IMG/VR virus record: IMGVR_UViG_3300043788_000040
Location: 62,001 to 126,000 of that record
Origin: a virus
Reading direction: 5' to 3' (one strand)
Length of the DNA stretch: 64,000 nt
Shown: positions 1 through 64,000 of the stretch, piece after piece
Layout: each line of letters begins with the position of its first letter
Numbering within the stretch: the stretch's first letter is position 1
Notes under the pieces: model-generated
Told to the model about the DNA's origin: nothing
Seen by the model: only the letters and a program-made list of their open reading frames with translations
The model's database searches: none
Program-made: the position numbers and the translations under genes

Positions 1-1
1 C

Positions 2-256
2 ATTGACACCATTGATTGGGGTGGCCCGATCTGTGAGCATGTGGCGACGTGTCCCAACGGGTGCTACTCCTATGAGTATCTCTATGGCTACACCAGCGTC
101 CATGTGGCTGACTCGCAATTCGGCTGGGGTTATAGCGACGACAGACAAGTAGTGAAAGCACAGACCGACGCCATAGATGTCGCAATTGAGGCGGTACGTC
201 TCGCCCGTGGAATCCCAAGTGAAGATAAAACTGGACGACCCCAAGAATCGCGTTAA
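2..256 (+). CDS. Hypothetical protein, 5' end cut by window edge
   Basis: The frame is open from the left edge to the TGA at 254-256 and shows 84 residues. It has several Cys and many aromatic residues (for example CPNGCYSYEYLYGY). No family is recognised. It overlaps the next gene by up to 80 bases, or by 38 if that gene starts at GTG 219. The true start lies outside the window. Confidence 0.5.
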   Translation: MDTIDWGGPICEHVATCPNGCYSYEYLYGYTSVHVADSQFGWGYSDDRQVVKAQTDAIDVAIEAVRLARGIPSEDKTGRPQESR

Positions 257-1226
257 CCTCGTTTGGACGACGGACTGGCACTTCAGCGATGTCCCGCCCG
301 GACGCCGTAGGGACGACTATCGTCTTGCCCTGCTTGACAAGCTCGCTTTCGTGCGTGACCTCACGGAAAAACTTCATGGTGCGGCGCTCTGCGGTGGCGA
401 CGTGTTCCACATCAAGAAGCCCAACCACAACGGTAATAGCTTCCGCCTCATCATTGAACTTATCGGCGCTCTTCGGCGCTTCCCGCACGAACGGGTGTTC
501 GGCAGCGTCGGCAACCACGACATCTCGTACGACCGCATGGATTCCCTACCTCGTCAACCGCTAGGATTGCTGATGGAGGTGGGCGCGTACCACAACCTGA
601 ACCGAGAACCTGTTTTCTTCACCAACCGAGATGAGACCGTCAAGGTTTCGGTAGAGACCTTCCCCTACGCCGAGGGTGTGGAGACCATCCAGAACATCAT
701 GAACGTCGGCCCGAGGCAGCCCGGCGTGACCTACAGGATCGGCATCGTCCACGCCTACGGGCACCCCGGCGACGCGGCGGACATGTTCGGAACACGCACG
801 ATAGGGTACAATGAGCTTGAGGGCAGCGATTTTGACATCCTGCTCTGGGGACATGACCATTCTCGCCACGGGGTTGACGAGGTAGGCAAGACGACGCACA
901 TCAACCTTGGCAGCATGGCACGGGCGGCGTTCACCTATGACGAGCTTGACCGCCCAGTCGTAGCGGCGATCTTGTCCTTTCAGCCGGACGGGACTTTTCA
1001 GTACGGCGAGAAGCCGATCCCGGTCAAGCCGATTGAGCAGGTCTTCGCATCGGCGGACAAGGGCGTGGAGATGGTTGCCAAGTCCGAGGAGATCAGCAAC
1101 TTCTTCGCGGAGATGGACGAGGCTGTTTCGGGGATAGAAGTTAACGATCCCCGTGCCGTCATCCACGAGCTATGTGGCGACGACGCTAAACTTGAGAGCC
1201 TAGTTTTGGAGGTTTGTGATCTGTGA
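177..1226 (+). CDS. SbcD/Mre11-type metallophosphoesterase nuclease
   Basis: 349 aa calcineurin-like phosphoesterase. Metal-binding motifs are in canonical order: D-x-H (TTDWHF, residues 31-36), GGDVFH (73-78), GNHD (112-115), a His in IVHAYGH, and GHDH in LLWGHDHSRHG. This is the core of the SbcD/Mre11 family (T4 gp47-like), which processes DNA ends with an SbcC/Rad50 ATPase. The matching ATPase C-terminal half is about 34 kb away at 35198-35845. A GTG at 219 in the same frame, just before KIKLDDPKNRVNLVW, may be the real start, because residues 1-14 fall in the upstream overlap. The end overlaps the next gene by 4 bases. Confidence 0.85.
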   Translation: MSQLRRYVSPVESQVKIKLDDPKNRVNLVWTTDWHFSDVPPGRRRDDYRLALLDKLAFVRDLTEKLHGAALCGGDVFHIKKPNHNGNSFRLIIELIGALRRFPHERVFGSVGNHDISYDRMDSLPRQPLGLLMEVGAYHNLNREPVFFTNRDETVKVSVETFPYAEGVETIQNIMNVGPRQPGVTYRIGIVHAYGHPGDAADMFGTRTIGYNELEGSDFDILLWGHDHSRHGVDEVGKTTHINLGSMARAAFTYDELDRPVVAAILSFQPDGTFQYGEKPIPVKPIEQVFASADKGVEMVAKSEEISNFFAEMDEAVSGIEVNDPRAVIHELCGDDAKLESLVLEVCDL

Positions 1227-1402
1227 GTGTGGCGTATGTATGCAAGGAGTGCGGCGAGTGGATGCGCCTTTGGTGCCATTGCTGCGGCCTGTGCCTCCAC
1301 GAGCCGGAGGGTCCGCAATGCTGCAAATGCACGGTGCTGGTCGGCGGCCCTAGTGTTGTGGAGCCGCTTTGGAAGTGGCTGAAGGGGTTGTTCAATGAGT
1401 GA
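1223..1402 (+). CDS. Small cysteine-rich zinc-ribbon-like protein
   Basis: 59 aa starting at GTG 1223, with GGAGG at 1209-1213 upstream. Cys pairs CKEC, CHCC-GLC and CCKC in the first 40 residues suggest a zinc ribbon or small zinc knuckle, followed by a Trp-containing tail. It overlaps both neighbours by a few bases (GTGA, ATGA), so it is part of a tightly coupled operon. Function unknown. Confidence 0.6.
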   Translation: MSVAYVCKECGEWMRLWCHCCGLCLHEPEGPQCCKCTVLVGGPSVVEPLWKWLKGLFNE

Positions 1403-1715
1403 ATATCAACACGGCATCTGGTGCTCCGGCAGCAGGCAGCACCCCCGTACACCCGGTAACTCCTGCTCCTGCCACTCTTGCGACGTGTTTTACAACCGCC
1501 TTGATGTCCTCCGGCACGACGAAGATCAGATCAAGCGCACCCTGCGGATAGCCACGTGCCCCGGCTGCCACAACCGTACCGAGTTTCCGTTCACCAGTGA
1601 GAGCGTCCCAAAGGAAGTTTTCTGCATCAAATGTTCTGTATGGGCACCCGTAGAGACAATCTCATGGGATGGATTGGACTTCGCCAAACTTCTGCCAGTC
1701 TTAGAGCGCCCGTGA
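1395..1715 (+). CDS. Hypothetical protein with CxxC pairs
   Basis: 106 aa. SCSCHSCDVF near residue 25, CPGCHNR near 55 and CIKCSVWAP near 77 could form one or two zinc sites. ATG 1395 overlaps the previous stop (ATGA junction) and AGGGG lies upstream. No family recognised. Confidence 0.6.
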   Translation: MSEYQHGIWCSGSRQHPRTPGNSCSCHSCDVFYNRLDVLRHDEDQIKRTLRIATCPGCHNRTEFPFTSESVPKEVFCIKCSVWAPVETISWDGLDFAKLLPVLERP

Positions 1716-1873
1716 GACCTTGGTTTTCTCTCCTCTACCTCGCCCTTGCGCTGGTTTCATTCCGCATGTGGGAACAATCCTCTGACCTGTGGTGGACTCT
1801 GGGTGCGGCGGGCTTTGCCTTGGCGTCCATCAGGGAGACCCTCCTGTATTTGAAAGAGACGTTCCGACAATGA
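1712..1873 (+). CDS. Small membrane protein
   Basis: 53 aa from GTG 1712, which overlaps the preceding TGA (GTGA). Two hydrophobic stretches, FSLLYLALALVSF and WWTLGAAGFALASI, predict two transmembrane helices. An upstream ATG at 1631 would lie deep in the preceding gene and is less likely. Function unknown. Confidence 0.55.
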   Translation: MRPWFSLLYLALALVSFRMWEQSSDLWWTLGAAGFALASIRETLLYLKETFRQ

Positions 1874-2175
1874 GCACGGCGGCAAGCTTCGCGAATCCTT
1901 CAATAGGCGTGAGGCGTGTCATGGCGAGACGACGCAAAAGGGATCGGGTCGAGGAAAGAATCTACAAGACGGTCTGGCATATCTTGATCGCTGCTGTCGG
2001 TGTATACGAGCTTCGCAACCACAAAACCAAACTCTCCAAAGTCTTAGCCTGCGGTCTGATAGCCTTCCACGTTGACGCGGCCGTTTCGGATGCACTTGAC
2101 AAAGCCCCCCTCTCTCGGCGTATACTAGATAAGTTGCGCCCACACCATGACAGCCACACCAAAAGCGGCACCTGA
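1870..2175 (+). CDS. Hypothetical protein with one hydrophobic helix
   Basis: 101 aa starting in an ATGA junction. A basic N-terminal half (VMARRRKRDRVEERIYK) precedes the hydrophobic stretch WHILIAAVGVYEL and a second apolar segment LACGLIAFHV. Probably membrane associated. Its last 29 bases overlap the next gene, whose promoter lies inside this ORF. Confidence 0.55.
   Translation: MSTAASFANPSIGVRRVMARRRKRDRVEERIYKTVWHILIAAVGVYELRNHKTKLSKVLACGLIAFHVDAAVSDALDKAPLSRRILDKLRPHHDSHTKSGT
2096..2126 (+). promoter_or_regulatory. Sigma70-like promoter TTGACA / TATACT
   Basis: TTGACA at 2096-2101 and TATACT at 2121-2126, spacer 19 (long), inside the end of the preceding gene and 20 bases before ATG 2147. 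The TATACT core recurs at 9097 and 62974 and, on the minus strand, at 51437-51432. Confidence 0.55.
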
Positions 2176-2494
2176 TAGGATTTACCTGTTCTGCTACGGC
2201 ACTTTGAAGCGGGGCGAGCCAGGACACGAACTTATGTCCGGCGCTACCTTCATCGGCACGGTGAAGGTGGATCATCTCTGTTGGATCAGGGACGCCGAGT
2301 ACCCCTCCTGTATTGAGACCACCAGCGCAGCCGACACAGTCGTTGGAGAAATCTGGGAAGTCCCGATGTCCGACCTCCCGATCATCAACGAGTACGAGGG
2401 CAAGAACTACAGGCTGGTGAAGCTCAAGGACTCCAACCTACACGCCTACCTGCTGAAAGAGAATGAGTCTGACAGATTCGTTGAGACCACCTAA
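2147..2494 (+). CDS. Gamma-glutamylcyclotransferase-like (GGCT/AIG2 fold) protein
   Basis: 115 aa. The N-terminal FCYGTLKRGEPGH is the YGTL substrate loop typical of the GGCT/AIG2 family, and WEVP with DEYEG-like INEYEGKNYR fits the rest of the fold. Members cleave gamma-glutamyl-amino acids to 5-oxoproline; others are uncharacterised. Phages carry such proteins without known roles, so fold is more certain than substrate. Confidence 0.7.
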   Translation: MTATPKAAPDRIYLFCYGTLKRGEPGHELMSGATFIGTVKVDHLCWIRDAEYPSCIETTSAADTVVGEIWEVPMSDLPIINEYEGKNYRLVKLKDSNLHAYLLKENESDRFVETT

Positions 2495-2508
2495 ATCCCC
2501 AGTATTAA
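2481..2508 (+). promoter_or_regulatory. Candidate promoter with CAGTATTA core
   Basis: TTGAGA at 2481-2486 and TATTAA at 2503-2508, spacer 16, ending 7 bases before ATG 2516. The CAGTATTA block also occurs at 8667, 18099, 18501, 34933, 39515 and 47692, each just upstream of a gene. Here it is flanked by CCCC and GGGG, which could pair. Confidence 0.45.
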
Positions 2509-2515
2509 GGGGAGA

Positions 2516-3136
2516 ATGAACATTCTCTCCAAACCGAACATCTTTTTCACCAGCGACTACCACATCTACCACGAGAACATCCTCAAGCTGGGCAAGGGGC
2601 GTCCCTTCGCCAGCACGGAGGAGATGCACGCGGCGATAGCTGACCGCCACAACGCCGTGGTGCGCCCCGGTGACCGTGTCTTCAATCTCGGGGACTTCGC
2701 CCTCAAGTGTAAGTGGGAGCAGGCGTACGCCTTCCGCCAGCGGCTCATGGGGCAGCAGCACTTCCTGTTTGGCAACCACGACAACATCGCATGGGACATG
2801 ATTCGGAACGTGCCTGACTGCTTCGTGCGGGTGTGGGGCGACCCGGATTCCCCCGGATCGTACGTTCTCCGGCTGAAGGGCTACGACGTCCCGAAAATTC
2901 AGATGGGGCACTTTGCTGCAAGGACTTGGACTTCATCGCACAAGGGAAGCTGGAACCTCTACGGGCACTCGCACAACCAACTCCCCGAGGAGCCAAATTT
3001 TCTTGCGTTTGACGTCGGTGTTGACTGCTGGGATTACGCCCCGGTCAGTATTGAAGAAGTGGCGCAGAAGATGAAAGCCAAGACCCCCGCTTGGGAAAAA
3101 TGGCGTGCGACCCTACCCGAAGGAAGAATGGAATAA
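2516..3136 (+). CDS. Calcineurin-like metallophosphoesterase
   Basis: 206 aa. FTSDYHIYHENI gives D-x-H, NLGDFA the second metal Asp, FLFGNHDN the GNHD motif, QMGHFA and YGHSHNQLP the C-terminal His residues. It is shorter than SbcD and resembles the small phage or YfcE-like phosphoesterases; the substrate cannot be read from sequence. GGGGAGA precedes ATG 2516. Confidence 0.8.
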   Translation: MNILSKPNIFFTSDYHIYHENILKLGKGRPFASTEEMHAAIADRHNAVVRPGDRVFNLGDFALKCKWEQAYAFRQRLMGQQHFLFGNHDNIAWDMIRNVPDCFVRVWGDPDSPGSYVLRLKGYDVPKIQMGHFAARTWTSSHKGSWNLYGHSHNQLPEEPNFLAFDVGVDCWDYAPVSIEEVAQKMKAKTPAWEKWRATLPEGRME

Positions 3137-3480
3137 TGTCAGAACACTTTGATCCAGAAGCCGGACAGCCGTTGCCCATCACGACCAAGAAGAGCGTGGA
3201 CGTAGCTGTAGAAGTAGCGAACGATCTGAAGAGGGCTGACCTATCAAACATCGCCGAGGACGTTGAGGCTCGCATCCGCATCGGCGAGAAGAAGTACGGC
3301 AAGCGGCTCCAATCATTCAACGGTCGTGATGCCGTCAAGGACCTGTACGACGAGGTGCTTGATGCCCTGAACTATTCAAAGCAACTTGAGCTTGAGGGCA
3401 AGGATAACGGCAACATCTTCCGAGACCTCATCAGCCTCGCCGCTACAGTGAAGGCACGACTGGACAGCACGGCAGTCTAA
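3136..3480 (+). CDS. MazG-like all-alpha NTP pyrophosphohydrolase candidate
   Basis: 114 aa starting in a TAATG junction. The stretch IRIGEKKYGKRLQSF followed by LYDEVLDALNYSKQ has the acidic helix pattern of phage MazG-like dNTP pyrophosphohydrolases, where the E-x3-D Asp/Glu residues hold Mg2+. The full ExxE12-28ExxD pattern is only partly visible, so the call is tentative. Such enzymes tune nucleotide pools. Confidence 0.45.
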   Translation: MSEHFDPEAGQPLPITTKKSVDVAVEVANDLKRADLSNIAEDVEARIRIGEKKYGKRLQSFNGRDAVKDLYDEVLDALNYSKQLELEGKDNGNIFRDLISLAATVKARLDSTAV

Positions 3481-3575
3481 TGAGCGACATGGCAGCGTTC
3501 TTCCTGCTTTACGTTGGATCAATCGTCGGCGTCATCCTGCTGACCATTTTCTTGTACCGCAGGGGCAAGCAGTGA
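3480..3575 (+). CDS. 31-aa single-span membrane peptide
   Basis: ATG 3480 overlaps the previous TAA. The product begins MSDMAAFFLLYVGSIV, continues with an apolar helix and ends RRGKQ, a clear single membrane span with positive-inside tail. It ends 4 bases into the GTG-start frame of the next gene. No homologue recognised. Confidence 0.5.
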   Translation: MSDMAAFFLLYVGSIVGVILLTIFLYRRGKQ

Positions 3576-3604
3576 TACACGCGCAGGCACTAGGAGTTCT
3601 CCAG

Positions 3605-4567
3605 ATGAACGAGATGTACGAAGCAGCGGCGAAGCATTTTGCCGAGCGTGTTGAAGCCATGTTTCAATCTGAGCAGACGCTTGAAGCAGCATTCAAGCTC
3701 CTCTACCCCGGTCTGCCCTTTGATCGCACCGACCACTGGGCGCATGTCTTTGAGACGCTGCTCAACGAGGCGTGGGATGTCAAGGGTCCGGTTGTCAAGA
3801 GCAACCCCACCGCCATGGATCGCCTGCATATCATCCGGGCGCTCCACCCGCTGCTTGACTACAACCTCTTCACCCAAGTGCTCCTCAACCTCCAAGGCTA
3901 TACGGGCATGTTCTACCTGACCGGGGATGTGGAGAAGGAAATCACACGCCTGAAGGACTATTGGAAGTCAAGGCAGTGGCAGTCCGACCCGTTCGCCCCG
4001 AAAGCCAAGATGGTGAAGCGGTCGGCGACCATCACGGATGAGCAGAGCGAGTACAACAACATTCTGTCCACGCTCAAGGCGCTCCGCACCATCACGCAGT
4101 TCACCCCGCAGATCAGTTTCCGTGTGTCGCCCAAGGGCGGCACCCCGGCGTTCGCCGATTCCCGCAACATCAGCATGATCGGCGTCGGCGGTGACAAGTA
4201 CCTGCGCACCATCCCTGCTCTTCGGGCGTTCTACATCACGTGGGATCAAGTTCCGCAGATGGCGATCCCGACCGGGACTAAGGTCGTGGACGACAAGCCT
4301 GCCATCGTGTTCAAGGCGGACGACATTCCGTACGAGTTCCTCTCCAAGTCCGGGGGCGAGATCATCCAAGAGGTGCTGTTCGCCCGCAAACTGATGTGGT
4401 ACATCTTCGCCGGGGTGGACACGACCAAGGAAACCTGCATCATGCTGCCCCGCATCAACTCCCTGCTGGTGGTCACCGACGCAGGCGGCGCAAGCCTCCT
4501 TGACGCCTTCACGCTGGTGCGAGAGAAGTTCCCCATGGTACAATTGACCGAGGGTGCGCGTGCGTAG
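3605..4567 (+). CDS. Hypothetical protein, 320 aa
   Basis: Start chosen at ATG 3605 (MNEMYEAAAKHF) because AGGAG lies about 9 bases upstream; an in-frame GTG at 3572 is possible. Mixed alpha/beta, soluble, no signal peptide or membrane helix. No diagnostic motif recognised. It lies just upstream of replication genes. Confidence 0.65.
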   Translation: MNEMYEAAAKHFAERVEAMFQSEQTLEAAFKLLYPGLPFDRTDHWAHVFETLLNEAWDVKGPVVKSNPTAMDRLHIIRALHPLLDYNLFTQVLLNLQGYTGMFYLTGDVEKEITRLKDYWKSRQWQSDPFAPKAKMVKRSATITDEQSEYNNILSTLKALRTITQFTPQISFRVSPKGGTPAFADSRNISMIGVGGDKYLRTIPALRAFYITWDQVPQMAIPTGTKVVDDKPAIVFKADDIPYEFLSKSGGEIIQEVLFARKLMWYIFAGVDTTKETCIMLPRINSLLVVTDAGGASLLDAFTLVREKFPMVQLTEGARA

Positions 4568-4733
4568 GCTTTGTGATTTTGACTTCTCGGACGGAGCGGA
4601 GTGTCTTAAGCCTGCCGTAGCAAACATCCATCATTTGTGGTATTGTGCTGAACACTACGATGTGTGGGTAGACTATTTCCGCCGTAGGGACGACCCGGAC
4701 GCTAAACGGATACTGAGGGAAGCACGTGCATGA
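4560..4733 (+). CDS. Small Cys/His protein of a phage-internal family (CxxHYD)
   Basis: 57 aa from GTG 4560. Contains LCDFDF, a middle Cys and the signature LWYCAEHYD. The same signature occurs in the products at 4869, 35845 and 44247. The spaced Cys and His residues suggest one zinc site. Function unknown; recognised only as a paralogue group inside this window. Confidence 0.6.
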   Translation: MRRLCDFDFSDGAECLKPAVANIHHLWYCAEHYDVWVDYFRRRDDPDAKRILREARA

Positions 4734-4872
4734 CATTCCGGCAAGTTGGCTCAGGCATCCTTTCCTGACTGTAGCAATAGCATCTGTCCTCTCAGCGGTG
4801 TTCAACACAGGCTTGGTCGCTCTCTTTGTGATGTTCGGCAAGAAGATGGGCTGGAAGAGGTTTCAGGAATGA
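4726..4872 (+). CDS. 48-aa membrane protein
   Basis: GTG 4726 opens a frame whose product has the hydrophobic core FLTVAIASVLSAVF and LVALFVMFG followed by a basic tail (KKMGWKRFQE). One long or two short membrane spans. The alternative ATG at 4730 in another frame gives only 12 codons. It overlaps both neighbours. Confidence 0.5.
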   Translation: MHDIPASWLRHPFLTVAIASVLSAVFNTGLVALFVMFGKKMGWKRFQE

Positions 4873-5057
4873 AACAGTGCTGTTGGCAGGGCGATGACAT
4901 AAGGTGCGAGAAGCCGGGCGTCTGTTCCATAGACTGGCCCGATTGCGGTGACGACGGCAGCAGCATCTTTTGGTACTGCGCCGAGCACTATGACCACCTG
5001 ATTGCTCGTCTGAAAGAATCTGGGCGGATAGCCGTACTGAAGGGAAAGCATGCCTAA
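4869..5057 (+). CDS. Small Cys/His protein of the CxxHYD family
   Basis: 62 aa, ATGA junction with the upstream gene. KQCCWQG, RCEKPGVC, PDC and the signature FWYCAEHYD form a probable zinc-binding protein, closely matching the product at 4560. Probably a local duplication. Overlaps the exonuclease start by 8 bases. Confidence 0.65.
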   Translation: MKQCCWQGDDIRCEKPGVCSIDWPDCGDDGSSIFWYCAEHYDHLIARLKESGRIAVLKGKHA

Positions 5058-6036
5058 GAGAATTTTCCTGCTCGACACGATGTCGCAAGTCTACCGTGCT
5101 TACCACGCGGGGGCGCACCAGCGCATCCAGATGACCACCAAGGCAGGCTTCCCCACGGGCGCAACTTACATCCTAGCCCGCATGTTCAAGAAACTCTTCG
5201 CCGACCACAAGCCCGAGTACATGATCGCCTGCATGGAAGGCGGCTCCGGCGCTACGAATCGTGAGAAGATGTACCCCGAGTACAAAGCGAACAGACGCGG
5301 CGAGACTCCGAACGAACTTACACGGCAGTTCCCGTACATCAACGGCTTGATTGACGCCTACAATCTGAAACGCATCAGCGTGGAGGGGTATGAGGCGGAC
5401 GACATCATCGGAACACTGTCAAAGCAGTTCTACGAGAGCGACCCGGAGAACCAGATTTTCATCGTGACAGGCGACAAGGACATGTTCCAGCTTGTCAACG
5501 ACCGCATCTTCATCGTGAACCCGATGAAAGACCTCCTTGCCGACACGCAGAAGGTTGAGCTTATCGTCGGCGTGCCTCCCGCACTGGTAACCGATGTCAT
5601 GGCGCTGCGTGGCGACACCGTGGACAACGTACCTGGCGCACCAGGCATCGGCGACAAAGGTTCCGTCGCCATCATCAAGCAATTCGGATCGCTGACTGCT
5701 GCCCTTGACCGTGCAGCCGAAGTGACACGCAAGAGCTATCGTGAGTCGCTCCAGAACAACCGGGCGCAGATTGAACTCAGCCACAAGCTGGTCACCATTG
5801 ACCGTGACGCACCCGTGGGAGTCGGCTTGGATCAGTACGTGTTCAACGGGGCTGATGCCGAGGCACTGAAGAAGATTTACGCCGAGCTTGAGTTCGCATC
5901 GCTGCTAAGCAAGGAATCGCTGGATGCGGTTGAAGACTTTGCCGAGATCGTGCAGCCCGAGGCTCCAGCCGTGGTTGACACACGCACGACGATGACCGAT
6001 GACCAAGCGGACAAGCTGATTGACAGCCTGTTCTAG
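5050..6036 (+). CDS. 5'-3' exonuclease / flap endonuclease (Pol I N-domain type)
   Basis: 328 aa stand-alone homologue of the 5'-nuclease domain of DNA polymerase I. FLLDTMSQVYRAYHA carries the first metal Asp, MYPEYKANR the arch-region basic residues, EGYEADDIIGTL and VTGDKDMFQLV the acidic metal sites, and GDTVDNVPGAPGIGDKG the helix-hairpin-helix DNA clamp. It would remove primers and flaps. The family A polymerase at 18516 lacks this domain, so the two together reconstitute Pol I. Confidence 0.92.
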   Translation: MPKRIFLLDTMSQVYRAYHAGAHQRIQMTTKAGFPTGATYILARMFKKLFADHKPEYMIACMEGGSGATNREKMYPEYKANRRGETPNELTRQFPYINGLIDAYNLKRISVEGYEADDIIGTLSKQFYESDPENQIFIVTGDKDMFQLVNDRIFIVNPMKDLLADTQKVELIVGVPPALVTDVMALRGDTVDNVPGAPGIGDKGSVAIIKQFGSLTAALDRAAEVTRKSYRESLQNNRAQIELSHKLVTIDRDAPVGVGLDQYVFNGADAEALKKIYAELEFASLLSKESLDAVEDFAEIVQPEAPAVVDTRTTMTDDQADKLIDSLF

Positions 6037-6044
6037 GAGTAGAC

Positions 6045-6266
6045 ATGCCACAACCGTATCGGTGGTCAGACGGGTACAACCCGAACATTCCGCGTAACTG
6101 CACAGCCTGCGGGGAACTTCTCCTGTTGGAGAACCTATACGTGGACGATGGGTGTCCCTGTAATTCCGCAAGGGGCGTCAATTTCAAGCCCCAGCCGTGT
6201 GATCTATGCCAACTTGACTGTTGTGTCAAGCCGGGGCATCGGCTATCTCAGCTATTCGGCTCCTAA
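6045..6266 (+). CDS. Cysteine-rich small protein
   Basis: 73 aa with TAGGAGT 8 bases before ATG 6045. Cys pairs CTAC, CPC, CDLC and CC suggest two zinc sites. It does not carry the CxxHYD signature. Last gene before the promoter and tRNA region. Confidence 0.6.
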   Translation: MPQPYRWSDGYNPNIPRNCTACGELLLLENLYVDDGCPCNSARGVNFKPQPCDLCQLDCCVKPGHRLSQLFGS

Positions 6267-6285
6267 AAATAGTGAAAATCAGTTG

Positions 6286-6314
6286 TTGACAATTTCTCAG
6301 CTACGCAGTATTCT
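6286..6314 (+). promoter_or_regulatory. Strong sigma70 promoter before the first tRNA region
   Basis: TTGACA at 6286-6291 and TATTCT at 6309-6314 with the ideal 17-base spacer, placed in a gap before tRNA-Tyr. It resembles the promoter at 12795-12823 that precedes the second tRNA region, so both RNA regions appear to be driven by host sigma70 holoenzyme. Confidence 0.7.
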
Positions 6315-6323
6315 TTTAGAGCC

Positions 6324-6398
6324 ATGACAAACCTTACCCTATCCCTGACCTTGTATAGCCTGCTTAGCGGGCTTCACGGCGGTGTGTTCATCGGGTAA
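6324..6398 (+). CDS. Possible 24-aa leader peptide
   Basis: MTNLTLSLTLYSLL... opens 10 bases after the -10 box and stops at TAA 6396-6398, before the hairpin at 6425. Apolar and Leu-rich: 7 of 24 residues are Leu, and the downstream array is mostly tRNA-Leu. A leader/attenuator arrangement is conceivable but the ribosome binding site is weak. Low confidence. Confidence 0.25.
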   Translation: MTNLTLSLTLYSLLSGLHGGVFIG

Positions 6399-6424
6399 GA
6401 CAAGAATCAAACCCAGATTAGAAC

Positions 6425-6445
6425 AGCCGCCGAAGTCAGGCGGCT
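6425..6445 (+). terminator. Rho-independent terminator-like hairpin before tRNA-Tyr
   Basis: AGCCGCC GAAGTCA GGCGGCT, a perfect 7-bp stem followed by TTCGTATTTTA. Because it sits between the promoter at 6286 and the tRNA genes it may act as an attenuator or as a processing hairpin rather than a full stop. Confidence 0.5.
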
Positions 6446-6466
6446 TTCGTATTTTATGGGCAAAAT

Positions 6467-6554
6467 GGAGGGGATGGCACAATGGCGTGCCAGCAGACTG
6501 TAAATCTGCCGACCCTTGCGGTCATGGTGGGTTCGATCCCCACCCTCTCCACCA
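6467..6554 (+). tRNA. tRNA-Tyr (GTA)
   Basis: 88 nt class II tRNA. Acceptor GGAGGGG pairs with CCTCTCC (one G-T), discriminator A6551 and encoded CCA. Anticodon GTA at 6500-6502 in loop CTGTAAA. Long variable arm between the anticodon stem and T arm, T loop TTCGATC. Confidence 0.92.
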
Positions 6555-6569
6555 ATTTTGGAGCATCAA

Positions 6570-6800
6570 ATGAAAGTAACCCAGACGCACCTGATGAGGA
6601 AGACTGAGCAAGGCACCGAGGTCCACACGATATGCTGGCTCGATGTAAAGCCGAATGTGAAGGTTGGCTCAAGGGTGTCCTTAGAGGACTCGCCAAACGA
6701 GTGGTGGACTGTCTTGTCTCAGGGTGGGTTGCAAGACTCCTCAGAGATCAACCGGAAGTGGGGTCTGGACCTGCCGAAGACTCAACGGCTGGAAAGGTAA
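6570..6800 (+). CDS. Conserved-type phage hypothetical protein
   Basis: 76 aa; start ATG 6570 with GGAG upstream. The pattern HTICWLDVKPNVKVGSRVSL, then WWTVLSQ and SEINRKW, is one I associate with short uncharacterised proteins of many podo- and myoviruses. Beta-rich. Function unknown. Confidence 0.6.
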   Translation: MKVTQTHLMRKTEQGTEVHTICWLDVKPNVKVGSRVSLEDSPNEWWTVLSQGGLQDSSEINRKWGLDLPKTQRLER

Positions 6801-6832
6801 AGCGAAAGGGCATTGAGTCCGGCAAGGTCACG

Positions 6833-7090
6833 GTGTGCAAGCACTGCGACACGAAGCACCCCATGTACGCGAACGGGACGATTTGCTTCATGGCTTTCTT
6901 CTACATCTACGAGCGTGACTTGCTCTGGATGGCAAGTCACGACGGCACCGATGGCATATCGGGCTGGCGTGCGCTAGCGAATGATCTGGGGTTCAAGGAT
7001 GCAAAGATAGACGTGCCTTGGACATTCCCAGACGAGGGTCGTCTGATCCCGTACCGGAGGATCAAGGACGGCAAGTTTTTGAGCAAGTAA
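6833..7090 (+). CDS. Hypothetical protein, N-terminal CxxC
   Basis: 85 aa from GTG 6833 (AAGG upstream); the frame is open further up but those codons overlap the previous gene. CKHCDTKHPM at the start may bind metal. Aromatic-rich middle FFYIYERDLLWM. Followed directly by a tRNA gene. Unknown function; the start is uncertain. Confidence 0.45.
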   Translation: MCKHCDTKHPMYANGTICFMAFFYIYERDLLWMASHDGTDGISGWRALANDLGFKDAKIDVPWTFPDEGRLIPYRRIKDGKFLSK

Positions 7091-7091
7091 T

Positions 7092-7177
7092 GCGAGCGTG
7101 GCGGAATTGGCAGACGCAACAGGTCGAGAGCCTGTCGGTTAACAGCCATGGAGGTTCAAGTCCTCTCGCTCGCACCA
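7092..7177 (+). tRNA. tRNA-Leu (GAG), non-standard position 33
   Basis: Acceptor GCGAGCG/CGCTCGC, discriminator A, encoded CCA. Leu-type D arm (TGGCGGAATTGGCAGACGC). Anticodon stem ACAGG/CCTGT encloses TCGAGAG, giving GAG at 7126-7128 but C instead of the near-universal U at position 33. Confidence 0.82.
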
Positions 7178-7180
7178 AGA

Positions 7181-7291
7181 TTGTCGGGCTAATTCTGTGA
7201 AACGGATGTCGGCAGAACCCCCGGTGACGCGAGCCTAGCTGTGGCAGGCGAATTGACGCCAAGGCGCTTTGAGGCTGTGGTCGCCCGACAA
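7181..7291 (+). ncRNA. Structured element a of the tRNA array
   Basis: 111 nt closed by a 9-bp perfect stem TTGTCGGGC/GCCCGACAA and fitted between two tRNA-Leu genes with 3- and 7-base linkers. Inside are GGCG-AATTGA-CGCC, GCCT..AGGC and TTCTG..CAGAA helices. No T loop and no CCA. It has the size and placement of a tRNA-like precursor but no anticodon that could decode. Confidence 0.5.
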
Positions 7292-7298
7292 AGAATTT

Positions 7299-7385
7299 GC
7301 GGATATGGCGGAGTTGGCAGACGCGCTGGTCTCAGAAGCCAGTGGGGTAAAACCCGTGGAGGTTCGAGTCCTCTTATCCGCACCA
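7299..7385 (+). tRNA. tRNA-Leu (CAG)
   Basis: Acceptor GCGGATA/TATCCGC, A73, encoded CCA. Anticodon loop CTCAGAA gives CAG. Leu-type D arm and long variable arm; T arm GGAGG/CCTCT with TTCGAGT. Confidence 0.92.
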
Positions 7386-7388
7386 AGT

Positions 7389-7534
7389 TTGAGAGCGTTG
7401 AGTGGGGGAACTGGCATACCCGGAGCGCCGTAAGGTGACTCCACGTCCCCGAATTGACGGGGGCTGCGGCGCAGCGTGGCGAAGGCAGTGCGGGTTCGAT
7501 TCCCGCCTCGGAAAGCTGCGACAACCGCTCTCAA
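7389..7534 (+). ncRNA. Structured tRNA-like element b
   Basis: 146 nt closed by TTGAGAGCG/CGCTCTCAA (9 bp). Contains a Leu-like D-arm sequence (TGGGGGAACTGGCATAC), a helix capped by the GNRA tetraloop GTAA where the anticodon arm would be, the hairpin CCCC-GAATTGAC-GGGG, and a perfect T arm GCGGG TTCGATT CCCGC. A tRNA-like fold without a usable anticodon and without CCA. Confidence 0.5.
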
Positions 7535-7538
7535 GAAT

Positions 7539-14080: not shown

Positions 14081-14686
14081 ATGGAACAGTACCCAGAGAT
14101 ACCCGGCGCGAAGAAAGCTCCCCTCGGGGAGAAGTGCATCGCGTTCTACAAGTACGACGGCTCCAACCTCCGGTGGGAATGGAGTCCGAAGCGTGGCTGG
14201 TACAAGTTCGGCACACGGACGGAATTGTTTGCCCCGAACCATCCGCTGTGGGGGCAGGCGGTGCCGCTCTTCAACGCAGTCGGCGACGACATCGTCAAGC
14301 GGGTGCTGGCGAGTGACAAGAAGTTCCGCAACATTGAGCGGATCATAGCGTTCACGGAATTCTTCGGGCCTTCAAGCTTTGCCGGGACGCACGACGAGAA
14401 GGAACAGAAGGAACTCAGGCTCTTTGACGTTTGGCTGTACAAGAAAGGCAGGATGTCCCCCCGGTGGTTTGTGGAGACGTTCGGAGACGCACCCTATGCG
14501 GCTCAGGTGATCTACGAAGGCAACCTGAACATGGAGTTCATCCGCGACGTGCGGACTGGGAAGTATCCGGTGTGGGAAGGAGTCGTGGCGAAGGGCGACG
14601 ACTTCATGGTCAAGATCAAGACCGAGGCGTACATGCTGAAGCTGAAAGAAGTGTACGGTCTGAACTGGGAAAAGTTTTCGGAGTAA
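14081..14686 (+). CDS. RNA ligase, Rnl2-like minimal nucleotidyltransferase
   Basis: 201 aa covalent nucleotidyltransferase core: motif I KYDG with K24, motif III FTEFFGPSSFAG, motif IV WEGVVAKG, motif V MVKIKTEAYMLKLKE. Members ligate 3'-OH and 5'-phosphate RNA ends through an AMP intermediate. The size suggests the catalytic domain with little else. Its position among tRNA genes fits repair of tRNAs cut by host anticodon nucleases, as T4 Rnl1 does. Confidence 0.8.
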   Translation: MEQYPEIPGAKKAPLGEKCIAFYKYDGSNLRWEWSPKRGWYKFGTRTELFAPNHPLWGQAVPLFNAVGDDIVKRVLASDKKFRNIERIIAFTEFFGPSSFAGTHDEKEQKELRLFDVWLYKKGRMSPRWFVETFGDAPYAAQVIYEGNLNMEFIRDVRTGKYPVWEGVVAKGDDFMVKIKTEAYMLKLKEVYGLNWEKFSE

Positions 14687-14687
14687 A

Positions 14688-14764
14688 CGGGACGTAGCGT
14701 AGCCTGGTATCGCGCATGCTTCGGGAGCATGAGACCGTGGGTTCGAATCCCACCGTCCCGACCA
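14688..14764 (+). tRNA. tRNA-Pro (CGG), second copy
   Basis: 77 nt. Acceptor CGGGACG/CGTCCCG, C1-G72, A73, CCA encoded; stem CATGC/GCATG, loop TTCGGGA, anticodon CGG 14722-14724 with G37. Begins one base after the ligase stop. Its anticodon arm differs from the CGG tRNA at 13169, so it is not a recent duplicate. Confidence 0.93.
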
Positions 14765-14769
14765 AGCTT

Positions 14770-14958
14770 ATGAGCAACAAGGTCAATCATAGACGGAGTG
14801 GGAAAGTTCGGGCGCAGCGCAGCAGGCGTTCGTCTAATCTGGTCAACGACCCGCGCCGGGACATCGGCAGGAATCACAACGACCAACTTTGCCACTCGGA
14901 GTGGAAGAAGATCAAGACGAGAATTGAGCGTCGCAGGTTAAAGGGAGAAGGAAGATGA
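14770..14958 (+). CDS. 62-aa very basic protein coupled to the release factor gene
   Basis: MSNKVNHRRSGKVRAQRSRR onward, with repeated Arg/Lys clusters through WKKIKTRIERRRLKGEGR. Likely binds RNA or ribosomes. Its TGA lies in the ATGA start of the release factor gene, so the two are translationally coupled. No ribosome site of its own is obvious. No family recognised. Confidence 0.5.
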   Translation: MSNKVNHRRSGKVRAQRSRRSSNLVNDPRRDIGRNHNDQLCHSEWKKIKTRIERRRLKGEGR

Positions 14959-15615
14959 TTCTGGAGATAAGAGCAGCGGAAGGAGGCGAGGACGCGAAGC
15001 TCCTCGTTGAAGACCAAGTCACCATCTATGCCCGTGTGGCAACACGGAGGGGTCTTTAGTTTTGAGATTGTGGAGAAGCGACCGGGTCTCGTCGTATTGA
15101 GGATCACGGGCGCTGGGGCGGAAAGCATACTCGCCAACGAATCGGGTGGTCACCGCTGGCAAAGGGTACCGCCGACCGAGAGGCGAGGCAGGGTGCAGAC
15201 GAGCACGATCACCGTCGCAACGTTCGCCGAGGTGGCGACGGAAGAGTTCAAGGTGAACCCCACTGACTTAGAATGGGACACCATGCGAAGCGGGGGCAAG
15301 GGCGGGCAGAACGTGAACAAGGTTGAGTCCTGCGTTCGTGTCACGCACAAGCCGACCGGGCTGGCAGTACGATGTGAGTCCGAGCGGTCGCAGTCACGCA
15401 ACAGGGCGACGGCGCTTGCTACCCTGACTGCCCGGCTGGCAGCAGCGCACCGGGAGCGGGAGCAGGGCGCACAGTCCGCCGACCGGAAGGCGCAGATCGG
15501 CACGGGACAGCGTGGGGACAAGCGTAGGACAATCCGTGAGAAGGACGGGGTCGTGACAGACCACATCCTAAACCGGAAATGGCGATACGCGGACTATGTA
15601 CGTGGGCTGTGGTAA
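14955..15615 (+). CDS. RF1-type peptide chain release factor, +1 frameshift required
   Basis: ATG 14955 (GGGAGAAGGAAG upstream) opens 34 codons beginning MILEIRAAEGGEDAKLLVED, the start of RF1/RF2 domain 2, ending at TAG 15057-15059. The +1 frame from 15058 continues SFEIVEKRPG... to TAA 15615. Joined at L34-S35 the product is 219 aa and aligns with E. coli RF1 across the join without a gap. It carries ESGGHRWQRVPPTE (PxT, the RF1-type UAG/UAA motif) and RSGGKGGQNVNK (GGQ). The RF1 N-terminal domain 1 and part of the C terminus are missing. Coordinates span both frames. Confidence 0.85.
15046..15059 (+). promoter_or_regulatory. Programmed +1 frameshift site GGAGG GGT CTT TAG
   Basis: Internal Shine-Dalgarno GGAGG (15046-15050), 3-base spacer, slippery CTT (15054-15056) and in-frame stop TAG (15057-15059). 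This is the layout of the bacterial prfB site (AGGGGG, 3 bases, CTT TGA) with UAG replacing UGA. Slow termination at UAG would favour slippage of the CUU-bound tRNA to UUU and synthesis of the full factor. Confidence 0.8.
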
Positions 15616-15618
15616 GAT

Positions 15619-15696
15619 GGCGGTGTAGCTCAGTTGGCTAAGAGCGCTGGTCTCATAAACCAGAGGTCGCTGGTTCGATCCCAGCCACCGCTACCA
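15619..15696 (+). tRNA. tRNA-Met (CAT), elongator type
   Basis: 78 nt, begins 3 bases after the release factor stop. Acceptor GGCGGTG/CACCGCT with a terminal G1-T72 wobble, A73, CCA encoded. D arm GTAGCTCAGTTGGCTAAGAGC, stem CTGGT/ACCAG, loop CTCATAA. Could also be read as a tRNA-Ile2 precursor (CAU to lysidine). Confidence 0.88.
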
Positions 15697-15721
15697 AATT
15701 TTGCAGTACAAGGAGACAACG

Positions 15722-15757
15722 ATGGCTAACCTTAGCAAGACCACTCATGCCGCGTAA
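15722..15757 (+). CDS. 11-codon mini-ORF after tRNA-Met
   Basis: MANLSKTTHAA with AAGGAGA five bases upstream of ATG 15722, then TAA and a second ribosome site leading to the gene at 15784. Mirrors the mini-ORF at 13535. Possibly a leader peptide. Confidence 0.3.
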   Translation: MANLSKTTHAA

Positions 15758-15783
15758 GGCGTGGGCGGTCAAAGGAGAACCAA

Positions 15784-16299
15784 ATGTTGTCAGAAATCAA
15801 AAAGGCGGTCTCGCTGTACTTTGAGCCGCTCAAGAAGCTGTTGCAGTTCCGCGTAAAGCGCTGGCATACGGCTATGCGCGGCTGGGACGAGAAGGACATC
15901 CGGGTCATCATCTGTCTTGAAGACTTGATCTGGTACTGGATGGTTTTGGAATGGCTGTTCTGGGACAATGGCACGTACATCTGCCACTGGCTCCATTACG
16001 TCCCGCTTCCAAAATTTATCTGCAACTGGGAGCGTCACTGGGACAAGGACGACCCGGAGTACTTCGCCAAGTTCGGTGATTGGTTCGGCGATGACTTCGG
16101 ATGCCTGTGGCACGTATGGGTCTGTGACCCGTTGTGCCAGTGGGTGTGGAAGCACAAGGATTTCCACAAGGCGTGGCCTCAGTGGGAATTGACGCTGGAA
16201 GAAGCTCGCAAGACGTTTGCCCATGATCCGGCCATTTATGAGTGGGTTGAAAAAGAGCTTGAACAGCACAAGAAGTGGGATGCAGAAAAGGCTGAATAG
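15784..16299 (+). CDS. Tryptophan-rich hypothetical protein
   Basis: 171 aa with 18 Trp (about 10%), many next to charged residues (DWFGDDFGCLWHVWVCD, HKDFHKAWPQW). AAAGGAG precedes ATG 15784. Basic amphipathic N terminus, acidic aromatic middle and a charged helical C terminus. No transmembrane helix is clear-cut. I recognise no family; the composition is highly unusual for a soluble protein. Confidence 0.65.
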   Translation: MLSEIKKAVSLYFEPLKKLLQFRVKRWHTAMRGWDEKDIRVIICLEDLIWYWMVLEWLFWDNGTYICHWLHYVPLPKFICNWERHWDKDDPEYFAKFGDWFGDDFGCLWHVWVCDPLCQWVWKHKDFHKAWPQWELTLEEARKTFAHDPAIYEWVEKELEQHKKWDAEKAE

Positions 16300-16512
16300 C
16301 GGTATCATATACAGAGTGGGAACCCCTCACTAACCTGACGAGGGGAGTTACCTGAAGACGCGGGATGGCCCAAAAGCGCTAGTTACCCGGCAGTCTAGGC
16401 TCTTAATCGCGTAACGGCTGAATAGCCGGAGCCGATGGTAACGGGGTTCTCACGCCAAGTTTTCAGTCCCAGTCCTGTCTGACTGGGTGGTTGCGGGGGC
16501 AAAAATTTCTGT
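16300..16512 (+). other. Non-coding structured stretch before initiator tRNA
   Basis: No ORF. Hairpins CCCCTC..GAGGGG (16323-16345) and CCCAGTC-CTGTCT-GACTGGG (16468-16487). Between them a sequence starting GCGGGATGG, with CTCTTAA (a Lys-type loop) but no pairing arms around it, looks like a decayed tRNA. Confidence 0.35.
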
Positions 16513-16589
16513 CGCGGGATGGAGCAGCCCGGAAGCTCGCTTGGCTCATAACCAAGAGGTCGGTGGTTCAAATCCACCTCCCGCTACCA
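16513..16589 (+). tRNA. Initiator-type tRNA-Met (CAT)
   Basis: 77 nt, the length of E. coli tRNA-fMet and near-identical to it in acceptor and D arm (GCGGGATGGAGCAGCCCGG). Acceptor CGCGGGA faces TCCCGCT, leaving positions 1 and 72 unpaired (C1, U72), the feature needed for formylation and initiation. Stem CTTGG/CCAAG, loop CTCATAA, T loop TTCAAAT, CCA encoded. Of the three conserved G-C pairs 29-31, only 30 and 31 are kept; 29-41 is T-A. Confidence 0.85.
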
Positions 16590-17039
16590 GTTCAACGCCC
16601 GTAGGCTACGAGCCGAGAAGCAGAAGGGCTAGCAGAGTCATACGACCTTATAGGACGGGAAAGCTCTGCAACAGATGTGGCACGGGAGAACCGATGCGGG
16701 GAAGTCGCCTGTAAGTTTCCGTGCCGTCGTTTTCGGTTCCGTGTTCGTTTAAGGCGCAAGCCGGGTTCGTCACGGATTAAAGTGGTGGTCCAACGGAGAC
16801 GCCCCACGCCGAAGTGAGTTAACGCTCTAATACGGGAGCCAATCAATAACTCCCGTGGGGGCAGGTAAGACGCATTCGCTGAGTAATCTCCGGTTATCCG
16901 GTTGGTGCAGCGGTGAAATCGCGAATCATAGCGTCTTCTTAAACCGCCAGCCATGAGGGTCCCTGACGTCGGGTGGTGCAGTACTTCATGGAGCAATTTG
17001 GCGGTACGAGTTTCGCAGCGGTGTATTGTACGGTTACTT
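16590..17039 (+). other. Long non-coding structured stretch
   Basis: 450 bases without a credible gene. Long-range pairs: GCAGAG..CTCTGC around 16632-16675, GGCACGG (from 16679) with CCGTGCC near 16725, TCCGTG..CACGGA around 16738-16776, and ACGGGAG..CTCCCGT (16833-16857). Fragments resembling D arms (TTGGTGCAGCGGTGAAATCGC near 16899) are present without matching T arms. Confidence 0.35.
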
Positions 17040-17119
17040 CATGCAACCAGTAGGTCGCGGGTTCGAATCCCGTCATCCCAACGCTTTACGGGGTGTAGCT
17101 CAGTGGTAGAGCGACAGGT
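17040..17119 (+). tRNA. Candidate circularly permuted tRNA (3' half before 5' half)
   Basis: Order: anticodon-loop bases, CCAGT (17047-17051), variable AGGTC, T arm GCGGG TTCGAAT CCCGT, acceptor CATCCCA (17074-17080), 8-base linker, acceptor CGGGGTG (17089-17095), TA, D arm GCTC/GAGC, G26, ACAGG (17114-17118). Acceptor strands pair at six positions with C1 x A72 open; anticodon strands pair at four of five. Read permuted, it makes one complete class I tRNA; neither half has a conventional partner nearby. The anticodon is uncertain (TGC or CAT bases at the 5' end). Confidence 0.5.
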
Positions 17120-17525
17120 AAGAAAAACGCCGTGCATCTTTGTTCCCTGCGGATTAACTTTTCCTCGTTTAGCAAAACGAGGTGGCGCAGCGGAGAAGCT
17201 TTAGCGACTCCGTCAGCCGTTCTCGGACGTAAACCGAGTGGTGGAGGCGGGCACACTGTGCTCGCCCCTCAATGTCAGTTGAAGTACCGACGAGGCACGA
17301 AATGTGTGAACCGTTGACTCGGGAAAAAGACTGGCACCAAATTTGAAGATGTTGTCCCAGTCAAGCTGTCGGACTAAACTCTGGACCCGGAGTAATGGGC
17401 TTGAAAGAAGCCATGCCCTAATAAGGAAGGCTGACAGCAAAAGATTACAATGAAGCTCACGTCCCAACTCGACACGTTTACCACGCCGCTTAAGGCGGCG
17501 CAGTAAACCTATCTGTGTACTGTAC
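17120..17525 (+). other. Non-coding structured stretch upstream of tRNA-Phe
   Basis: No credible ORF. Perfect hairpin CCTCGTTT-AGCA-AAACGAGG (17163-17182), GGCG..CGCC around GCAC-ACT-GTGC (near 17247-17270) and GCCGC-TTAAG-GCGGC near 17495. Runs of A after the permuted tRNA candidate suggest processed spacer RNA. Confidence 0.3.
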
Positions 17526-17601
17526 CCGGACGTAGCTGATGTGGACTTAGCGCCACCCTGAAAAAGTGGAGATGGGAGTTCGATTCTCCCCGTCCGGACC
17601 A
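17526..17601 (+). tRNA. tRNA-Phe (GAA)
   Basis: Acceptor CCGGACG/CGTCCGG, A73, encoded CCA. Loop CTGAAAA gives GAA (17560-17562); stem CCACC/AGTGG has a C-A mismatch at 31-39. T arm GGGAG/CTCCC. Its C1-G72 is shared with the phage Pro tRNAs. Confidence 0.82.
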
Positions 17602-17603
17602 AC

Positions 17604-17681
17604 GGGGAGCGAGCTAGTCCGGTGATTTAGCGTCCGCCTGAAGAGCGGAAGAATTCGGTTCGACTCCGAGGCTCCCCGCCA
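17604..17681 (+). tRNA. tRNA-Phe-like (GAA) with G73
   Basis: Acceptor GGGGAGC/GCTCCCC, discriminator G, encoded CCA. Stem TCCGC/GCGGA, loop CTGAAGA, anticodon GAA 17640-17642. G73 is unusual for Phe and more typical of Asn/Asp/Gln/Ser tRNAs. The last part overlaps the 3' end of the HNH gene on the other strand. Confidence 0.78.
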
Positions 17682-18042
17682 CTCCTTCAAAAATTCTACC
17701 TTCGTACTTCGCAGCCTCATCCAACCACTTTTGTTCAGTTCTATTTGAATGCTCGATACGATGACAGTTTGAGCACAGCAGATCACATTTGTCTAATTCT
17801 GCTTTGATCACTTCCCAGCTTCTATTGGCGACGTCACCGATACCGAAGTCCTTTTCGTTCGGATCACGGTGGTGGAATTCAAAAGCAGCCGGGTGCCCGT
17901 TGAATCCACATCGCAAACATTTGCCACCAAGATATGCAATAGCAGCATTTTTAGCGCGTATGCGTCTGATTTTCGTGTTGCAAGAGTTGCAGCGATAGCG
18001 ACGCTGGTCGGGATGATCACGCCCACAGAGAGGACATTGCAT
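17614..18042 (-). CDS. HNH endonuclease (homing type)
   Basis: 142 aa. N-terminal zinc knuckle CPLCGRDH..CNSCNTK, then CLRCGFNG, FEFHHRDP and CDLLCSNCHRIEH: an HNH nuclease with paired CxxC metal sites. Encoded against the flow of all neighbours, and its C-terminal codons lie over the tRNA-Phe at 17604, as expected of a mobile homing gene next to its target. Expressed leftward from the short gap before the GIY-YIG gene. Confidence 0.82.
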   Translation of the reverse strand: MQCPLCGRDHPDQRRYRCNSCNTKIRRIRAKNAAIAYLGGKCLRCGFNGHPAAFEFHHRDPNEKDFGIGDVANRSWEVIKAELDKCDLLCSNCHRIEHSNRTEQKWLDEAAKYEGRIFEGVAGSLGVEPNSSALQADAKSPD

Positions 18043-18078
18043 TGGTAGAGCACTCCTTGTTCTACCTTACCTTTGTTC

Positions 18079-18107
18079 CTGACAAATTGCAACGGCCTCA
18101 GTATTAT
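18079..18107 (+). promoter_or_regulatory. Promoter CTGACA-N17-TATTAT
   Basis: CTGACA 18079-18084, TATTAT 18102-18107 within a CAGTATTA block, in the divergent gap between the leftward HNH gene and the rightward GIY-YIG gene. Confidence 0.55.
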
Positions 18108-18138
18108 ATTGTCACGAGCACTAGAGGTCTCGTGAGAT

Positions 18139-18498
18139 ATGGCACACCAAAAAGTAGCTGGACGTGGGTGTATTTACTGCATTTACGAAAGCACCGACAA
18201 CACTCCGCTAGACAAGCAAAGCGCACGATACGTGGGAAAAACCTTTGATTTTGACGCCCGGTTAGCCGGACACAATCGAGAAATCCAAGCCCAACAAGAT
18301 GGGAAAAAGACCGCCTCCCTTAACGTGGATAGGAAGATTGCGTCGGGTCGGCGTGGCGGTAAGAGATACACGATGGAGTGTATCAAGCACCACGTGGCAA
18401 GCACAGATTTGAGTGCGTGGGAAAAGCATCTCATTGCTGAGTACAACACATACGGCGCTGCCGCCGAGCTTCAGTGGAACGAGACTGAAGGCGGATAG
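18139..18498 (+). CDS. GIY-YIG family nuclease
   Basis: 119 aa. GCIYCIYEST is the GIY strand, ARYVGKTFDFDARLAGH the YIG strand with the catalytic Arg/His region, and WEKHLIAEYNTYG carries the metal Glu and the terminal Asn/Tyr. The family cuts DNA with one metal ion; small stand-alone members are often homing nucleases. It lies directly before the DNA polymerase gene. Confidence 0.82.
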   Translation: MAHQKVAGRGCIYCIYESTDNTPLDKQSARYVGKTFDFDARLAGHNREIQAQQDGKKTASLNVDRKIASGRRGGKRYTMECIKHHVASTDLSAWEKHLIAEYNTYGAAAELQWNETEGG

Positions 18499-18500
18499 TC

Positions 18501-18509
18501 CAGTATTAG
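18501..18509 (+). promoter_or_regulatory. CAGTATTAG box directly before the polymerase start
   Basis: TATTAG 18504-18509, six bases before ATG 18516, with no ribosome site between. No good -35 is visible, so this is either a weak leaderless promoter or part of the recurring CAGTATTA intergenic motif. Confidence 0.4.
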
Positions 18510-18515
18510 TCATGG

Positions 18516-21500
18516 ATGGACGAACTTTTCCCGCAAGAACAAACAACCGAAACGCCCGCCAAGAAGACACGCAAGCCGCGAGCACCCAAGGCTGAAAAGC
18601 CGAAGAAGGTGAAGCCCGCACGTGACATCCGAACTGTGTTCCGTGAGAAGCTCGCTGGTATAACCGTTGATGGCATCAAGAAGCCATGGATGGCGGAGAA
18701 GGTTTTCCGCTTGGTCACAACGGCGGAGGAGCTTGAGGCATGGGCGGACGGCATTCTAGCCGACACGTCTAGGCACCACGCTTGGGCAGGCAACACTTGC
18801 CCTGTCATTGCAGTTGACACCGAAACGACCAGTCTAGACACCCGCATCTTCACCGACATCAAGCAAGACTCAGATGGTAACTGGTACCTAGTTTATGAAG
18901 TCAAGACTGAGATCGCCGGGGTCTGCCTGTCTGCTGACGGTATTGAGGGGCTGTACATTCCGGTCAACCACGAAAAGGGCGTGAACGTTCCCCGTGCTGA
19001 CGTAGCACGAATCCTCCAGAGGCTCTTTGATAAGTCCCACCTGATTTTCTACAACGGAAAATTTGACCGTGAGGTCATGAAGATCACGCTGGGCATGACG
19101 TTCCGTGGCTACCCCCACTTTGAAGACGTCCAAGTTTTGAACTACATCAACGACCCGAAGGCTGACTTCGGCGACAAGGCAAGCTTTCAAGGCGGTGCGG
19201 AGGGGCTGAAGAAACTCTCCGAACGAGTACTCGGAATTGAACAGATTGAAATTGACGAGGTCGCTAAGGTTCGCTGCCACGTCTGGAACAATGAAACACA
19301 GAAGAACACGCTGAAGCAGAAGGTCGTCCCGTTCACTTGGATTCCACCCGACATCGCTTTGTGGTACGCCGCAGCCGACGCGATATGCACGTGGCTCTTG
19401 TGGAGCCGCATGAAGGACTTGGCACGAAGCCGCAAGCTGGTTCACAGGATTGACCATGAGCTTGTTGATTCGCTCGCATACGTTGAACGCCAGCGCTTCC
19501 TCGTTGACGTGGACCGCCAACACCGCACCGCTCGCTGGCATGGGCGCACACTTGCGGAATTGAAGGCGAAGCTGGTGAAGCTTGCCGAGGCGGCTGGCTG
19601 GACGCAGGAGTTCAATCCTGGTTCCCCTCCGCAACTTGCCAAGTTGCTGTTCACCATGATGGGCTTCACGTCTACCATCACCACCGACAGCGGTGCGAAG
19701 TCTACCAACAAGGAGACGCTGACGGAGCTTGTCAAGGATCACCCGGATAACGAGTTTCTGAAGGCGCTTCAGGACTACCGTGAGCTTGCAGCGCTGCACC
19801 CGGACAACTTGCGCTACGACCCGAAGGACAACTCGGCGAGAATCTACCTCAAGCAGAACGTCGTCGCCGGGGGACGCCTCTCGGGCGGTGGTGGAGAGTT
19901 TGAGAAGGACGGCGGGCTGGAATGGAACCCGCAGGGCGTCAAGAAGCTGGAGAAGGAAGACTTCTGGCGTGTGTACGGCCACGTGTTGGAGCCGGACTCT
20001 GTGGAAGCGTACGACATTGAAGAGCATGATGAGAGTGAGCTTCACCCGTCCTGCTTCGTTGAGGAAAGAGGAGTCAAGACGAAGGCTCCCGGCATCATCA
20101 AGAACCACATCGGTCTGTACCAAGACTATGCGATCTGCCTCGTGCCCGGCTGCAAGACCTGTAGGGACAGGTTCGGTCTTCTGATTGAAGACACGTCGCT
20201 GGATGCGAATCAAGTTGTCAACCTCCGCGTGCTGATGACTGCGCTCAAGGGCTGGACGTTCTTCAGCATTGACTACTCAAACATTGAGATGCGTGCAATG
20301 GCGAACCTGTCCGGTGAGCCGAAGTACGTTCAGGAATTCATGACCGGAAGCGGCGACTTCCATGACCTGACTGCTAAGAACATCTTCCCGCAGTACAGCG
20401 ACCCGACGTCAAAGGACTACAAGTCCAAGACGCTGCGTGGCGTTGCCAAGATCATCAACTTCGCCATCAACTACGGCGGCACTGCTCATGCTATCTACAA
20501 GAACCTGATCAAGAAAGACCCGGCCATGACCATGAAAAGAGCCGAGGAACTGGTTGATAAGTATTGGGCGGGCGTGCCGGAGTTTAGGAAATGGTGCGAC
20601 GTCAAGCAGGCTCGGGCAAAGAATGACTTCGTGACGGAGACCGCTACGGGGCGTGTGATTGACTTCAAGTCGGCGATGGAGCATGAGCACATCCACACAC
20701 CGACGCAGCAGGAAAAGGCGCTCCTGAAAAAGTACTACGACTACAAGCGTGAAGCCAAGGCTGCGAAGGAACGTGGTGACAAGGAAGTTGAGCAGTCGTA
20801 CCAGAACGCAGGAGACAGGCTGTGGAAGAACCCGGAGACGGGCGTCCGCAACGCTATTGACTACAACCAGTTCATCGGTAAGGCGCAGCGCGTGGCGGTC
20901 AACACTCCGGTGCAGGGACTCTGCGGCGACTTCATGCGCATCTCCATCAACCGCATCAAGAAGTGGGTTGAAAAAGACCCGGACGTTCAAAGAGTGTTCC
21001 GTTTCCACGGCTCTGTCCACGACGAAATTGACGTGTCCATCAAGAATGAGTATGTGCCGTTCATTCTGCCACGTCTCACACGCTGGATGAAGCTGCGCAA
21101 GTACCACGAGAGTATGCAGTGGCCCGTTCCCATTGAGTGCGATGCGGAATATGGTCGTAGCTGGGATGTGGACTGGAGCATCAACAAGGTCGGGTACACG
21201 TACATTGACGGTCTTGAGACCTACGTGCCTGACGTGTTCAACTCGGTCACGATCAACAATCTGTACAAGGCTATCGCCTCTGGCGACGAGACGAAACGTG
21301 AGAAGGCTAAGGGCTACCTTCAGCAGTCACTTCATCCACGTGCCTTTGAGTCCACGAAAACCCTGTTCAAATCGCAGGACAGGAAAGAAATCCAGAACCA
21401 GCTTATCGCCGTGCTCCAGCTTCACGAGTACTGGACGATTGATCACACGCCAGACGGAGACGACGGTGACAAGAGTCTTGAGACGCTGGCACAGTACGAG

Positions 21501-21731
21501 GAACGCATGGGCATCAGCGCACGTGATCCGCTCTGCCCGGAGTTCGGGTACATGGGGCCGATTCCGCTGGACAACCCGAATGTGATCCGCCCGGAACCGA
21601 ATCTGCTTGACGGACCAGTCGGCGAGATTACGACCCCGGAAACTTCCGAACCGCAAACGGAAGAAACTGCTTGGGTTGAGACTTCTCTTGACGATCCGCA
21701 GGCCTTCCTGACGCATAAAGTAGGAGCGTAG
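18516..21731 (+). CDS. Family A DNA polymerase with 3'-5' exonuclease
   Basis: 1071 aa. Basic disordered N terminus (1-35). Exonuclease motifs VIAVDTETTSLD (about 100), FYNGKFDREVM (II) and WYAAADA (III). Polymerase motif A FFSIDYSNIEMRAMA (about 582), motif B KTLRGVAKIINFAINYGG (about 638-655), motif C FHGSVHDEID (about 832-840). All catalytic Asp/Glu residues are present. No 5'-nuclease domain; that is the gene at 5050. It may work with the phage clamp (32270), clamp loader (43102) or thioredoxin (33471). Confidence 0.95.
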   Translation: MDELFPQEQTTETPAKKTRKPRAPKAEKPKKVKPARDIRTVFREKLAGITVDGIKKPWMAEKVFRLVTTAEELEAWADGILADTSRHHAWAGNTCPVIAVDTETTSLDTRIFTDIKQDSDGNWYLVYEVKTEIAGVCLSADGIEGLYIPVNHEKGVNVPRADVARILQRLFDKSHLIFYNGKFDREVMKITLGMTFRGYPHFEDVQVLNYINDPKADFGDKASFQGGAEGLKKLSERVLGIEQIEIDEVAKVRCHVWNNETQKNTLKQKVVPFTWIPPDIALWYAAADAICTWLLWSRMKDLARSRKLVHRIDHELVDSLAYVERQRFLVDVDRQHRTARWHGRTLAELKAKLVKLAEAAGWTQEFNPGSPPQLAKLLFTMMGFTSTITTDSGAKSTNKETLTELVKDHPDNEFLKALQDYRELAALHPDNLRYDPKDNSARIYLKQNVVAGGRLSGGGGEFEKDGGLEWNPQGVKKLEKEDFWRVYGHVLEPDSVEAYDIEEHDESELHPSCFVEERGVKTKAPGIIKNHIGLYQDYAICLVPGCKTCRDRFGLLIEDTSLDANQVVNLRVLMTALKGWTFFSIDYSNIEMRAMANLSGEPKYVQEFMTGSGDFHDLTAKNIFPQYSDPTSKDYKSKTLRGVAKIINFAINYGGTAHAIYKNLIKKDPAMTMKRAEELVDKYWAGVPEFRKWCDVKQARAKNDFVTETATGRVIDFKSAMEHEHIHTPTQQEKALLKKYYDYKREAKAAKERGDKEVEQSYQNAGDRLWKNPETGVRNAIDYNQFIGKAQRVAVNTPVQGLCGDFMRISINRIKKWVEKDPDVQRVFRFHGSVHDEIDVSIKNEYVPFILPRLTRWMKLRKYHESMQWPVPIECDAEYGRSWDVDWSINKVGYTYIDGLETYVPDVFNSVTINNLYKAIASGDETKREKAKGYLQQSLHPRAFESTKTLFKSQDRKEIQNQLIAVLQLHEYWTIDHTPDGDDGDKSLETLAQYEERMGISARDPLCPEFGYMGPIPLDNPNVIRPEPNLLDGPVGEITTPETSEPQTEETAWVETSLDDPQAFLTHKVGA

Positions 21732-21732
21732 G

Positions 21733-22539
21733 ATGGCGGGTTCAGAACACAAGCATAAGCGCTGCCCGCAGTGCGGCGGCGAGATTGACTACTTCGGCTC
21801 GTGCCGCAGGTGCGGTCGCGAATGGACCGAAACCCTCGAAGACGACGAGGTCGCCGATGGTCTGCCCGAGGGACAGCAGCACCCGGCTGAGATAAAGCCC
21901 CCGCCCAGCAAGAAGCCCCGCAAGAACCGCTACACGAAGTCATCCAAACAGGCTGCCTCGGCTGACAAGTACTCCCTCTGGCGCATAGACGCCGACAACG
22001 ACGACGACACCGAGATTACCAGAAAGCGTTCGTTGATGCGGCTGGATTCCCGCAAGACATACAACGCAATGGGGTTGTCCCTCCGTGCGCACGAGGCGGA
22101 GAAAGCCGCGCTGCTGTGGCTTTCAAGGTTGTGGGAGTTCTTGTCTAAGGAAGAGCAGGATGCACTCACTCCGGCTGTTGATCACCTGAAGCGCAGCTTT
22201 GCGGATGTCAGGCTTGTAGCGCAGTCAAAAGTCAACGAAGCGGCACGGATGGAAATAGAGTTGGAGAAAGAGCACAAGGCGGCACGGACGGCTCGCATTC
22301 GGCTCATAAAAGCGGCAACCAAGAAACAGGTAGAGGCAGCCAAGCAGATCACACCGGGGCAGGACACGGAAGGCATGAACCTTCCCGATCCAGCGGTACT
22401 TGACCCGAAGGCGCTGGGGCTGCTTTCGCAAGAGGACCTTCTGGAACTTGCCAAGGAGAAACTGTCTAACCTTGACCAAGAGAAGGCTTTGCGGCGTCGC
22501 ACCGAGCGCCCCACGGACGATGACAGCCCAGAGGAATAA
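21733..22539 (+). CDS. Zinc-ribbon helical protein upstream of portal
   Basis: 268 aa. N-terminal zinc ribbon CPQCGGEIDYFGSCRRCG (residues 11-28), a basic Pro/Lys linker, then long helices with EQDALTPAVDHLKRSF and VNEAARMEIELEKEHK. Placement before the portal would suit a packaging or regulatory role, but no terminase signature is present. Confidence 0.6.
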   Translation: MAGSEHKHKRCPQCGGEIDYFGSCRRCGREWTETLEDDEVADGLPEGQQHPAEIKPPPSKKPRKNRYTKSSKQAASADKYSLWRIDADNDDDTEITRKRSLMRLDSRKTYNAMGLSLRAHEAEKAALLWLSRLWEFLSKEEQDALTPAVDHLKRSFADVRLVAQSKVNEAARMEIELEKEHKAARTARIRLIKAATKKQVEAAKQITPGQDTEGMNLPDPAVLDPKALGLLSQEDLLELAKEKLSNLDQEKALRRRTERPTDDDSPEE

Positions 22540-22574
22540 AGCTGGCTATCTGATTGCATTTATAGGGAATAAGC

Positions 22575-25211
22575 ATGGCAGACGAGAAAAAGCCCTCCAA
22601 GCGTGTCCGTAACGGCAACGTGCAGGTGGGTAAAACCATTGAATCCCGCAAGGTAGCGACCGCCACCGACAAGGATGGGGTCGTCCGTGAGTTTGCGTCT
22701 GCCGGGCGCTACACCACCTTTGACGGCAAGGAAATCCGTGACGACGTAGCCTACCGCACCAAGCTCCGCTCCCTGCGTGGGCTGGCTGACTCCTTCCTTG
22801 GCGATGATGAGACCCGCCAGTCCGGCAAGATGGCAGGTATGTTCGGCGGCGACGGTGGTCTCGGCTACGCTGACATTGCCGACTCCAACAACATCGGCTA
22901 CTACTCCTACGAATTCCCGGTTGACGCACTTGAACTCCCCGCCTCCCGTGCTGAAGAACTTCGTTTCTATCGCCTCGCATACGACCGTGATCCCATCGTC
23001 GGCCGTGCCATTGACTTGCACACCGAGCTTCCGCTGTCCAAGATGGAACTCAGCAAGCCGAAGTCTTCCAGCGAGGAATACGCGGACTTTGTTTTTGACG
23101 AATATCAGCGTGTCGTGCAAAGCACGAGGTTGTTTCAAGTCCTGATTGATGCGGTGCGTGAGTACTGGACAATCGGCGAGACCTTCATCTTCGTTGAGAA
23201 GCCAGCCGACATTGAGCCATGCAAGGAAGCGACGAAGCAGCTTGAGAAGGGCAAGAAGGGCGACGCAGCCGAACCCGGCAAAGAGTCCCAGTTCAACACC
23301 CCGCTGGGCGGCACGTCCGACCGGATCATTGAGTACCTTGAACCGTCAAAGAAATCCTCGTGGTTAAAGAAGCGTGCCTTTGAGATTGACAGGCTGGTGA
23401 AAGCTGGGGTCGGTTTTGACTTTGATGAGGATGTTGAAAAGGTCGCAGGAGCCATCAAGGAGAAGCGTGCTTCGCTGAACCAGAAGACACGCAAGTACGC
23501 GAAGGTTGCTGGAGTCCCGGCTAAGAAGCTTGCGAAGCTCATCATAGCGGCGGACTCAGGCGGCACCCTCGCCCTTGACAGGATCGCGGCGCTCGCCAAG
23601 GCGACGCTGGCGAAACTCATCGGTCGCACCGACGTAGACGACTCACTCAACGCCCCGATCCAGCAGATCGCAGCCATTACCAAGACCGCACAGCCTCCCG
23701 GTGTCACTGACCCCGGCGCTGCGGCTCCGGCTGCTCCCGCTGCGGGCGGTGCTGGTGAAGCTGGCGGCGGCGCACCTCCGGGCGCTGAAGGCGAAGCTTT
23801 ACCTAGCGTTCCTGGTGCCGAAGGTGCCATGCCGGGCGCAGAGGGCGCTCCCCTCGGCGATGCCGGGCTTGGCGACATTGATGGCGGTGGCGGTATGCCC
23901 ATGGGTGGCGGTGGAGGCGGTGGAGCAGGTATCCCCGCTGACATGGCTGGCGAGGCGCAGGACGCCATCGCAACTGGCGCAAGCATCACGGCGCAGCGTG
24001 AACTCATGGAGATGAAGCACCTCCTCGGCTTGCTTGAAAAGAAGAAGGAACTGCTTGAGGAGTTGAAGGAAATCCGTGAGAAGAAGCAGGAAGAGCTTGA
24101 GCTTTTCTCGCACATCACCAACAAGGACTACGACGGACCGACGAAGATTCAAATCCTGCCCCCGGAACAGATGGAGATCGCCAACGAGGGTCAGATGGAA
24201 GACGGCCCGACGATCTACTACAAACCGCCCGAGAACCAGAAGCAGGCGTATCTGGAAGACCCGGATGTGCCGTCTGAGGTCAAGGAAAAGATTCAGACCG
24301 AGGGTAAGATTCCGCTCAATCAAGACCCGATGAAGGGCAGCTATGTGATTCACCTTGCCCGCAAGAAGTCGGGCTATGAGCTTCACGGGCGCTCAATCCT
24401 TCAGCGCTGCATCCGCACGGTCATCTACCGTGAGAAGCTGCGCCAAGTTCAGTCCACGCTGGCGTCCCGCAACATGACGCCGAAGACCATGGTCATCGCA
24501 CCGGGCATCCCGACGTCTGAAGTCATGGCTCTCCGTGCTCACATTGACGAGGCAAAGGCTGATCCAGACTACTCCGTCGTGCTCAACTACGAAGCCCGCT
24601 GGGACGAAATCGGTTCCGAGGGTCGCCTGCTTGTGCTTGACGGCGAGTACTCGCACACCAACTCAGACTTGGCAATTGGTCTGGGTTTGTCCCCCGAAAT
24701 CCTGATCGGTGAGGGCATGTATTCCGGCAACCGCATTCAGATGCAGTTGATTGAGACCTCGTACACGCAGTTCCGTGACTTGCTCACGGGCATCATTGAA
24801 GACCAAATCTTCAAGCCCATCGCCATGGAGAAGGGCTTCTATGAGATGGACAAGTACGGACGCCCGCGCTGGATTTTCCCGAAGGTGTCATTCAGCCGCA
24901 TGGCTCTCCGCGACTCCGGCGACCTGTACGACATGCTGTTCAACCTGTACAGCAAGGGTTCGCTCCCGGTTGACATCATTTACGAGTTCTTGAACCTCGA
25001 CCCCGAGGACTGCGAACGCAAGCTTGAGGACGCACTTTTCACGGTCAAAGACAGCAAATTCAACGAGATGCTCAGTAATATCTATGGTTCGGTGGGCGAG
25101 TGGATGATGGCGAACACCGACCTTGGCAAGCGCCTAACCAAGGGTCTGACTTTGAACGAGGTAGACCATACCGAGGACGAAGGACCAGAGGGTTCTGGCG
25201 AAGGTGTCTAA
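22575..25211 (+). CDS. Portal protein
   Basis: 878 aa. N-terminal LPASRAEELRFYRLAYDRDPIVGRAID and C-terminal AIGLGLSPEILIGEGMYSG, LIETSYTQFRDLLTGIIEDQ and PKVSFSRMALRDS are the crown, stem and clip regions of phage portal proteins. The portal forms the dodecameric DNA gate at the head vertex. Residues about 375-460 (from 23695) form an Ala/Gly/Pro-rich low-complexity insert, followed by a long coiled coil. GGGAATA precedes ATG 22575. Confidence 0.8.
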   Translation: MADEKKPSKRVRNGNVQVGKTIESRKVATATDKDGVVREFASAGRYTTFDGKEIRDDVAYRTKLRSLRGLADSFLGDDETRQSGKMAGMFGGDGGLGYADIADSNNIGYYSYEFPVDALELPASRAEELRFYRLAYDRDPIVGRAIDLHTELPLSKMELSKPKSSSEEYADFVFDEYQRVVQSTRLFQVLIDAVREYWTIGETFIFVEKPADIEPCKEATKQLEKGKKGDAAEPGKESQFNTPLGGTSDRIIEYLEPSKKSSWLKKRAFEIDRLVKAGVGFDFDEDVEKVAGAIKEKRASLNQKTRKYAKVAGVPAKKLAKLIIAADSGGTLALDRIAALAKATLAKLIGRTDVDDSLNAPIQQIAAITKTAQPPGVTDPGAAAPAAPAAGGAGEAGGGAPPGAEGEALPSVPGAEGAMPGAEGAPLGDAGLGDIDGGGGMPMGGGGGGGAGIPADMAGEAQDAIATGASITAQRELMEMKHLLGLLEKKKELLEELKEIREKKQEELELFSHITNKDYDGPTKIQILPPEQMEIANEGQMEDGPTIYYKPPENQKQAYLEDPDVPSEVKEKIQTEGKIPLNQDPMKGSYVIHLARKKSGYELHGRSILQRCIRTVIYREKLRQVQSTLASRNMTPKTMVIAPGIPTSEVMALRAHIDEAKADPDYSVVLNYEARWDEIGSEGRLLVLDGEYSHTNSDLAIGLGLSPEILIGEGMYSGNRIQMQLIETSYTQFRDLLTGIIEDQIFKPIAMEKGFYEMDKYGRPRWIFPKVSFSRMALRDSGDLYDMLFNLYSKGSLPVDIIYEFLNLDPEDCERKLEDALFTVKDSKFNEMLSNIYGSVGEWMMANTDLGKRLTKGLTLNEVDHTEDEGPEGSGEGV

Positions 25212-25248
25212 TTTTCCGGCTTTCAAGCCCTAATTTGAGGGACAACTC

Positions 25249-25935
25249 ATGGCAATCGTAAACGGCAATAAGATCACAAGCATCATGGTATCAGCCGCCA
25301 ACGGCGATACTTATGGCGACGCTGAGCGCAAGCTTTTCCGTGGCATCCAGTCGCTCGTCATGCCCAACGTCATTAGCATGGCGCTGAACACACCCCCAGT
25401 CTCGCCGACCTTCGGTCAGACCTACGTGGTCGCCTCTTCCCCCTCCGGCGCGTGGGCTGGACAGGCGAACAGCATCACGGCGTGGGCTATTGACCCCCAA
25501 GACGGCACTGTCACCTCCGGCGCATGGGAATTCTATGCACCGCAGACTGGCTGGCGTGTTTACGACCAGAACACCAATGCTTTCTACACATGGAGCGGTT
25601 CGGCATGGGTTCTGGACAAGTCGGCTCCCAAGCTGGCTGTCACAGCAACCGCGACGACCACTCTCAGCCCTGCCTCCAATAGCAGCTTCCGTGTCAACCT
25701 GAACAACAACGCCACTGTCACCCTCAACATTAACAACGGCGCGTTTGACGGTCAGGAAATCACGATTCTGTACGTTCAAGGCGGCACAACCGGATCAACG
25801 GTCACCGCGGCAGCCAACGTTCACGGCTTCACGACCCCGTCTGCTGGACTCAATACCGTGTCCGCACAGCGGTTTACGTGGGATGTCACGAACACCACCT
25901 GGTACGCCCTGGCTGTTGGCACCACAGGCATGTAA
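25249..25935 (+). CDS. Virion protein with DUF2793-like region
   Basis: 228 aa. The middle part (PPVSPTFGQTYVVASSPSG, GAWEFYAPQTGWRVYDQNTN, FYTWSGSAWV) matches the DUF2793 pattern found in phage tail and receptor-binding proteins. The C-terminal 90 residues are a Thr/Asn-rich beta structure. Probably a virion surface protein. Confidence 0.7.
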   Translation: MAIVNGNKITSIMVSAANGDTYGDAERKLFRGIQSLVMPNVISMALNTPPVSPTFGQTYVVASSPSGAWAGQANSITAWAIDPQDGTVTSGAWEFYAPQTGWRVYDQNTNAFYTWSGSAWVLDKSAPKLAVTATATTTLSPASNSSFRVNLNNNATVTLNINNGAFDGQEITILYVQGGTTGSTVTAAANVHGFTTPSAGLNTVSAQRFTWDVTNTTWYALAVGTTGM

Positions 25936-25962
25936 GCCTGAACGCCACGCTCAAAATACTGG

Positions 25963-25995
25963 AAAGGCGGCACTTACAAAGTGCCGCCTTTTCTT
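25963..25995 (+). terminator. Strong Rho-independent terminator
   Basis: AAAGGCGGCACTT-ACA-AAGTGCCGCCTTTT: a stem of 12-13 bp with a 3-base loop followed by TTTTCTTGTCTTT. Ends the transcript of the portal/DUF2793 genes before the 2068-aa gene. Confidence 0.85.
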
Positions 25996-26029
25996 GTCTT
26001 TGGCGAGCCTTTAGTAGGGGAATGACGCC

Positions 26030-29000
26030 TTGATCACTACGCTCGACACGCTTAGCTGGAGTCCTGAGCTTGTAACAGGCAACGCTGAATTCATCGAACT
26101 TTCGCAGCCCGGATTTGGTTCGGGCTTCTACGGCTTCGGTCCCTTCGGCGGCGGAACTGGCGCGAGCATCTTCGTCATCTCCAACGTTCGCAACAACAGC
26201 GCTGGATTCGGATTTGATTTCGGAGTAACTTTCGGCAGTCAGTTCAGCTTTGAAGTTCTGCAATCAGGTGCGACGCCTCCGGCTCCCGGACCCGGATCAA
26301 CATTTCAGACAGTCGCTTCCTACGTATTTCCACAACCGAACTACACATTTGACCCGGTGGCGGTCTACGCCCCTGCGATCTTCGTGGCTCCGCCAGGATT
26401 TGGTACTGGTACATTCGGCTCTGGACCATTCGGCGAGGTGATTCCCAACGCGAACCCAGCGATCCACATCGTTGGCACCCGCAACACGCCCACGGGTGCG
26501 ATCACATCAAGCAATCAGTATAGCGACGTAATCAAGTTCACGTACGATACGGTTGCGCAAACCCTGACTGGACCGATTGTATTGAGTTCCGGCACACGTA
26601 TTCGAGGAGCCTACGACATCGCGGTGCTCCCGAACGGGAACCAAGTTGTTGCCATGGCTCTTGCAGAACCCGCCATCCAAGGCTCCAACCAAGTCACTTT
26701 CGTCTCGGTTCAGAACAATATCGCAACGTTGACTTTTGCTGGCGACATAACCCCGTTCGTCCCCGGTCAGTGGGTGCTTCTTGACAACTTTGCCAACGCA
26801 GGATTTCTGAATGGGCAGCTAGTGCAGGTGATCTCCGCGAACAGCGGCTCGTTCTCCTTTGTCTTCCAGCTTCCGACCACGGGCTTCGGCATCAACTTCG
26901 GCAACATGTTCGGCAGCTACAGCCAGCCGGAAACTGCGACCCCATTCGCCTATGCCACGCCAGTGGGCGACTGCATCCTTGTCGTGGAGCTTGACGCAAA
27001 TAGCGCCGTCCCGCAGGGATTCGGCTACATTTTCGGCGAGAGCTTTGGCAGCAATGAGGTGGTGCTCGCTGCGACCATCATTGAAAGTTCCCCCGCCCGT
27101 AGCGGGAACTCCTTTGACGCCCTGTCGCTGGTAACTGACGGGAACAACATTGAACTTTACTATCAGACGCACCCGAAGGTGGTCACGTTCCAAGATCAAG
27201 TCTTCACGATCAAGCTAGCTACTGCCGTCCCCGCTGACTTCGGGTACGACTTCGGATTTTCATTTGGGTCCGGCCCGCTGGCTTGGAACCTGCCAGCGAC
27301 GGTGCTCACGACGTACACCGCAAGGTACTCGGACAACAGGCTCACGGTCATCGCCGACGCGGCTGGTAACCGCTATCTCAGCCAGACATACTGGAACCAG
27401 TTCAATCATCCATACGGCATTCTTGGCAATGCTCTTATCGGATACAAGCCATCCGCTGGACCTTGGTTCTTCCACTCAGCCATCGGTTCGTTCATGGGCG
27501 GTTCCATCATCCAGAGCACTCTTGCAATCGCCCAAGACGGCACGGTCAACCTCGTGTATCTGCTCCAGCCCTTTGACCAGATCACCAACCCTCCGTCTGC
27601 GACTGTGGCTGCGTGGCCCTTGCAGGTCGCCACGGTGACCACGAACCCCCCGACTCTTGATCTCACACAAGTGCCGGGCTTCTACAACGATGTCAACTTC
27701 ACGTGGCTGCGTGGAACCAAGTCTGCGATTGACGACGGATCAGTGTGGGCTATCGTGGGCGAACGAGAAATCCTAACGACCGTCTCGGGAGAACAACAGA
27801 CGATCCCGGCTCTCCCAGCGCAGACCGCCGTCCAAGTTACGAACCACGTCGGCTACTTTGAGAACATCGCGGTTAATTACGCCATATCTGGTATCCCCCT
27901 CATACAGGTTGCGACTGCTCCTGATGAGGGACAGTACACCGTTGAGCCGTCTACCGGGGAGTACTCGTTCAACAGAAATGATGCTGGCGCACGGATCATA
28001 ATCAGCTACAACTACGTCTCAAGCATCCAGCCAGTTTACGTGAGTCTGTTCAACGTCCCTCCGGTCGCCGTGCTCTCGCCCGAGGTCGTGACAGTGTATC
28101 GTGGCGGTACGTTCTACTCAACCGACACAGCAAACATCACGCAGATCAACCTCACCGGGGGCAGCGTCACCGTCATCGTCAACAACGATTTCAAAGTGGG
28201 GGATCAGGTAGCCATGTACGGCATCAGCGGTGCGGTTGGGCCGTTCGGTCAAGGCCCCTTCGGCGCTGGACTATTCAGCCCGGCGTTCAACGCCACTGCA
28301 TCATTCCTAAACGGCATCCTGCTGACTGTAGCCAGTGCGACGGCTACTCAGTTCACCGCTTTCTTCTCCCCGCAGCTTGCGGCGACAGTAGAGTTGCTGA
28401 GTGAGTTGGGCTTCGGCTTCAATTTCGGTAACAGCTTCAGCGAATTCAGCGAGCTAGTGTCGGGCACCGTTGCCGATCTCATACCTGGGGCGCTCACCCT
28501 TTCTGCTGCTGGGTCAACCGATGCGGACAACGATGCGTTGGAGTTCTTCTGGTCGGAAAACGATCCCGATCTCAAGGACGTTACGCTTACACCTAACGGC
28601 AGTCAAGCCACCCTCAACGTGGCGAGAAAAGTGGGACCAGCATCACGTAACTTCAACGTGGGCGTCTCGGTAGTTGACCTCAATCCAGACCTCATCACCC
28701 AGAGACATCCCGCTCTGTTGATCTCAAACGCCACGGTCACAGGAGCCGATAGCATAACGCTTACTTTTGCGCCTCCGGGCGGCGCAGGCTTTGGCGCTGC
28801 CTTCGGCGCACAGTTCGGCTTGCCCGTTCCTGCGGGAGCCGTTGTTCCCATCGCAGGCGATCAAGTCATGATGTACGACATGATGCTGACTGCACCGCAA
28901 CCTCCGACGTTGGGTCAGATACCGGGTGGTTCGCTGCCTCCGCAGCCCAACCTATCCGTAATCATCACGTATGTGAACAACGCAGGCGAAACGGTTGGAA

Positions 29001-32000
29001 GCAGCAATGCCATTCTCAGCGTGAGTGCAAACAACCTGCTGACTGTGAACTCGCCAGGCGGCAACGGGTCTGCGACAGCATACAACGTGTACGTCGGACA
29101 ACCCGGCAACGAGACGCTACAAACGTTGACACCGCAGCCCCTCGGCTCAACGTTCGTTGAGTCCACCGGGGGATTCATTTCGTCGTTCACGACACCGCCC
29201 GTGACGAGCACGGCTCTGGAAGTGGTGCTCAACGACGAAGTGCTTACGCTCACGAACGCCACCTCAAGCACAATGACTGCCCCGTTCACGACTGCCGGGA
29301 CGTTCGGTCTTGACTTCGGCTTCTCGTTCAACGGCAACTACACGGCGTCGCTCACAGGCTTTGCGATTAAAGAATTCCAGTGGGAAATTGCCAACATCTT
29401 CGTACCTCAAAACGTTGCACCCACCATCGTCTTCCCTGCCCCGTTGTGGAGGGCGAACGCACTGGGCGTCTCCGCAGTCACAGCGACCTCGGCATCGTCA
29501 AACGTACTCACGGTCATGTGTGCGAACGCTTTCGTCGTGGGCGAGATGGTTACCCTGAGTGGTACGGCCGAGATCGTCCTGAACGGACAGCTTCTCACGG
29601 TCACCTCGGCGAACTCAACTCAGTTCACTGCGAACTTCACCATCGCTGACTACACGAACAACGTTGACACGGGCACGGCGACGCTGAGACTCGCACGCAA
29701 CACGCAGATCACCATCACGCCGACGCCGAAAGCATCTGATCCAACCACCCAGTTCCCTGTCGTGTACACCGGAATCTACGACCCGGACGATTCGGTCAGC
29801 TACCTCTGGACGCAGACGGCAGGCACCCCCGTCACTCTCGTGGGGGGTAACAATAACTCGTCGCTCTCGTTCCTCACGAACGGAGTCAACATCAATGGCG
29901 AGACCCTGACGTTCAGCCTGACCGTGAACGACAGCGTCAACTCTCCGGTCACGGCGAGCTTCACCGTCAACGTCGCATCGTTCAACTTCGCAGGCACGAA
30001 GGACACGGAACAACTGTCACGTTCCACTTGGAGCCAGACGGCGAACATCACCAACGTGGCGATCACCTCGGGCGTGGTTACCGTCACAGCCAACAACAGC
30101 TTCCTCGTGGGGGAACCTGTCAGGCTTACGGGTCTTGTAAATGCGATATTCCTGAACGACACCGTGGGCTTCTACGTTACGTCAGCCAACGCGACCCAGT
30201 TCACATTCACGACCACGTTCCCGAACTACCCGTCCACATCAGACACAGGCATCGCCTATGCCAAGGTGCCGATCTCGCAGCGCAACTCGCCTCAGATTTG
30301 GTCGCCCATGGACATCTCCGTCCTCTTCAGCGACTTGATCAGCATCAAGCGTGTGTCTGTGATTGACGGCAGCGACCGCTACATCCTGATCTCGCCCTAC
30401 AGCGTCCTCGTGTACGGCGTGTTCCCATCCGCTACTCCAGTGGCGATCCTCCTGCGCAAGCTCCTGACGCCTAACCGCACGACTATCTTAGACGCCGTCC
30501 ACACCGAGCAGGACTACACGCTGGTGCTGGACAACCAAGGCAACATCTTCCGCTACACGACCGCCCCGTTGATTGACACGGACAACCCGGACACCACGCT
30601 GACTCTGTCAAGCATCACGTCGGTCAGCTTCACAGACGCCGATCTTGACAGCGACGTGAAGATCATGACGACGCCGAGCTTTGGTAACAAGCGCATAGTG
30701 GTGCTGTCGGGCGAGCAGGGTGCGGTGCTGATGCAACTCAATACCACGACGCTCGTGGTAGAAGGTGTGCTGGACTTCCTAACTTCCGACCACTTGATCT
30801 ACGGGTCAAACGCAATCCAGTTCGTGCGTTGGGTCAACATGGACAACCTGCACACCGGACGCGTGCTCCTTGGCTCCGTGGTGTACAACACTGCGAACGT
30901 CACCAATGTGTCCATCCTCAACAACGCCCTGACGTTCACTGGTTCCAACAGCTTCGTCGTCGGAGACAAGCTCGTGCTGTCGGGCTTCCAGAACGCAGCG
31001 TTCCTCAACGGTCTTACCGTCATCGTCATCAGCGCCACGTCCACATCGTTCACGGCGTCGTTCCAGTTCTCGGGAAGCTACGGCCCGTCTGGCGAAGCCT
31101 CAGCCGTCGCCGAGGCACAGTTCTCCGGCACTACCTACGAGACGCTTGTGGACTTGTCTCAAGGACAGATCGTCGGCACGTGGGACAAGAGCAAGCTCCG
31201 CAACCAGTTCGTCCAATCGGGAGAAATCCTGTTCACGCCGGACACGACGTACGGCGGCTCTCCGATTCCGCCAGTGCTGTTGCAGCCGACATCTGCCGTG
31301 CAGAATGGGAAGACCTTTGTCACCATTTCTTGGCAGCAGGAGCGCCCGGACCTCATCACTTCTTACATCGTGAGCTACGCCACCGAGACCTTGGTCAACA
31401 ACGTGGTACCGCTTGTGGCTCCGTACACGGTTCAGATTCCCATCGCGTTCACCTTCACGGCGGACGAAGGGGCAACGGACACGGCGTCGCCCATCACCAT
31501 CACTCAAGCGACGGTCACGGGAAACGTCCTTACCATCACCGGGAACAACAACTTCGCTATCGGACAGGGCGTAAGCTTCAGCAGTCTGACAGGTCTTCCA
31601 TCACTGATCGGTACGACCTTGCCTATCTCAACGCTGATCGGAGTAGGCCCGACGTACACCGGGTTCACCGCACCGTTCACACATGCCGACTACGGGCACT
31701 TGGCAAATGTGGCGAACGTGACGATTGTTTCAAACGTGCTTGAAATCCAGACAGCCGTGAACCACACGTTCCTGCCGGGCACGCAGGTCTCGTTCAACAC
31801 CGTTGTGGGTACGGCAAGCTTCCTCAACGGTCAGACTGTGACCATCGTGAGCGTGCCGACAGCCAACACGTTCCACGCCAGCTTCAACCACGTGGACTAC
31901 CCGACCACCGTGAACACAGGTAACATCGTGGATGCGGACACTGGCAGTGGCTTCGTGTTCGTGAACACGCCTCTCGTCGCCGTCACGGGCACCCCGCAGG

Positions 32001-32236
32001 CGGGGCAGTACACAGTCACCCCGACCGGGCTATACACGTTCAATGCGGCGCAAGCGGGGCACTCCGTAAGCCTCTCCATCCGCCAGTCCTTCAACGCGTT
32101 GCAGAACGTGGGAAGCGGCGCTACGCAGTCAATCACCGTGCAGATGGCTACCGGGCAGACGTACTTCTTTGAAGTGCAGGCCTTCGGTCTGGACGGAGCT
32201 TCCGGTGAATCCAACACCGTCTCAATTTCCATATAA
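26030..32236 (+). CDS. Giant repetitive virion (tail/fibre) protein, 2068 aa
   Basis: TTG 26030 start, GGGGAA upstream; a minimal ATG ACG CCT TGA ORF overlaps it. Many FGxxFG blocks (GFGFDFGVTFG, TGFGINFGNMFG, FGYDFGFSFG). Seven copies of a 60-70 aa beta repeat (V..N.LT.....F..G..V.L.G....FLNG..V.V.SA....FTA.F...DY) near nt 26700, 28135, 29478, 30046, 30899, 31498 and 31715. Ig-like segment around 28500 and a C-terminal fibronectin-III region (ISWQQERPDLITSYIVSY). No membrane span. The repeat recurs in the protein at 62122. Confidence 0.75.
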   Translation: MITTLDTLSWSPELVTGNAEFIELSQPGFGSGFYGFGPFGGGTGASIFVISNVRNNSAGFGFDFGVTFGSQFSFEVLQSGATPPAPGPGSTFQTVASYVFPQPNYTFDPVAVYAPAIFVAPPGFGTGTFGSGPFGEVIPNANPAIHIVGTRNTPTGAITSSNQYSDVIKFTYDTVAQTLTGPIVLSSGTRIRGAYDIAVLPNGNQVVAMALAEPAIQGSNQVTFVSVQNNIATLTFAGDITPFVPGQWVLLDNFANAGFLNGQLVQVISANSGSFSFVFQLPTTGFGINFGNMFGSYSQPETATPFAYATPVGDCILVVELDANSAVPQGFGYIFGESFGSNEVVLAATIIESSPARSGNSFDALSLVTDGNNIELYYQTHPKVVTFQDQVFTIKLATAVPADFGYDFGFSFGSGPLAWNLPATVLTTYTARYSDNRLTVIADAAGNRYLSQTYWNQFNHPYGILGNALIGYKPSAGPWFFHSAIGSFMGGSIIQSTLAIAQDGTVNLVYLLQPFDQITNPPSATVAAWPLQVATVTTNPPTLDLTQVPGFYNDVNFTWLRGTKSAIDDGSVWAIVGEREILTTVSGEQQTIPALPAQTAVQVTNHVGYFENIAVNYAISGIPLIQVATAPDEGQYTVEPSTGEYSFNRNDAGARIIISYNYVSSIQPVYVSLFNVPPVAVLSPEVVTVYRGGTFYSTDTANITQINLTGGSVTVIVNNDFKVGDQVAMYGISGAVGPFGQGPFGAGLFSPAFNATASFLNGILLTVASATATQFTAFFSPQLAATVELLSELGFGFNFGNSFSEFSELVSGTVADLIPGALTLSAAGSTDADNDALEFFWSENDPDLKDVTLTPNGSQATLNVARKVGPASRNFNVGVSVVDLNPDLITQRHPALLISNATVTGADSITLTFAPPGGAGFGAAFGAQFGLPVPAGAVVPIAGDQVMMYDMMLTAPQPPTLGQIPGGSLPPQPNLSVIITYVNNAGETVGSSNAILSVSANNLLTVNSPGGNGSATAYNVYVGQPGNETLQTLTPQPLGSTFVESTGGFISSFTTPPVTSTALEVVLNDEVLTLTNATSSTMTAPFTTAGTFGLDFGFSFNGNYTASLTGFAIKEFQWEIANIFVPQNVAPTIVFPAPLWRANALGVSAVTATSASSNVLTVMCANAFVVGEMVTLSGTAEIVLNGQLLTVTSANSTQFTANFTIADYTNNVDTGTATLRLARNTQITITPTPKASDPTTQFPVVYTGIYDPDDSVSYLWTQTAGTPVTLVGGNNNSSLSFLTNGVNINGETLTFSLTVNDSVNSPVTASFTVNVASFNFAGTKDTEQLSRSTWSQTANITNVAITSGVVTVTANNSFLVGEPVRLTGLVNAIFLNDTVGFYVTSANATQFTFTTTFPNYPSTSDTGIAYAKVPISQRNSPQIWSPMDISVLFSDLISIKRVSVIDGSDRYILISPYSVLVYGVFPSATPVAILLRKLLTPNRTTILDAVHTEQDYTLVLDNQGNIFRYTTAPLIDTDNPDTTLTLSSITSVSFTDADLDSDVKIMTTPSFGNKRIVVLSGEQGAVLMQLNTTTLVVEGVLDFLTSDHLIYGSNAIQFVRWVNMDNLHTGRVLLGSVVYNTANVTNVSILNNALTFTGSNSFVVGDKLVLSGFQNAAFLNGLTVIVISATSTSFTASFQFSGSYGPSGEASAVAEAQFSGTTYETLVDLSQGQIVGTWDKSKLRNQFVQSGEILFTPDTTYGGSPIPPVLLQPTSAVQNGKTFVTISWQQERPDLITSYIVSYATETLVNNVVPLVAPYTVQIPIAFTFTADEGATDTASPITITQATVTGNVLTITGNNNFAIGQGVSFSSLTGLPSLIGTTLPISTLIGVGPTYTGFTAPFTHADYGHLANVANVTIVSNVLEIQTAVNHTFLPGTQVSFNTVVGTASFLNGQTVTIVSVPTANTFHASFNHVDYPTTVNTGNIVDADTGSGFVFVNTPLVAVTGTPQAGQYTVTPTGLYTFNAAQAGHSVSLSIRQSFNALQNVGSGATQSITVQMATGQTYFFEVQAFGLDGASGESNTVSISI

Positions 32237-32269
32237 TGGGTATTGTCCCTCATGGGGACTGCTGCCCTT

Positions 32270-33286
32270 ATGCTGGTTAACAAGAAAGACCTGCTCCTAC
32301 CTCTCAAAGCTCTTGAAGCCTTTGACTACAAGGGTGCGCCTTACGTCGGCGTCCAACTCGTGGACGGGCACAAGCCGATGTTCCTCCGCTCCAACAACGA
32401 CGGCATCATCCGATCCAAAGAGTACGGTGTGTTCCCCACGACCTACGTCTCCCTCGGTCACCTGAAGAACGTCCTCAAGAACTGCCCCGAGGACAGCATT
32501 GAACTCAGCGTCAACGAACGTGGGATCATGCGCATGTACGGTACGAGCGAGGTCGGCTCAAACACCGAGACCAATGTCCACACGGTGAGCGAGAAGCAGG
32601 CGGGCACCAAGATTCACGACATCGGGGTCAACATGGTGTCGCTTGACACCCAGACATTCGTTGGGTTTAACATTGACAAGTTCACGTTGGTGTCTGAGCC
32701 TGTGCTCGCACACGGTAAGCTCATGCTTGCGACCAACAAGGGTGCAGTCGTGATGTGGAAGAACGAACTTTTCAGTAGCCAACCCGTGAACCTCAGCCCG
32801 AGGGAATCTTTTCTCCGTATGGTCTGCGGACAGGAGGTAAGCGAACTCTCGCTCACCAAGAACGGCTACTGGGGCGCTGGGATCGGCGATCTCGTGACCT
32901 ACACGAAGGGGCACATTCTCGGACGCCAGCTTTTTGACAGCTACAACCAGCCGGGCACTGGGGCAGCACAGATTCCTGCCGAGCGTTTACTGACCTGCCT
33001 GCGTGCGGCCGTGGGGCTGCTGGATGAACAGGAAGTAATTGAGGTTGACCCCAAGCTGGGCGTCATCGCCAAGGGCACGTTCGGCGAGAACCGAAACTCC
33101 CTCGGAGAGACTGGGGATTGGAAACGCTTCAGCCTGCAAGCCAAGACTGCCAAGGTCGTCATTGACGCCCTATCGCAAACAGCCGGAGATTATGCTACAC
33201 TGGAACTCACGTCAACCGGATCGGGACCGTCCTCCACGATGAGGCTAGTTCGTGGCGAGGTGGCGGTGAATTTCAGGAGCTTCTGA
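32270..33286 (+). CDS. Sliding-clamp-like protein (DNA polymerase III beta type)
   Basis: 338 aa. Start chosen at ATG 32270 (MLVNKKDLLLPLKALEAF, a clamp-like first helix) with GGGGAC 10 bases upstream; ATG 32252 and TTG 32243 are in frame. Length and pattern fit three clamp subdomains, ending SSTMRLVRGEVAVNFRSF where beta clamps carry the YxMRL C terminus. Similarity is structural rather than strong, but the window also encodes a DnaX-type loader. Confidence 0.6.
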   Translation: MLVNKKDLLLPLKALEAFDYKGAPYVGVQLVDGHKPMFLRSNNDGIIRSKEYGVFPTTYVSLGHLKNVLKNCPEDSIELSVNERGIMRMYGTSEVGSNTETNVHTVSEKQAGTKIHDIGVNMVSLDTQTFVGFNIDKFTLVSEPVLAHGKLMLATNKGAVVMWKNELFSSQPVNLSPRESFLRMVCGQEVSELSLTKNGYWGAGIGDLVTYTKGHILGRQLFDSYNQPGTGAAQIPAERLLTCLRAAVGLLDEQEVIEVDPKLGVIAKGTFGENRNSLGETGDWKRFSLQAKTAKVVIDALSQTAGDYATLELTSTGSGPSSTMRLVRGEVAVNFRSF

Positions 33287-33471
33287 TGGCAAAATTCAAG
33301 TACCACACCAACAAAGGATTCACAGCAGCCACCTACAACGACATTGATCCAGAAAACGTGGACACTGTCGGCGAAGGCAACAACGCAGTCGTCGTACTCT
33401 CGGATGACGACGGCGTGAAAGCCGTCATCCACCTCGCTCCTGGCGACTACATTGAAAGGATCAACGACTAA
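33286..33471 (+). CDS. Small acidic protein between clamp and thioredoxin
   Basis: 61 aa; starts just after the clamp stop and ends in a TAATG junction with thioredoxin. Beta-rich, acidic (VVVLSDDDGVKAVIHLAPGD). Function unknown; position suggests a replication or virion role. Confidence 0.6.
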   Translation: MAKFKYHTNKGFTAATYNDIDPENVDTVGEGNNAVVVLSDDDGVKAVIHLAPGDYIERIND

Positions 33472-33797
33472 TGCAAGTCACAGACGAAACGTTCCAGCAG
33501 GAAGTCCTCGCTTCAGAAACCCCGGTGCTTGTGGATTTCTACGCCGATTGGTGCGGTCCATGCCGTGCGGCCGCTCCTGTCATTGAAGCCCTCGCCGAGG
33601 AGTACGCGGGCAAGATCAAGGTGGTCAAGGTGGACGTGGACACCAGCAGCAAGAACGCTGTGGAACACGGCGTGCGTGGCATCCCCAACTTCATTGTTTT
33701 CAAGGGCGGGCAGCGTGTGGCGCAGTTCATCGGTTGGGGTGAGAATCGTGCCGAAGAGATTCGTGCAGCATTGGAAACTGCTCTGGCATCTAATTAG
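33471..33797 (+). CDS. Thioredoxin
   Basis: 108 aa, normal length. Active site W27-C28-G29-P30-C31, buried Asp in VLVDFYADW, cis-Pro 72 in RGIPNFIVF. A complete thioredoxin. In T7 the host thioredoxin is the polymerase processivity factor, and this phage also uses a family A polymerase, so it could serve replication or nucleotide reduction. Confidence 0.95.
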   Translation: MQVTDETFQQEVLASETPVLVDFYADWCGPCRAAAPVIEALAEEYAGKIKVVKVDVDTSSKNAVEHGVRGIPNFIVFKGGQRVAQFIGWGENRAEEIRAALETALASN

Positions 33798-33866
33798 CAG
33801 AAGATTTTTGTAAAAATTACGCCGTCCGGGCGGTTATATACAGTAGAGCCAAAAGGAGGCTCTCGC

Positions 33867-34571
33867 ATGTTGACATTTCTCGCAAGTTTACTTGCCCTCG
33901 GCACCATCGGGTTCTGGCTTTTGGTGCTCGTTGACTTCATCGTGATCACCGCCTTGGTTGAGAACGAGGAAGGCGTTTGGGCCACCGTCGTAGCCATCGG
34001 TTCTATCATCGGTCTCAACTATCTCTGGAAGCTCCCCATCGTTGCCACCATCAAAGCCAACCCCGGCCACACCGCGATCCTGATCGCCAGCTATTTTGCC
34101 ATCGGCATCGCTTGGTCATTCGCGAAGTGGGTTCTCTTCCTGCACAAGCAGAATTTCAAGTACCGGGACTTCAAGACGCAGTTCTTGTCCAAGAACAACG
34201 CCAAGGAACTGACGCCGGAGCTTGCCGCCTCGCTGATGGAAGAACTGGAAAGCCACAACAGGTACGAGTCTTACGTTGACAGGCGGATCAGTGCGACCCC
34301 GCCCCAATTCCTTGACCACAAAGGCAAGCTGACCCGCTGGGCGACCTACTGGCCTTTCTCCATCATCGGCACGCTTCTCAACGATGTCGTCCGCAAGTCG
34401 TGGACTTACATCATCAATATGCTCCAAGGCGCTTACCAGCGTGTCTCCAACTACATCTTCCGTGGTGCTCTTGCCGACAAGGCATTGGCAGAAAACTACA
34501 AAGCCAAACAAGCAGCCGCAGGTGCGGATGGCGGATCAAGTGACGCCCCGTCTCGCAGACGTGGCTACTAA
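33867..34571 (+). CDS. Multi-span membrane protein
   Basis: 234 aa with AAAAGGAGG upstream of ATG 33867. Hydrophobic helices near residues 3-30, 38-52 and 70-92 and a weaker one near 155-170; the C-terminal tail is polar, Ala/Gly/Ser and Arg-rich. A soluble loop with FLDHKGKLTRWATYW follows. Unknown function. Confidence 0.65.
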   Translation: MLTFLASLLALGTIGFWLLVLVDFIVITALVENEEGVWATVVAIGSIIGLNYLWKLPIVATIKANPGHTAILIASYFAIGIAWSFAKWVLFLHKQNFKYRDFKTQFLSKNNAKELTPELAASLMEELESHNRYESYVDRRISATPPQFLDHKGKLTRWATYWPFSIIGTLLNDVVRKSWTYIINMLQGAYQRVSNYIFRGALADKALAENYKAKQAAAGADGGSSDAPSRRRGY

Positions 34572-34941
34572 GACCCTGATCACAGCCCCGATGTCCGCAA
34601 GCCGGGGCTGTGATCTCTTCCTCACCGCTGCGAAGAAATTGCTGCGGGAGCTTGTGGTGGGTCGCCCTCCGATGGAGATGTATCCGGGCGAGATAGACGG
34701 GACTCTGGAGTACCAGAGACGTCTTGACCGCTTGCGCACGCCGAATCCGTTTGAGGGTGAGGCGACTGAGGCTCGCTCGTGCTTTCTGCTCCGGTACTAT
34801 TCTGGCAAGCGTGAATGCTTCTTTGCAGACACCGACACGCAGGAGCTTACGCCCTTGTCCTTCTTCGCTTCCTACAGGGGACAGTCCGAATACTACCCTG
34901 ACCTTGAAATCGGTACCCCGAAGGGGATTCCGCAGTATTAG
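34528..34941 (+). CDS. Hypothetical protein, start uncertain
   Basis: 137 aa from ATG 34528, overlapping the membrane gene by 44 bases. ATG 34591 is an alternative start and lies in the loop of a 13-bp hairpin. The C-terminal part is rich in aromatic and acidic residues (RYYSGKRECFFADTDTQEL). No family. Confidence 0.5.
   Translation: MADQVTPRLADVATKTLITAPMSASRGCDLFLTAAKKLLRELVVGRPPMEMYPGEIDGTLEYQRRLDRLRTPNPFEGEATEARSCFLLRYYSGKRECFFADTDTQELTPLSFFASYRGQSEYYPDLEIGTPKGIPQY
34578..34615 (+). promoter_or_regulatory. 13-bp hairpin around a start codon
   Basis: GATCACAGCCCCG pairs perfectly with CGGGGCTGTGATC; the 12-base loop begins with ATG 34591. Followed by TCTTCCTC, too poor in T for a sure terminator. 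It may end the upstream transcript or hide the start of the next gene. Confidence 0.5.
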
Positions 34942-34961
34942 CCTCATGGAGGATCATCTCT

Positions 34962-35195
34962 ATGAGCGTTGACGCAGTAGGCAATTTGGACACTCCGGTA
35001 GAAGAGCCGAAGAAAAAGCGGGTCAAGATTGTGTCCGCGAATACTGGGGTGCGCAAGCATCTCCTAACCACGGCATACAAGCAGGACGTCGCCGAGAAGC
35101 TGGACAAGCTCCACGCGGCGGGACACACCATCGTTTCCATCACCTCATCTTCCGATATTCGGGGTTTTGAGGTCGTTAGCTACAAAGAGGAGTAA
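34962..35195 (+). CDS. Hypothetical protein
   Basis: 77 aa; CAGTATTA at 34933 and GGAGG upstream. Basic N-terminal segment EEPKKKRVKIVSANTG and a mixed alpha/beta remainder. Directly precedes the SbcC-type ATPase half. Confidence 0.55.
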   Translation: MSVDAVGNLDTPVEEPKKKRVKIVSANTGVRKHLLTTAYKQDVAEKLDKLHAAGHTIVSITSSSDIRGFEVVSYKEE

Positions 35196-35197
35196 CC

Positions 35198-35845
35198 GTG
35201 GATCAGGCACTCGTCTCCCGGCTGGGAAAAGTGCATGCCACCGTCTCATCTATCGCTCAGCGGCTTGAGTATGAGACTGCGACTATCACCCGGCTGACAT
35301 CCAGAATCAAACAGCTTGAAGAAGAGAAGGCTCACTTGGTGAAAGCCGTGGGCACGATAGACCGCTGCGTCCAGATTGTGTCGGCAAACGGCATCGGCAA
35401 GATTGAAGGCATTGTGTCAGATGGTCTTCACCGGGTCTTCGGCAATGACCAGCTTGGTCTTTTCATTGAGAAGAAAGAGACAGCGAGGGGTAACACCTAC
35501 CGCCTGCTCATCCGCAAGGGCGAAACTGTGGGCAACCCCATGGACTCGTTCGGTGGGGGCGTCCAGAACGTAGTCGCCTTCCTGCTCCGTGTCATCCTGA
35601 TCAAACGCTTCAAGCTGGCTCCATTCATCGCCTTGGACGAGCAGTTCTCCAACGTGTCTTCCGAGTACCAACCTAAGATTTCTGAGATGCTGAAGGTGCT
35701 GTCCAAGATGGGCTTCACGATCTTCGCCATATCGCACCAGCCCACAATCACCTCCGCTGCTGATACAATATACGAGGTGGTGGTTGATGAAGGCTTCCCA
35801 CCCGTTCTACGTAAGCAGGTCTTGCCTCAATCTGAGGTGTTGTGA
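35198..35845 (+). CDS. SbcC/RecF-type ATPase C-terminal half, no Walker A
   Basis: 215 aa from GTG 35198. Coiled coil (residues 8-50), ABC signature-like DSFGGGVQNVVAFLLRV, Walker B APFIALDEQFSNVS and switch His in FAISHQ. These are the C-terminal elements of Rad50/SbcC/RecF ATPases. The N-terminal lobe with Walker A is absent here and I do not see it elsewhere in the window. Potential partner of the SbcD-like nuclease at 177. Confidence 0.75.
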   Translation: MDQALVSRLGKVHATVSSIAQRLEYETATITRLTSRIKQLEEEKAHLVKAVGTIDRCVQIVSANGIGKIEGIVSDGLHRVFGNDQLGLFIEKKETARGNTYRLLIRKGETVGNPMDSFGGGVQNVVAFLLRVILIKRFKLAPFIALDEQFSNVSSEYQPKISEMLKVLSKMGFTIFAISHQPTITSAADTIYEVVVDEGFPPVLRKQVLPQSEVL

Positions 35846-36099
35846 TGGCTGAACATTACTGTGAAACATTTCATGTCCCAAAGCCTCATCGCTTTAAGGC
35901 TGACGACTATCCCCACGCCCATGCTGAGTGTCTGCACTGTTACCGTCCAGCACAGGAACATGTATGCGGTAAGGTGGCAAGGTTCTTCCATTGTGAACGT
36001 TGGTATTGTGCTGCCCACTATGACGAACGTATCGCCTTTGAGGAGGCAATACAAGCGAGGCGCTTAGACACCGCAGGTTACGACGGGGACACACGATGA
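35845..36099 (+). CDS. Cys/His protein of the CxxHYD family
   Basis: 84 aa; TGATG junction. CLHCYRPAQEHVCGK, FFHCE and the signature RWYCAAHYDERIAFEE define the same family as 4560, 4869 and 44247. Extra His residues in the N-terminal third (PHRFKADDYPHAHAEC). Likely zinc binding. Confidence 0.65.
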   Translation: MAEHYCETFHVPKPHRFKADDYPHAHAECLHCYRPAQEHVCGKVARFFHCERWYCAAHYDERIAFEEAIQARRLDTAGYDGDTR

Positions 36100-36623
36100 A
36101 CGACCCGCTGGTCAGCAAAGTCAAGCTTAAGGCTCTGGAAGAGATCATCGCGGCGGCACGGGAAACCATCCACCGTCACCGCAGGCGCTTCCTTCAGCGC
36201 AACCTACGCCCTTGCCCGGAGAACTGCAAAGGTGTTAGTATGTTGGGACGGGAGATTATCGGATGCACTAACTGCGGCAGTCCTAGCGGTGACAAGTGCA
36301 TCAGGGAAGATAAGTTCGTTCCTGTGTTCACGAAGGAAGAACTGGCTCAGCAATTTGCCGAGCAGCTTCGGAACCCGGAAATTCTTCTCCGCGAGTACCG
36401 GGACGTGACCGTTTTCCTGTGGGTTTTGGGGGCTTTTGACAAGCAGAAGAAGACTTTGGACGAGACCATTGTTGAGAGGGTGGAGCAAAGTGAAAACAAG
36501 TCTAGGAAGATGGCTGCTAGTGGCGACGGTGCTGTTACTCCTGTACGTGAACATCCAACAGGCGGCAACAATAGCGAAGCAGAAACACGAACTGGTAGAG
36601 ACCCTGAAGACTTTAATCGCTAG
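36096..36623 (+). CDS. Hypothetical protein with Cys cluster
   Basis: 175 aa, ATGA junction. Basic helix RETIHRHRRRFLQRN, then CPENCKG and CTNCGSPSGDKC (zinc ribbon-like), a helical middle and a low-complexity polar tail. The tail region is overlapped in another frame by a membrane-protein gene at 36490. Confidence 0.55.
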   Translation: MNDPLVSKVKLKALEEIIAAARETIHRHRRRFLQRNLRPCPENCKGVSMLGREIIGCTNCGSPSGDKCIREDKFVPVFTKEELAQQFAEQLRNPEILLREYRDVTVFLWVLGAFDKQKKTLDETIVERVEQSENKSRKMAASGDGAVTPVREHPTGGNNSEAETRTGRDPEDFNR

Positions 36624-36687
36624 CCAGAAGCACGAAGTAGAGATGAACCAGCAACTTCTTGAAGCGCAAAAGTCCTGCCAAAAGTAA
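36490..36687 (+). CDS. Small signal-anchor coiled-coil protein, Rz-like candidate
   Basis: 65 aa from GTG 36490 with GGAG upstream, embedded for 134 bases in the preceding gene in another frame. One N-terminal membrane span (RWLLVATVLLLLYV) followed by a Lys/Glu/Gln coiled coil (KQKHELVETLKTLIASQK) with a C-terminal Cys. The architecture is that of an i-spanin; identity is not proven and no o-spanin partner is obvious. Confidence 0.5.
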   Translation: MKTSLGRWLLVATVLLLLYVNIQQAATIAKQKHELVETLKTLIASQKHEVEMNQQLLEAQKSCQK

Positions 36688-36722
36688 CCGCTTTTTCCCA
36701 ATAAAATACAGTATCTAGTCGT

Positions 36723-37049
36723 GTGGACGATGCTGACGTTATCCTTGAGCTTGATGCGGCCATCCGCAACGACCCGGATGCTCCCGTCTTAGAGCAGCAA
36801 TTTGATCCTCTTGACCCCGTGGCAATTGAGATCGTGCTGCACGAGGCGGATTTTGCCGTAGACAGGTACATGGAAAAGTGGGAAAGCTTTCGTGCCAAGT
36901 TCTCCAATCCAGCCATGTACGACGCATTCATCCTTGACTACCAGACGAGGGTGCGCAGGGACTTGAAGATGATAATCTCCAACGCGCAGCAGTTCTTGGC
37001 TGATGCAATGAATCAGCCCGAAGAGGACGAGGATGAGGGACAAGAATAA
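36723..37049 (+). CDS. Acidic helical protein, possible leaderless start
   Basis: 108 aa from GTG 36723 (GTG 36721 is in another frame). TATCTA at 36712-36717 lies 5 bases upstream and no ribosome site is present. Acidic throughout, ending MNQPEEDEDEGQE. No family. Confidence 0.55.
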   Translation: MDDADVILELDAAIRNDPDAPVLEQQFDPLDPVAIEIVLHEADFAVDRYMEKWESFRAKFSNPAMYDAFILDYQTRVRRDLKMIISNAQQFLADAMNQPEEDEDEGQE

Positions 37050-37368
37050 GCGCACGCTGACGGTGGTCATTGAGAACGTGACGGAAGCGCAAGAGATCGC
37101 GCTGAACGACCTGTTCGCCACGTGGCAGTACCTCGGCAACATCGGAGCGTCACGTGATACGACGTTCTTCGCTGACGGCGATGGCGATTTCAGACCGAAG
37201 ATCACGGTCAACGGCGAGAAGGCTAGGTTCACTGACCTGATACCCCGTGAGGAAATGTGGCGTGGCGGTCGCCACGGCGAGTATCGGATTGATTTTGACT
37301 GGATCGGATGGAAGCTTCAGGAGAAGGAAGATGGCAAAGGCAAAGACGGCGAAAGCCAAGAAGGCTAA
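37033..37368 (+). CDS. Hypothetical protein
   Basis: 111 aa, overlapping the previous gene by 17 bases. Begins MRDKNKRTLTVVIENVTE, beta-rich core with a Trp/Asp stretch FDWIGWK and a charged low-complexity tail. Unknown. Confidence 0.55.
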   Translation: MRDKNKRTLTVVIENVTEAQEIALNDLFATWQYLGNIGASRDTTFFADGDGDFRPKITVNGEKARFTDLIPREEMWRGGRHGEYRIDFDWIGWKLQEKEDGKGKDGESQEG

Positions 37369-37582
37369 GAACCACAAGTTCATCCTCGTTGAGGCGGACT
37401 ACTGGGTCGGGCTGTACGTGGACGGCAAGCTCGTTGAGCAGCACCATGACATAGACCTCGTGGAGTACCTGCGCAAGTACGGCGTGGACATCAAGACGAA
37501 GTACGCCTACAACGATCCGCAGGTCACCACTGAGGGGACGCTGCCGGAGGATTTGTCGGACGTCAAGTTTGACCGAGGGTAA
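37331..37582 (+). CDS. Hypothetical protein, Lys/Ala-rich N terminus
   Basis: 83 aa with AGGAGAAGGA before ATG 37331. MAKAKTAKAKKAKNHK is a histone-like basic tail that may bind nucleic acid, followed by a compact alpha/beta part. Overlaps the previous gene by 38 bases. Confidence 0.55.
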   Translation: MAKAKTAKAKKAKNHKFILVEADYWVGLYVDGKLVEQHHDIDLVEYLRKYGVDIKTKYAYNDPQVTTEGTLPEDLSDVKFDRG

Positions 37583-37592
37583 GGAGAAGCCA

Positions 37593-37922
37593 ATGAAACA
37601 AACTGGTGTAGTGATGGTGACGATTCCTGTTGAAGAAACTGTTCTGATACATGCTTTTGACGGGATGGTGAAAAATCTCCCCACGCAGTTCGCCGATGGG
37701 ATAGTAGTCCGACCGGGGTCTGGGGAGGCCGGGTCGGAAAATTTTTACATCCTTCCGATCAATGAGCTTGAAAGCCTTGGGGCTTTGGTCAGACTGGACA
37801 TCACGGTAGACGGTCAATCCTGTTCTATTTTCGTCCCAGTAGATAGGATTCGTTTCGCGCTAATCGGGGGGAACTTAAGCAAGCTAGGATTCGTCCCGAA
37901 GGCTCTCGCAAGTGGGGCCTGA
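37593..37922 (+). CDS. Hypothetical protein
   Basis: 109 aa; AAGGAGAAG before ATG 37593. Alternating beta strands (GVVMVTIPVEETVLIHAF, ALVRLDITVDGQ). No motif recognised. Its end overlaps the HNH gene start. Confidence 0.55.
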   Translation: MKQTGVVMVTIPVEETVLIHAFDGMVKNLPTQFADGIVVRPGSGEAGSENFYILPINELESLGALVRLDITVDGQSCSIFVPVDRIRFALIGGNLSKLGFVPKALASGA

Positions 37923-38361
37923 TTGTCCCCGCTGCAACCGCCCGTTCAGTGAGGGAGGCAAGCCCCGCCGACCGGGAGATCGGCGCTGTGGCGCGGCTAA
38001 AGGACTGTGCAGTGAGTGCTATCACAAGGAGTATCACGCTGGTAAAACACCAGAACAGCGTGAGGCTCATCGCAAACGCACCCGAGAGCGCAGTGCTGAG
38101 GCTAAGGCTGAAGTCTACCGAATTCTAGGACGTGCTTGTGCCTGCTGCGATGAGAGGCGAGAAGAGTTCCTGACTGTTGACCATATCGGCGGAGGCGGAC
38201 GCAAGCACAGGAAGAAGATTGGGTCAGGCCTTTGGTTTTACCAGACGATTCTCAAAGAAGGCGTCCCCAGAGATAAGTATCGGTTGTTGTGTTGGAACTG
38301 CAACAGCGCCATTGGCGTGTTTGGGTATTGCCCGCACGAAAGGGAGAGAAATGGGAGTTGA
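37912..38361 (+). CDS. HNH endonuclease
   Basis: 149 aa from GTG 37912. Zinc pairs CPRCNRPF, CSECYHKEYH and CACCDERREEF precede LTVDHIGGGG (HNH core) and LLCWNCNSAIGVFGYCPHERE. Resembles group I intron/homing HNH enzymes of T4-like and Bacillus phages. Sits immediately upstream of an RNA ligase. It belongs to a different HNH subtype from the one at 17614. Confidence 0.82.
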   Translation: MGPDCPRCNRPFSEGGKPRRPGDRRCGAAKGLCSECYHKEYHAGKTPEQREAHRKRTRERSAEAKAEVYRILGRACACCDERREEFLTVDHIGGGGRKHRKKIGSGLWFYQTILKEGVPRDKYRLLCWNCNSAIGVFGYCPHERERNGS

Positions 38362-39514
38362 TACACATAAGGTGGAGATTGTTCCAGTCAGTCTTGAACC
38401 GCACCCGAATGCGGATCGCTTATCTGTGGTGCGGGTGTACAACTTCACTTGCGTCGTGAATACCGCCGACTGGACTGGTGTTGAGAAGGCTGCGTACGTC
38501 CAGCCGGACTCCGTCATGCCGGACACGCCCGAGTACCGCTTCCTCAAGAACACCTCCAGCTTCCGCAAGGAACGTGAGGCTCTTGATGCCGTGCTTGCGG
38601 CAGATCACGAGAGCGACCTTTGCCGACTGGATTACAACGAGAAGGTCGCTGCCCTTGAGGCGAAGATTGACGCCAACACCAAGCACCTCCGCATCACCGT
38701 GAAGAAGCTACGTGGCATCATCTCCATGGGTATGCTCCTGCCCGCGCCGGAAGGCTCACAGATCGGCGACGACGTGGCGGAGCAGCTTGGCATCACGCAC
38801 TACGAACCGCCCTCTATGGACGAGCTTGACGGCCGCAGGCAGCATGCCGGGGACGATGTCGGACCCGCGTCGCCGATGATCTACGCCCCGAAGTACGACG
38901 TGGAGTCCATTTACAAATTCGCCGACTGCTTTGACGCGGGCGAGCCTGTGTACGTGTCCGAGAAGCTGGACGGGCAGAACGGCCGCTTCGTGGCGACTGA
39001 GAACGGCAACGAGACGGTCATAGAGCCGGGACGACGGTCCACCCTCGTCTCCCTGTACGCCGGATCGCGCACCGAGTGGAAGAAGAAGGAAGGCGGCTCA
39101 AACTGGTGGAGGGTCATGGAGGACAACCCTTGGATTGATCGGTGGTGCTACGACAACCAAGACTCCGTCCTTTACGGGGAAGTCTTCGGCTGGGTGCAGG
39201 CTCTCAAGTACGGAGCCAAGCCAGGGCAGCTTTTCTTCCGCGCCTTTGACGTCATGGAAGGCATGGAATACTGGGATGCCGAAAAGTTCATTGCGGAGAT
39301 TTATAAGGATTGCCGAGTACCGGACTTCGGCGTCATGCCGTACGACTTTGAGAAGTTGCAGGCCTTAGCGGATGGACCCTCCCTCATCAAGGGTGCCGAC
39401 CACATGCGCGAGGGCATCGTGATCAAGCCAGTCAAGGAGCGCAAGCACTGGAAGCTGGGGCGTGTTATGTTGAAGATGGTTTCCAACGCGTACCTTGAGA
39501 AATCCGCAAGATAG
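38351..39514 (+). CDS. DraRnl-type RNA ligase
   Basis: 387 aa, start ATG 38351 with AAAGGGAGAG. N-terminal OB-like domain (VEIVPVSLEPHPNADRLSVV), then nucleotidyltransferase motif I VSEKLDGQNGRF with the reactive Lys, LYGEVFGWVQ (III), MREGIVIKPVKERK (IV) and KLGRVMLKMVS (V). This architecture is that of Deinococcus RNA ligase (Rnl5), which seals 3'-OH nicks in RNA or RNA-DNA duplexes. Second RNA ligase of the window. Confidence 0.88.
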   Translation: MGVDTHKVEIVPVSLEPHPNADRLSVVRVYNFTCVVNTADWTGVEKAAYVQPDSVMPDTPEYRFLKNTSSFRKEREALDAVLAADHESDLCRLDYNEKVAALEAKIDANTKHLRITVKKLRGIISMGMLLPAPEGSQIGDDVAEQLGITHYEPPSMDELDGRRQHAGDDVGPASPMIYAPKYDVESIYKFADCFDAGEPVYVSEKLDGQNGRFVATENGNETVIEPGRRSTLVSLYAGSRTEWKKKEGGSNWWRVMEDNPWIDRWCYDNQDSVLYGEVFGWVQALKYGAKPGQLFFRAFDVMEGMEYWDAEKFIAEIYKDCRVPDFGVMPYDFEKLQALADGPSLIKGADHMREGIVIKPVKERKHWKLGRVMLKMVSNAYLEKSAR

Positions 39515-39523
39515 CAGTATTAC
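39495..39523 (+). promoter_or_regulatory. Promoter TTGAGA-N17-TATTAC
   Basis: TTGAGA 39495-39500, TATTAC 39518-39523 within a CAGTATTA block across the end of the RNA ligase gene. ATG 39532 follows 9 bases later with GGAGAG between. Confidence 0.5.
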
Positions 39524-39531
39524 TGGAGAGA

Positions 39532-39885
39532 ATGATGGCTGTGGCAAAACACGAGACCAATACGTTGCTGGATGCAGTCCGCAAGCTCTACTACGCTGCC
39601 GTTTGGCATGCTGATCGTCCGGTGGACGAGCAAGCCCTATGGACAGCAATCCGAGACGCTGCGGGGTTCAAGCCAGGCGGTTCACCCGAAGCGCTTCCGT
39701 TTGACGGCATCAAAGCAACCTACACCGTGGATCGCTTGCGGCAGATAGGGCACCTCGTCAGCGCCAAGAACGGCAAAGAGTTTGGTACCGCAGAGACCCG
39801 TGCTTTCCTTCTGCTGTACGGTACGGAGTTGGAAAGCAAAATCGACGCCGCAGTGCGGCAATTCCTTGAGGAGAAACTAAGCTAA
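39532..39885 (+). CDS. Helical hypothetical protein
   Basis: 117 aa (ATG 39532, or the adjacent ATG 39535). Mostly alpha-helical with a Gly/Pro turn (GFKPGGSPEALPF) and ending in an amphipathic helix. Its last base is the first base of the next ATG. Confidence 0.6.
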   Translation: MMAVAKHETNTLLDAVRKLYYAAVWHADRPVDEQALWTAIRDAAGFKPGGSPEALPFDGIKATYTVDRLRQIGHLVSAKNGKEFGTAETRAFLLLYGTELESKIDAAVRQFLEEKLS

Positions 39886-40265
39886 TGGCAACGCAAATCG
39901 CAGTACAACCAGTTGTGGGTCCTTACCCGACAGTTCCAGTCGCGGCAGCATCGCTTGACTTGACTTTCGTGGCAGCCGACATCACCGGAAACTTCTTCAC
40001 CGCAGACCAGATTGCCGTAACCGTAGGCGCTGGCAGCATTGGTGGGGACATCCTTCTCGTGTGGAACACCGATGCTGCTCCGCACAACCTGACGATTGCC
40101 TCCCAGCCGCTCAACGGCCGCACGGGCGACATCACGTCCTATGTGGTCGGACCGGGCGTCATCTCGGCGTTCAAGTTCAGCCAACTCGCAGGATGGCAGA
40201 GTGGCACCACTGTGACTTTCACCGCCGACAACGTGCTGGTGAAGCTCGCTGTCCTAACACGGTAA
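39885..40265 (+). CDS. Beta-rich probable virion protein
   Basis: 126 aa of Val/Ala/Thr-rich beta strands with Gly turns (VTVGAGSIGGDILLVWNTD), no Cys, no charged patches. Composition matches the virion proteins of this phage, for example 55184-55483. Decoration or fibre role suspected. Confidence 0.5.
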   Translation: MATQIAVQPVVGPYPTVPVAAASLDLTFVAADITGNFFTADQIAVTVGAGSIGGDILLVWNTDAAPHNLTIASQPLNGRTGDITSYVVGPGVISAFKFSQLAGWQSGTTVTFTADNVLVKLAVLTR

Positions 40266-40268
40266 CAG

Positions 40269-40544
40269 ATGCCCAGCCTACGTGAGATCGCGAACGAGTA
40301 TCACCACGCCGCCAACCGGATAGCTGCCCGTGCAGATCGTGCCGGGCAACTGACCGAGAACCAGCGTCGTGCCATTGACTCGTTCCGTGACAGCGCAGCC
40401 AAAGTTGAAGCGCTCATCCGTCCTGAGGACTCCGCCCCTAAACAGGTTGAGGTTCAGGACACGGAAGCGCCTGTCACGCCGACAAAGAAATTTAAGGCTC
40501 ACAAGGCGGCAACGCCGCAGGAGCTTCTGGAGAAGGCACAATGA
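40269..40544 (+). CDS. Helical hypothetical protein with disordered tail
   Basis: 91 aa: amphipathic helices (YHHAANRIAARADRAG) then a Pro/Thr/Lys linker and a short C-terminal helix. Overlaps the next start by 4 bases. No family recognised. Confidence 0.55.
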   Translation: MPSLREIANEYHHAANRIAARADRAGQLTENQRRAIDSFRDSAAKVEALIRPEDSAPKQVEVQDTEAPVTPTKKFKAHKAATPQELLEKAQ

Positions 40545-40960
40545 ACTTTGGAAACGAAGGCACACAACCCGCTCAGCAGGCTGACGGCTACTCGGACCCT
40601 ATTGACGAGATCGTCGGGCAACTTTCCGGCGAAGTCAACGACGACCCGGAGCTTGTAGAGGAGCTTGCCGACACGGTCACCATTGAGAAGCTCATGGACG
40701 CGTTCATCGCCGAGGTGAGTGAAATCCTTGGGACTACCGTTGAGGTGTCGCTGGATGGCAACCCCGTGCGTACCCACTTGGAACTAGCCAACGCGGAGCA
40801 GGACATCGTTGAGTTGGCTTACGAACTGAGGCAAGACCTTCTCACTAAGATCGCCAACCGTGCGGAAGCAATAACCGAGCAGAATTTCGGTGCGACGCAG
40901 ATCGCCGCAGCCACCCACCCTTCCGAACTACGCAAGCAAGTCATCGTTGAGGAGAACTAA
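40541..40960 (+). CDS. Acidic helical hypothetical protein
   Basis: 139 aa, acidic N-terminal two thirds (SGEVNDDPELVEELADTV) and helical C terminus. ATGA-type junctions on both sides suggest coupling with 40269 and 40960. No recognisable domain. Confidence 0.6.
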   Translation: MNFGNEGTQPAQQADGYSDPIDEIVGQLSGEVNDDPELVEELADTVTIEKLMDAFIAEVSEILGTTVEVSLDGNPVRTHLELANAEQDIVELAYELRQDLLTKIANRAEAITEQNFGATQIAAATHPSELRKQVIVEEN

Positions 40961-42156
40961 TGTTCGCACGCGGCTCGTGGGCAATCTTCGGCATCAAGTC
41001 CGACTCTGAGGCTGCTTTCGTCAAGAGCCTTGACGACTACAGCAGCGTGAGCCAAGCGGTTGCTGTCCAGAAAGCCAAGAACGACAGCCTGCCGACCAAC
41101 GGCATCAACCCATACGACCGCCCACGCCACGATGAGAGCGACGATTTGCAATCAACGGTTGACTCCAACAGTTTCAAGCTGGGCGACCACGTCTACGGAT
41201 TCTGGTACTGCCTGAATGGCTTTGAGGATGTCACCGACCCCAAGTCCAAGCAGGAAGCCCTCGCCTACGAACACTTCGGAAAGCCCTTCAAATTCCTCAA
41301 GAAGGAAGAGAAGGCGCACGTGGATTCACTGGTCGCGGCAAGCGCCGTTGCATCACGCAAGCAGTTCCCAGTCCTGATTGACTTTGTTGAGGAGCGTGTG
41401 TACGCAGAGACCACCAGCCCGGAAGAGATCGGCGACCTGCGTAGGCTTCTTGAGGTCACGGGAGCCGTGCCCTACAACCTGACTTGGAATTTCGGAAGCG
41501 CCGAGTGGCCTTTTCAGTTCCTCGCCAAGGTCAACGAAGCGAACAAGTTTCACAAAGAGATGCAAGACCGTGCTGGTGAGCTTAGCCGCTTCCATGCCAA
41601 CGAGGTTGAGAAGCTGGAAGACAAGATGATGGAGTCCATCGTCTCCGGCTACTTCGCCATGTCCGAGCTTGAGACCGGACAGTGGGCCGGGCTTTCCACT
41701 CCGGCGAAGATCAGGCTGTTCAACACGACCGACCCATCAACAGAGTCCGCCGTGAGCACTGCGTTCACGATACTCGGGCTTGTAGACACCGCGACGGTCG
41801 TGTCGGCAGCGGTCGTCTTCCAGAACCTTGACTCAAAATTTGCCAAGAAGACGGGCGAGGAGAAGCAGTTTCGTACCGACCTGTTCACCGTTGACATCAA
41901 CGACAAGGTCGTCATCTCCGACGCCGGGGCGGCGGCTCTGCGTGGCTTTGACCTACCGCAGTACAAGAAAGACATGAAGCGACTCGCCAAGAGCGGTGAG
42001 GTGCCCATCAAGGTCTACTGGTTTGATTGGCTGATCGCCATGAAGAATGCGATCCACTTCTTCGTTGACAACGTCACCGAGACGCTGAAGGTTGACAAGA
42101 AGCTGGGATTGAAAGCCTATGAGGCTGACATTGTGGAAGAGACGGAGGAGGTCTAA
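40960..42156 (+). CDS. Hypothetical protein, weakly RdgC-like
   Basis: 398 aa. Mixed alpha/beta; segments such as KQFPVLIDFVEERVYAETTS, GDLRRLLEVTGAVP and the late KVDKKLGLKAYEADI recall the strand-helix order of RdgC ring proteins (recombination-associated, some phage members), but I see no exact signature. It could be an unrelated replication or recombination protein. Confidence 0.45.
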   Translation: MFARGSWAIFGIKSDSEAAFVKSLDDYSSVSQAVAVQKAKNDSLPTNGINPYDRPRHDESDDLQSTVDSNSFKLGDHVYGFWYCLNGFEDVTDPKSKQEALAYEHFGKPFKFLKKEEKAHVDSLVAASAVASRKQFPVLIDFVEERVYAETTSPEEIGDLRRLLEVTGAVPYNLTWNFGSAEWPFQFLAKVNEANKFHKEMQDRAGELSRFHANEVEKLEDKMMESIVSGYFAMSELETGQWAGLSTPAKIRLFNTTDPSTESAVSTAFTILGLVDTATVVSAAVVFQNLDSKFAKKTGEEKQFRTDLFTVDINDKVVISDAGAAALRGFDLPQYKKDMKRLAKSGEVPIKVYWFDWLIAMKNAIHFFVDNVTETLKVDKKLGLKAYEADIVEETEEV

Positions 42157-42599
42157 TGCCACAGCTTGAGGTAGCGACAATCGTGATGAAGGATGCAGTT
42201 AATGTCTTGATCGGCAAACAGAAGGAAGGTCCGGACGCCGGGAAGTGGGTCATCCCCAGCAGCTTTGTCAAGGAAGGCGAGCGCATGATTGACACGTGCT
42301 CACGTTCCATTCTTGAAGAGGCTGGAATTGAAGTCCAGCCCAAGCAGATACTCTTCCTGTCCGAGGTTTTGGAGCCAGGGCAGCACCGCACGGCGGTGTT
42401 CTGCTTCGCCGAGTACGTGAGCGGTGAGCCTTCTCCGGGCACATCCCTGACCGAGGTCAAGTTCGTGGACCCGAGGACTCTGGGCGAGTACCAGACCGAG
42501 GGCATGTCGGAACTGACGCAGGACGCTTTCTACAAATTCAGTATGGTTCTCAGGAGTCAACAACAAGCGGCTTCCGCTCCGACCTCCGGCACGGTATAA
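42156..42599 (+). CDS. Nudix hydrolase with altered Nudix box
   Basis: 147 aa. FVKEGERMIDTCSRSILEEAGIEV corresponds to the Nudix box G-x5-E-x7-REUxEExGU. The C-terminal EExG metal residues are intact, but the Glu of the REU triad is Ser (RSILEEAG). Substrates range from oxidised dNTPs to nucleotide sugars and mRNA caps. Activity may be retained since the EE pair carries most metal contacts. Confidence 0.8.
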   Translation: MPQLEVATIVMKDAVNVLIGKQKEGPDAGKWVIPSSFVKEGERMIDTCSRSILEEAGIEVQPKQILFLSEVLEPGQHRTAVFCFAEYVSGEPSPGTSLTEVKFVDPRTLGEYQTEGMSELTQDAFYKFSMVLRSQQQAASAPTSGTV

Positions 42600-42622
42600 T
42601 AGGGCACGGAAAGTGAGACCCA

Positions 42623-43102
42623 GTGAAGCCGTTCGTATTGTTGCTTGTCATTCTGCTTTTTGCTGTTCCCACGTTCGCTGATGACCAAGTCGGCGTAGCG
42701 CTAGATTTCCACACCAAGAAAGCCACTCTCGGCGTCCGCCTCATGAACGACGGCGTGGACTTTGGTGCGAGCATCCCTACATTTAAGCATCAAGCTTTGG
42801 TGCTGGATTTTGAGACCGACAGAATCGCCGGGCAAACCTCCATGTCCCCCGCCTTGGGCTGGCAGTTCTTCACCACGTACAAGCGGTTCACGCCATACGC
42901 CTACTTCAACGTCGGCGGCACGGAGACCATTCACCAAGGCGCAGTGTTCAACAGCACTGTCGGGCAGGGACTTGATTTCCGGCTGACTTCCCGCTATGGG
43001 CTGAGGTTTGAGCACGAATTTGATTGGTCAAAGCAGATGGCAAACCAGTGGGATCAGCGATACACCGTGCTTTTCGTCGTGCATTTCGGAGGTAAGAAAT
43101 AG
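42623..43102 (+). CDS. Outer-membrane beta-barrel-like secreted protein
   Basis: 159 aa from GTG 42623. Signal peptide KPFVLLLVILLFAVPTFAD, cleaved near residue 20. The mature part has alternating amphipathic strands (VGVALDFHTKKATLGVRL, TPYAYFNVGG, YTVLFVVHF) typical of small 8-strand barrels. TATAAT at 42595 is a likely -10. A phage barrel in the outer membrane could mask receptors against superinfection. Confidence 0.6.
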   Translation: MKPFVLLLVILLFAVPTFADDQVGVALDFHTKKATLGVRLMNDGVDFGASIPTFKHQALVLDFETDRIAGQTSMSPALGWQFFTTYKRFTPYAYFNVGGTETIHQGAVFNSTVGQGLDFRLTSRYGLRFEHEFDWSKQMANQWDQRYTVLFVVHFGGKK

Positions 43103-44244
43103 TGCCGACCCTGATAGCACAGCGACCCTCGCATTGGAATGATGTGATCGGTCAGACGAGAGCCTTAGATGTCCTTCAGGCTGCGTTGCGCAACCAGCGT
43201 TTCCTCAGCCGTGGGATCATCCTGCACGGTGTTGTTGGCGTTGGCAAGACCACCAGTGCCTACCTCGCAGCGAAGGCTCTCATGTGTACTGGGGAAGAGA
43301 CCTTGCTGGGCTGCGGGGAATGTCCTTCCTGCCTGCTCGTCCAGAGTGACGGCATTGACAAACACCCGGACTTCATTGAGATTGACGGCGCTGTCAAGCC
43401 CGGCGTGGAGGGCGCACGTGAAACCATTGAATCCACGCTCACACTCCCAGTCCTCGGCAAGCGCCGTGTGACGATCATTGACGAAGCACATTGGCTTAGC
43501 CCCGAGGCATGGAGCGCCTACCTCAAGACCTTAGAATCCGGCGAGACCGATTCCATCTTCCTGTTTGTGTCACAGGACTACGGCAGGATTCAGCCCAACA
43601 TCCGCTCACGCTGCATCCGCATCGCCTTTGATCGTGTGAACCTAGAGGTGCTTGTCGGACACCTTGCGAACGTCGCATCCAAGAACGAGATCGCCTGCGA
43701 CCTAGATGCCCTGAAGCTCATCGCCCGGCAAACTAAGGGCATCGTGCGGGATGCTGTCCAGTATCTCAACACGTGCGGAGCGCTAGGCGTTCGGGTGGAT
43801 GTGAAAGTCGTGCGGCAGGTGATTGACACGACACTGGACGACTTGTGCGAGAAGCTTCTCTTGACGCTGGCGGCACGGGATCAAGTCGGGGCAATAAAGC
43901 TGGCGGACGATCTTGTCCGCAAGGACATGCCCGGCAAGGTCGCCGAGCGCATGCTGTCCCTGTACAGCCGGGCGATCTACACCGATGACGCCCACCTCCG
44001 CAAGATATACCTCGGGCTGCCAGATGTCAGCGCCGTCGCCGGGGTGCTCATAAAGTGGGCTGCCGTGCAGCACGCCCCCGCCGACATCGTGACCATTATC
44101 GTGTACGAGCTTCTCCGCACGCAGAACGCCGTCAGGACGCACTCCGTGGCGTCTGCCCACCCCAAACCCCAGCCTACCCCCCAAATCACGCCTACGAGCC
44201 GGAAATCGTCATTAGAGGCTATGCTGGACGACGAGGCGGTCTGA
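43102..44244 (+). CDS. Clamp loader subunit, DnaX/gamma-tau type
   Basis: 380 aa. QRPSHWNDVIGQTRALDVL start, Walker A VVGVGKTT (45-52), zinc module CGECPSC (71-77), Walker B VTIIDEAHWLS, sensor region and Arg finger NIRSRC. Length fits gamma-like rather than full tau. It would open and load the clamp encoded at 32270, with or without host subunits. Pro/Thr-rich C-terminal tail. Confidence 0.92.
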   Translation: MPTLIAQRPSHWNDVIGQTRALDVLQAALRNQRFLSRGIILHGVVGVGKTTSAYLAAKALMCTGEETLLGCGECPSCLLVQSDGIDKHPDFIEIDGAVKPGVEGARETIESTLTLPVLGKRRVTIIDEAHWLSPEAWSAYLKTLESGETDSIFLFVSQDYGRIQPNIRSRCIRIAFDRVNLEVLVGHLANVASKNEIACDLDALKLIARQTKGIVRDAVQYLNTCGALGVRVDVKVVRQVIDTTLDDLCEKLLLTLAARDQVGAIKLADDLVRKDMPGKVAERMLSLYSRAIYTDDAHLRKIYLGLPDVSAVAGVLIKWAAVQHAPADIVTIIVYELLRTQNAVRTHSVASAHPKPQPTPQITPTSRKSSLEAMLDDEAV

Positions 44245-44246
44245 TC

Positions 44247-44531
44247 ATGCCCTATTTATGCGATTTTGTGTTCACAGGAAGACCGGATGTTTCCATGTTT
44301 AGTGCGGCTGAGCGTTCAAGGTTCGGGGGCACGGTCTGCCGCCGAGACAAATACCCCGATGCGGCGTGCTGCCCGGAGATCGCCACAGTCAAGCACAAGG
44401 GCTGGTGGCTGTGCGAGGAACATTACGATCTTGTGAAGACCACGGACGAGATTGGGTTTGAGGACGAGGACGGAATGATCACCTACCCCCACGAGATACT
44501 GCACCGAGATTTAGTGGACGGCAAGTTTTAG
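44247..44531 (+). CDS. Cys/His protein of the CxxHYD family
   Basis: 94 aa. YLCDFVFTG (as in 4560 LCDFDFS), CRRDKYPDAACCPE and the signature GWWLCEEHYDLV. Fourth member of the family in the window. Its stop overlaps the end of the leftward gene at 44528. Confidence 0.65.
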   Translation: MPYLCDFVFTGRPDVSMFSAAERSRFGGTVCRRDKYPDAACCPEIATVKHKGWWLCEEHYDLVKTTDEIGFEDEDGMITYPHEILHRDLVDGKF

Positions 44532-45292
44532 GGGATCGGGTGCGGTAATTCCCGCTTCTGGATCGCGGTTCGTGTAGCCGCAAGCGTTGCCCGAAGAGAG
44601 TCCTCGGGTAGGTGGCTTATGATCGGGTTCACGAGCCAGCGAAAGAGGAAAGGCACGTCACGGCTCAGCCCCACCGCTTCCAGTTCAATGTAAACCCCGC
44701 CGTCCGCTTCCTCAAAACTGGTGATGGTGTAAAGCCTCCAGACGTAACCCGGTCCTTGGTCAGGCGGGTCAAGTTGTTCGTCCGTCGTACCGAAGTTTTC
44801 CACCGCTTGCAGCTTGGTGCTCTGACTGATGCTATACCAGTGGGTGGGGTCTATTTGGAGGTACAGGGTTTCGTACTCCCCGTCTATCGCTGCCGTGGTG
44901 AAAGCCGTGTGTGTGACGGTGAGGATGGAGTAGTGGTCAATCATCCCCGTGGAGGCGAGTTCCTTGCCCCGGACGATGGACGGATTGAAGAAGCCCCCAC
45001 GTGCGGTGGCTAAAGCCTCGGTCATGGTGACACCGGGGATGAACACGACACCCGCCCAGTCGTGGATCAAGCCGTGAGGTACTTTGATGGGGTTCACCTC
45101 GGCGACGGGCCAGACGATGATCTGTCCGCTTTGCGCTTCGTTACGCTGCATCGGGGAGAGCTTGAGGGGTTGGTTGTGCTTGGCGACGATGTAAGCTGTC
45201 CAAGCTGCGAGAGTTTCGGGTTTCAGTTCCCCTGCGGAGACGTTCGGCACGAAAACAAGAACCAGCAGGAGAGGCAAAAATCTACGAAACAT
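44528..45292 (-). CDS. Exported host-like protein, acidobacterial type
   Basis: 254 aa. Signal peptide FRRFLPLLLVLVFVPNVSA. The C-terminal pattern GYVWRLYTITSFEEADGGVY, EAVGLSRDVP, LPEDSLRATLAATRTAI is one I associate with an uncharacterised protein family abundant in Acidobacteriota genomes. Probably periplasmic. Transcribed leftward with the small gene at 45299, from the promoter at 45485-45513. Signs of host origin: strand, signal peptide and family. Confidence 0.65.
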   Translation of the reverse strand: MFRRFLPLLLVLVFVPNVSAGELKPETLAAWTAYIVAKHNQPLKLSPMQRNEAQSGQIIVWPVAEVNPIKVPHGLIHDWAGVVFIPGVTMTEALATARGGFFNPSIVRGKELASTGMIDHYSILTVTHTAFTTAAIDGEYETLYLQIDPTHWYSISQSTKLQAVENFGTTDEQLDPPDQGPGYVWRLYTITSFEEADGGVYIELEAVGLSRDVPFLFRWLVNPIISHLPEDSLRATLAATRTAIQKRELPHPIP

Positions 45293-45298
45293 AGAGGC

Positions 45299-45478
45299 CT
45301 ACCTTTCTGTGAGGTGCAGGGCTTTCTCACGGAAAAACCGCTCCAAGTTCTCATCCATCTCCACGTTCCCATCCGCCTCCCTCACAAGGTCATTGAACGC
45401 CCGCAGGGAAATGTGCCTCTCAACAAGCAAATAGAGAAGCTGGATCAGGCGGTCGTTTACCTTGCGTGGAGTTGCCAT
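45299..45478 (-). CDS. Small helical protein, first gene of leftward operon
   Basis: 59 aa: MATPRKVNDRLIQLLYLLVE onward, a compact helical protein ending ALHLTER. AAGGG upstream on the minus strand, stop 6 bases before the start of the exported gene. No family recognised. Confidence 0.55.
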   Translation of the reverse strand: MATPRKVNDRLIQLLYLLVERHISLRAFNDLVREADGNVEMDENLERFFREKALHLTER

Positions 45479-45484
45479 CCCTTC

Positions 45485-45513
45485 ATGATACTGCCCTTAC
45501 AAGGGTAAATCAA
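45485..45513 (-). promoter_or_regulatory. Leftward promoter TTGATT-N17-TATCAT
   Basis: On the minus strand TTGATT (45513-45508) and TATCAT (45490-45485) with a 17-base spacer, ending just before the small leftward gene. The palindrome CCCTTACAAGGG at 45494-45505 lies between the two boxes. Confidence 0.65.
45494..45505. promoter_or_regulatory. Operator-like palindrome in divergent promoter region
   Basis: CCCTT-AC-AAGGG, a perfect 5-bp dyad between the -35 and -10 of the leftward promoter. A second dyad GAAAAA-GGTAA-TTTTTC lies at 45519-45535 towards the rightward NusG-like gene. The positions suit repressor binding in a switch; no regulator is assigned. Confidence 0.4.
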
Positions 45514-45556
45514 CCCCGAAAAAGGTAATTTTTCCCTGTATCGGGTATCTATATCC

Positions 45557-46867
45557 ATGATCCTAGAGTACGGAGATGTGTCCAAGCTTCAGGGAACGAA
45601 TTGGTTCATGATGGAATTGAGGTCTGAGAAGACCATCGAATCCACCATGCGCCGTGTCGGCAAGCAGCTTTCCGGCATCTTCCGCCACGACCCCATAGAA
45701 ATTTTCATCCCAGTCGTCAAGCGCGATCTGGACGTGTTTGAACTCAGCACCGGGCCTTACGTGTTCGTCCGCAGCACCAGCTTCAACGCCCTGCTTCGGC
45801 TCAAGAGCATCACGGGAGTTGTCAGCTTGGTCACCGAGGGTGATACCAACCGCCCGAACAAGGCGATCTCAGTTGAAGACACTTACGTCCAAGGTTTGAT
45901 CAAGCAGGCTGAGGAAGAGCACCGCAAGCGCGCCATCGGCATTGAAGTGGGGAGCTTTGTCCGCATCCTGAACGGCGAGACCCGTGACTTCTGCGGTGAA
46001 GTTGAGATCATCGGCGACGGCAAGGCAGTGATCCGTGTCACGCTCCGCACCAAGTCCATCCTGCTAGAAACCCCGGTACGAAACCTTTTGAACCTCTCCC
46101 ATGTCCCCAAAGAACAGCGTGTCTATTACTACAGCCCGCTCGTAGAGGAACTGTTCAAGGACAACCCAACCGCCGCGACCGCGATGGTGGAGGAAGACCT
46201 GCACTTGGACGAGGCGACTCCGATGCCGGAGCAGGTTGAAGTGCAGCCGACCGAGGAGCCGAAGAAGCACTCACGCCAACGCACCGTTACCGCACTGGTC
46301 AAGAAGCTCGTCCTAATTGAAGGACTGCACACGCCTCTGGAGATCGCCAAGGCGGTCGTCCACGCTCTGCGCACCAAAGAGATCAGGGCACCGAAGAATC
46401 TGTTCATCGTGTACTGCATCATCAAGGACAGACTCCGGCAGGACTACTTCGCCAAGATTGATCCGAGCCTCTCCAACTACCGTGAGATCATCAAGAAGTA
46501 CGGCAAGGACTACAAGTTCAGCGCCCAGCAGATCGCCAAGATAGACCCCGACCTCGGCGTCCCCGTGCAGACCGTAGACGTATGCAAGGACGGTCGCAGC
46601 CGGGAGGCTCGTCAGAAGTCCAAGACAAAGATTCAGCCAGCGTCGGAGGTCAAGAAGCTAGCGGCGAAGAGCAAGCAGGACAAGGACAAAAAGAAGAAGG
46701 GTCCGACCGACAAGTGCGGCGAATGCTTCCACGAACGCAAAGCGCACAAGCTGTCCCCGAAAGGCGCATGGATGCGCTGCACCGGAGTATCAAACCATGA
46801 TATTCACCCTTGGGTCAAGGAACGTGGCCCCTGCTGGTGCAAGAGGTTTAAGGAGAAGGAGAAATAG
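45557..46867 (+). CDS. NusG/Spt5-like transcription factor with C-terminal extension
   Basis: 436 aa. Residues 13-110 match a NusG NGN fold (TNWFMMELRSEKTIESTM..EIFIPVVKRD..GPYVFVRST), 130-185 a KOW domain (VGSFVRILNGETRDFCGEVE). Then an acidic linker, a helical domain of about 100 residues and a Lys-rich tail with a zinc pattern CGEC..CTG..CWCKRF. Normal NusG is about 180 aa, so more than half is new. TATCTA lies 5 bases before ATG and no ribosome site is present. Likely a phage RNA polymerase modifier. Confidence 0.72.
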   Translation: MILEYGDVSKLQGTNWFMMELRSEKTIESTMRRVGKQLSGIFRHDPIEIFIPVVKRDLDVFELSTGPYVFVRSTSFNALLRLKSITGVVSLVTEGDTNRPNKAISVEDTYVQGLIKQAEEEHRKRAIGIEVGSFVRILNGETRDFCGEVEIIGDGKAVIRVTLRTKSILLETPVRNLLNLSHVPKEQRVYYYSPLVEELFKDNPTAATAMVEEDLHLDEATPMPEQVEVQPTEEPKKHSRQRTVTALVKKLVLIEGLHTPLEIAKAVVHALRTKEIRAPKNLFIVYCIIKDRLRQDYFAKIDPSLSNYREIIKKYGKDYKFSAQQIAKIDPDLGVPVQTVDVCKDGRSREARQKSKTKIQPASEVKKLAAKSKQDKDKKKKGPTDKCGECFHERKAHKLSPKGAWMRCTGVSNHDIHPWVKERGPCWCKRFKEKEK

Positions 46868-46897
46868 GGCTTTTAAGGCTTTATTAGAGGTACATTT

Positions 46898-47689
46898 ATG
46901 CCATCAATCGCACCCATAACCGGGGGAGAGTTGGGGAAGATTCGGTCTTTCCTGATTGACCACGAGAAACTACTCATCGTTGTCATCGCCGCTGTTCTAA
47001 TCTTCGCCGGGTACGTCAAGGTCACCAACATCATCGCCGCACACGACGAGGCGCAGCTTAAACAGGCGCAGATCGTGGCAAACGCTCAGCAAGCCGCCAA
47101 CGTGCAGCTTGCGCAGCAGGCAGCACAGAACGCACAACAGATCGCGCAGGACAAGGCACAGCTTCAGGCTTTATCCGACAAACTGACCGCCCAGAACCAG
47201 CAGCTTGTGAACGCCAACACGGCGCTCGCAACTGCCCTGACAAAGCAGCAGAAGACTGACGCCTCACTTCCAGTCCCCGCGCTCGTTGACCGCTGGGCGC
47301 AACTTGCGCCAGGCACCAACTTCACCGGGGCAATAGGTTCCGGCAACAACGTAGAGGTCACGCCGTCCAACGCCTTGGCGACCGTGCAGCAGCTTGAGAA
47401 GGTTCCCGTCTTGACGCAGCAGCTTGCGAACGAGACGACTGAGAAGATCAACGACGACCAGCTTATCACGCAGCAGGGGAAGAGCATCTTTGACCTGAAC
47501 GGCCAAGTGGGCACGCTGAACGCATCCATCGTGGGGCTGAACAAGCAGATCGTGGACAACAACGCAGTGTGCCAAGACCAGATCAAGGTGGTCAAGGCCG
47601 AGGCGTCCAAGTCCAAGCGACGCTGGTTTATCATCGGCTTCGTGACTGGCTTTATTAGTCGCCAGTTGTTGATAGGAAAAACTTTGTAA
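46898..47689 (+). CDS. Two-span coiled-coil membrane protein
   Basis: 263 aa. N-terminal helix LLIVVIAAVLIFAGYV (about 25-40), a long Gln/Ala-rich coiled coil (residues 50-120), a small folded domain, then the C-terminal helix WFIIGFVTGFISRQLLIG. Tethered or spanning architecture as in tape-like or spanin proteins. Gln/Asn-rich. Function unknown. Confidence 0.6.
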   Translation: MPSIAPITGGELGKIRSFLIDHEKLLIVVIAAVLIFAGYVKVTNIIAAHDEAQLKQAQIVANAQQAANVQLAQQAAQNAQQIAQDKAQLQALSDKLTAQNQQLVNANTALATALTKQQKTDASLPVPALVDRWAQLAPGTNFTGAIGSGNNVEVTPSNALATVQQLEKVPVLTQQLANETTEKINDDQLITQQGKSIFDLNGQVGTLNASIVGLNKQIVDNNAVCQDQIKVVKAEASKSKRRWFIIGFVTGFISRQLLIGKTL

Positions 47690-47719
47690 GGCAGTATTAA
47701 ATCGCTGAGGAGCACCAAA

Positions 47720-48043
47720 ATGAAGATAGTGTTTTTGCTGGACAACAACGAGTACGTTGAAGTTGCACCGGAGAAGTTGCAGATCAGGCAGATCGCGCCA
47801 GGTCAGTCCGCTCTCGGTATTGAAGTCACGGTTCCTGTGCGCAAGGAAGACGGCACGCCCGAGACGAACGAAGACGGCAGCGCCAAGTTGCAGACCGGGT
47901 TCCGCCCGTTCATCAACTACGCGGTGGACCTGACGGTTCCAAAGCCTGCTGAAGCCCCAGCGGCAACCCCGGTTGCGGAAGAAAAGACCGCCCCGAAAGC
48001 TGCAAAGTCCAAGAGCAAGGCTGCAAAGCGTCGCTCAAATTGA
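47720..48043 (+). CDS. Hypothetical protein with Lys/Ala tail
   Basis: 107 aa; CAGTATTA at 47692 and GAGG upstream. A folded beta-rich part (KIVFLLDNNEYVEVAPEK), then a Pro/Ala/Lys tail ending in clusters of Lys-Ser-Lys. Nucleic-acid-binding tail possible. Confidence 0.55.
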   Translation: MKIVFLLDNNEYVEVAPEKLQIRQIAPGQSALGIEVTVPVRKEDGTPETNEDGSAKLQTGFRPFINYAVDLTVPKPAEAPAATPVAEEKTAPKAAKSKSKAAKRRSN

Positions 48044-48054
48044 TCGAGGGCTAA

Positions 48055-48288
48055 GTGGCTGCCGTATATACACTTGACCCCGAATTAGGATGGGTGCCAG
48101 CAATACCGGAACCATTCTGGTACAGGGGTTGGCGCACGCTGTTTCGCTACCGCCCGGCTTGCTACCAGTGCAAGAAGGGCAAACAGCCGACGATCTTCAA
48201 GACGCGGCATGAGTGGCAGACGCACTACGTGCTGAGCCACCTCCAAGGGGATTGGAAAGATGAAGGTCACCAAAACTTCCGTTCATAG
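48055..48288 (+). CDS. Small zinc-finger-like protein
   Basis: 77 aa from GTG 48055. RPACYQCKKGKQPTIFKTRH then HYVLSHL gives a C2H2-like arrangement. Probably binds zinc and nucleic acid. Overlaps the next gene by 29 bases. Confidence 0.55.
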   Translation: MAAVYTLDPELGWVPAIPEPFWYRGWRTLFRYRPACYQCKKGKQPTIFKTRHEWQTHYVLSHLQGDWKDEGHQNFRS

Positions 48289-48874
48289 GCTCACCATTGA
48301 AAAAACTTGCGGCTGCCAAGCCACCCGCGAGTACGAGGACGTCCGCTATACCAAGCCTGTTGCGGAAGGCGTGTTCACCGCGTGCGAGAAGCACGAGAAG
48401 AACAAGCTGATTGCCGAGTTCGCCGGGGAGATGCTGATTGAGGCGCTTGACAAGGAAGCCGAGACTGCTGGCAAGACCGTAGTCGCCTCCGTCCGAGAGA
48501 CCGCCACAGCTTTGTCTGGTACCAGCGGCGGAAGCGTCACATCTATGGGCGCACCAAACGTCCCGAAGAGTCGGGAGAAGGTGGACCCTCTGAAACCCAA
48601 GACCGCACACTTTGACCGACCTGACCCACGGCGTCCCAGCAACACATCCCCCACAGGGAACCTGAACCTTGCCCAGCATGAAGACATCTCCGACGAGGAG
48701 TTGCAGGAGCAAGGTATTACCATGACCGGAGACATTGACGGCGTCCCAGTAGACCCGAGGGTTGACCAAGCACTAGGCGAGGGTCTCCGTGACCTTGAGA
48801 ACATCTTTGACGATGAAGACGCCAAGGCTGGCGGCGTGTCGCAAAAGCTGATCAACATCCAAGCTGTAGACTAA
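48260..48874 (+). CDS. Hypothetical protein with N-terminal Cys
   Basis: 204 aa: EKTCGCQATREYEDV and ACEKHEK form a possible small zinc site, then a disordered Ser/Thr/Pro middle and an acidic helical C terminus (DEELQEQ). No family. Confidence 0.55.
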   Translation: MKVTKTSVHRLTIEKTCGCQATREYEDVRYTKPVAEGVFTACEKHEKNKLIAEFAGEMLIEALDKEAETAGKTVVASVRETATALSGTSGGSVTSMGAPNVPKSREKVDPLKPKTAHFDRPDPRRPSNTSPTGNLNLAQHEDISDEELQEQGITMTGDIDGVPVDPRVDQALGEGLRDLENIFDDEDAKAGGVSQKLINIQAVD

Positions 48875-48900
48875 TTCCCTAAACCTGTTACAATCAAGAC

Positions 48901-49074
48901 ATGAACGCACCGAAACCAGACCCGGTTGAGGAGTGCATAGAATACCTGCGCCAACACGGGGACTATTTTGGCGTGAGCCTACTCAAGGCATGGCGGGTGG
49001 AACGTGGACAAAAAGACGCCGAAGATTCTGAACGCACACGCAAAGAAACGGGCGGAGGAGAGGTACGGTCTTAA
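48901..49074 (+). CDS. 57-aa protein, predicted leaderless mRNA
   Basis: TACAAT at 48889-48894 lies six bases before ATG 48901 with TAGACT at 48867-48872 as a weak -35 and no ribosome site. Product MNAPKPDPVEECIEYLRQ onward is charged and helical. Its last 71 bases overlap the next gene in another frame. Confidence 0.45.
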   Translation: MNAPKPDPVEECIEYLRQHGDYFGVSLLKAWRVERGQKDAEDSERTRKETGGGEVRS

Positions 49075-49366
49075 CCTCAACAAAGAAGCCCGGCACGAGA
49101 TCGTGCAAATGATCCAGACGAACCAAGCTGAGTTCGTCGGCAAGCAAAGCAACAACCGCACGCTCTGGCGTGTCACGTACCAAGATCAGCCCCTCAACGT
49201 CGTCTACGACAAAGCACGGAGCACCATGTGTACCGTGCTTCCGAAAGAGGCGCACGAGTTTCAAGAAGGCGGATGGGTAGAGCCGGAACACGAACATTCC
49301 ACTTCTGCGCAGAGCCGTGCCGACATCACAGCGGAATTGAAAGAACTTTGGAAGGATACCGAATGA
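49004..49366 (+). CDS. Hypothetical charged protein
   Basis: 120 aa from GTG 49004. HAKKRAEERYGLNLNKEARHEIVQM and LWRVTYQDQPLNVVYDK resemble small RNA-binding or toxin-like folds (helix then beta sheet), but no active-site pattern is certain. Ends in an ATGA overlap with 49363. Confidence 0.5.
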   Translation: MDKKTPKILNAHAKKRAEERYGLNLNKEARHEIVQMIQTNQAEFVGKQSNNRTLWRVTYQDQPLNVVYDKARSTMCTVLPKEAHEFQEGGWVEPEHEHSTSAQSRADITAELKELWKDTE

Positions 49367-49797
49367 ATTTCCTCTACTATTTTGCGGCGGCAATCCTCGG
49401 GCACTTCGTGGGTGATTACATCTTCCAGAACCAGTGGATGGCTATTGGTAAGTCACAACCCGGAAGGCTGGGGCACGTCGCTTGCACCGTCCACGTCCTG
49501 CTTTACACGTTCGCCGTGGCGCTGCTCACGGGTTGGCACCCGCTGTTCCTGCTCGTGGTTGCGGTGCCGCACTGGATCATTGACCGCTGGAGCCTTGCGA
49601 CCTATATTCTGTGGCTCAAGAACGGCTACTCCCCTTGGACGGCGTGGGATAAGACCCAGCCGACCGATGTAGCGGAGGAAAGACTGGTCAAGAACGTGTG
49701 GAAGGTTTCATTCGCCGCCCCGGTTTACATCTTCAACGACAACACCCTGCATTGGGTGTGCCTGTGGTTCACCTGCAAGTACTTCTTTCACGGTTAG
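49363..49797 (+). CDS. DUF3307-type membrane protein
   Basis: 144 aa. HFVGDYIFQNQWMAIGK and VAVPHWIIDRWSL are hallmarks of the DUF3307 membrane family, also seen in phages. About four membrane spans. Unknown biochemical role. Faces the convergent gene at 49794. Confidence 0.7.
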   Translation: MNFLYYFAAAILGHFVGDYIFQNQWMAIGKSQPGRLGHVACTVHVLLYTFAVALLTGWHPLFLLVVAVPHWIIDRWSLATYILWLKNGYSPWTAWDKTQPTDVAEERLVKNVWKVSFAAPVYIFNDNTLHWVCLWFTCKYFFHG

Positions 49798-50321
49798 TGT
49801 CGGGTGCGAATCGGTTCGTACTGTGTCGCTGGTTGCATACCTTCCGGCGCATCAAAGGGTTCGTGAATCTCGCCGTTGGACTCAGCTTCCAAGCGGTCTA
49901 GCGCCTCACGGCGCATCTGATCGTTGTGGGTGTCTGAGGAATCCAGTCGGGTGCTGAACAGTGCCGCCACTGTCAGAAGGATAAAGACCAAGAGCAGTTT
50001 GCCGACGTTGTTCCACACGAATCGCAGTGCGCTGTCAACTGAGGACGACCCGGTCGTGCTTGGGGCAATCAAGGCGTCGTCGCCGTTGGAGTAGCCGTTG
50101 GCTTGCACGATATGCTGTGCTAGATACCAATCCGCATCCCGTTGCACGGTGACATCGTTCGGAGTCCAAGTCACGACTCTATTGACGCTTGGCTTCGTCA
50201 CAGCAGACATGATTCCGGGCGTAGGAATAAACCCGTGGTCAATGCCAGCCTTGAGTCCGATCACGGTCAGCATCATCAGGATGAAAGCGAAAACCATCTT
50301 GGGGAAAGGTTTCATGTTCAC
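49794..50321 (-). CDS. Two-span membrane protein
   Basis: 175 aa. N-terminal span FAFILMMLTVIGLKAGI and a second VGKLLLVFILLTVAALF separated by an exported segment; charged C-terminal tail with EAESNGEIHEPFDAPEG. Last gene of a leftward three-gene operon. Confidence 0.6.
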   Translation of the reverse strand: MNMKPFPKMVFAFILMMLTVIGLKAGIDHGFIPTPGIMSAVTKPSVNRVVTWTPNDVTVQRDADWYLAQHIVQANGYSNGDDALIAPSTTGSSSVDSALRFVWNNVGKLLLVFILLTVAALFSTRLDSSDTHNDQMRREALDRLEAESNGEIHEPFDAPEGMQPATQYEPIRTRH

Positions 50322-50689
50322 AGGATTGGCTCCTCTTCTTCCGGCTCCGGTTCGTCGTCGGGTTCTGGCTCTTCGTCGTATTCCTCGTCAAATTCGTCTT
50401 CCGAGACGTAGTGTCCTTCAACGGTGCAGACTTCACGCCCCTCAAAGCGGCTGAGAATGTCCAGCAGGATTGCTGTGCGCCCAGAGTTGCTGACTACCCA
50501 ATGGTAGACCAGTTGGGCGAACACCAAGGCTAGAATGAAATCAACGGCAGTGGCGTACTCTACGTGTCGGGCGTCAATGCCGACCAGCCGGGGAATGAGG
50601 CTCTCGGCGACGGCAAGACCGCAGCCTACCAGCCAAACAATGAACAGTCTCGGGTACTGCTGAACATTCATTCTGAATCGTGTGAACAT
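50318..50689 (-). CDS. Membrane protein with poly-acidic tail
   Basis: 123 aa. Two apolar spans (LFIVWLVGCGLAVAESLI and AVDFILALVFAQLVYHW) and a Glu/Asp/Pro C terminus of about 30 residues. Overlaps both neighbours, so the leftward genes form one operon. Confidence 0.6.
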   Translation of the reverse strand: MFTRFRMNVQQYPRLFIVWLVGCGLAVAESLIPRLVGIDARHVEYATAVDFILALVFAQLVYHWVVSNSGRTAILLDILSRFEGREVCTVEGHYVSEDEFDEEYDEEPEPDDEPEPEEEEPIL

Positions 50690-51414
50690 TATCGGCTCTC
50701 CCTTTCAATTTGAACTCGGAATTTGTTGTAGGCGACGCTGAACGCTTGCTTCTCGTCTAGTTCGCCGTCTTGGTAGTAGTTCTCGGGGGCTTCGGACTTG
50801 TACGTGATAATGCGTGCCCGAATCATAGCATCAACCTCGCTGGTGTTGTCCGTGATCGGGGCGGGGGCTGCGCTGCCGCTTGCTTGCACCGCTGGTTTCG
50901 GCTGGCGTGCGGAGCCGTCAAAGTTCAGGTTGTGCGAGGCGGCTGCGCCAGAAGCGATCACAGTCACGACGGCTGCTGCCAAACCCATCATCTGGATACA
51001 ATCAGGTCCAAAGCCGGATGCGATAGACTCAGGCACGGTCAGCTTTTTACCGCAGCGACCGCACTTGCCTTCGTGCCAGACTTCAAAGCCGCACATGGTG
51101 TCCGCTTGGAGCGATTCAAAAACAAATTGGAAGCCGACGAGGGACGGCGCATCTTGGGCGACCTTGGACTTTCCAGTCCAACGAAATTGGTTGTTCTTGA
51201 TCATGCCGATGTACTTGTAGTTCGCCCAATTGTCGGGTCCCATCAGGAGACTCACGAACCAAGTGTCGGTGTCGTTCGGGTTGCGCTTGTCGGCTTGCTC
51301 AATTTTGTAGGTATAGCGGTTACCGCTCTTGAGGCTCACGAGGGTGACGAATGCTTTGCCGCCAAGAATGAAGGTCAAGGCTGCCTTTGGGTCGGTGATT
51401 TGTCCCTGCGTCAT
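50689..51414 (-). CDS. Phage protein with DUF6011-like zinc motif
   Basis: 241 aa; start at 51414 because GGAGGG lies 5 bases upstream on the minus strand. The middle EVWHEGKCGRCGKKLTVPES and SGFGPDC are the DUF6011-type zinc region (CxxC plus distal Cys) common in phages of diverse hosts. The first half is a beta domain (FVTLVSLKSGNRYTYKI). Unknown function. Confidence 0.65.
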   Translation of the reverse strand: MTQGQITDPKAALTFILGGKAFVTLVSLKSGNRYTYKIEQADKRNPNDTDTWFVSLLMGPDNWANYKYIGMIKNNQFRWTGKSKVAQDAPSLVGFQFVFESLQADTMCGFEVWHEGKCGRCGKKLTVPESIASGFGPDCIQMMGLAAAVVTVIASGAAASHNLNFDGSARQPKPAVQASGSAAPAPITDNTSEVDAMIRARIITYKSEAPENYYQDGELDEKQAFSVAYNKFRVQIERESR

Positions 51415-51431
51415 TGTTTCCCTCCACATGA

Positions 51432-51461
51432 AGTATACAGCGGGGCACTCGGAAACGTCCA
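51432..51461 (-). promoter_or_regulatory. Leftward promoter TGGACG-N18-TATACT
   Basis: Minus strand TGGACG (51461-51456), TATACT (51437-51432), same spacing and TGTATACT core as the promoters at 9073 and 62950. Drives the three leftward genes; here a short leader with GGAGGG follows. Confidence 0.7.
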
Positions 51462-51527
51462 TTTTCATGTCTTTTATTTTCAACAGTTTGCAACTAAAAA
51501 CGTCACCGGGGCGCTGAAGTGCATCTT

Positions 51528-52241
51528 ATGGGTATGAGAACGTTCGCAGCGCTTATGCTTCTTCTGTGCTTCCCCGCCGTTGTGACGGCTCGGAAACACC
51601 AGAAGCGCAAGCCCGTGATAGTGGACAACCGCTTATTCGTGGGCACGTCCGAGAGCTTGATCTCGCAGAACGAGGCGATAGATGCGATGGGTCTCCCCCG
51701 CATCCGTGATGATAAGCAGCTTCGGTCGCTGATCGGTGAAGAAGCACTCGTGCCTGTGACCTTGAACCAGTACGTCATAATCTCCCCTAAACTGGAAGTG
51801 AAGCGCCGCTACGTCAATCCACTCGTCAATGAGTTCCTTCAGGAACTCGGGCAAGAATACTATGCACAGTTCGGTAAGCCGATCCAAGTCAATTCCGCTG
51901 TCCGTACTGTGCGAACACAGCTAAGTCTCCTGCGCTGGAACCGCAATGCGGCTCCCATTCACGGAGAAAAAGCAAGCGCACACCTCGCAGGCGTCGCAGT
52001 GGACTTGCAGCGCCGAGGTTTGACGACGGAACAGATCAGGTTCCTTCAGCAAAAGCTCTTGCCTTTCGCAAGGGCGGACATGATAATCGTTGAGGAAGAA
52101 ATAAAGGAACCGTGCTTTCATATCGTGGTGACAGGGAACTATCCGAACCCGCTGCCTCCCGATTTGCCGACCGCATTGCCGTTTATTGACCCGCTGCTCT
52201 TGCAGCAAACCCAACCGGAGGCACCGAATGAACTTCACTAA
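51528..52241 (+). CDS. Exported M15-like peptidase (DUF5715 type), lysis candidate
   Basis: 237 aa. Signal peptide RTFAALMLLLCFPAVVTA. IQVNSAVRTVRTQLSLLRWN, then SAHLAGVAVDLQ (SxHxxGxAxD zinc site of VanY/M15 enzymes) and CFHIVV supplying the second His. This would be a D,D- or L,D-carboxypeptidase or endopeptidase acting on peptidoglycan, exported by its own signal. I associate this type with Acidobacteriota genomes. ATG 51534 is an alternative start. Confidence 0.7.
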   Translation: MGMRTFAALMLLLCFPAVVTARKHQKRKPVIVDNRLFVGTSESLISQNEAIDAMGLPRIRDDKQLRSLIGEEALVPVTLNQYVIISPKLEVKRRYVNPLVNEFLQELGQEYYAQFGKPIQVNSAVRTVRTQLSLLRWNRNAAPIHGEKASAHLAGVAVDLQRRGLTTEQIRFLQQKLLPFARADMIIVEEEIKEPCFHIVVTGNYPNPLPPDLPTALPFIDPLLLQQTQPEAPNELH

Positions 52242-52704
52242 AATTCCGACGAACCACGTCTGGACGGGAGAACAGATTCAGGAACTCCTAGACACACAGG
52301 TCAAGTACAAAGACTGGGTCTTCGTCGTGCAGGAAGAAAAAGTCGCCGAGACGATTGAGTTGCTGGGGTCGGGCGTCACCATCGCTGGCGACATTGACAT
52401 CCACATCCGTGCCGAGTGGTTTGCCCCGGATAATGTCACCGGAGAGATGGGAAAGCAGACGTCACGCTGGTGGAGGGTGTCAAAGCATTCCCGCAAGAAT
52501 GAGATCATCGCCGCAGCCTTTGCGTGCATCCAAAGAGCAGAGGAGCACGAGATGCGTGAGTGCTTCAAGTACCTGTTTAAGGGCCAGTGGACGATGCCGT
52601 ACAACACCCACACCGACGTGGACGAGCTTGCCGACGCTTCGCTGCACTTGGACGTTCGCACCGACACTCGCCCGGAAGCGCCGAAGAACCAGAGGAGAGA
52701 TTGA
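52228..52704 (+). CDS. Hypothetical protein
   Basis: 158 aa, GGAGG before ATG 52228. Mixed alpha/beta with EKVAETIELLGSGVTIAG and a Trp pair in SRWWRVSKHSRKNE. No domain recognised. Ends in a TGATG junction. Confidence 0.6.
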   Translation: MNFTKIPTNHVWTGEQIQELLDTQVKYKDWVFVVQEEKVAETIELLGSGVTIAGDIDIHIRAEWFAPDNVTGEMGKQTSRWWRVSKHSRKNEIIAAAFACIQRAEEHEMRECFKYLFKGQWTMPYNTHTDVDELADASLHLDVRTDTRPEAPKNQRRD

Positions 52705-52913
52705 TGTTCACCCACGGGGAACAACTGGCGCATGGCGAGAAGCTTGTCGCTGTGGCTGGGAAATGGGCGGAAGAAAAGGGCTTCGGTTCAACGAAGACTG
52801 TTTACGCCAAAACCTTCGCAGCGGCGCTCTCTGCTGTACAGGACATGGGGCCGAGCATGCTCACCTTTGACGAGATGAGAGAGCTTACCGAAGTCCTTGC
52901 AAAGGTGGAGTGA
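52704..52913 (+). CDS. Hypothetical protein
   Basis: 69 aa, TGATG junctions on both sides. One long helix pair: MFTHGEQLAHGEKLVAVA and ELTEVLAKVE. No family recognised. Confidence 0.6.
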   Translation: MFTHGEQLAHGEKLVAVAGKWAEEKGFGSTKTVYAKTFAAALSAVQDMGPSMLTFDEMRELTEVLAKVE

Positions 52914-53167
52914 TGGAAGACGGACACAGTTGCCAGACGATTTTGGCACGCAGGATGGCGGAACAATTCTACGACATCCCCATCGCTGTAACCGTGTTTG
53001 GCGACAAAGTTTACGGGGCGTATATCGGCAACTGGAGGCCCTATGAGTTGACCGCCTATACGCCGATGATTGCGACGCTGGCAATTGAGATGGGGCTGTT
53101 TAGCAACTCGCAGCCCGGCGAGATTGACGGCAAAGAAGTGACATGGTGGAGGAACCGACGTGCCTAA
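52913..53167 (+). CDS. Hypothetical protein
   Basis: 84 aa; ATG 52913 follows GTG 52910 in the same frame. Aromatic-rich beta region VFGDKVYGAYIGNWRPYEL. No family recognised. Confidence 0.55.
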   Translation: MEDGHSCQTILARRMAEQFYDIPIAVTVFGDKVYGAYIGNWRPYELTAYTPMIATLAIEMGLFSNSQPGEIDGKEVTWWRNRRA

Positions 53168-53393
53168 TTGCCCAGTAAAGACGTTAGCTGAACGGATGGA
53201 TGATGAGCACAACCCCAGCACTCGCTGGGAGTTCATCGTAGGCAAGGCGCTGAAGGATTGGGCGACGGCTCTGATGCAGTTCGGCATGACCCGAGACGAG
53301 GCACGAGTGCATGTGCTCTCCGAGATCAAGCGTGAAACAGAGCGTATCAAGTTTGATTACGAGGAAAAGAAGAAGGGAGGATTAGTAAAATGA
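53160..53393 (+). CDS. Hypothetical helical protein
   Basis: 77 aa from GTG 53160. Helices with DEARVHVLSEIKRETERIKF and a basic C terminus. No family recognised. Confidence 0.55.
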   Translation: MPNCPVKTLAERMDDEHNPSTRWEFIVGKALKDWATALMQFGMTRDEARVHVLSEIKRETERIKFDYEEKKKGGLVK

Positions 53394-53770
53394 ACGGCTT
53401 CAAAATTGAACTCAACGAGTTCGTGGCGAGCGCCTTGCTTATCACCATCGCGGCGGTTACCGTGGGCTACTGGCAGACGCACCGACCCGCAGAGGTCATC
53501 AAGGAGGCGACGGTCAAGGTGGAGACGCAGTACATCCCCGCCCCAGCGGCGAAGGTCAATGTCCGCGTGATCTACCCGAAACTGAAGCCTCAGACGGACA
53601 TGTTCATTCAGCCGACCCCGCAGGATCAGTTGAACCTGCCGCCGACGCAACCATTGCCGCAGGCGCAGCCAAGGGTTTGGAACAACGACAACATGCTTCG
53701 CGCCTCCGATCCGCCGACGTTTGAACATCGGACGCCGAAGATTACGGCATCGCTCAGGGACAGTCAGTGA
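53390..53770 (+). CDS. Signal-anchor Pro-rich protein
   Basis: 126 aa: one N-terminal membrane span (FVASALLITIAAVTVGYW), then a periplasmic Pro/Gln-rich extension (IPAPAAKVNVRVIYPKLK, LPPTQPLPQAQPR). Resembles spanin or TonB-like linkers in composition; identity unproven. Confidence 0.55.
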   Translation: MNGFKIELNEFVASALLITIAAVTVGYWQTHRPAEVIKEATVKVETQYIPAPAAKVNVRVIYPKLKPQTDMFIQPTPQDQLNLPPTQPLPQAQPRVWNNDNMLRASDPPTFEHRTPKITASLRDSQ

Positions 53771-53997
53771 AGCCGGAAACCCACATCACGACCGTCTCGT
53801 CGCCCCACTGGGGGCCGGGCGACGATTACGAGGTGGTTGAGGTGCAAGTATTTGACCTCCCGGCGCGGACCCCCGTTCGCATAACCGTGGTACCTCTCTC
53901 GCAGGAGGAGTATAATTCGTACCTTGAGGGGAAGACGGACGCAGCGGGCAATGAGATCAAGAAGGCGAGTCGTGGAAGAAAAAGAGCTAAAAGCTAA
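53767..53997 (+). CDS. Hypothetical protein
   Basis: 76 aa from GTG 53767. Beta-rich (PVRITVVPLSQEEYNSYL) with a basic tail KKASRGRKRAKS. Overlaps the next gene by 26 bases. No family recognised. Confidence 0.5.
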   Translation: MKPETHITTVSSPHWGPGDDYEVVEVQVFDLPARTPVRITVVPLSQEEYNSYLEGKTDAAGNEIKKASRGRKRAKS

Positions 53998-54190
53998 GCT
54001 GAAGGAACTTGACGACAAACTTGCCGTGCTGTCGGGCGAGATTGAAGACATGCAGTACGAAGCCGAGGCGCTGCTGAAGAAGCGTCGGGCGTTCGCACGC
54101 CGGAACTGCAAGCACCAACGCACCCGCCAACGCAGCGTGATGGGCAAAGAGATCGTCACCTACTGCGACATCTGCGACGAAGAACTATAA
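53972..54190 (+). CDS. Coiled-coil protein with C-terminal CxxC
   Basis: 72 aa; GTG 53972 with AAGGCGAG upstream (ATG 53951 is possible). N-terminal coiled coil KELKAKLKELDDKLAVL, then NCKHQRTRQRS and CDICDEEL, a possible zinc site. No family recognised. Confidence 0.5.
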   Translation: MEEKELKAKLKELDDKLAVLSGEIEDMQYEAEALLKKRRAFARRNCKHQRTRQRSVMGKEIVTYCDICDEEL

Positions 54191-54248
54191 AGCCCCTACA
54201 ATCCCCTAATCTTTTTGCCTTCCCGCATCCTTTGGTAGGGGGAAGCGC

Positions 54249-54467
54249 ATGAACCGCATCACCCACTTCATAAACTCGGAGTGCGAAATCTACATCACCC
54301 GAGTCGCCGAAAACGGCGTGAGAATCCGCATAGCAGAGAAAGACACCAGCCTGCCCGACCCCACCGACTTTGAAATAGAGGGAAATCCTGCATATATCGC
54401 TGAAGCGTTCGCATCGCTCGCGTCAGTTTTGAGAAGCCTTGACCAGATACTCAAGGAACCTTCGTGA
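54249..54467 (+). CDS. Hypothetical protein in frame with PhoH
   Basis: 72 aa; GTAGGGGGAAG before ATG 54249. Alpha/beta, ends LDQILKEPS at TGA 54465-54467. The PhoH-like frame continues in the same reading frame directly after this stop. Confidence 0.6.
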   Translation: MNRITHFINSECEIYITRVAENGVRIRIAEKDTSLPDPTDFEIEGNPAYIAEAFASLASVLRSLDQILKEPS

Positions 54468-54488
54468 TCTCAGTTCAGGAGATGTCCT

Positions 54489-55187
54489 ATCCGTTCGAAG
54501 CATAAGAAGTCGCACGATAAACCGCACGAAAAGCCATCGTTCACCGTACGCAGATCATTCGCCCCACTCAACGACTCCCAACGTGAATACGTTGCCGCCA
54601 TCGGTGAGGGCGGCATTCTGTTTGGCGTCGGTCCCGCAGGTACAGGGAAGACATACGCCGCTGTTGCCATGGCTCTCGCGGCTCTCAACGCCGGGCGCGT
54701 GAAGAGGATTATTTTCACTCGTCCCGCCATTGAAGCTGGGGAAAAGCTGGGGTTTCTTCCCGGCACCATGCAGGAAAAAGTAGACCCCTACATGCGCCCA
54801 CTTTTTGATGCCCTACATGACATGGTGGACAACGAAGAACTTCTCAAGATGATGGCCGGGGGCATCATTGAAATCGCCCCTCTGGCTTTCATGCGGGGTC
54901 GGACTTTGAGCAAGGCCTTCGTCATTTTGGACGAGGCGCAGAACACCACCAGCGAGCAGATGAAGATGTTCCTGACTCGTTTGGGGTTTGGCTCGCAGAT
55001 GGTGATCACCGGGGATGTCACCCAAGTGGACTTGCCCAACGGGAAAGTGTCTGGTCTGGTTGAGGCAGTAGAACTGTTCAAGGACGTGCCGGAGATCGGC
55101 ATCTTCCATTTCAACGCTACGGATGTCGTCCGTAACGCCCTTGTACAGGTGGTGGTCAACACTTACGAGAGTAAGCGCTCGCGTTAG
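54489..55187 (+). CDS. PhoH-like P-loop ATPase, non-canonical start
   Basis: About 232 aa. [18 protein letters not shown], Walker [39 protein letters not shown], Walker [18 protein letters not shown] and [10 protein letters not shown] are diagnostic of PhoH. No ATG, GTG or TTG occurs in frame between the stop at 54465 and the Walker A. AGGAG (54477-54481) is spaced 7 bases from ATC 54489, chosen as the likely start. UGA readthrough from 54249 is the alternative. PhoH is common in phages and predicted to act on RNA. Confidence 0.85.
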
Positions 55188-55483
55188 AAAATGAACGTGC
55201 CCGTGACGATGTAGTCTGTCGCGGCAAGCAAAGCGGATGAAAAGGTCAGCGTAATCGAGTCTGTCAATCCAATTGCTCCTGTGACCGTGATCGTGTTGTC
55301 TGAACAATTCAGATTTGTCACGCTAGTGGGCATGAGGGCCATGGCTGTGAAGCCATCAGAGATAGTTTGACCAGTGGGGGAAGCATAGCTGAGTGCTGCC
55401 GTGCCGAGTGAGATGGTGATGGACGTTGCAGACCCGTCACCGTGCAATTGGACGCCGAAGTTGATGGACTGTTTGATAGCCAT
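55184..55483 (-). CDS. Small virion or fibre protein
   Basis: 99 aa of Ser/Thr/Ala-rich beta strands. Starts [17 protein letters not shown], echoing the start of the larger gene at 55485 (MAIQQVVTVEILLNGD), so the two may share an N-terminal docking module. Last gene of the leftward structural block; its stop overlaps PhoH. Confidence 0.6.
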
Positions 55484-55484
55484 T

Positions 55485-56693
55485 TTAGTATTCGTACCCG
55501 CAGATGGTGACGTTGAGGATGTTGGTTGTCGCCTGATCCAAGTGACTGACGCCGATAGTCTGCGTACCGTTGCCGAAGAACTCGATGCCGTCTGGAATAT
55601 CTATGACAACCTCGCCGCCTGAACCCGACGTGGCGTTCAGCGTATTTGCTTCAGGCACCAAGTACGCGATGGGGCTGGCAGCAGTAGTGGCTCCAGCGGT
55701 GTTGTGGCGCAGAGCGATGCGTGAAAACGCGATAGCAGCCGCACCGGAACGCACGCTTACACCGATTGATGTGATGCGAAGAGTCTTGCCGGATGTGATT
55801 GTGTAACTGGTGACGCCAGCCGTGTTGACGCCCTGCTTGTTTTGAGCCATGGACAGCAGAGCTTCAGCCGTGACGCCCGCTGCTGCGAGTGCGGTAAAGG
55901 AAACGTAGGTACGACCCGAATCCTTCATGTCCTGCGTGGTGAGCGCACGTGCGCCCTGCGTTGCCTTGGCGACGGTGTTGACCGCGTTACCGCCAGCCGC
56001 ATCGTCCAGTGTCATGTGCAGGTTCGCACCGTTAGCTTGTCCCACGGTGGGAACAGGCTCTACGCTGACGTCGTTCCCCTCCATGATGAACGTGACGGTG
56101 CCCGTTCCGGTAAGCTGCGGATTGAGGCGTAGACGCATGTAGGATAGACCTGCTACGTCGAACTGGATAGCGCGGCTGCCGACGCCGTTTGTCCAGCCTG
56201 TAAGTGCGGTGTAGCCGTCAGCGATGGCTCCTTGAATTGGAAACCAAGCTGCGCCGTCTTGTGAAACTTCAAAAAGAATTGTGCCGCCCGTGATAGAGCC
56301 GCTGACCACGAATCCTACTTCAACGGAATTTGAACCAGACAACGGCAGAGTCCATGTGGTGTTGAGAGCAGTGGCACTTGTCCAAGCAGCCGTGGTGCCT
56401 TGCAAAGTGCCAGAGTTGAAGAACAGTCCAACGAAAGCTGTGCCCTGACCAGACCAAGCCGAGGGGAAAGACAGAATCAGGTTGCCAAAGCCGTCGAGGG
56501 AGGCTGATCCGCCAGCCGGAAGTGCTCCGACTACGTTGTTCAGAGTCGCGCTGTTCGGGAGAGTTCCAGGGTTGACAACTTGCCCAGAGTCCAACACAAG
56601 CTGAAACAGTTTCGCGAAGCTGTACGTGAAAGAAGTAGCGACGTTGTCGCCATTCAATAAAATTTCTACTGTGACCACTTGCTGGATCGCCAT
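55485..56693 (-). CDS. Fibre or baseplate-like structural protein
   Basis: 402 aa, start at 56693 (MAIQQVV) because AGGAGG lies upstream. Beta-rich throughout. The C-terminal part from QDMKDSGRTYVSFTA to ILNVTICGYEY is homologous to the C terminus of 56770-58767 (QELKDSGRTVVVLYIDN to VCVVGYEY), a shared receptor-facing or trimerising end domain. Confidence 0.65.
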   Translation of the reverse strand: MAIQQVVTVEILLNGDNVATSFTYSFAKLFQLVLDSGQVVNPGTLPNSATLNNVVGALPAGGSASLDGFGNLILSFPSAWSGQGTAFVGLFFNSGTLQGTTAAWTSATALNTTWTLPLSGSNSVEVGFVVSGSITGGTILFEVSQDGAAWFPIQGAIADGYTALTGWTNGVGSRAIQFDVAGLSYMRLRLNPQLTGTGTVTFIMEGNDVSVEPVPTVGQANGANLHMTLDDAAGGNAVNTVAKATQGARALTTQDMKDSGRTYVSFTALAAAGVTAEALLSMAQNKQGVNTAGVTSYTITSGKTLRITSIGVSVRSGAAAIAFSRIALRHNTAGATTAASPIAYLVPEANTLNATSGSGGEVVIDIPDGIEFFGNGTQTIGVSHLDQATTNILNVTICGYEY

Positions 56694-56769
56694 AGTGTTT
56701 GACTGCCTCCTGCCCAAGGAACGTAAAGTGCGCCGACGCATCGGCTTGCGACAAGGGCAAACTTAGGGA

Positions 56770-58767
56770 TTAGTATTCGTACCCCACGACGCACACAGTC
56801 GCGTTGCCAGTGTTCACCTGCGAAAGTGTGCTGATGCCCACTTGCTGACCAGCCGCTATTTCTAATCCATCTGGAAAAACTTGCTCGGCGTTGCCTACGT
56901 CAGCCGTGCCTGAGGTCGTAGATGGAGAGGCGAATAGGGTGCAGTAAATCGGCGAGGTGACGAGGACAGCCGCAGCAGCGCGGATGCGTGCTTTGACTGC
57001 GCCGATGCCAGTATTGACTTGCGAAGCCAGCGTCATGCTCTGCATGCGGAACGTTTTACCAGCCGTCACGGTGTACGAAGTTCCCGTTGTCGTTGCACCG
57101 TTCTTGGTGATGCTCATCGTCTGCAAAGCTTCCGCCGCTGGGGCTGTAACGTTGTCGATATACAACACCACTACGGTGCGACCAGAGTCCTTGAGTTCTT
57201 GCACCTTGGTCGGTGGTACTCCGTTGGATTGTGCCGCGAAACCAACGGTGACCGTGCCCGTCCCTGTGATAGCTGGGCTGAGTCGGACGCGGAAGTATTG
57301 CCAGCCTCCGATGTTGAACTTGAAGGAGATGTAGGTGCTGGCTTGGAACGTGTAGGACTGGATGTCATTGCCGTCAGCGGCATAGTTGACACCTGAGGCT
57401 GCGACCCAGTTGGCGTTATCGTTGCTGACTTCGAAGTTGGCAGCACCACCCGTGATCGTCGTCGTCTGGTTGAAAGTGACTAGGATAGTGTTGTACGAAA
57501 AGTTCGCACTGAGCAGGGTGACGGCTGTATTGTTCGCTGTGGCAGATGTCCAAGATGCAGCGGCGGTGTTGCTAGTGCCGCTGTTCGCTTCCTTCAAAGC
57601 ACCAATGGCGTCAACCTGCAAGGGCGATACGTTACCCGTGGTGATTGTAGTGGGGGTCGTGTTGAACTGTCCGGCGATCAGAAGCTCGTTGGCAGGAGAG
57701 GCTGCGTTTTGACCCGCAGCATCCATCGCCGCGCCCGTATTTCCGACAATGCCAACCTTCTGCACACCAGCCGCAGCCGTTACGACAGCCACACCTGCCA
57801 CTGCTTGCAGATCGTGATTGAGTGCGCCGTGTAAATCGGTAACGGGCAGGACTTGATCGCCTGTCGTGTAAGTGACAGTCGTGTACGCGGTCTCAGCAAT
57901 CGCAGGCAGTACGCCAAGATTTTGAGCGTTCGGAGCCGCGTTATTGTTGGTCAAGTTGCCAACGACTGTGAACGGTGCGGCTGGGTTTGTCACATTGACG
58001 TTCAGCGACGTGCCTGTCGCGGTGATCCCGGTGACGCCAGCGAACAGAGAAGAGTTGACGGCTGGAACTGCAACGGCTGCTGGAGCCGATCCGAAGTTTA
58101 CAATCGCCGTGGCACCGAGTGCTGTACCTGCGACAGCTTGCAAATCTTGGTTGAGAGCACCGTGCAGGTCCGTGACGGGAAGCACCATGTCGCCCGTGGT
58201 GTAGGTGACGGTCGTGTACGCAGTCTCAGCAATAGCACCCAGTACGCCAACTAGCGTTGCGGTAGGAGCCGCGTTGTTGTTCGTTAGGTTTCCGTCAACG
58301 ACCCATGGGGTTGTGCTCTGCGTGACACCCACGGTCCCTGAGATTGCTGTCGTGGAGAGGGAACTGACAAACGAGTCAGCGGAGTATCCGATGGTGACCG
58401 TTCCCGTGCCTGTGATTGCCGAACTAAGAAGAACTTGAAAATACGGAATGGCGGTTAGGTTAAACTGGAAGACCGCGTAGGTGTTCGCTTGAAGCGTGTA
58501 CGTAGCTCCCACCAACGCCAGCGTGGAGGTGTTGAATCCTTGAAGGTTGAAGAAGTTTACGCCGTCGAAGCTGCCCTGAAATGTGACCACGCCGCCTGTG
58601 ATCGTGGTGGTCTGTGACAGGGAAATGTTCAGGGTGTTGTAGGAGATGTCATTGCTGACCAGCGAGGCGACTGTGTTGAGAGCAGTGCTGCTGTTCCACG
58701 CGACAAACGAAGGGTTCTGCGAACCTACGCTGATACTTGCCGTGATGGAATACTGTGACTCAGGCAT
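56770..58767 (-). CDS. Repeat-rich fibre protein
   Basis: 665 aa. Two copies of a roughly 100-residue cassette: NLTNNNAAP, AIAETAYTTVTYTTGDMVLP, VTDLHGALNQDLQAVAG, FGSAPAAVAVPAVNSSLFAG, GITATGTSLNVNV. The C-terminal domain is shared with 55485. The cassette continues in 59046-60602. Virion surface protein, probably a tail fibre. Confidence 0.7.
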   Translation of the reverse strand: MPESQYSITASISVGSQNPSFVAWNSSTALNTVASLVSNDISYNTLNISLSQTTTITGGVVTFQGSFDGVNFFNLQGFNTSTLALVGATYTLQANTYAVFQFNLTAIPYFQVLLSSAITGTGTVTIGYSADSFVSSLSTTAISGTVGVTQSTTPWVVDGNLTNNNAAPTATLVGVLGAIAETAYTTVTYTTGDMVLPVTDLHGALNQDLQAVAGTALGATAIVNFGSAPAAVAVPAVNSSLFAGVTGITATGTSLNVNVTNPAAPFTVVGNLTNNNAAPNAQNLGVLPAIAETAYTTVTYTTGDQVLPVTDLHGALNHDLQAVAGVAVVTAAAGVQKVGIVGNTGAAMDAAGQNAASPANELLIAGQFNTTPTTITTGNVSPLQVDAIGALKEANSGTSNTAAASWTSATANNTAVTLLSANFSYNTILVTFNQTTTITGGAANFEVSNDNANWVAASGVNYAADGNDIQSYTFQASTYISFKFNIGGWQYFRVRLSPAITGTGTVTVGFAAQSNGVPPTKVQELKDSGRTVVVLYIDNVTAPAAEALQTMSITKNGATTTGTSYTVTAGKTFRMQSMTLASQVNTGIGAVKARIRAAAAVLVTSPIYCTLFASPSTTSGTADVGNAEQVFPDGLEIAAGQQVGISTLSQVNTGNATVCVVGYEY

Positions 58768-58796
58768 TGGATAATCCCCTACAAATCCCTTAGAAA

Positions 58797-58828
58797 GTCA
58801 AAAGAAAAGGGGCACCTTGCGGTGCCCC
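58797..58828 (-). terminator. Rho-independent terminator, leftward
   Basis: On the minus strand GGGGCACC-GCAA-GGTGCCCC followed by TTTTCTTTTGAC. Ends transcription from the 59046-60602 gene and follows the pseudoknotted RNA at 58853-59010. Confidence 0.8.
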
Positions 58829-58852
58829 TCGTCCGAATGCCTCAACTTCAAG

Positions 58853-59010
58853 GCACGCCCTGATAAAGATCAAAATTGATGACAGGCAGGATGGGTACGA
58901 TCAAGCGGAAGGCACCGGAGTTGAACCGGAGAGGTTTCCCTCCCATCGCTTTATCAGGGCGTGCTCAATGACCTATTGAGATTACCTTCCGAGAGCAGCC
59001 CTGCCTGTCA
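58853..59010 (-). ncRNA. Pseudoknotted RNA with tRNA-like T arm
   Basis: Two interleaved perfect stems: GCACGCCCTGATAAAG (58853-58868) with CTTTATCAGGGCGTGC (58949-58964), 16 bp, and TGACAGGCAGG (58880-58890) with CCTGCCTGTCA (59000-59010), 11 bp. Their order (A, B, A', B') makes a pseudoknot or alternative folds. On the minus strand the region contains TCCGG TTCAACT CCGG, a canonical T arm, inside a GGGAGG/CCTTCC helix. Minus strand assigned because both flanking genes and the terminator are leftward. No ORF. Confidence 0.6.
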
Positions 59011-59045
59011 AATGTCTAATACCCTCTCCCCAACAATTCAGCCGA

Positions 59046-60602
59046 TTAGATTGCAGCGGCTTCTTCTGACCAGCGGATGGAACCAAAAGCCTTGGAAGTA
59101 CCAGTGCCGAACTTCTGAGCGGCAAGGGTGTAGGTGTCTCCAGGTGCCCCGGCAGCCATGTACTGCAACAGCATGTCGGTGTGCGCGGGAGCCGAAGCAA
59201 GCATAGATGACCAAACCACGGTTCCGGTGCCGATAGTGACAGCAGTCGCCGTGACGTCACGCTTGATGTGCGAACCAGTCGGAATACCAGTCGCCGTGAA
59301 CGCTGCGCCCGTGAGGGTTTGGGGGTTCTTGATGAGCACGACCTTGACCTGCGAGCCGTCTCCGTACGCCTGAACCTCGCGGATAAGGAATGACTCCGTG
59401 GTTGAGTTGGACTGAATCGAGATCAGCGGTACCAGCGTGGCGTTCGGCAGTGTGATGAGGGTCGTGAAGCCGGAGTCGTCAGCGAAGTAGTTGATTGACT
59501 GGGCATACTGCTCATCCGCAGGAATCGTGACCAGCGAACCGCCCTGCGACACGCGCAGAAGTTCTTGGTCGCCAGCGGTGTAAGCCGGGAGGGTGACGGT
59601 CGGGAACGTGCCGGAGTCCGTGACTGCGATCAACGCGCCGATGTTGTTCGTAGTCGGAGCCGCGTTGTTGTTCGTCAGGTTGCCAGCGATTACCCAAGGC
59701 GTGGTGCCCTGCGTGACTGCGACCGTGCCGCCCGTGACATCCACGTTCAGGCTGGAGCCTGTCGCGGTGATGCCCGTGGTTCCGGCGAAGATTGAAACGT
59801 TCGCGCCGATTACGTTTGCAGCAGCGGGTGCCGTACCGAAGGCGGTAACAGCAGTCGCACCCAGTTGGACGCCAGCCGAAGCCTGCATGTCGTTGTTGAC
59901 TGCGCCATGGAGGTCGGTGACTGCCAGTACTTGGTTGCCCGTCGTGTAGGTGACGGTGTTGTAAGCGGTCTCAGCGATGAAGCCCAGCACGCCCATGTTG
60001 TCGGCAATCGGGGCTGCCGTGTTGTTAGACAGGTTGCCAGCAACCGTGACGGTAGTCGTGCTACCAGTCAGGTTGACGTTCAGCGCACCGCCCGTGTTCG
60101 TCAGAGCCGTGGTGCCTGAGAAGATTGAGGAGTTGACAGCCGGAACGTTTACAGCGGCCGGAGCCGAACCGAAGGCGACTACTGCGGTCGCGCCAAGCTG
60201 GACGCCAGCAACAGCCTGCAAGTCGTCATTGACTGCTCCATGCAAGTCGGTGGTCGCCAGAACTTGGAAGCCGTTCGTGTAGGTGTTGGTCGTGTACGCG
60301 GTTGAAGCAAGGAAGCCAAGCGTGCCGAGGTTGTCTGCAACGGGCGCTGCGTTGTTGTTCGTCAACGTGCCCATGACGTTCGTGGTGCCCGCGAACGTGG
60401 CGTTGACGTTTAGAAAGCCGTTTGGAGTGGACGAGAGCGGCTGGAAGTTGCCGTTGCTGTCCATGCTGCCGACTAGGATGCCCGATGTCGGGGACGCTGT
60501 GCCATTAGCAGCAAATAAAGGCGATTCGGTGTTGTTGTCGTACAACCCGGAGACTGTGACTGTCGTGTACTGGTCAGTTCCGGGGAATAGTGTCAATGGC
60601 AT
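59046..60602 (-). CDS. Repeat-rich fibre protein
   Basis: 518 aa. Two and a half copies of the TDLHGA cassette shared with 56770 (for example VTDLHGAVNNDMQASAGVQLG and LGATAVVAFGSAPAAVNVP). Short N-terminal domain MPLTLFPGTDQYTTVTVS and a distinct C-terminal domain (LISIQSNSTTESFLIREVQA) with similarity to the end of the protein at 60680. Tail fibre or adhesin. Confidence 0.7.
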   Translation of the reverse strand: MPLTLFPGTDQYTTVTVSGLYDNNTESPLFAANGTASPTSGILVGSMDSNGNFQPLSSTPNGFLNVNATFAGTTNVMGTLTNNNAAPVADNLGTLGFLASTAYTTNTYTNGFQVLATTDLHGAVNDDLQAVAGVQLGATAVVAFGSAPAAVNVPAVNSSIFSGTTALTNTGGALNVNLTGSTTTVTVAGNLSNNTAAPIADNMGVLGFIAETAYNTVTYTTGNQVLAVTDLHGAVNNDMQASAGVQLGATAVTAFGTAPAAANVIGANVSIFAGTTGITATGSSLNVDVTGGTVAVTQGTTPWVIAGNLTNNNAAPTTNNIGALIAVTDSGTFPTVTLPAYTAGDQELLRVSQGGSLVTIPADEQYAQSINYFADDSGFTTLITLPNATLVPLISIQSNSTTESFLIREVQAYGDGSQVKVVLIKNPQTLTGAAFTATGIPTGSHIKRDVTATAVTIGTGTVVWSSMLASAPAHTDMLLQYMAAGAPGDTYTLAAQKFGTGTSKAFGSIRWSEEAAAI

Positions 60603-60679
60603 ATAGGGGAGTCCTCTCCAACTTCGGGTTCAAAATCGCTTCTATCTGAGGGAATGGTAGTCGAAAAAGGGCTATCTCG

Positions 60680-61870
60680 TTAGAGACACGTGGCTTGTTC
60701 ATCCCAAGCAAACGAACACCCAGCTATTGATTTTGGGGTGCCCGTGGAGACAGCGCCGACATAAACGAGGGTGATGGTGTCCGGCGTCCCTCCGGTGAAT
60801 CCGAAGTGCATCTCATAATCGTGACGCTCGTGGTCAGCGCCGACGAACCCGGAGTCAATGAGCCTGCCCCCGGTGTAGGATGTCGCGGAGACGTCGTACT
60901 GGGCTTGGGACGCGGCGTCCACGTTCACGAAGCTCGCCCCGGTCAGCGTCGCGTTGAGGAGAAGCTGGTAATGGGACAGGTTCCCACCGCTGAGGAAGTC
61001 CGAGTTCCTGAGAGTGAATGTGACAGCGGTCGCCGCAACCTTTGGCCGGATGGACAGCAGGGGCACCAAGGCAGCCGTGGCGTTCGTCTTGAGCGCCGCG
61101 CCCGTGGTCGCACCGAAGCGCAGGACGTTGATGTCCGTCTCTTGGTCTTGCGTGAGCGTGACGATCTTGCCGCCCGTGGTAACCGAGATGTTTTGGAGTA
61201 CACCGTTGCAATCCGCACCGCCGATGAGGATAGGCTGGATGCAGGTCGGCGGGACGTACGCGGGCGCTGGGCAGATGGTGCTGCCTGCTGCATACAAACC
61301 CTGAACCTGAGGGTCCATCCAAGCCGCTGAGGTATTGCCCGGCTGCGAGATCAGGAGCATTCCGGGGTGCGTTGGGTGGCTGATGTTGGTGACAACCGGG
61401 GTGCAGGTATCGGTCGCAAGTTCGGTCGCCTCAATGACGCCTGTGCTACCACATTCAACGGTCAGCGTCGCACCGCTGCCGACCACCATCGTCGCTACGG
61501 TGTTCGTGCCGGACAGGATTTGGTCAAAGTGTACCGTTGTGCCTGAGGTCGTGTAGTAGGCGCTGATGTTTCCGCTGCCATCGGTCTGCCAAAAGACGTT
61601 GGACGAACCTGCCGGGGGTGCCGGGGTCAAGTTGTTGAAGTTCGGAGCCGCAGGGCCAAACAGAACTGCGGTGCCGTTGACGAATACCTCGTCAACGTCG
61701 GGACCTGTCGGCAAGAGGCACGGATCAATCTTGCAGTCGGGGCCAAGTAGGACTATAGCGCCGGGCTGCGCGGGGCAGCAGCCGTCAACGGCGGGGACAC
61801 GATACTCAGTCCAGAAGGGCTGGTTCGCTTTGTCCTTGCGATTTGCCAGTATGCTGTAGATGGGAGCCAT
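60680..61870 (-). CDS. Cys-rich virion protein
   Basis: 396 aa. Pairs of Cys in the first 60 residues (DGCCPAQ, PDCKIDPC) and in ECGST, DTCTP and TCIQP; rest beta-rich. The C-terminal LLSIRPKVAATAVTFTLRNS and DSGFVG resemble 59046-60602. N terminus (YSILANRKDKANQPFWTEYR) is probably the virion attachment site. Confidence 0.6.
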   Translation of the reverse strand: MAPIYSILANRKDKANQPFWTEYRVPAVDGCCPAQPGAIVLLGPDCKIDPCLLPTGPDVDEVFVNGTAVLFGPAAPNFNNLTPAPPAGSSNVFWQTDGSGNISAYYTTSGTTVHFDQILSGTNTVATMVVGSGATLTVECGSTGVIEATELATDTCTPVVTNISHPTHPGMLLISQPGNTSAAWMDPQVQGLYAAGSTICPAPAYVPPTCIQPILIGGADCNGVLQNISVTTGGKIVTLTQDQETDINVLRFGATTGAALKTNATAALVPLLSIRPKVAATAVTFTLRNSDFLSGGNLSHYQLLLNATLTGASFVNVDAASQAQYDVSATSYTGGRLIDSGFVGADHERHDYEMHFGFTGGTPDTITLVYVGAVSTGTPKSIAGCSFAWDEQATCL

Positions 61871-62064
61871 TACTGGTTACCCCCTTGGCGCATCTGGTCT
61901 ATCATGTCGGGGCTGAAGCGGAGGTTACGTCCAATGCGAATGCACGGAATCTTGCCTGCGGAGGCGAGGCGGTAGAGAGTCTTCGGAGCGATCTTGACGA
62001 GCTTCGCAAACTCCTTGATCGTCAAAAGCTCGGTCTGGGAGCCTTTTTGTGTTCCAGAAGCCAT
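61870..62064 (-). CDS. Excisionase-like helix-turn-helix protein
   Basis: 64 aa. LLTIKEFAKLVKIAPKTLYRLASAG followed by IPCIRIGRNLRFSPDMIDQ is the MerR/excisionase (HTH_17) fold: winged helix with basic recognition helix and the Arg-x-x-x-Phe wing. A DNA-binding regulator or recombination directionality factor. Its stop overlaps the start of the gene at 60680. Confidence 0.88.
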   Translation of the reverse strand: MASGTQKGSQTELLTIKEFAKLVKIAPKTLYRLASAGKIPCIRIGRNLRFSPDMIDQMRQGGNQ

Positions 62065-62121
62065 TTCCTCAGTTTTCCCCGCTTTTCACTTAGGGGTTTG
62101 GTAGCAGGTTTTTACTTTTGA

Positions 62122-62901
62122 TTAGCCGAACAGGGCTTCCATATCGGTGATGAAGGCTTGCGCAGCGACCCCGATCAGTTGGCGGGGGGCCTGAGAAGGC
62201 GAGACGTTGGTCTCGCTATAGAAGAGCCAAACCTTGCGGGCTGCCGGGTCGGTCACGGTGCCGGAGTCGGCATTGCTGTAGCCGTTTGTGTTCAGTGTCG
62301 CCAAGCCCACATCGCCGCTCGCCCCGCATCCCGCCGTGCCGTAGTCTGCGTGTGTGAACGGTGCTGTGAAGCTGGCGTAGCCGGATGGGTCGGAGGGATT
62401 TTTTGAGACGCTGGCGATGGTCACAGTCTGGGCGTTGAGGAACGTCGCATTCACCAAGCCAGAGAAAGTCACGGTCATACCTACGACCCAATCCTGCCGG
62501 GCGGTGACAGTCAGCACGTTGGACACGATTTCAACCGCCGACACGGGCGCTGTGATAGCGGGCATGGTCGCCGTGAAGGCTCCAGGCGTTGCTGTGCTGA
62601 CGTTCACGATCTTGCCGTTCAGGAATGAGGCATTGGTCAGCCCGTTAATCAGGGCGGCGTTCATGTTCGCTTGGAAGGTGTTGACGCCAGTGACGGTGAG
62701 CAAGCCGCCTGCGATTGCGATGTTGGTGATTTGGGGCATGCGGATAGTGGGCTGATCCGCTTCAAGATACTGAAGCCCGTTGACGTTGATCATCACTTCC
62801 TTACCGTGTGGGTCAAAGGTAAAGTCCGGCTTGTAAATCCAGAAAGCCGCGTGGATCGTCGTGTTTAGTTGGAAGCCCGCTTCAAACTGATTCAACGGCA
62901 T
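62122..62901 (-). CDS. Virion protein with repeats shared with the 2068-aa protein
   Basis: 259 aa. N-terminal 60 residues unique; then two copies of the beta repeat found seven times in 26030-32236 (ITNIAIAGGLLTVTGVNTF..NASFLNGKIVNV and VEIVSNVLTVTARQDW..NATFLNAQTVTI, ending FTAPFTHADYG). Probably part of the same virion structure. Confidence 0.65.
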   Translation of the reverse strand: MPLNQFEAGFQLNTTIHAAFWIYKPDFTFDPHGKEVMINVNGLQYLEADQPTIRMPQITNIAIAGGLLTVTGVNTFQANMNAALINGLTNASFLNGKIVNVSTATPGAFTATMPAITAPVSAVEIVSNVLTVTARQDWVVGMTVTFSGLVNATFLNAQTVTIASVSKNPSDPSGYASFTAPFTHADYGTAGCGASGDVGLATLNTNGYSNADSGTVTDPAARKVWLFYSETNVSPSQAPRQLIGVAAQAFITDMEALFG

Positions 62902-62949
62902 GTACCCCTACCTATGGTGGGAAAGCCCACGAATACCAAGTACTCGGGC

Positions 62950-62979
62950 TGGACAAAAATGTCCATTTCGCTGTATACT
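62950..62979 (+). promoter_or_regulatory. Promoter TGGACA-N18-TATACT, leaderless output
   Basis: TGGACA 62950-62955, TATACT 62974-62979, then six bases to GTG 62986. Near-identical to the promoter at 9073-9102. Confidence 0.7.
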
Positions 62980-62985
62980 ATTGCT

Positions 62986-63135
62986 GTGAGAGACCCTCTA
63001 AAATGCCCACGGTGTGGGCTTGGCAAAGACACGGACGGCGACGGCGATTGTCCGGTATGCGCCCACTGGGAAGACGGTCGAGAAGTCGGCCCGGCGCTCG
63101 CTAAGCTGATCCGCAGGAGCAAGAAGAAACAATGA
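62986..63135 (+). CDS. 49-aa zinc-ribbon protein, predicted leaderless
   Basis: GTG 62986 is six bases beyond the -10 box. LKCPRCGLGKDTDGDGDCPVCAHW is a classic two-CxxC zinc ribbon, then a helix ending in basic residues RRSKKKQ. An ATG at 62869 in the same frame lies before the promoter and is rejected. Confidence 0.65.
   Translation: MRDPLKCPRCGLGKDTDGDGDCPVCAHWEDGREVGPALAKLIRRSKKKQ

Positions 63136-64000: not shown

Follow-up and report, generated by a model that had tools for sequence, protein, structure and literature searches.

A YrlA-type Y RNA explains an apparent permuted tRNA gene in a phage tRNA array

Background

Why should a phage tRNA cluster contain a T-arm half placed ahead of a D-arm half, the two joined where the ends of a mature tRNA would lie? 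The element that raises this question is found in a 64,000-nucleotide stretch of viral DNA (the window; positions 62,001 to 126,000 of the 170,563-base IMG/VR record IMGVR_UViG_3300043788_000040), in which ARAGORN predicts 15 ordinary tRNAs, none of them at this element. A preliminary description confined the element to 17040-17119 and proposed a circularly permuted tRNA gene with spliced ends. Permuted tRNA genes of algae and archaea place the 3' half ahead of the 5' half, as is seen here, and T-arm followed by D-arm is also the normal order in the bacterial Y RNA YrlA. Bacterial Y RNAs are partners of the Ro60 protein (Rsr); the biochemical marks of the YrlA type are Ro60 binding, tethering of PNPase, and the presence of D and pseudouridine.

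Results and discussion

A single RNA with a covarying basal stem

The sequence contains a single RNA of about 140 nt with a covarying basal stem and conserved internal loops, a tRNA-like module, and a closed acceptor stem (Table 1). The tRNA features previously listed are all present as read: the T-arm half precedes the D-arm half, the acceptor strands form six pairs and the anticodon strands four of five, and the five-base variable loop, U8-A9 and G26 are in place. The judgement that the stem matches were not fortuitous also stands, far beyond chance, the stems being real and conserved parts of one RNA; what escaped notice was the outer part of a larger element.

Table 1. Features of the window RNA and positions of its sister Y RNAs (window coordinates unless a locus is named)
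Feature	Position	Strand	Remarks
Y RNA (YrlA type), whole predicted RNA gene	17013-17153	+	Model without own-genome sequence; Rfam RF02553; L051 syntenic block
Outer stem, 5' strand CGCAG	17014-17018	+	Helix 1; pairs with 17147-17151
Internal loop, 5' side CGGTGTAT	17019-17026	+	Conserved in alignments A1 and A3
Inner stem, 5' strand TGTACGG	17027-17033	+	Helix 2; pairs with 17130-17136
TTACTTC motif above inner stem	17034-17040	+	Near-invariant columns in alignment A1
Anticodon-stem 3' strand CCAGT (tRNA 39-43)	17047-17051	+	Four of five pairs with 17114-17118
Variable loop AGGTC	17052-17056	+	Read from sequence
T-arm GCGGG-TTCGAAT-CCCGT	17057-17073	+	Helix 3; compensatory change in L051
T-stem strands GCGGG/CCCGT	17057-17061/17069-17073	+	Loop TTCGAAT
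Acceptor stem, 3' strand CATCCC	17074-17079	+	Helix 4; pairs with 17090-17095
Loop closing acceptor stem	17080-17089	+	Linker of preliminary description; short loops at same place in most relatives
Acceptor stem, 5' strand GGGGTG	17090-17095	+	Helix 4
T8 A9	17096-17097	+	Read from sequence
D-arm GCTC-AGTGGTA-GAGC	17098-17112	+	Helix 5; 100% of cells paired
D-stem strands GCTC/GAGC	17098-17101/17109-17112	+	Helix 5
G26	17113	+	Read from sequence
Anticodon-stem 5' strand ACAGG (tRNA 27-31)	17114-17118	+	Four of five pairs with 17047-17051
Inner stem, 3' strand CCGTGCA	17130-17136	+	Helix 2
Internal loop, 3' side TCTTTGTTCC	17137-17146	+	Family consensus CGNTTGTTCC; conserved in alignments A1 and A3
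Outer stem, 3' strand CTGCG	17147-17151	+	Helix 1
Sister Y RNA	L011:2169-2266		Beside Ro60; weak match
Sister Y RNA	L011:2277-2403		Beside Ro60; 45.5 bits, E 2.5e-10
Sister Y RNA	L011:4529-4599		Beside Ro60; 38.2 bits, E 1.1e-8, model of short Y RNAs

Pair counts were made on an alignment of 16 sequences (A1) picked for showing the motif, which biases the counts toward structure: both-sided changes occur at 24 of its 27 pairs, and 93.9% of cells are paired (95.3% in a second count) compared with 37-50% when the partners are slid. Double changes affect all five pairs of the outer stem and all six of the acceptor stem, while the inner stem covaries at seven of seven pairs with 95.5% of its cells paired, so that every pair of the outer and inner stems covaries. 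The 5' and 3' ends pair in a basal stem with conserved internal loops, as a YrlA-type Y RNA requires.

Because the relatives had been chosen by motif, we take the match of the window sequence itself as the independent test. Covariance model R2, built from 11 relatives with zero sequence from this genome, matches 17013-17153 at 82.5 bits (E 1.8e-20), and in a search of the complete record the element is its top match (E 3.8e-20); neighbouring ordinary tRNA genes of the same genome give chance matches of at most 28.7 bits. A relaxed scan of 16300-17700 with the Rfam YrlA model (RF02553) likewise returns a full-length match at 17027-17139 (45.1 bits, E 1.8e-8), the best match of that model over the whole virus record (E 5.1e-10), although below the gathering score of 69 bits, which is a curation threshold rather than a biological feature. 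Single-sequence folding of the window RNA gave a stability not above that of shuffles (z -0.59 and -1.26). BLAST of the tRNA region against annotated phages returned mostly tRNA genes. Vault RNA and tmRNA were rejected as identities, their Rfam matches being weak and overlapping, and a short Y-like hairpin seen by eye near 17172-17225 was not found by the model of short Y RNAs.

These results bear on two other readings. Unrelated fragments of two tRNAs, or tRNA genes in decay, might simply be neighbours in what is indeed a tRNA cluster, where real tRNA genes match the model in part, at up to 28.7 bits; but the full-length match of 82.5 bits, the flanking stems, the covariation, and a conserved block that ends with the RNA (see below) leave this reading next to no credence. 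A natural permuted group I intron, or the halves of two intron-split tRNAs, is just as hard to credit: long non-coding stretches do flank the element on both sides, but Rfam finds no intron core at either gathering or relaxed threshold, and both halves are part of one covarying RNA.

The inner and outer stems together with the conserved internal loops identify the class of the RNA, and we regard its identity as a Y RNA as near certain. Like YrlA (RF02553; Salmonella), it has a basal stem that joins both ends, a T-arm before the D-arm, acceptor strands closed by a loop, and a Ro60/Rsr in the same genome; the structure of Salmonella YrlA is available as 6CU1 (PMC8394870). It differs from YrlA in scoring under the Rfam cut-off, in possessing its own basal consensus (TGGYGTAG on the 5' side of the internal loop, TTACTTC, and CGNTTGTTCC) and an extra outer stem, and in its genomic context. 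The 5' internal loop is likely part of the predicted Ro60 contact.

A Ro60 gene and sister Y RNAs in the same phage

A TROVE search of the 170,563-base record finds one gene (G000:127020-128450, 476 aa), just past the window end at about window coordinate 65020 and 48 kb from the window RNA. Its product matches Pfam TROVE at 63.1 bits and carries a vWA_Ro60 domain in which the DxSxS metal site (D325, S327, S329) is invariant among 15 homologues. A profile combining the phage protein with its viral relatives hits 1yvp (Xenopus Ro, 7e-24), 9nen (human RO60), and 2nvo (D. radiodurans Rsr). TROVE proteins occur in a small subset of jumbo phages (PMC7824862).

The genome encodes at least four Y RNAs, namely the window copy and three that flank Ro60. 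Unlike these sisters, the window copy is not near the protein gene, proximity being usual rather than obligatory. Neither PNPase nor RtcB was found in the phage record, so a partner enzyme would have to be the host's. On the combined sequence evidence, we consider it very probable that 17013-17153 encodes a YrlA-type Y RNA that partners the phage's own Ro60.

Relatives and the detached location

Homologues of Ro60 were found in 16 viral contigs and 84 phage records, and a scripted search showed a common RNA adjoining the gene in most of the relatives examined; among related phage loci, nearly all have a Y RNA next to Ro60. This RNA runs in the order outer stem, TGGYGTAG, inner stem, TTACTTC, T-arm, acceptor strand, loop, acceptor strand, D-arm, followed by an A-rich stretch, the inner stem, CGNTTGTTCC, and the outer stem. 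The conserved permutation for which the preliminary description proposed searching relatives exists, as the module order common to Ro60-adjacent RNAs. We found such Y RNAs in Caulobacter phage CcrColossus, Xanthomonas phage Olaya, Brevundimonas phages, and Arthrobacter phage Atuin, with the same motif set and module order as in the window; theirs lie within about 1.5 kb of Ro60, and several have a closed anticodon stem-loop, in contrast to the window copy. Some have been taken for tRNAs: the public record of phage Gurke annotates tRNA-Ser at the Y RNA L029:2691-2765, and that of CcrColossus tRNA-Gln at L031:2053-2120. Putative Y RNAs of Listeria phage CKA15, described as highly transcribed ncRNAs near an Rsr homologue, are tentatively comparable by description; the same source suggests their identity as Y RNAs and cites Y RNAs in mycobacteriophages (PMC12282133).

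In bacteria, mostly Acidobacteriota and Caulobacterales, the RNA is near Ro60 in 74 of 80 loci tested, with 201 model matches at E 1e-5 or better. Rfam at its gathering threshold reports zero Y RNAs in 16 bacterial and 12 viral Ro60 loci, whereas the models built here find them in nearly all loci where it fails.

Against this background the position of the window RNA is unusual, because nearly all high-scoring copies in nine other phage records lie at most about 1.5 kb from Ro60. Yet it is kept in place: in the closest relative, L051, whose DNA polymerase is 74% identical, the RNA occupies the corresponding position ahead of the polymerase gene (upstream; E 7.6e-18), so the detached position is not an accident of assembly. 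A conserved block shared with L051 (window 17008-17162, 79.9% identity) has the length of the RNA and ends where the RNA ends. In the basal part the two copies are almost the same; the T-stem has changed from GCGGG/CCCGT in the window to GCTGG/CCAGC in L051, with pairing kept. No Ro60 was found in L051, a 54.6-kb fragment. The window RNA is a real RNA gene of a known class; what is unusual about it is its detached location and its membership of a clade that falls below the Rfam YrlA cut-off.

Several other features of this neighbourhood were recorded. A second block shared with L051 (window 16599-16661, L051:843-904, 84%) contains an apparent hairpin, GCAGAG...GACCTTATnGGACGGGAA...CTCTGC, whose stem becomes GCGAGA/TCTCGC in L051 and whose core motif recurs in 6 viral contigs; the block has no Rfam match. 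A non-coding stretch at 17217-17245 is identical to L051:2176-2204 at 29 of 29 bases. Beside the tRNA cluster, 15007-15615 encodes an RF-1 peptide-chain release-factor domain (112.7 bits) and a partial PCRF domain, and a weak HNH-type ORF (17614-18042, minus strand) overlaps the second tRNA-Phe gene (17604-17681, plus strand) and is followed by a GIY-YIG ORF at 18139-18498. Outside the window, the phage's other tRNA array includes a bacterial class A RNase P RNA (L012:3610-3960, equivalent to G000:31609-31959; 181.3 bits); no description of a phage-encoded RNase P RNA was found in the literature searched.

Evidence against a permuted tRNA gene

Were the element a genuine circularly permuted tRNA gene, its precursor would undergo circularisation, or splicing at the anticodon end, and would lose the linker to become a functional tRNA. 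The paired anticodon strands and the presence of a linker are compatible with such a gene, as are two RNA ligase domains of the phage (PF09414; window 38941-39480, 66.3 bits, and G000:136845-137243, 30.2 bits). The suggestion that phage ligases could join the ends is thus right as to the existence of the enzymes, but nothing links them to this RNA. At the seemingly open anticodon end, the RNA runs on into the conserved, covarying basal stem of the Ro60 type, and L051 does not share the sequence that flanks the split stem; a spliceable junction that would leave an anticodon loop with a defined anticodon is not seen.

At the other end, the linker comprises 8 bases when A72 and A73 are counted as tRNA. 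In relatives the acceptor strands are mostly closed by a short loop, often of four bases, with a few longer; four is also the commonest length in bacteria (GCAA, GAAA, GTAA, TTCG, and CTCG, for example). Such loops are too short to accommodate mature 5' and CCA ends, and in the window the acceptor 3' strand is followed by AACG, with no CCA past position 73, so that no intervening sequence permitting CCA end formation is apparent. Since the acceptor stem is a closed hairpin, the C1 x A72 mismatch once noted as an initiator feature has no meaning. To our knowledge, the tRNA splicing endonuclease of known permuted tRNAs is absent from bacteria, which also counts against such a gene. Algal and archaeal permuted tRNAs are spliced to functional tRNAs, whereas the window RNA keeps its acceptor hairpin and a predicted protein-binding stem. 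We therefore hold a permuted tRNA gene to be very improbable: the proposal of one RNA with permuted tRNA modules survives, and that of a tRNA with spliced ends gives way to a Y RNA built on a basal stem.

Split and closed anticodon stems

The anticodon strands that gave the element its tRNA-like appearance are best read as part of a tRNA mimic, with the Y stem extending from its loop. A split anticodon stem with four to five of five pairs is seen in the window, in CcrColossus (L031:1877-2016), and at L036:1882, L035:4895, L025:798, L037:2212, L029:2226, L030:2230, and L034:1876, and shifted registers generally give fewer pairs. In a second subtype, with the Y stem attached between positions 26 and 27, the T-arm is preceded by a closed anticodon stem-loop whose seven-base loop includes U33 (CTGTTAA and CTCATAA are recurrent). 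The sister copy L011:2277-2403, with the loop CTGTAAA on a five-pair stem, belongs here, as do L030:2706-2842, L031:2378-2512, L013:1603-1737, L070:265-396, and many others. A scripted criterion for the closed loop is satisfied by 19 of 35 viral copies (shuffled mean 4.3, maximum 10) and by 35 of 49 bacterial copies (shuffled mean 5.2, maximum 13), contrasts that are rough because related sequences are not independent. Copies of this subtype are complete permuted tRNA mimics, present in phages and bacteria alike. The account of YrlA in PMC8394870 names the D, T, and acceptor arms only. A complete anticodon stem-loop in many relatives, and not in the window copy, is one of the less expected features of this family; the other is the conserved detachment of the window copy from Ro60.

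Proposed function

By analogy with studied systems, we infer that the window RNA is a Ro60-bound tRNA mimic that would steer RNA processing or decay. Its basal stem would bind the outside of the Ro60 ring, as in studied Y RNAs, while the tRNA-like module would present a face to be read by tRNA-binding enzymes. The module may dock the Ro60 particle on a nuclease, for example host PNPase, or on tRNA-handling enzymes; during infection, the docked particle could direct how structured RNA is degraded, quality-controlled, or protected. In D. radiodurans a Y RNA tethers Rsr to PNPase, and work in that species and in Salmonella describes the tRNA-like module as a substrate of tRNA-modifying enzymes (PMC8394870).

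The main functional rival to the tether model casts the same RNA as a decoy: its tRNA-like module would occupy anticodon nucleases or further defences that attack tRNA, and Ro60 would hold or stabilise the RNA instead of being tethered to a nuclease. Competitive inhibition of an anticodon nuclease has been named as a possible role of the YrlA domain in Salmonella (PMC7790460), genuine anticodon loops with U33 occur in many relatives and in the CTGTAAA sister copy, and the phage has many tRNAs as well as RNA ligases. We nonetheless consider the decoy unlikely: the window copy has no closed anticodon loop, the role shown in D. radiodurans is the tether cited above, and anticodon-loop forms occur just as often in the chromosomes of bacteria, where no such attack is obvious. 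A broader proposal, in our view distinctly unlikely, places the window RNA in a wide phage and bacterial Y-RNA clade, many members of which are complete permuted tRNA mimics with authentic stem-loops of varied anticodon, and has phages deploying these Ro60-held RNAs to decoy or sense anticodon nucleases and other defences directed at tRNA, with the detached copy in the tRNA array as a free-standing form.

Conclusions

An apparent permuted tRNA gene is now explained as a Y RNA, and odd halves inside phage tRNA arrays can accordingly be partners of Ro60. The new covariance model detects Y RNAs beside most of the Ro60 genes tested; the curated Rfam cut-off yields none there. With anticodon loops present in many copies, experiments can now address directly a long-standing question: what Y RNAs imitate, and for whom.
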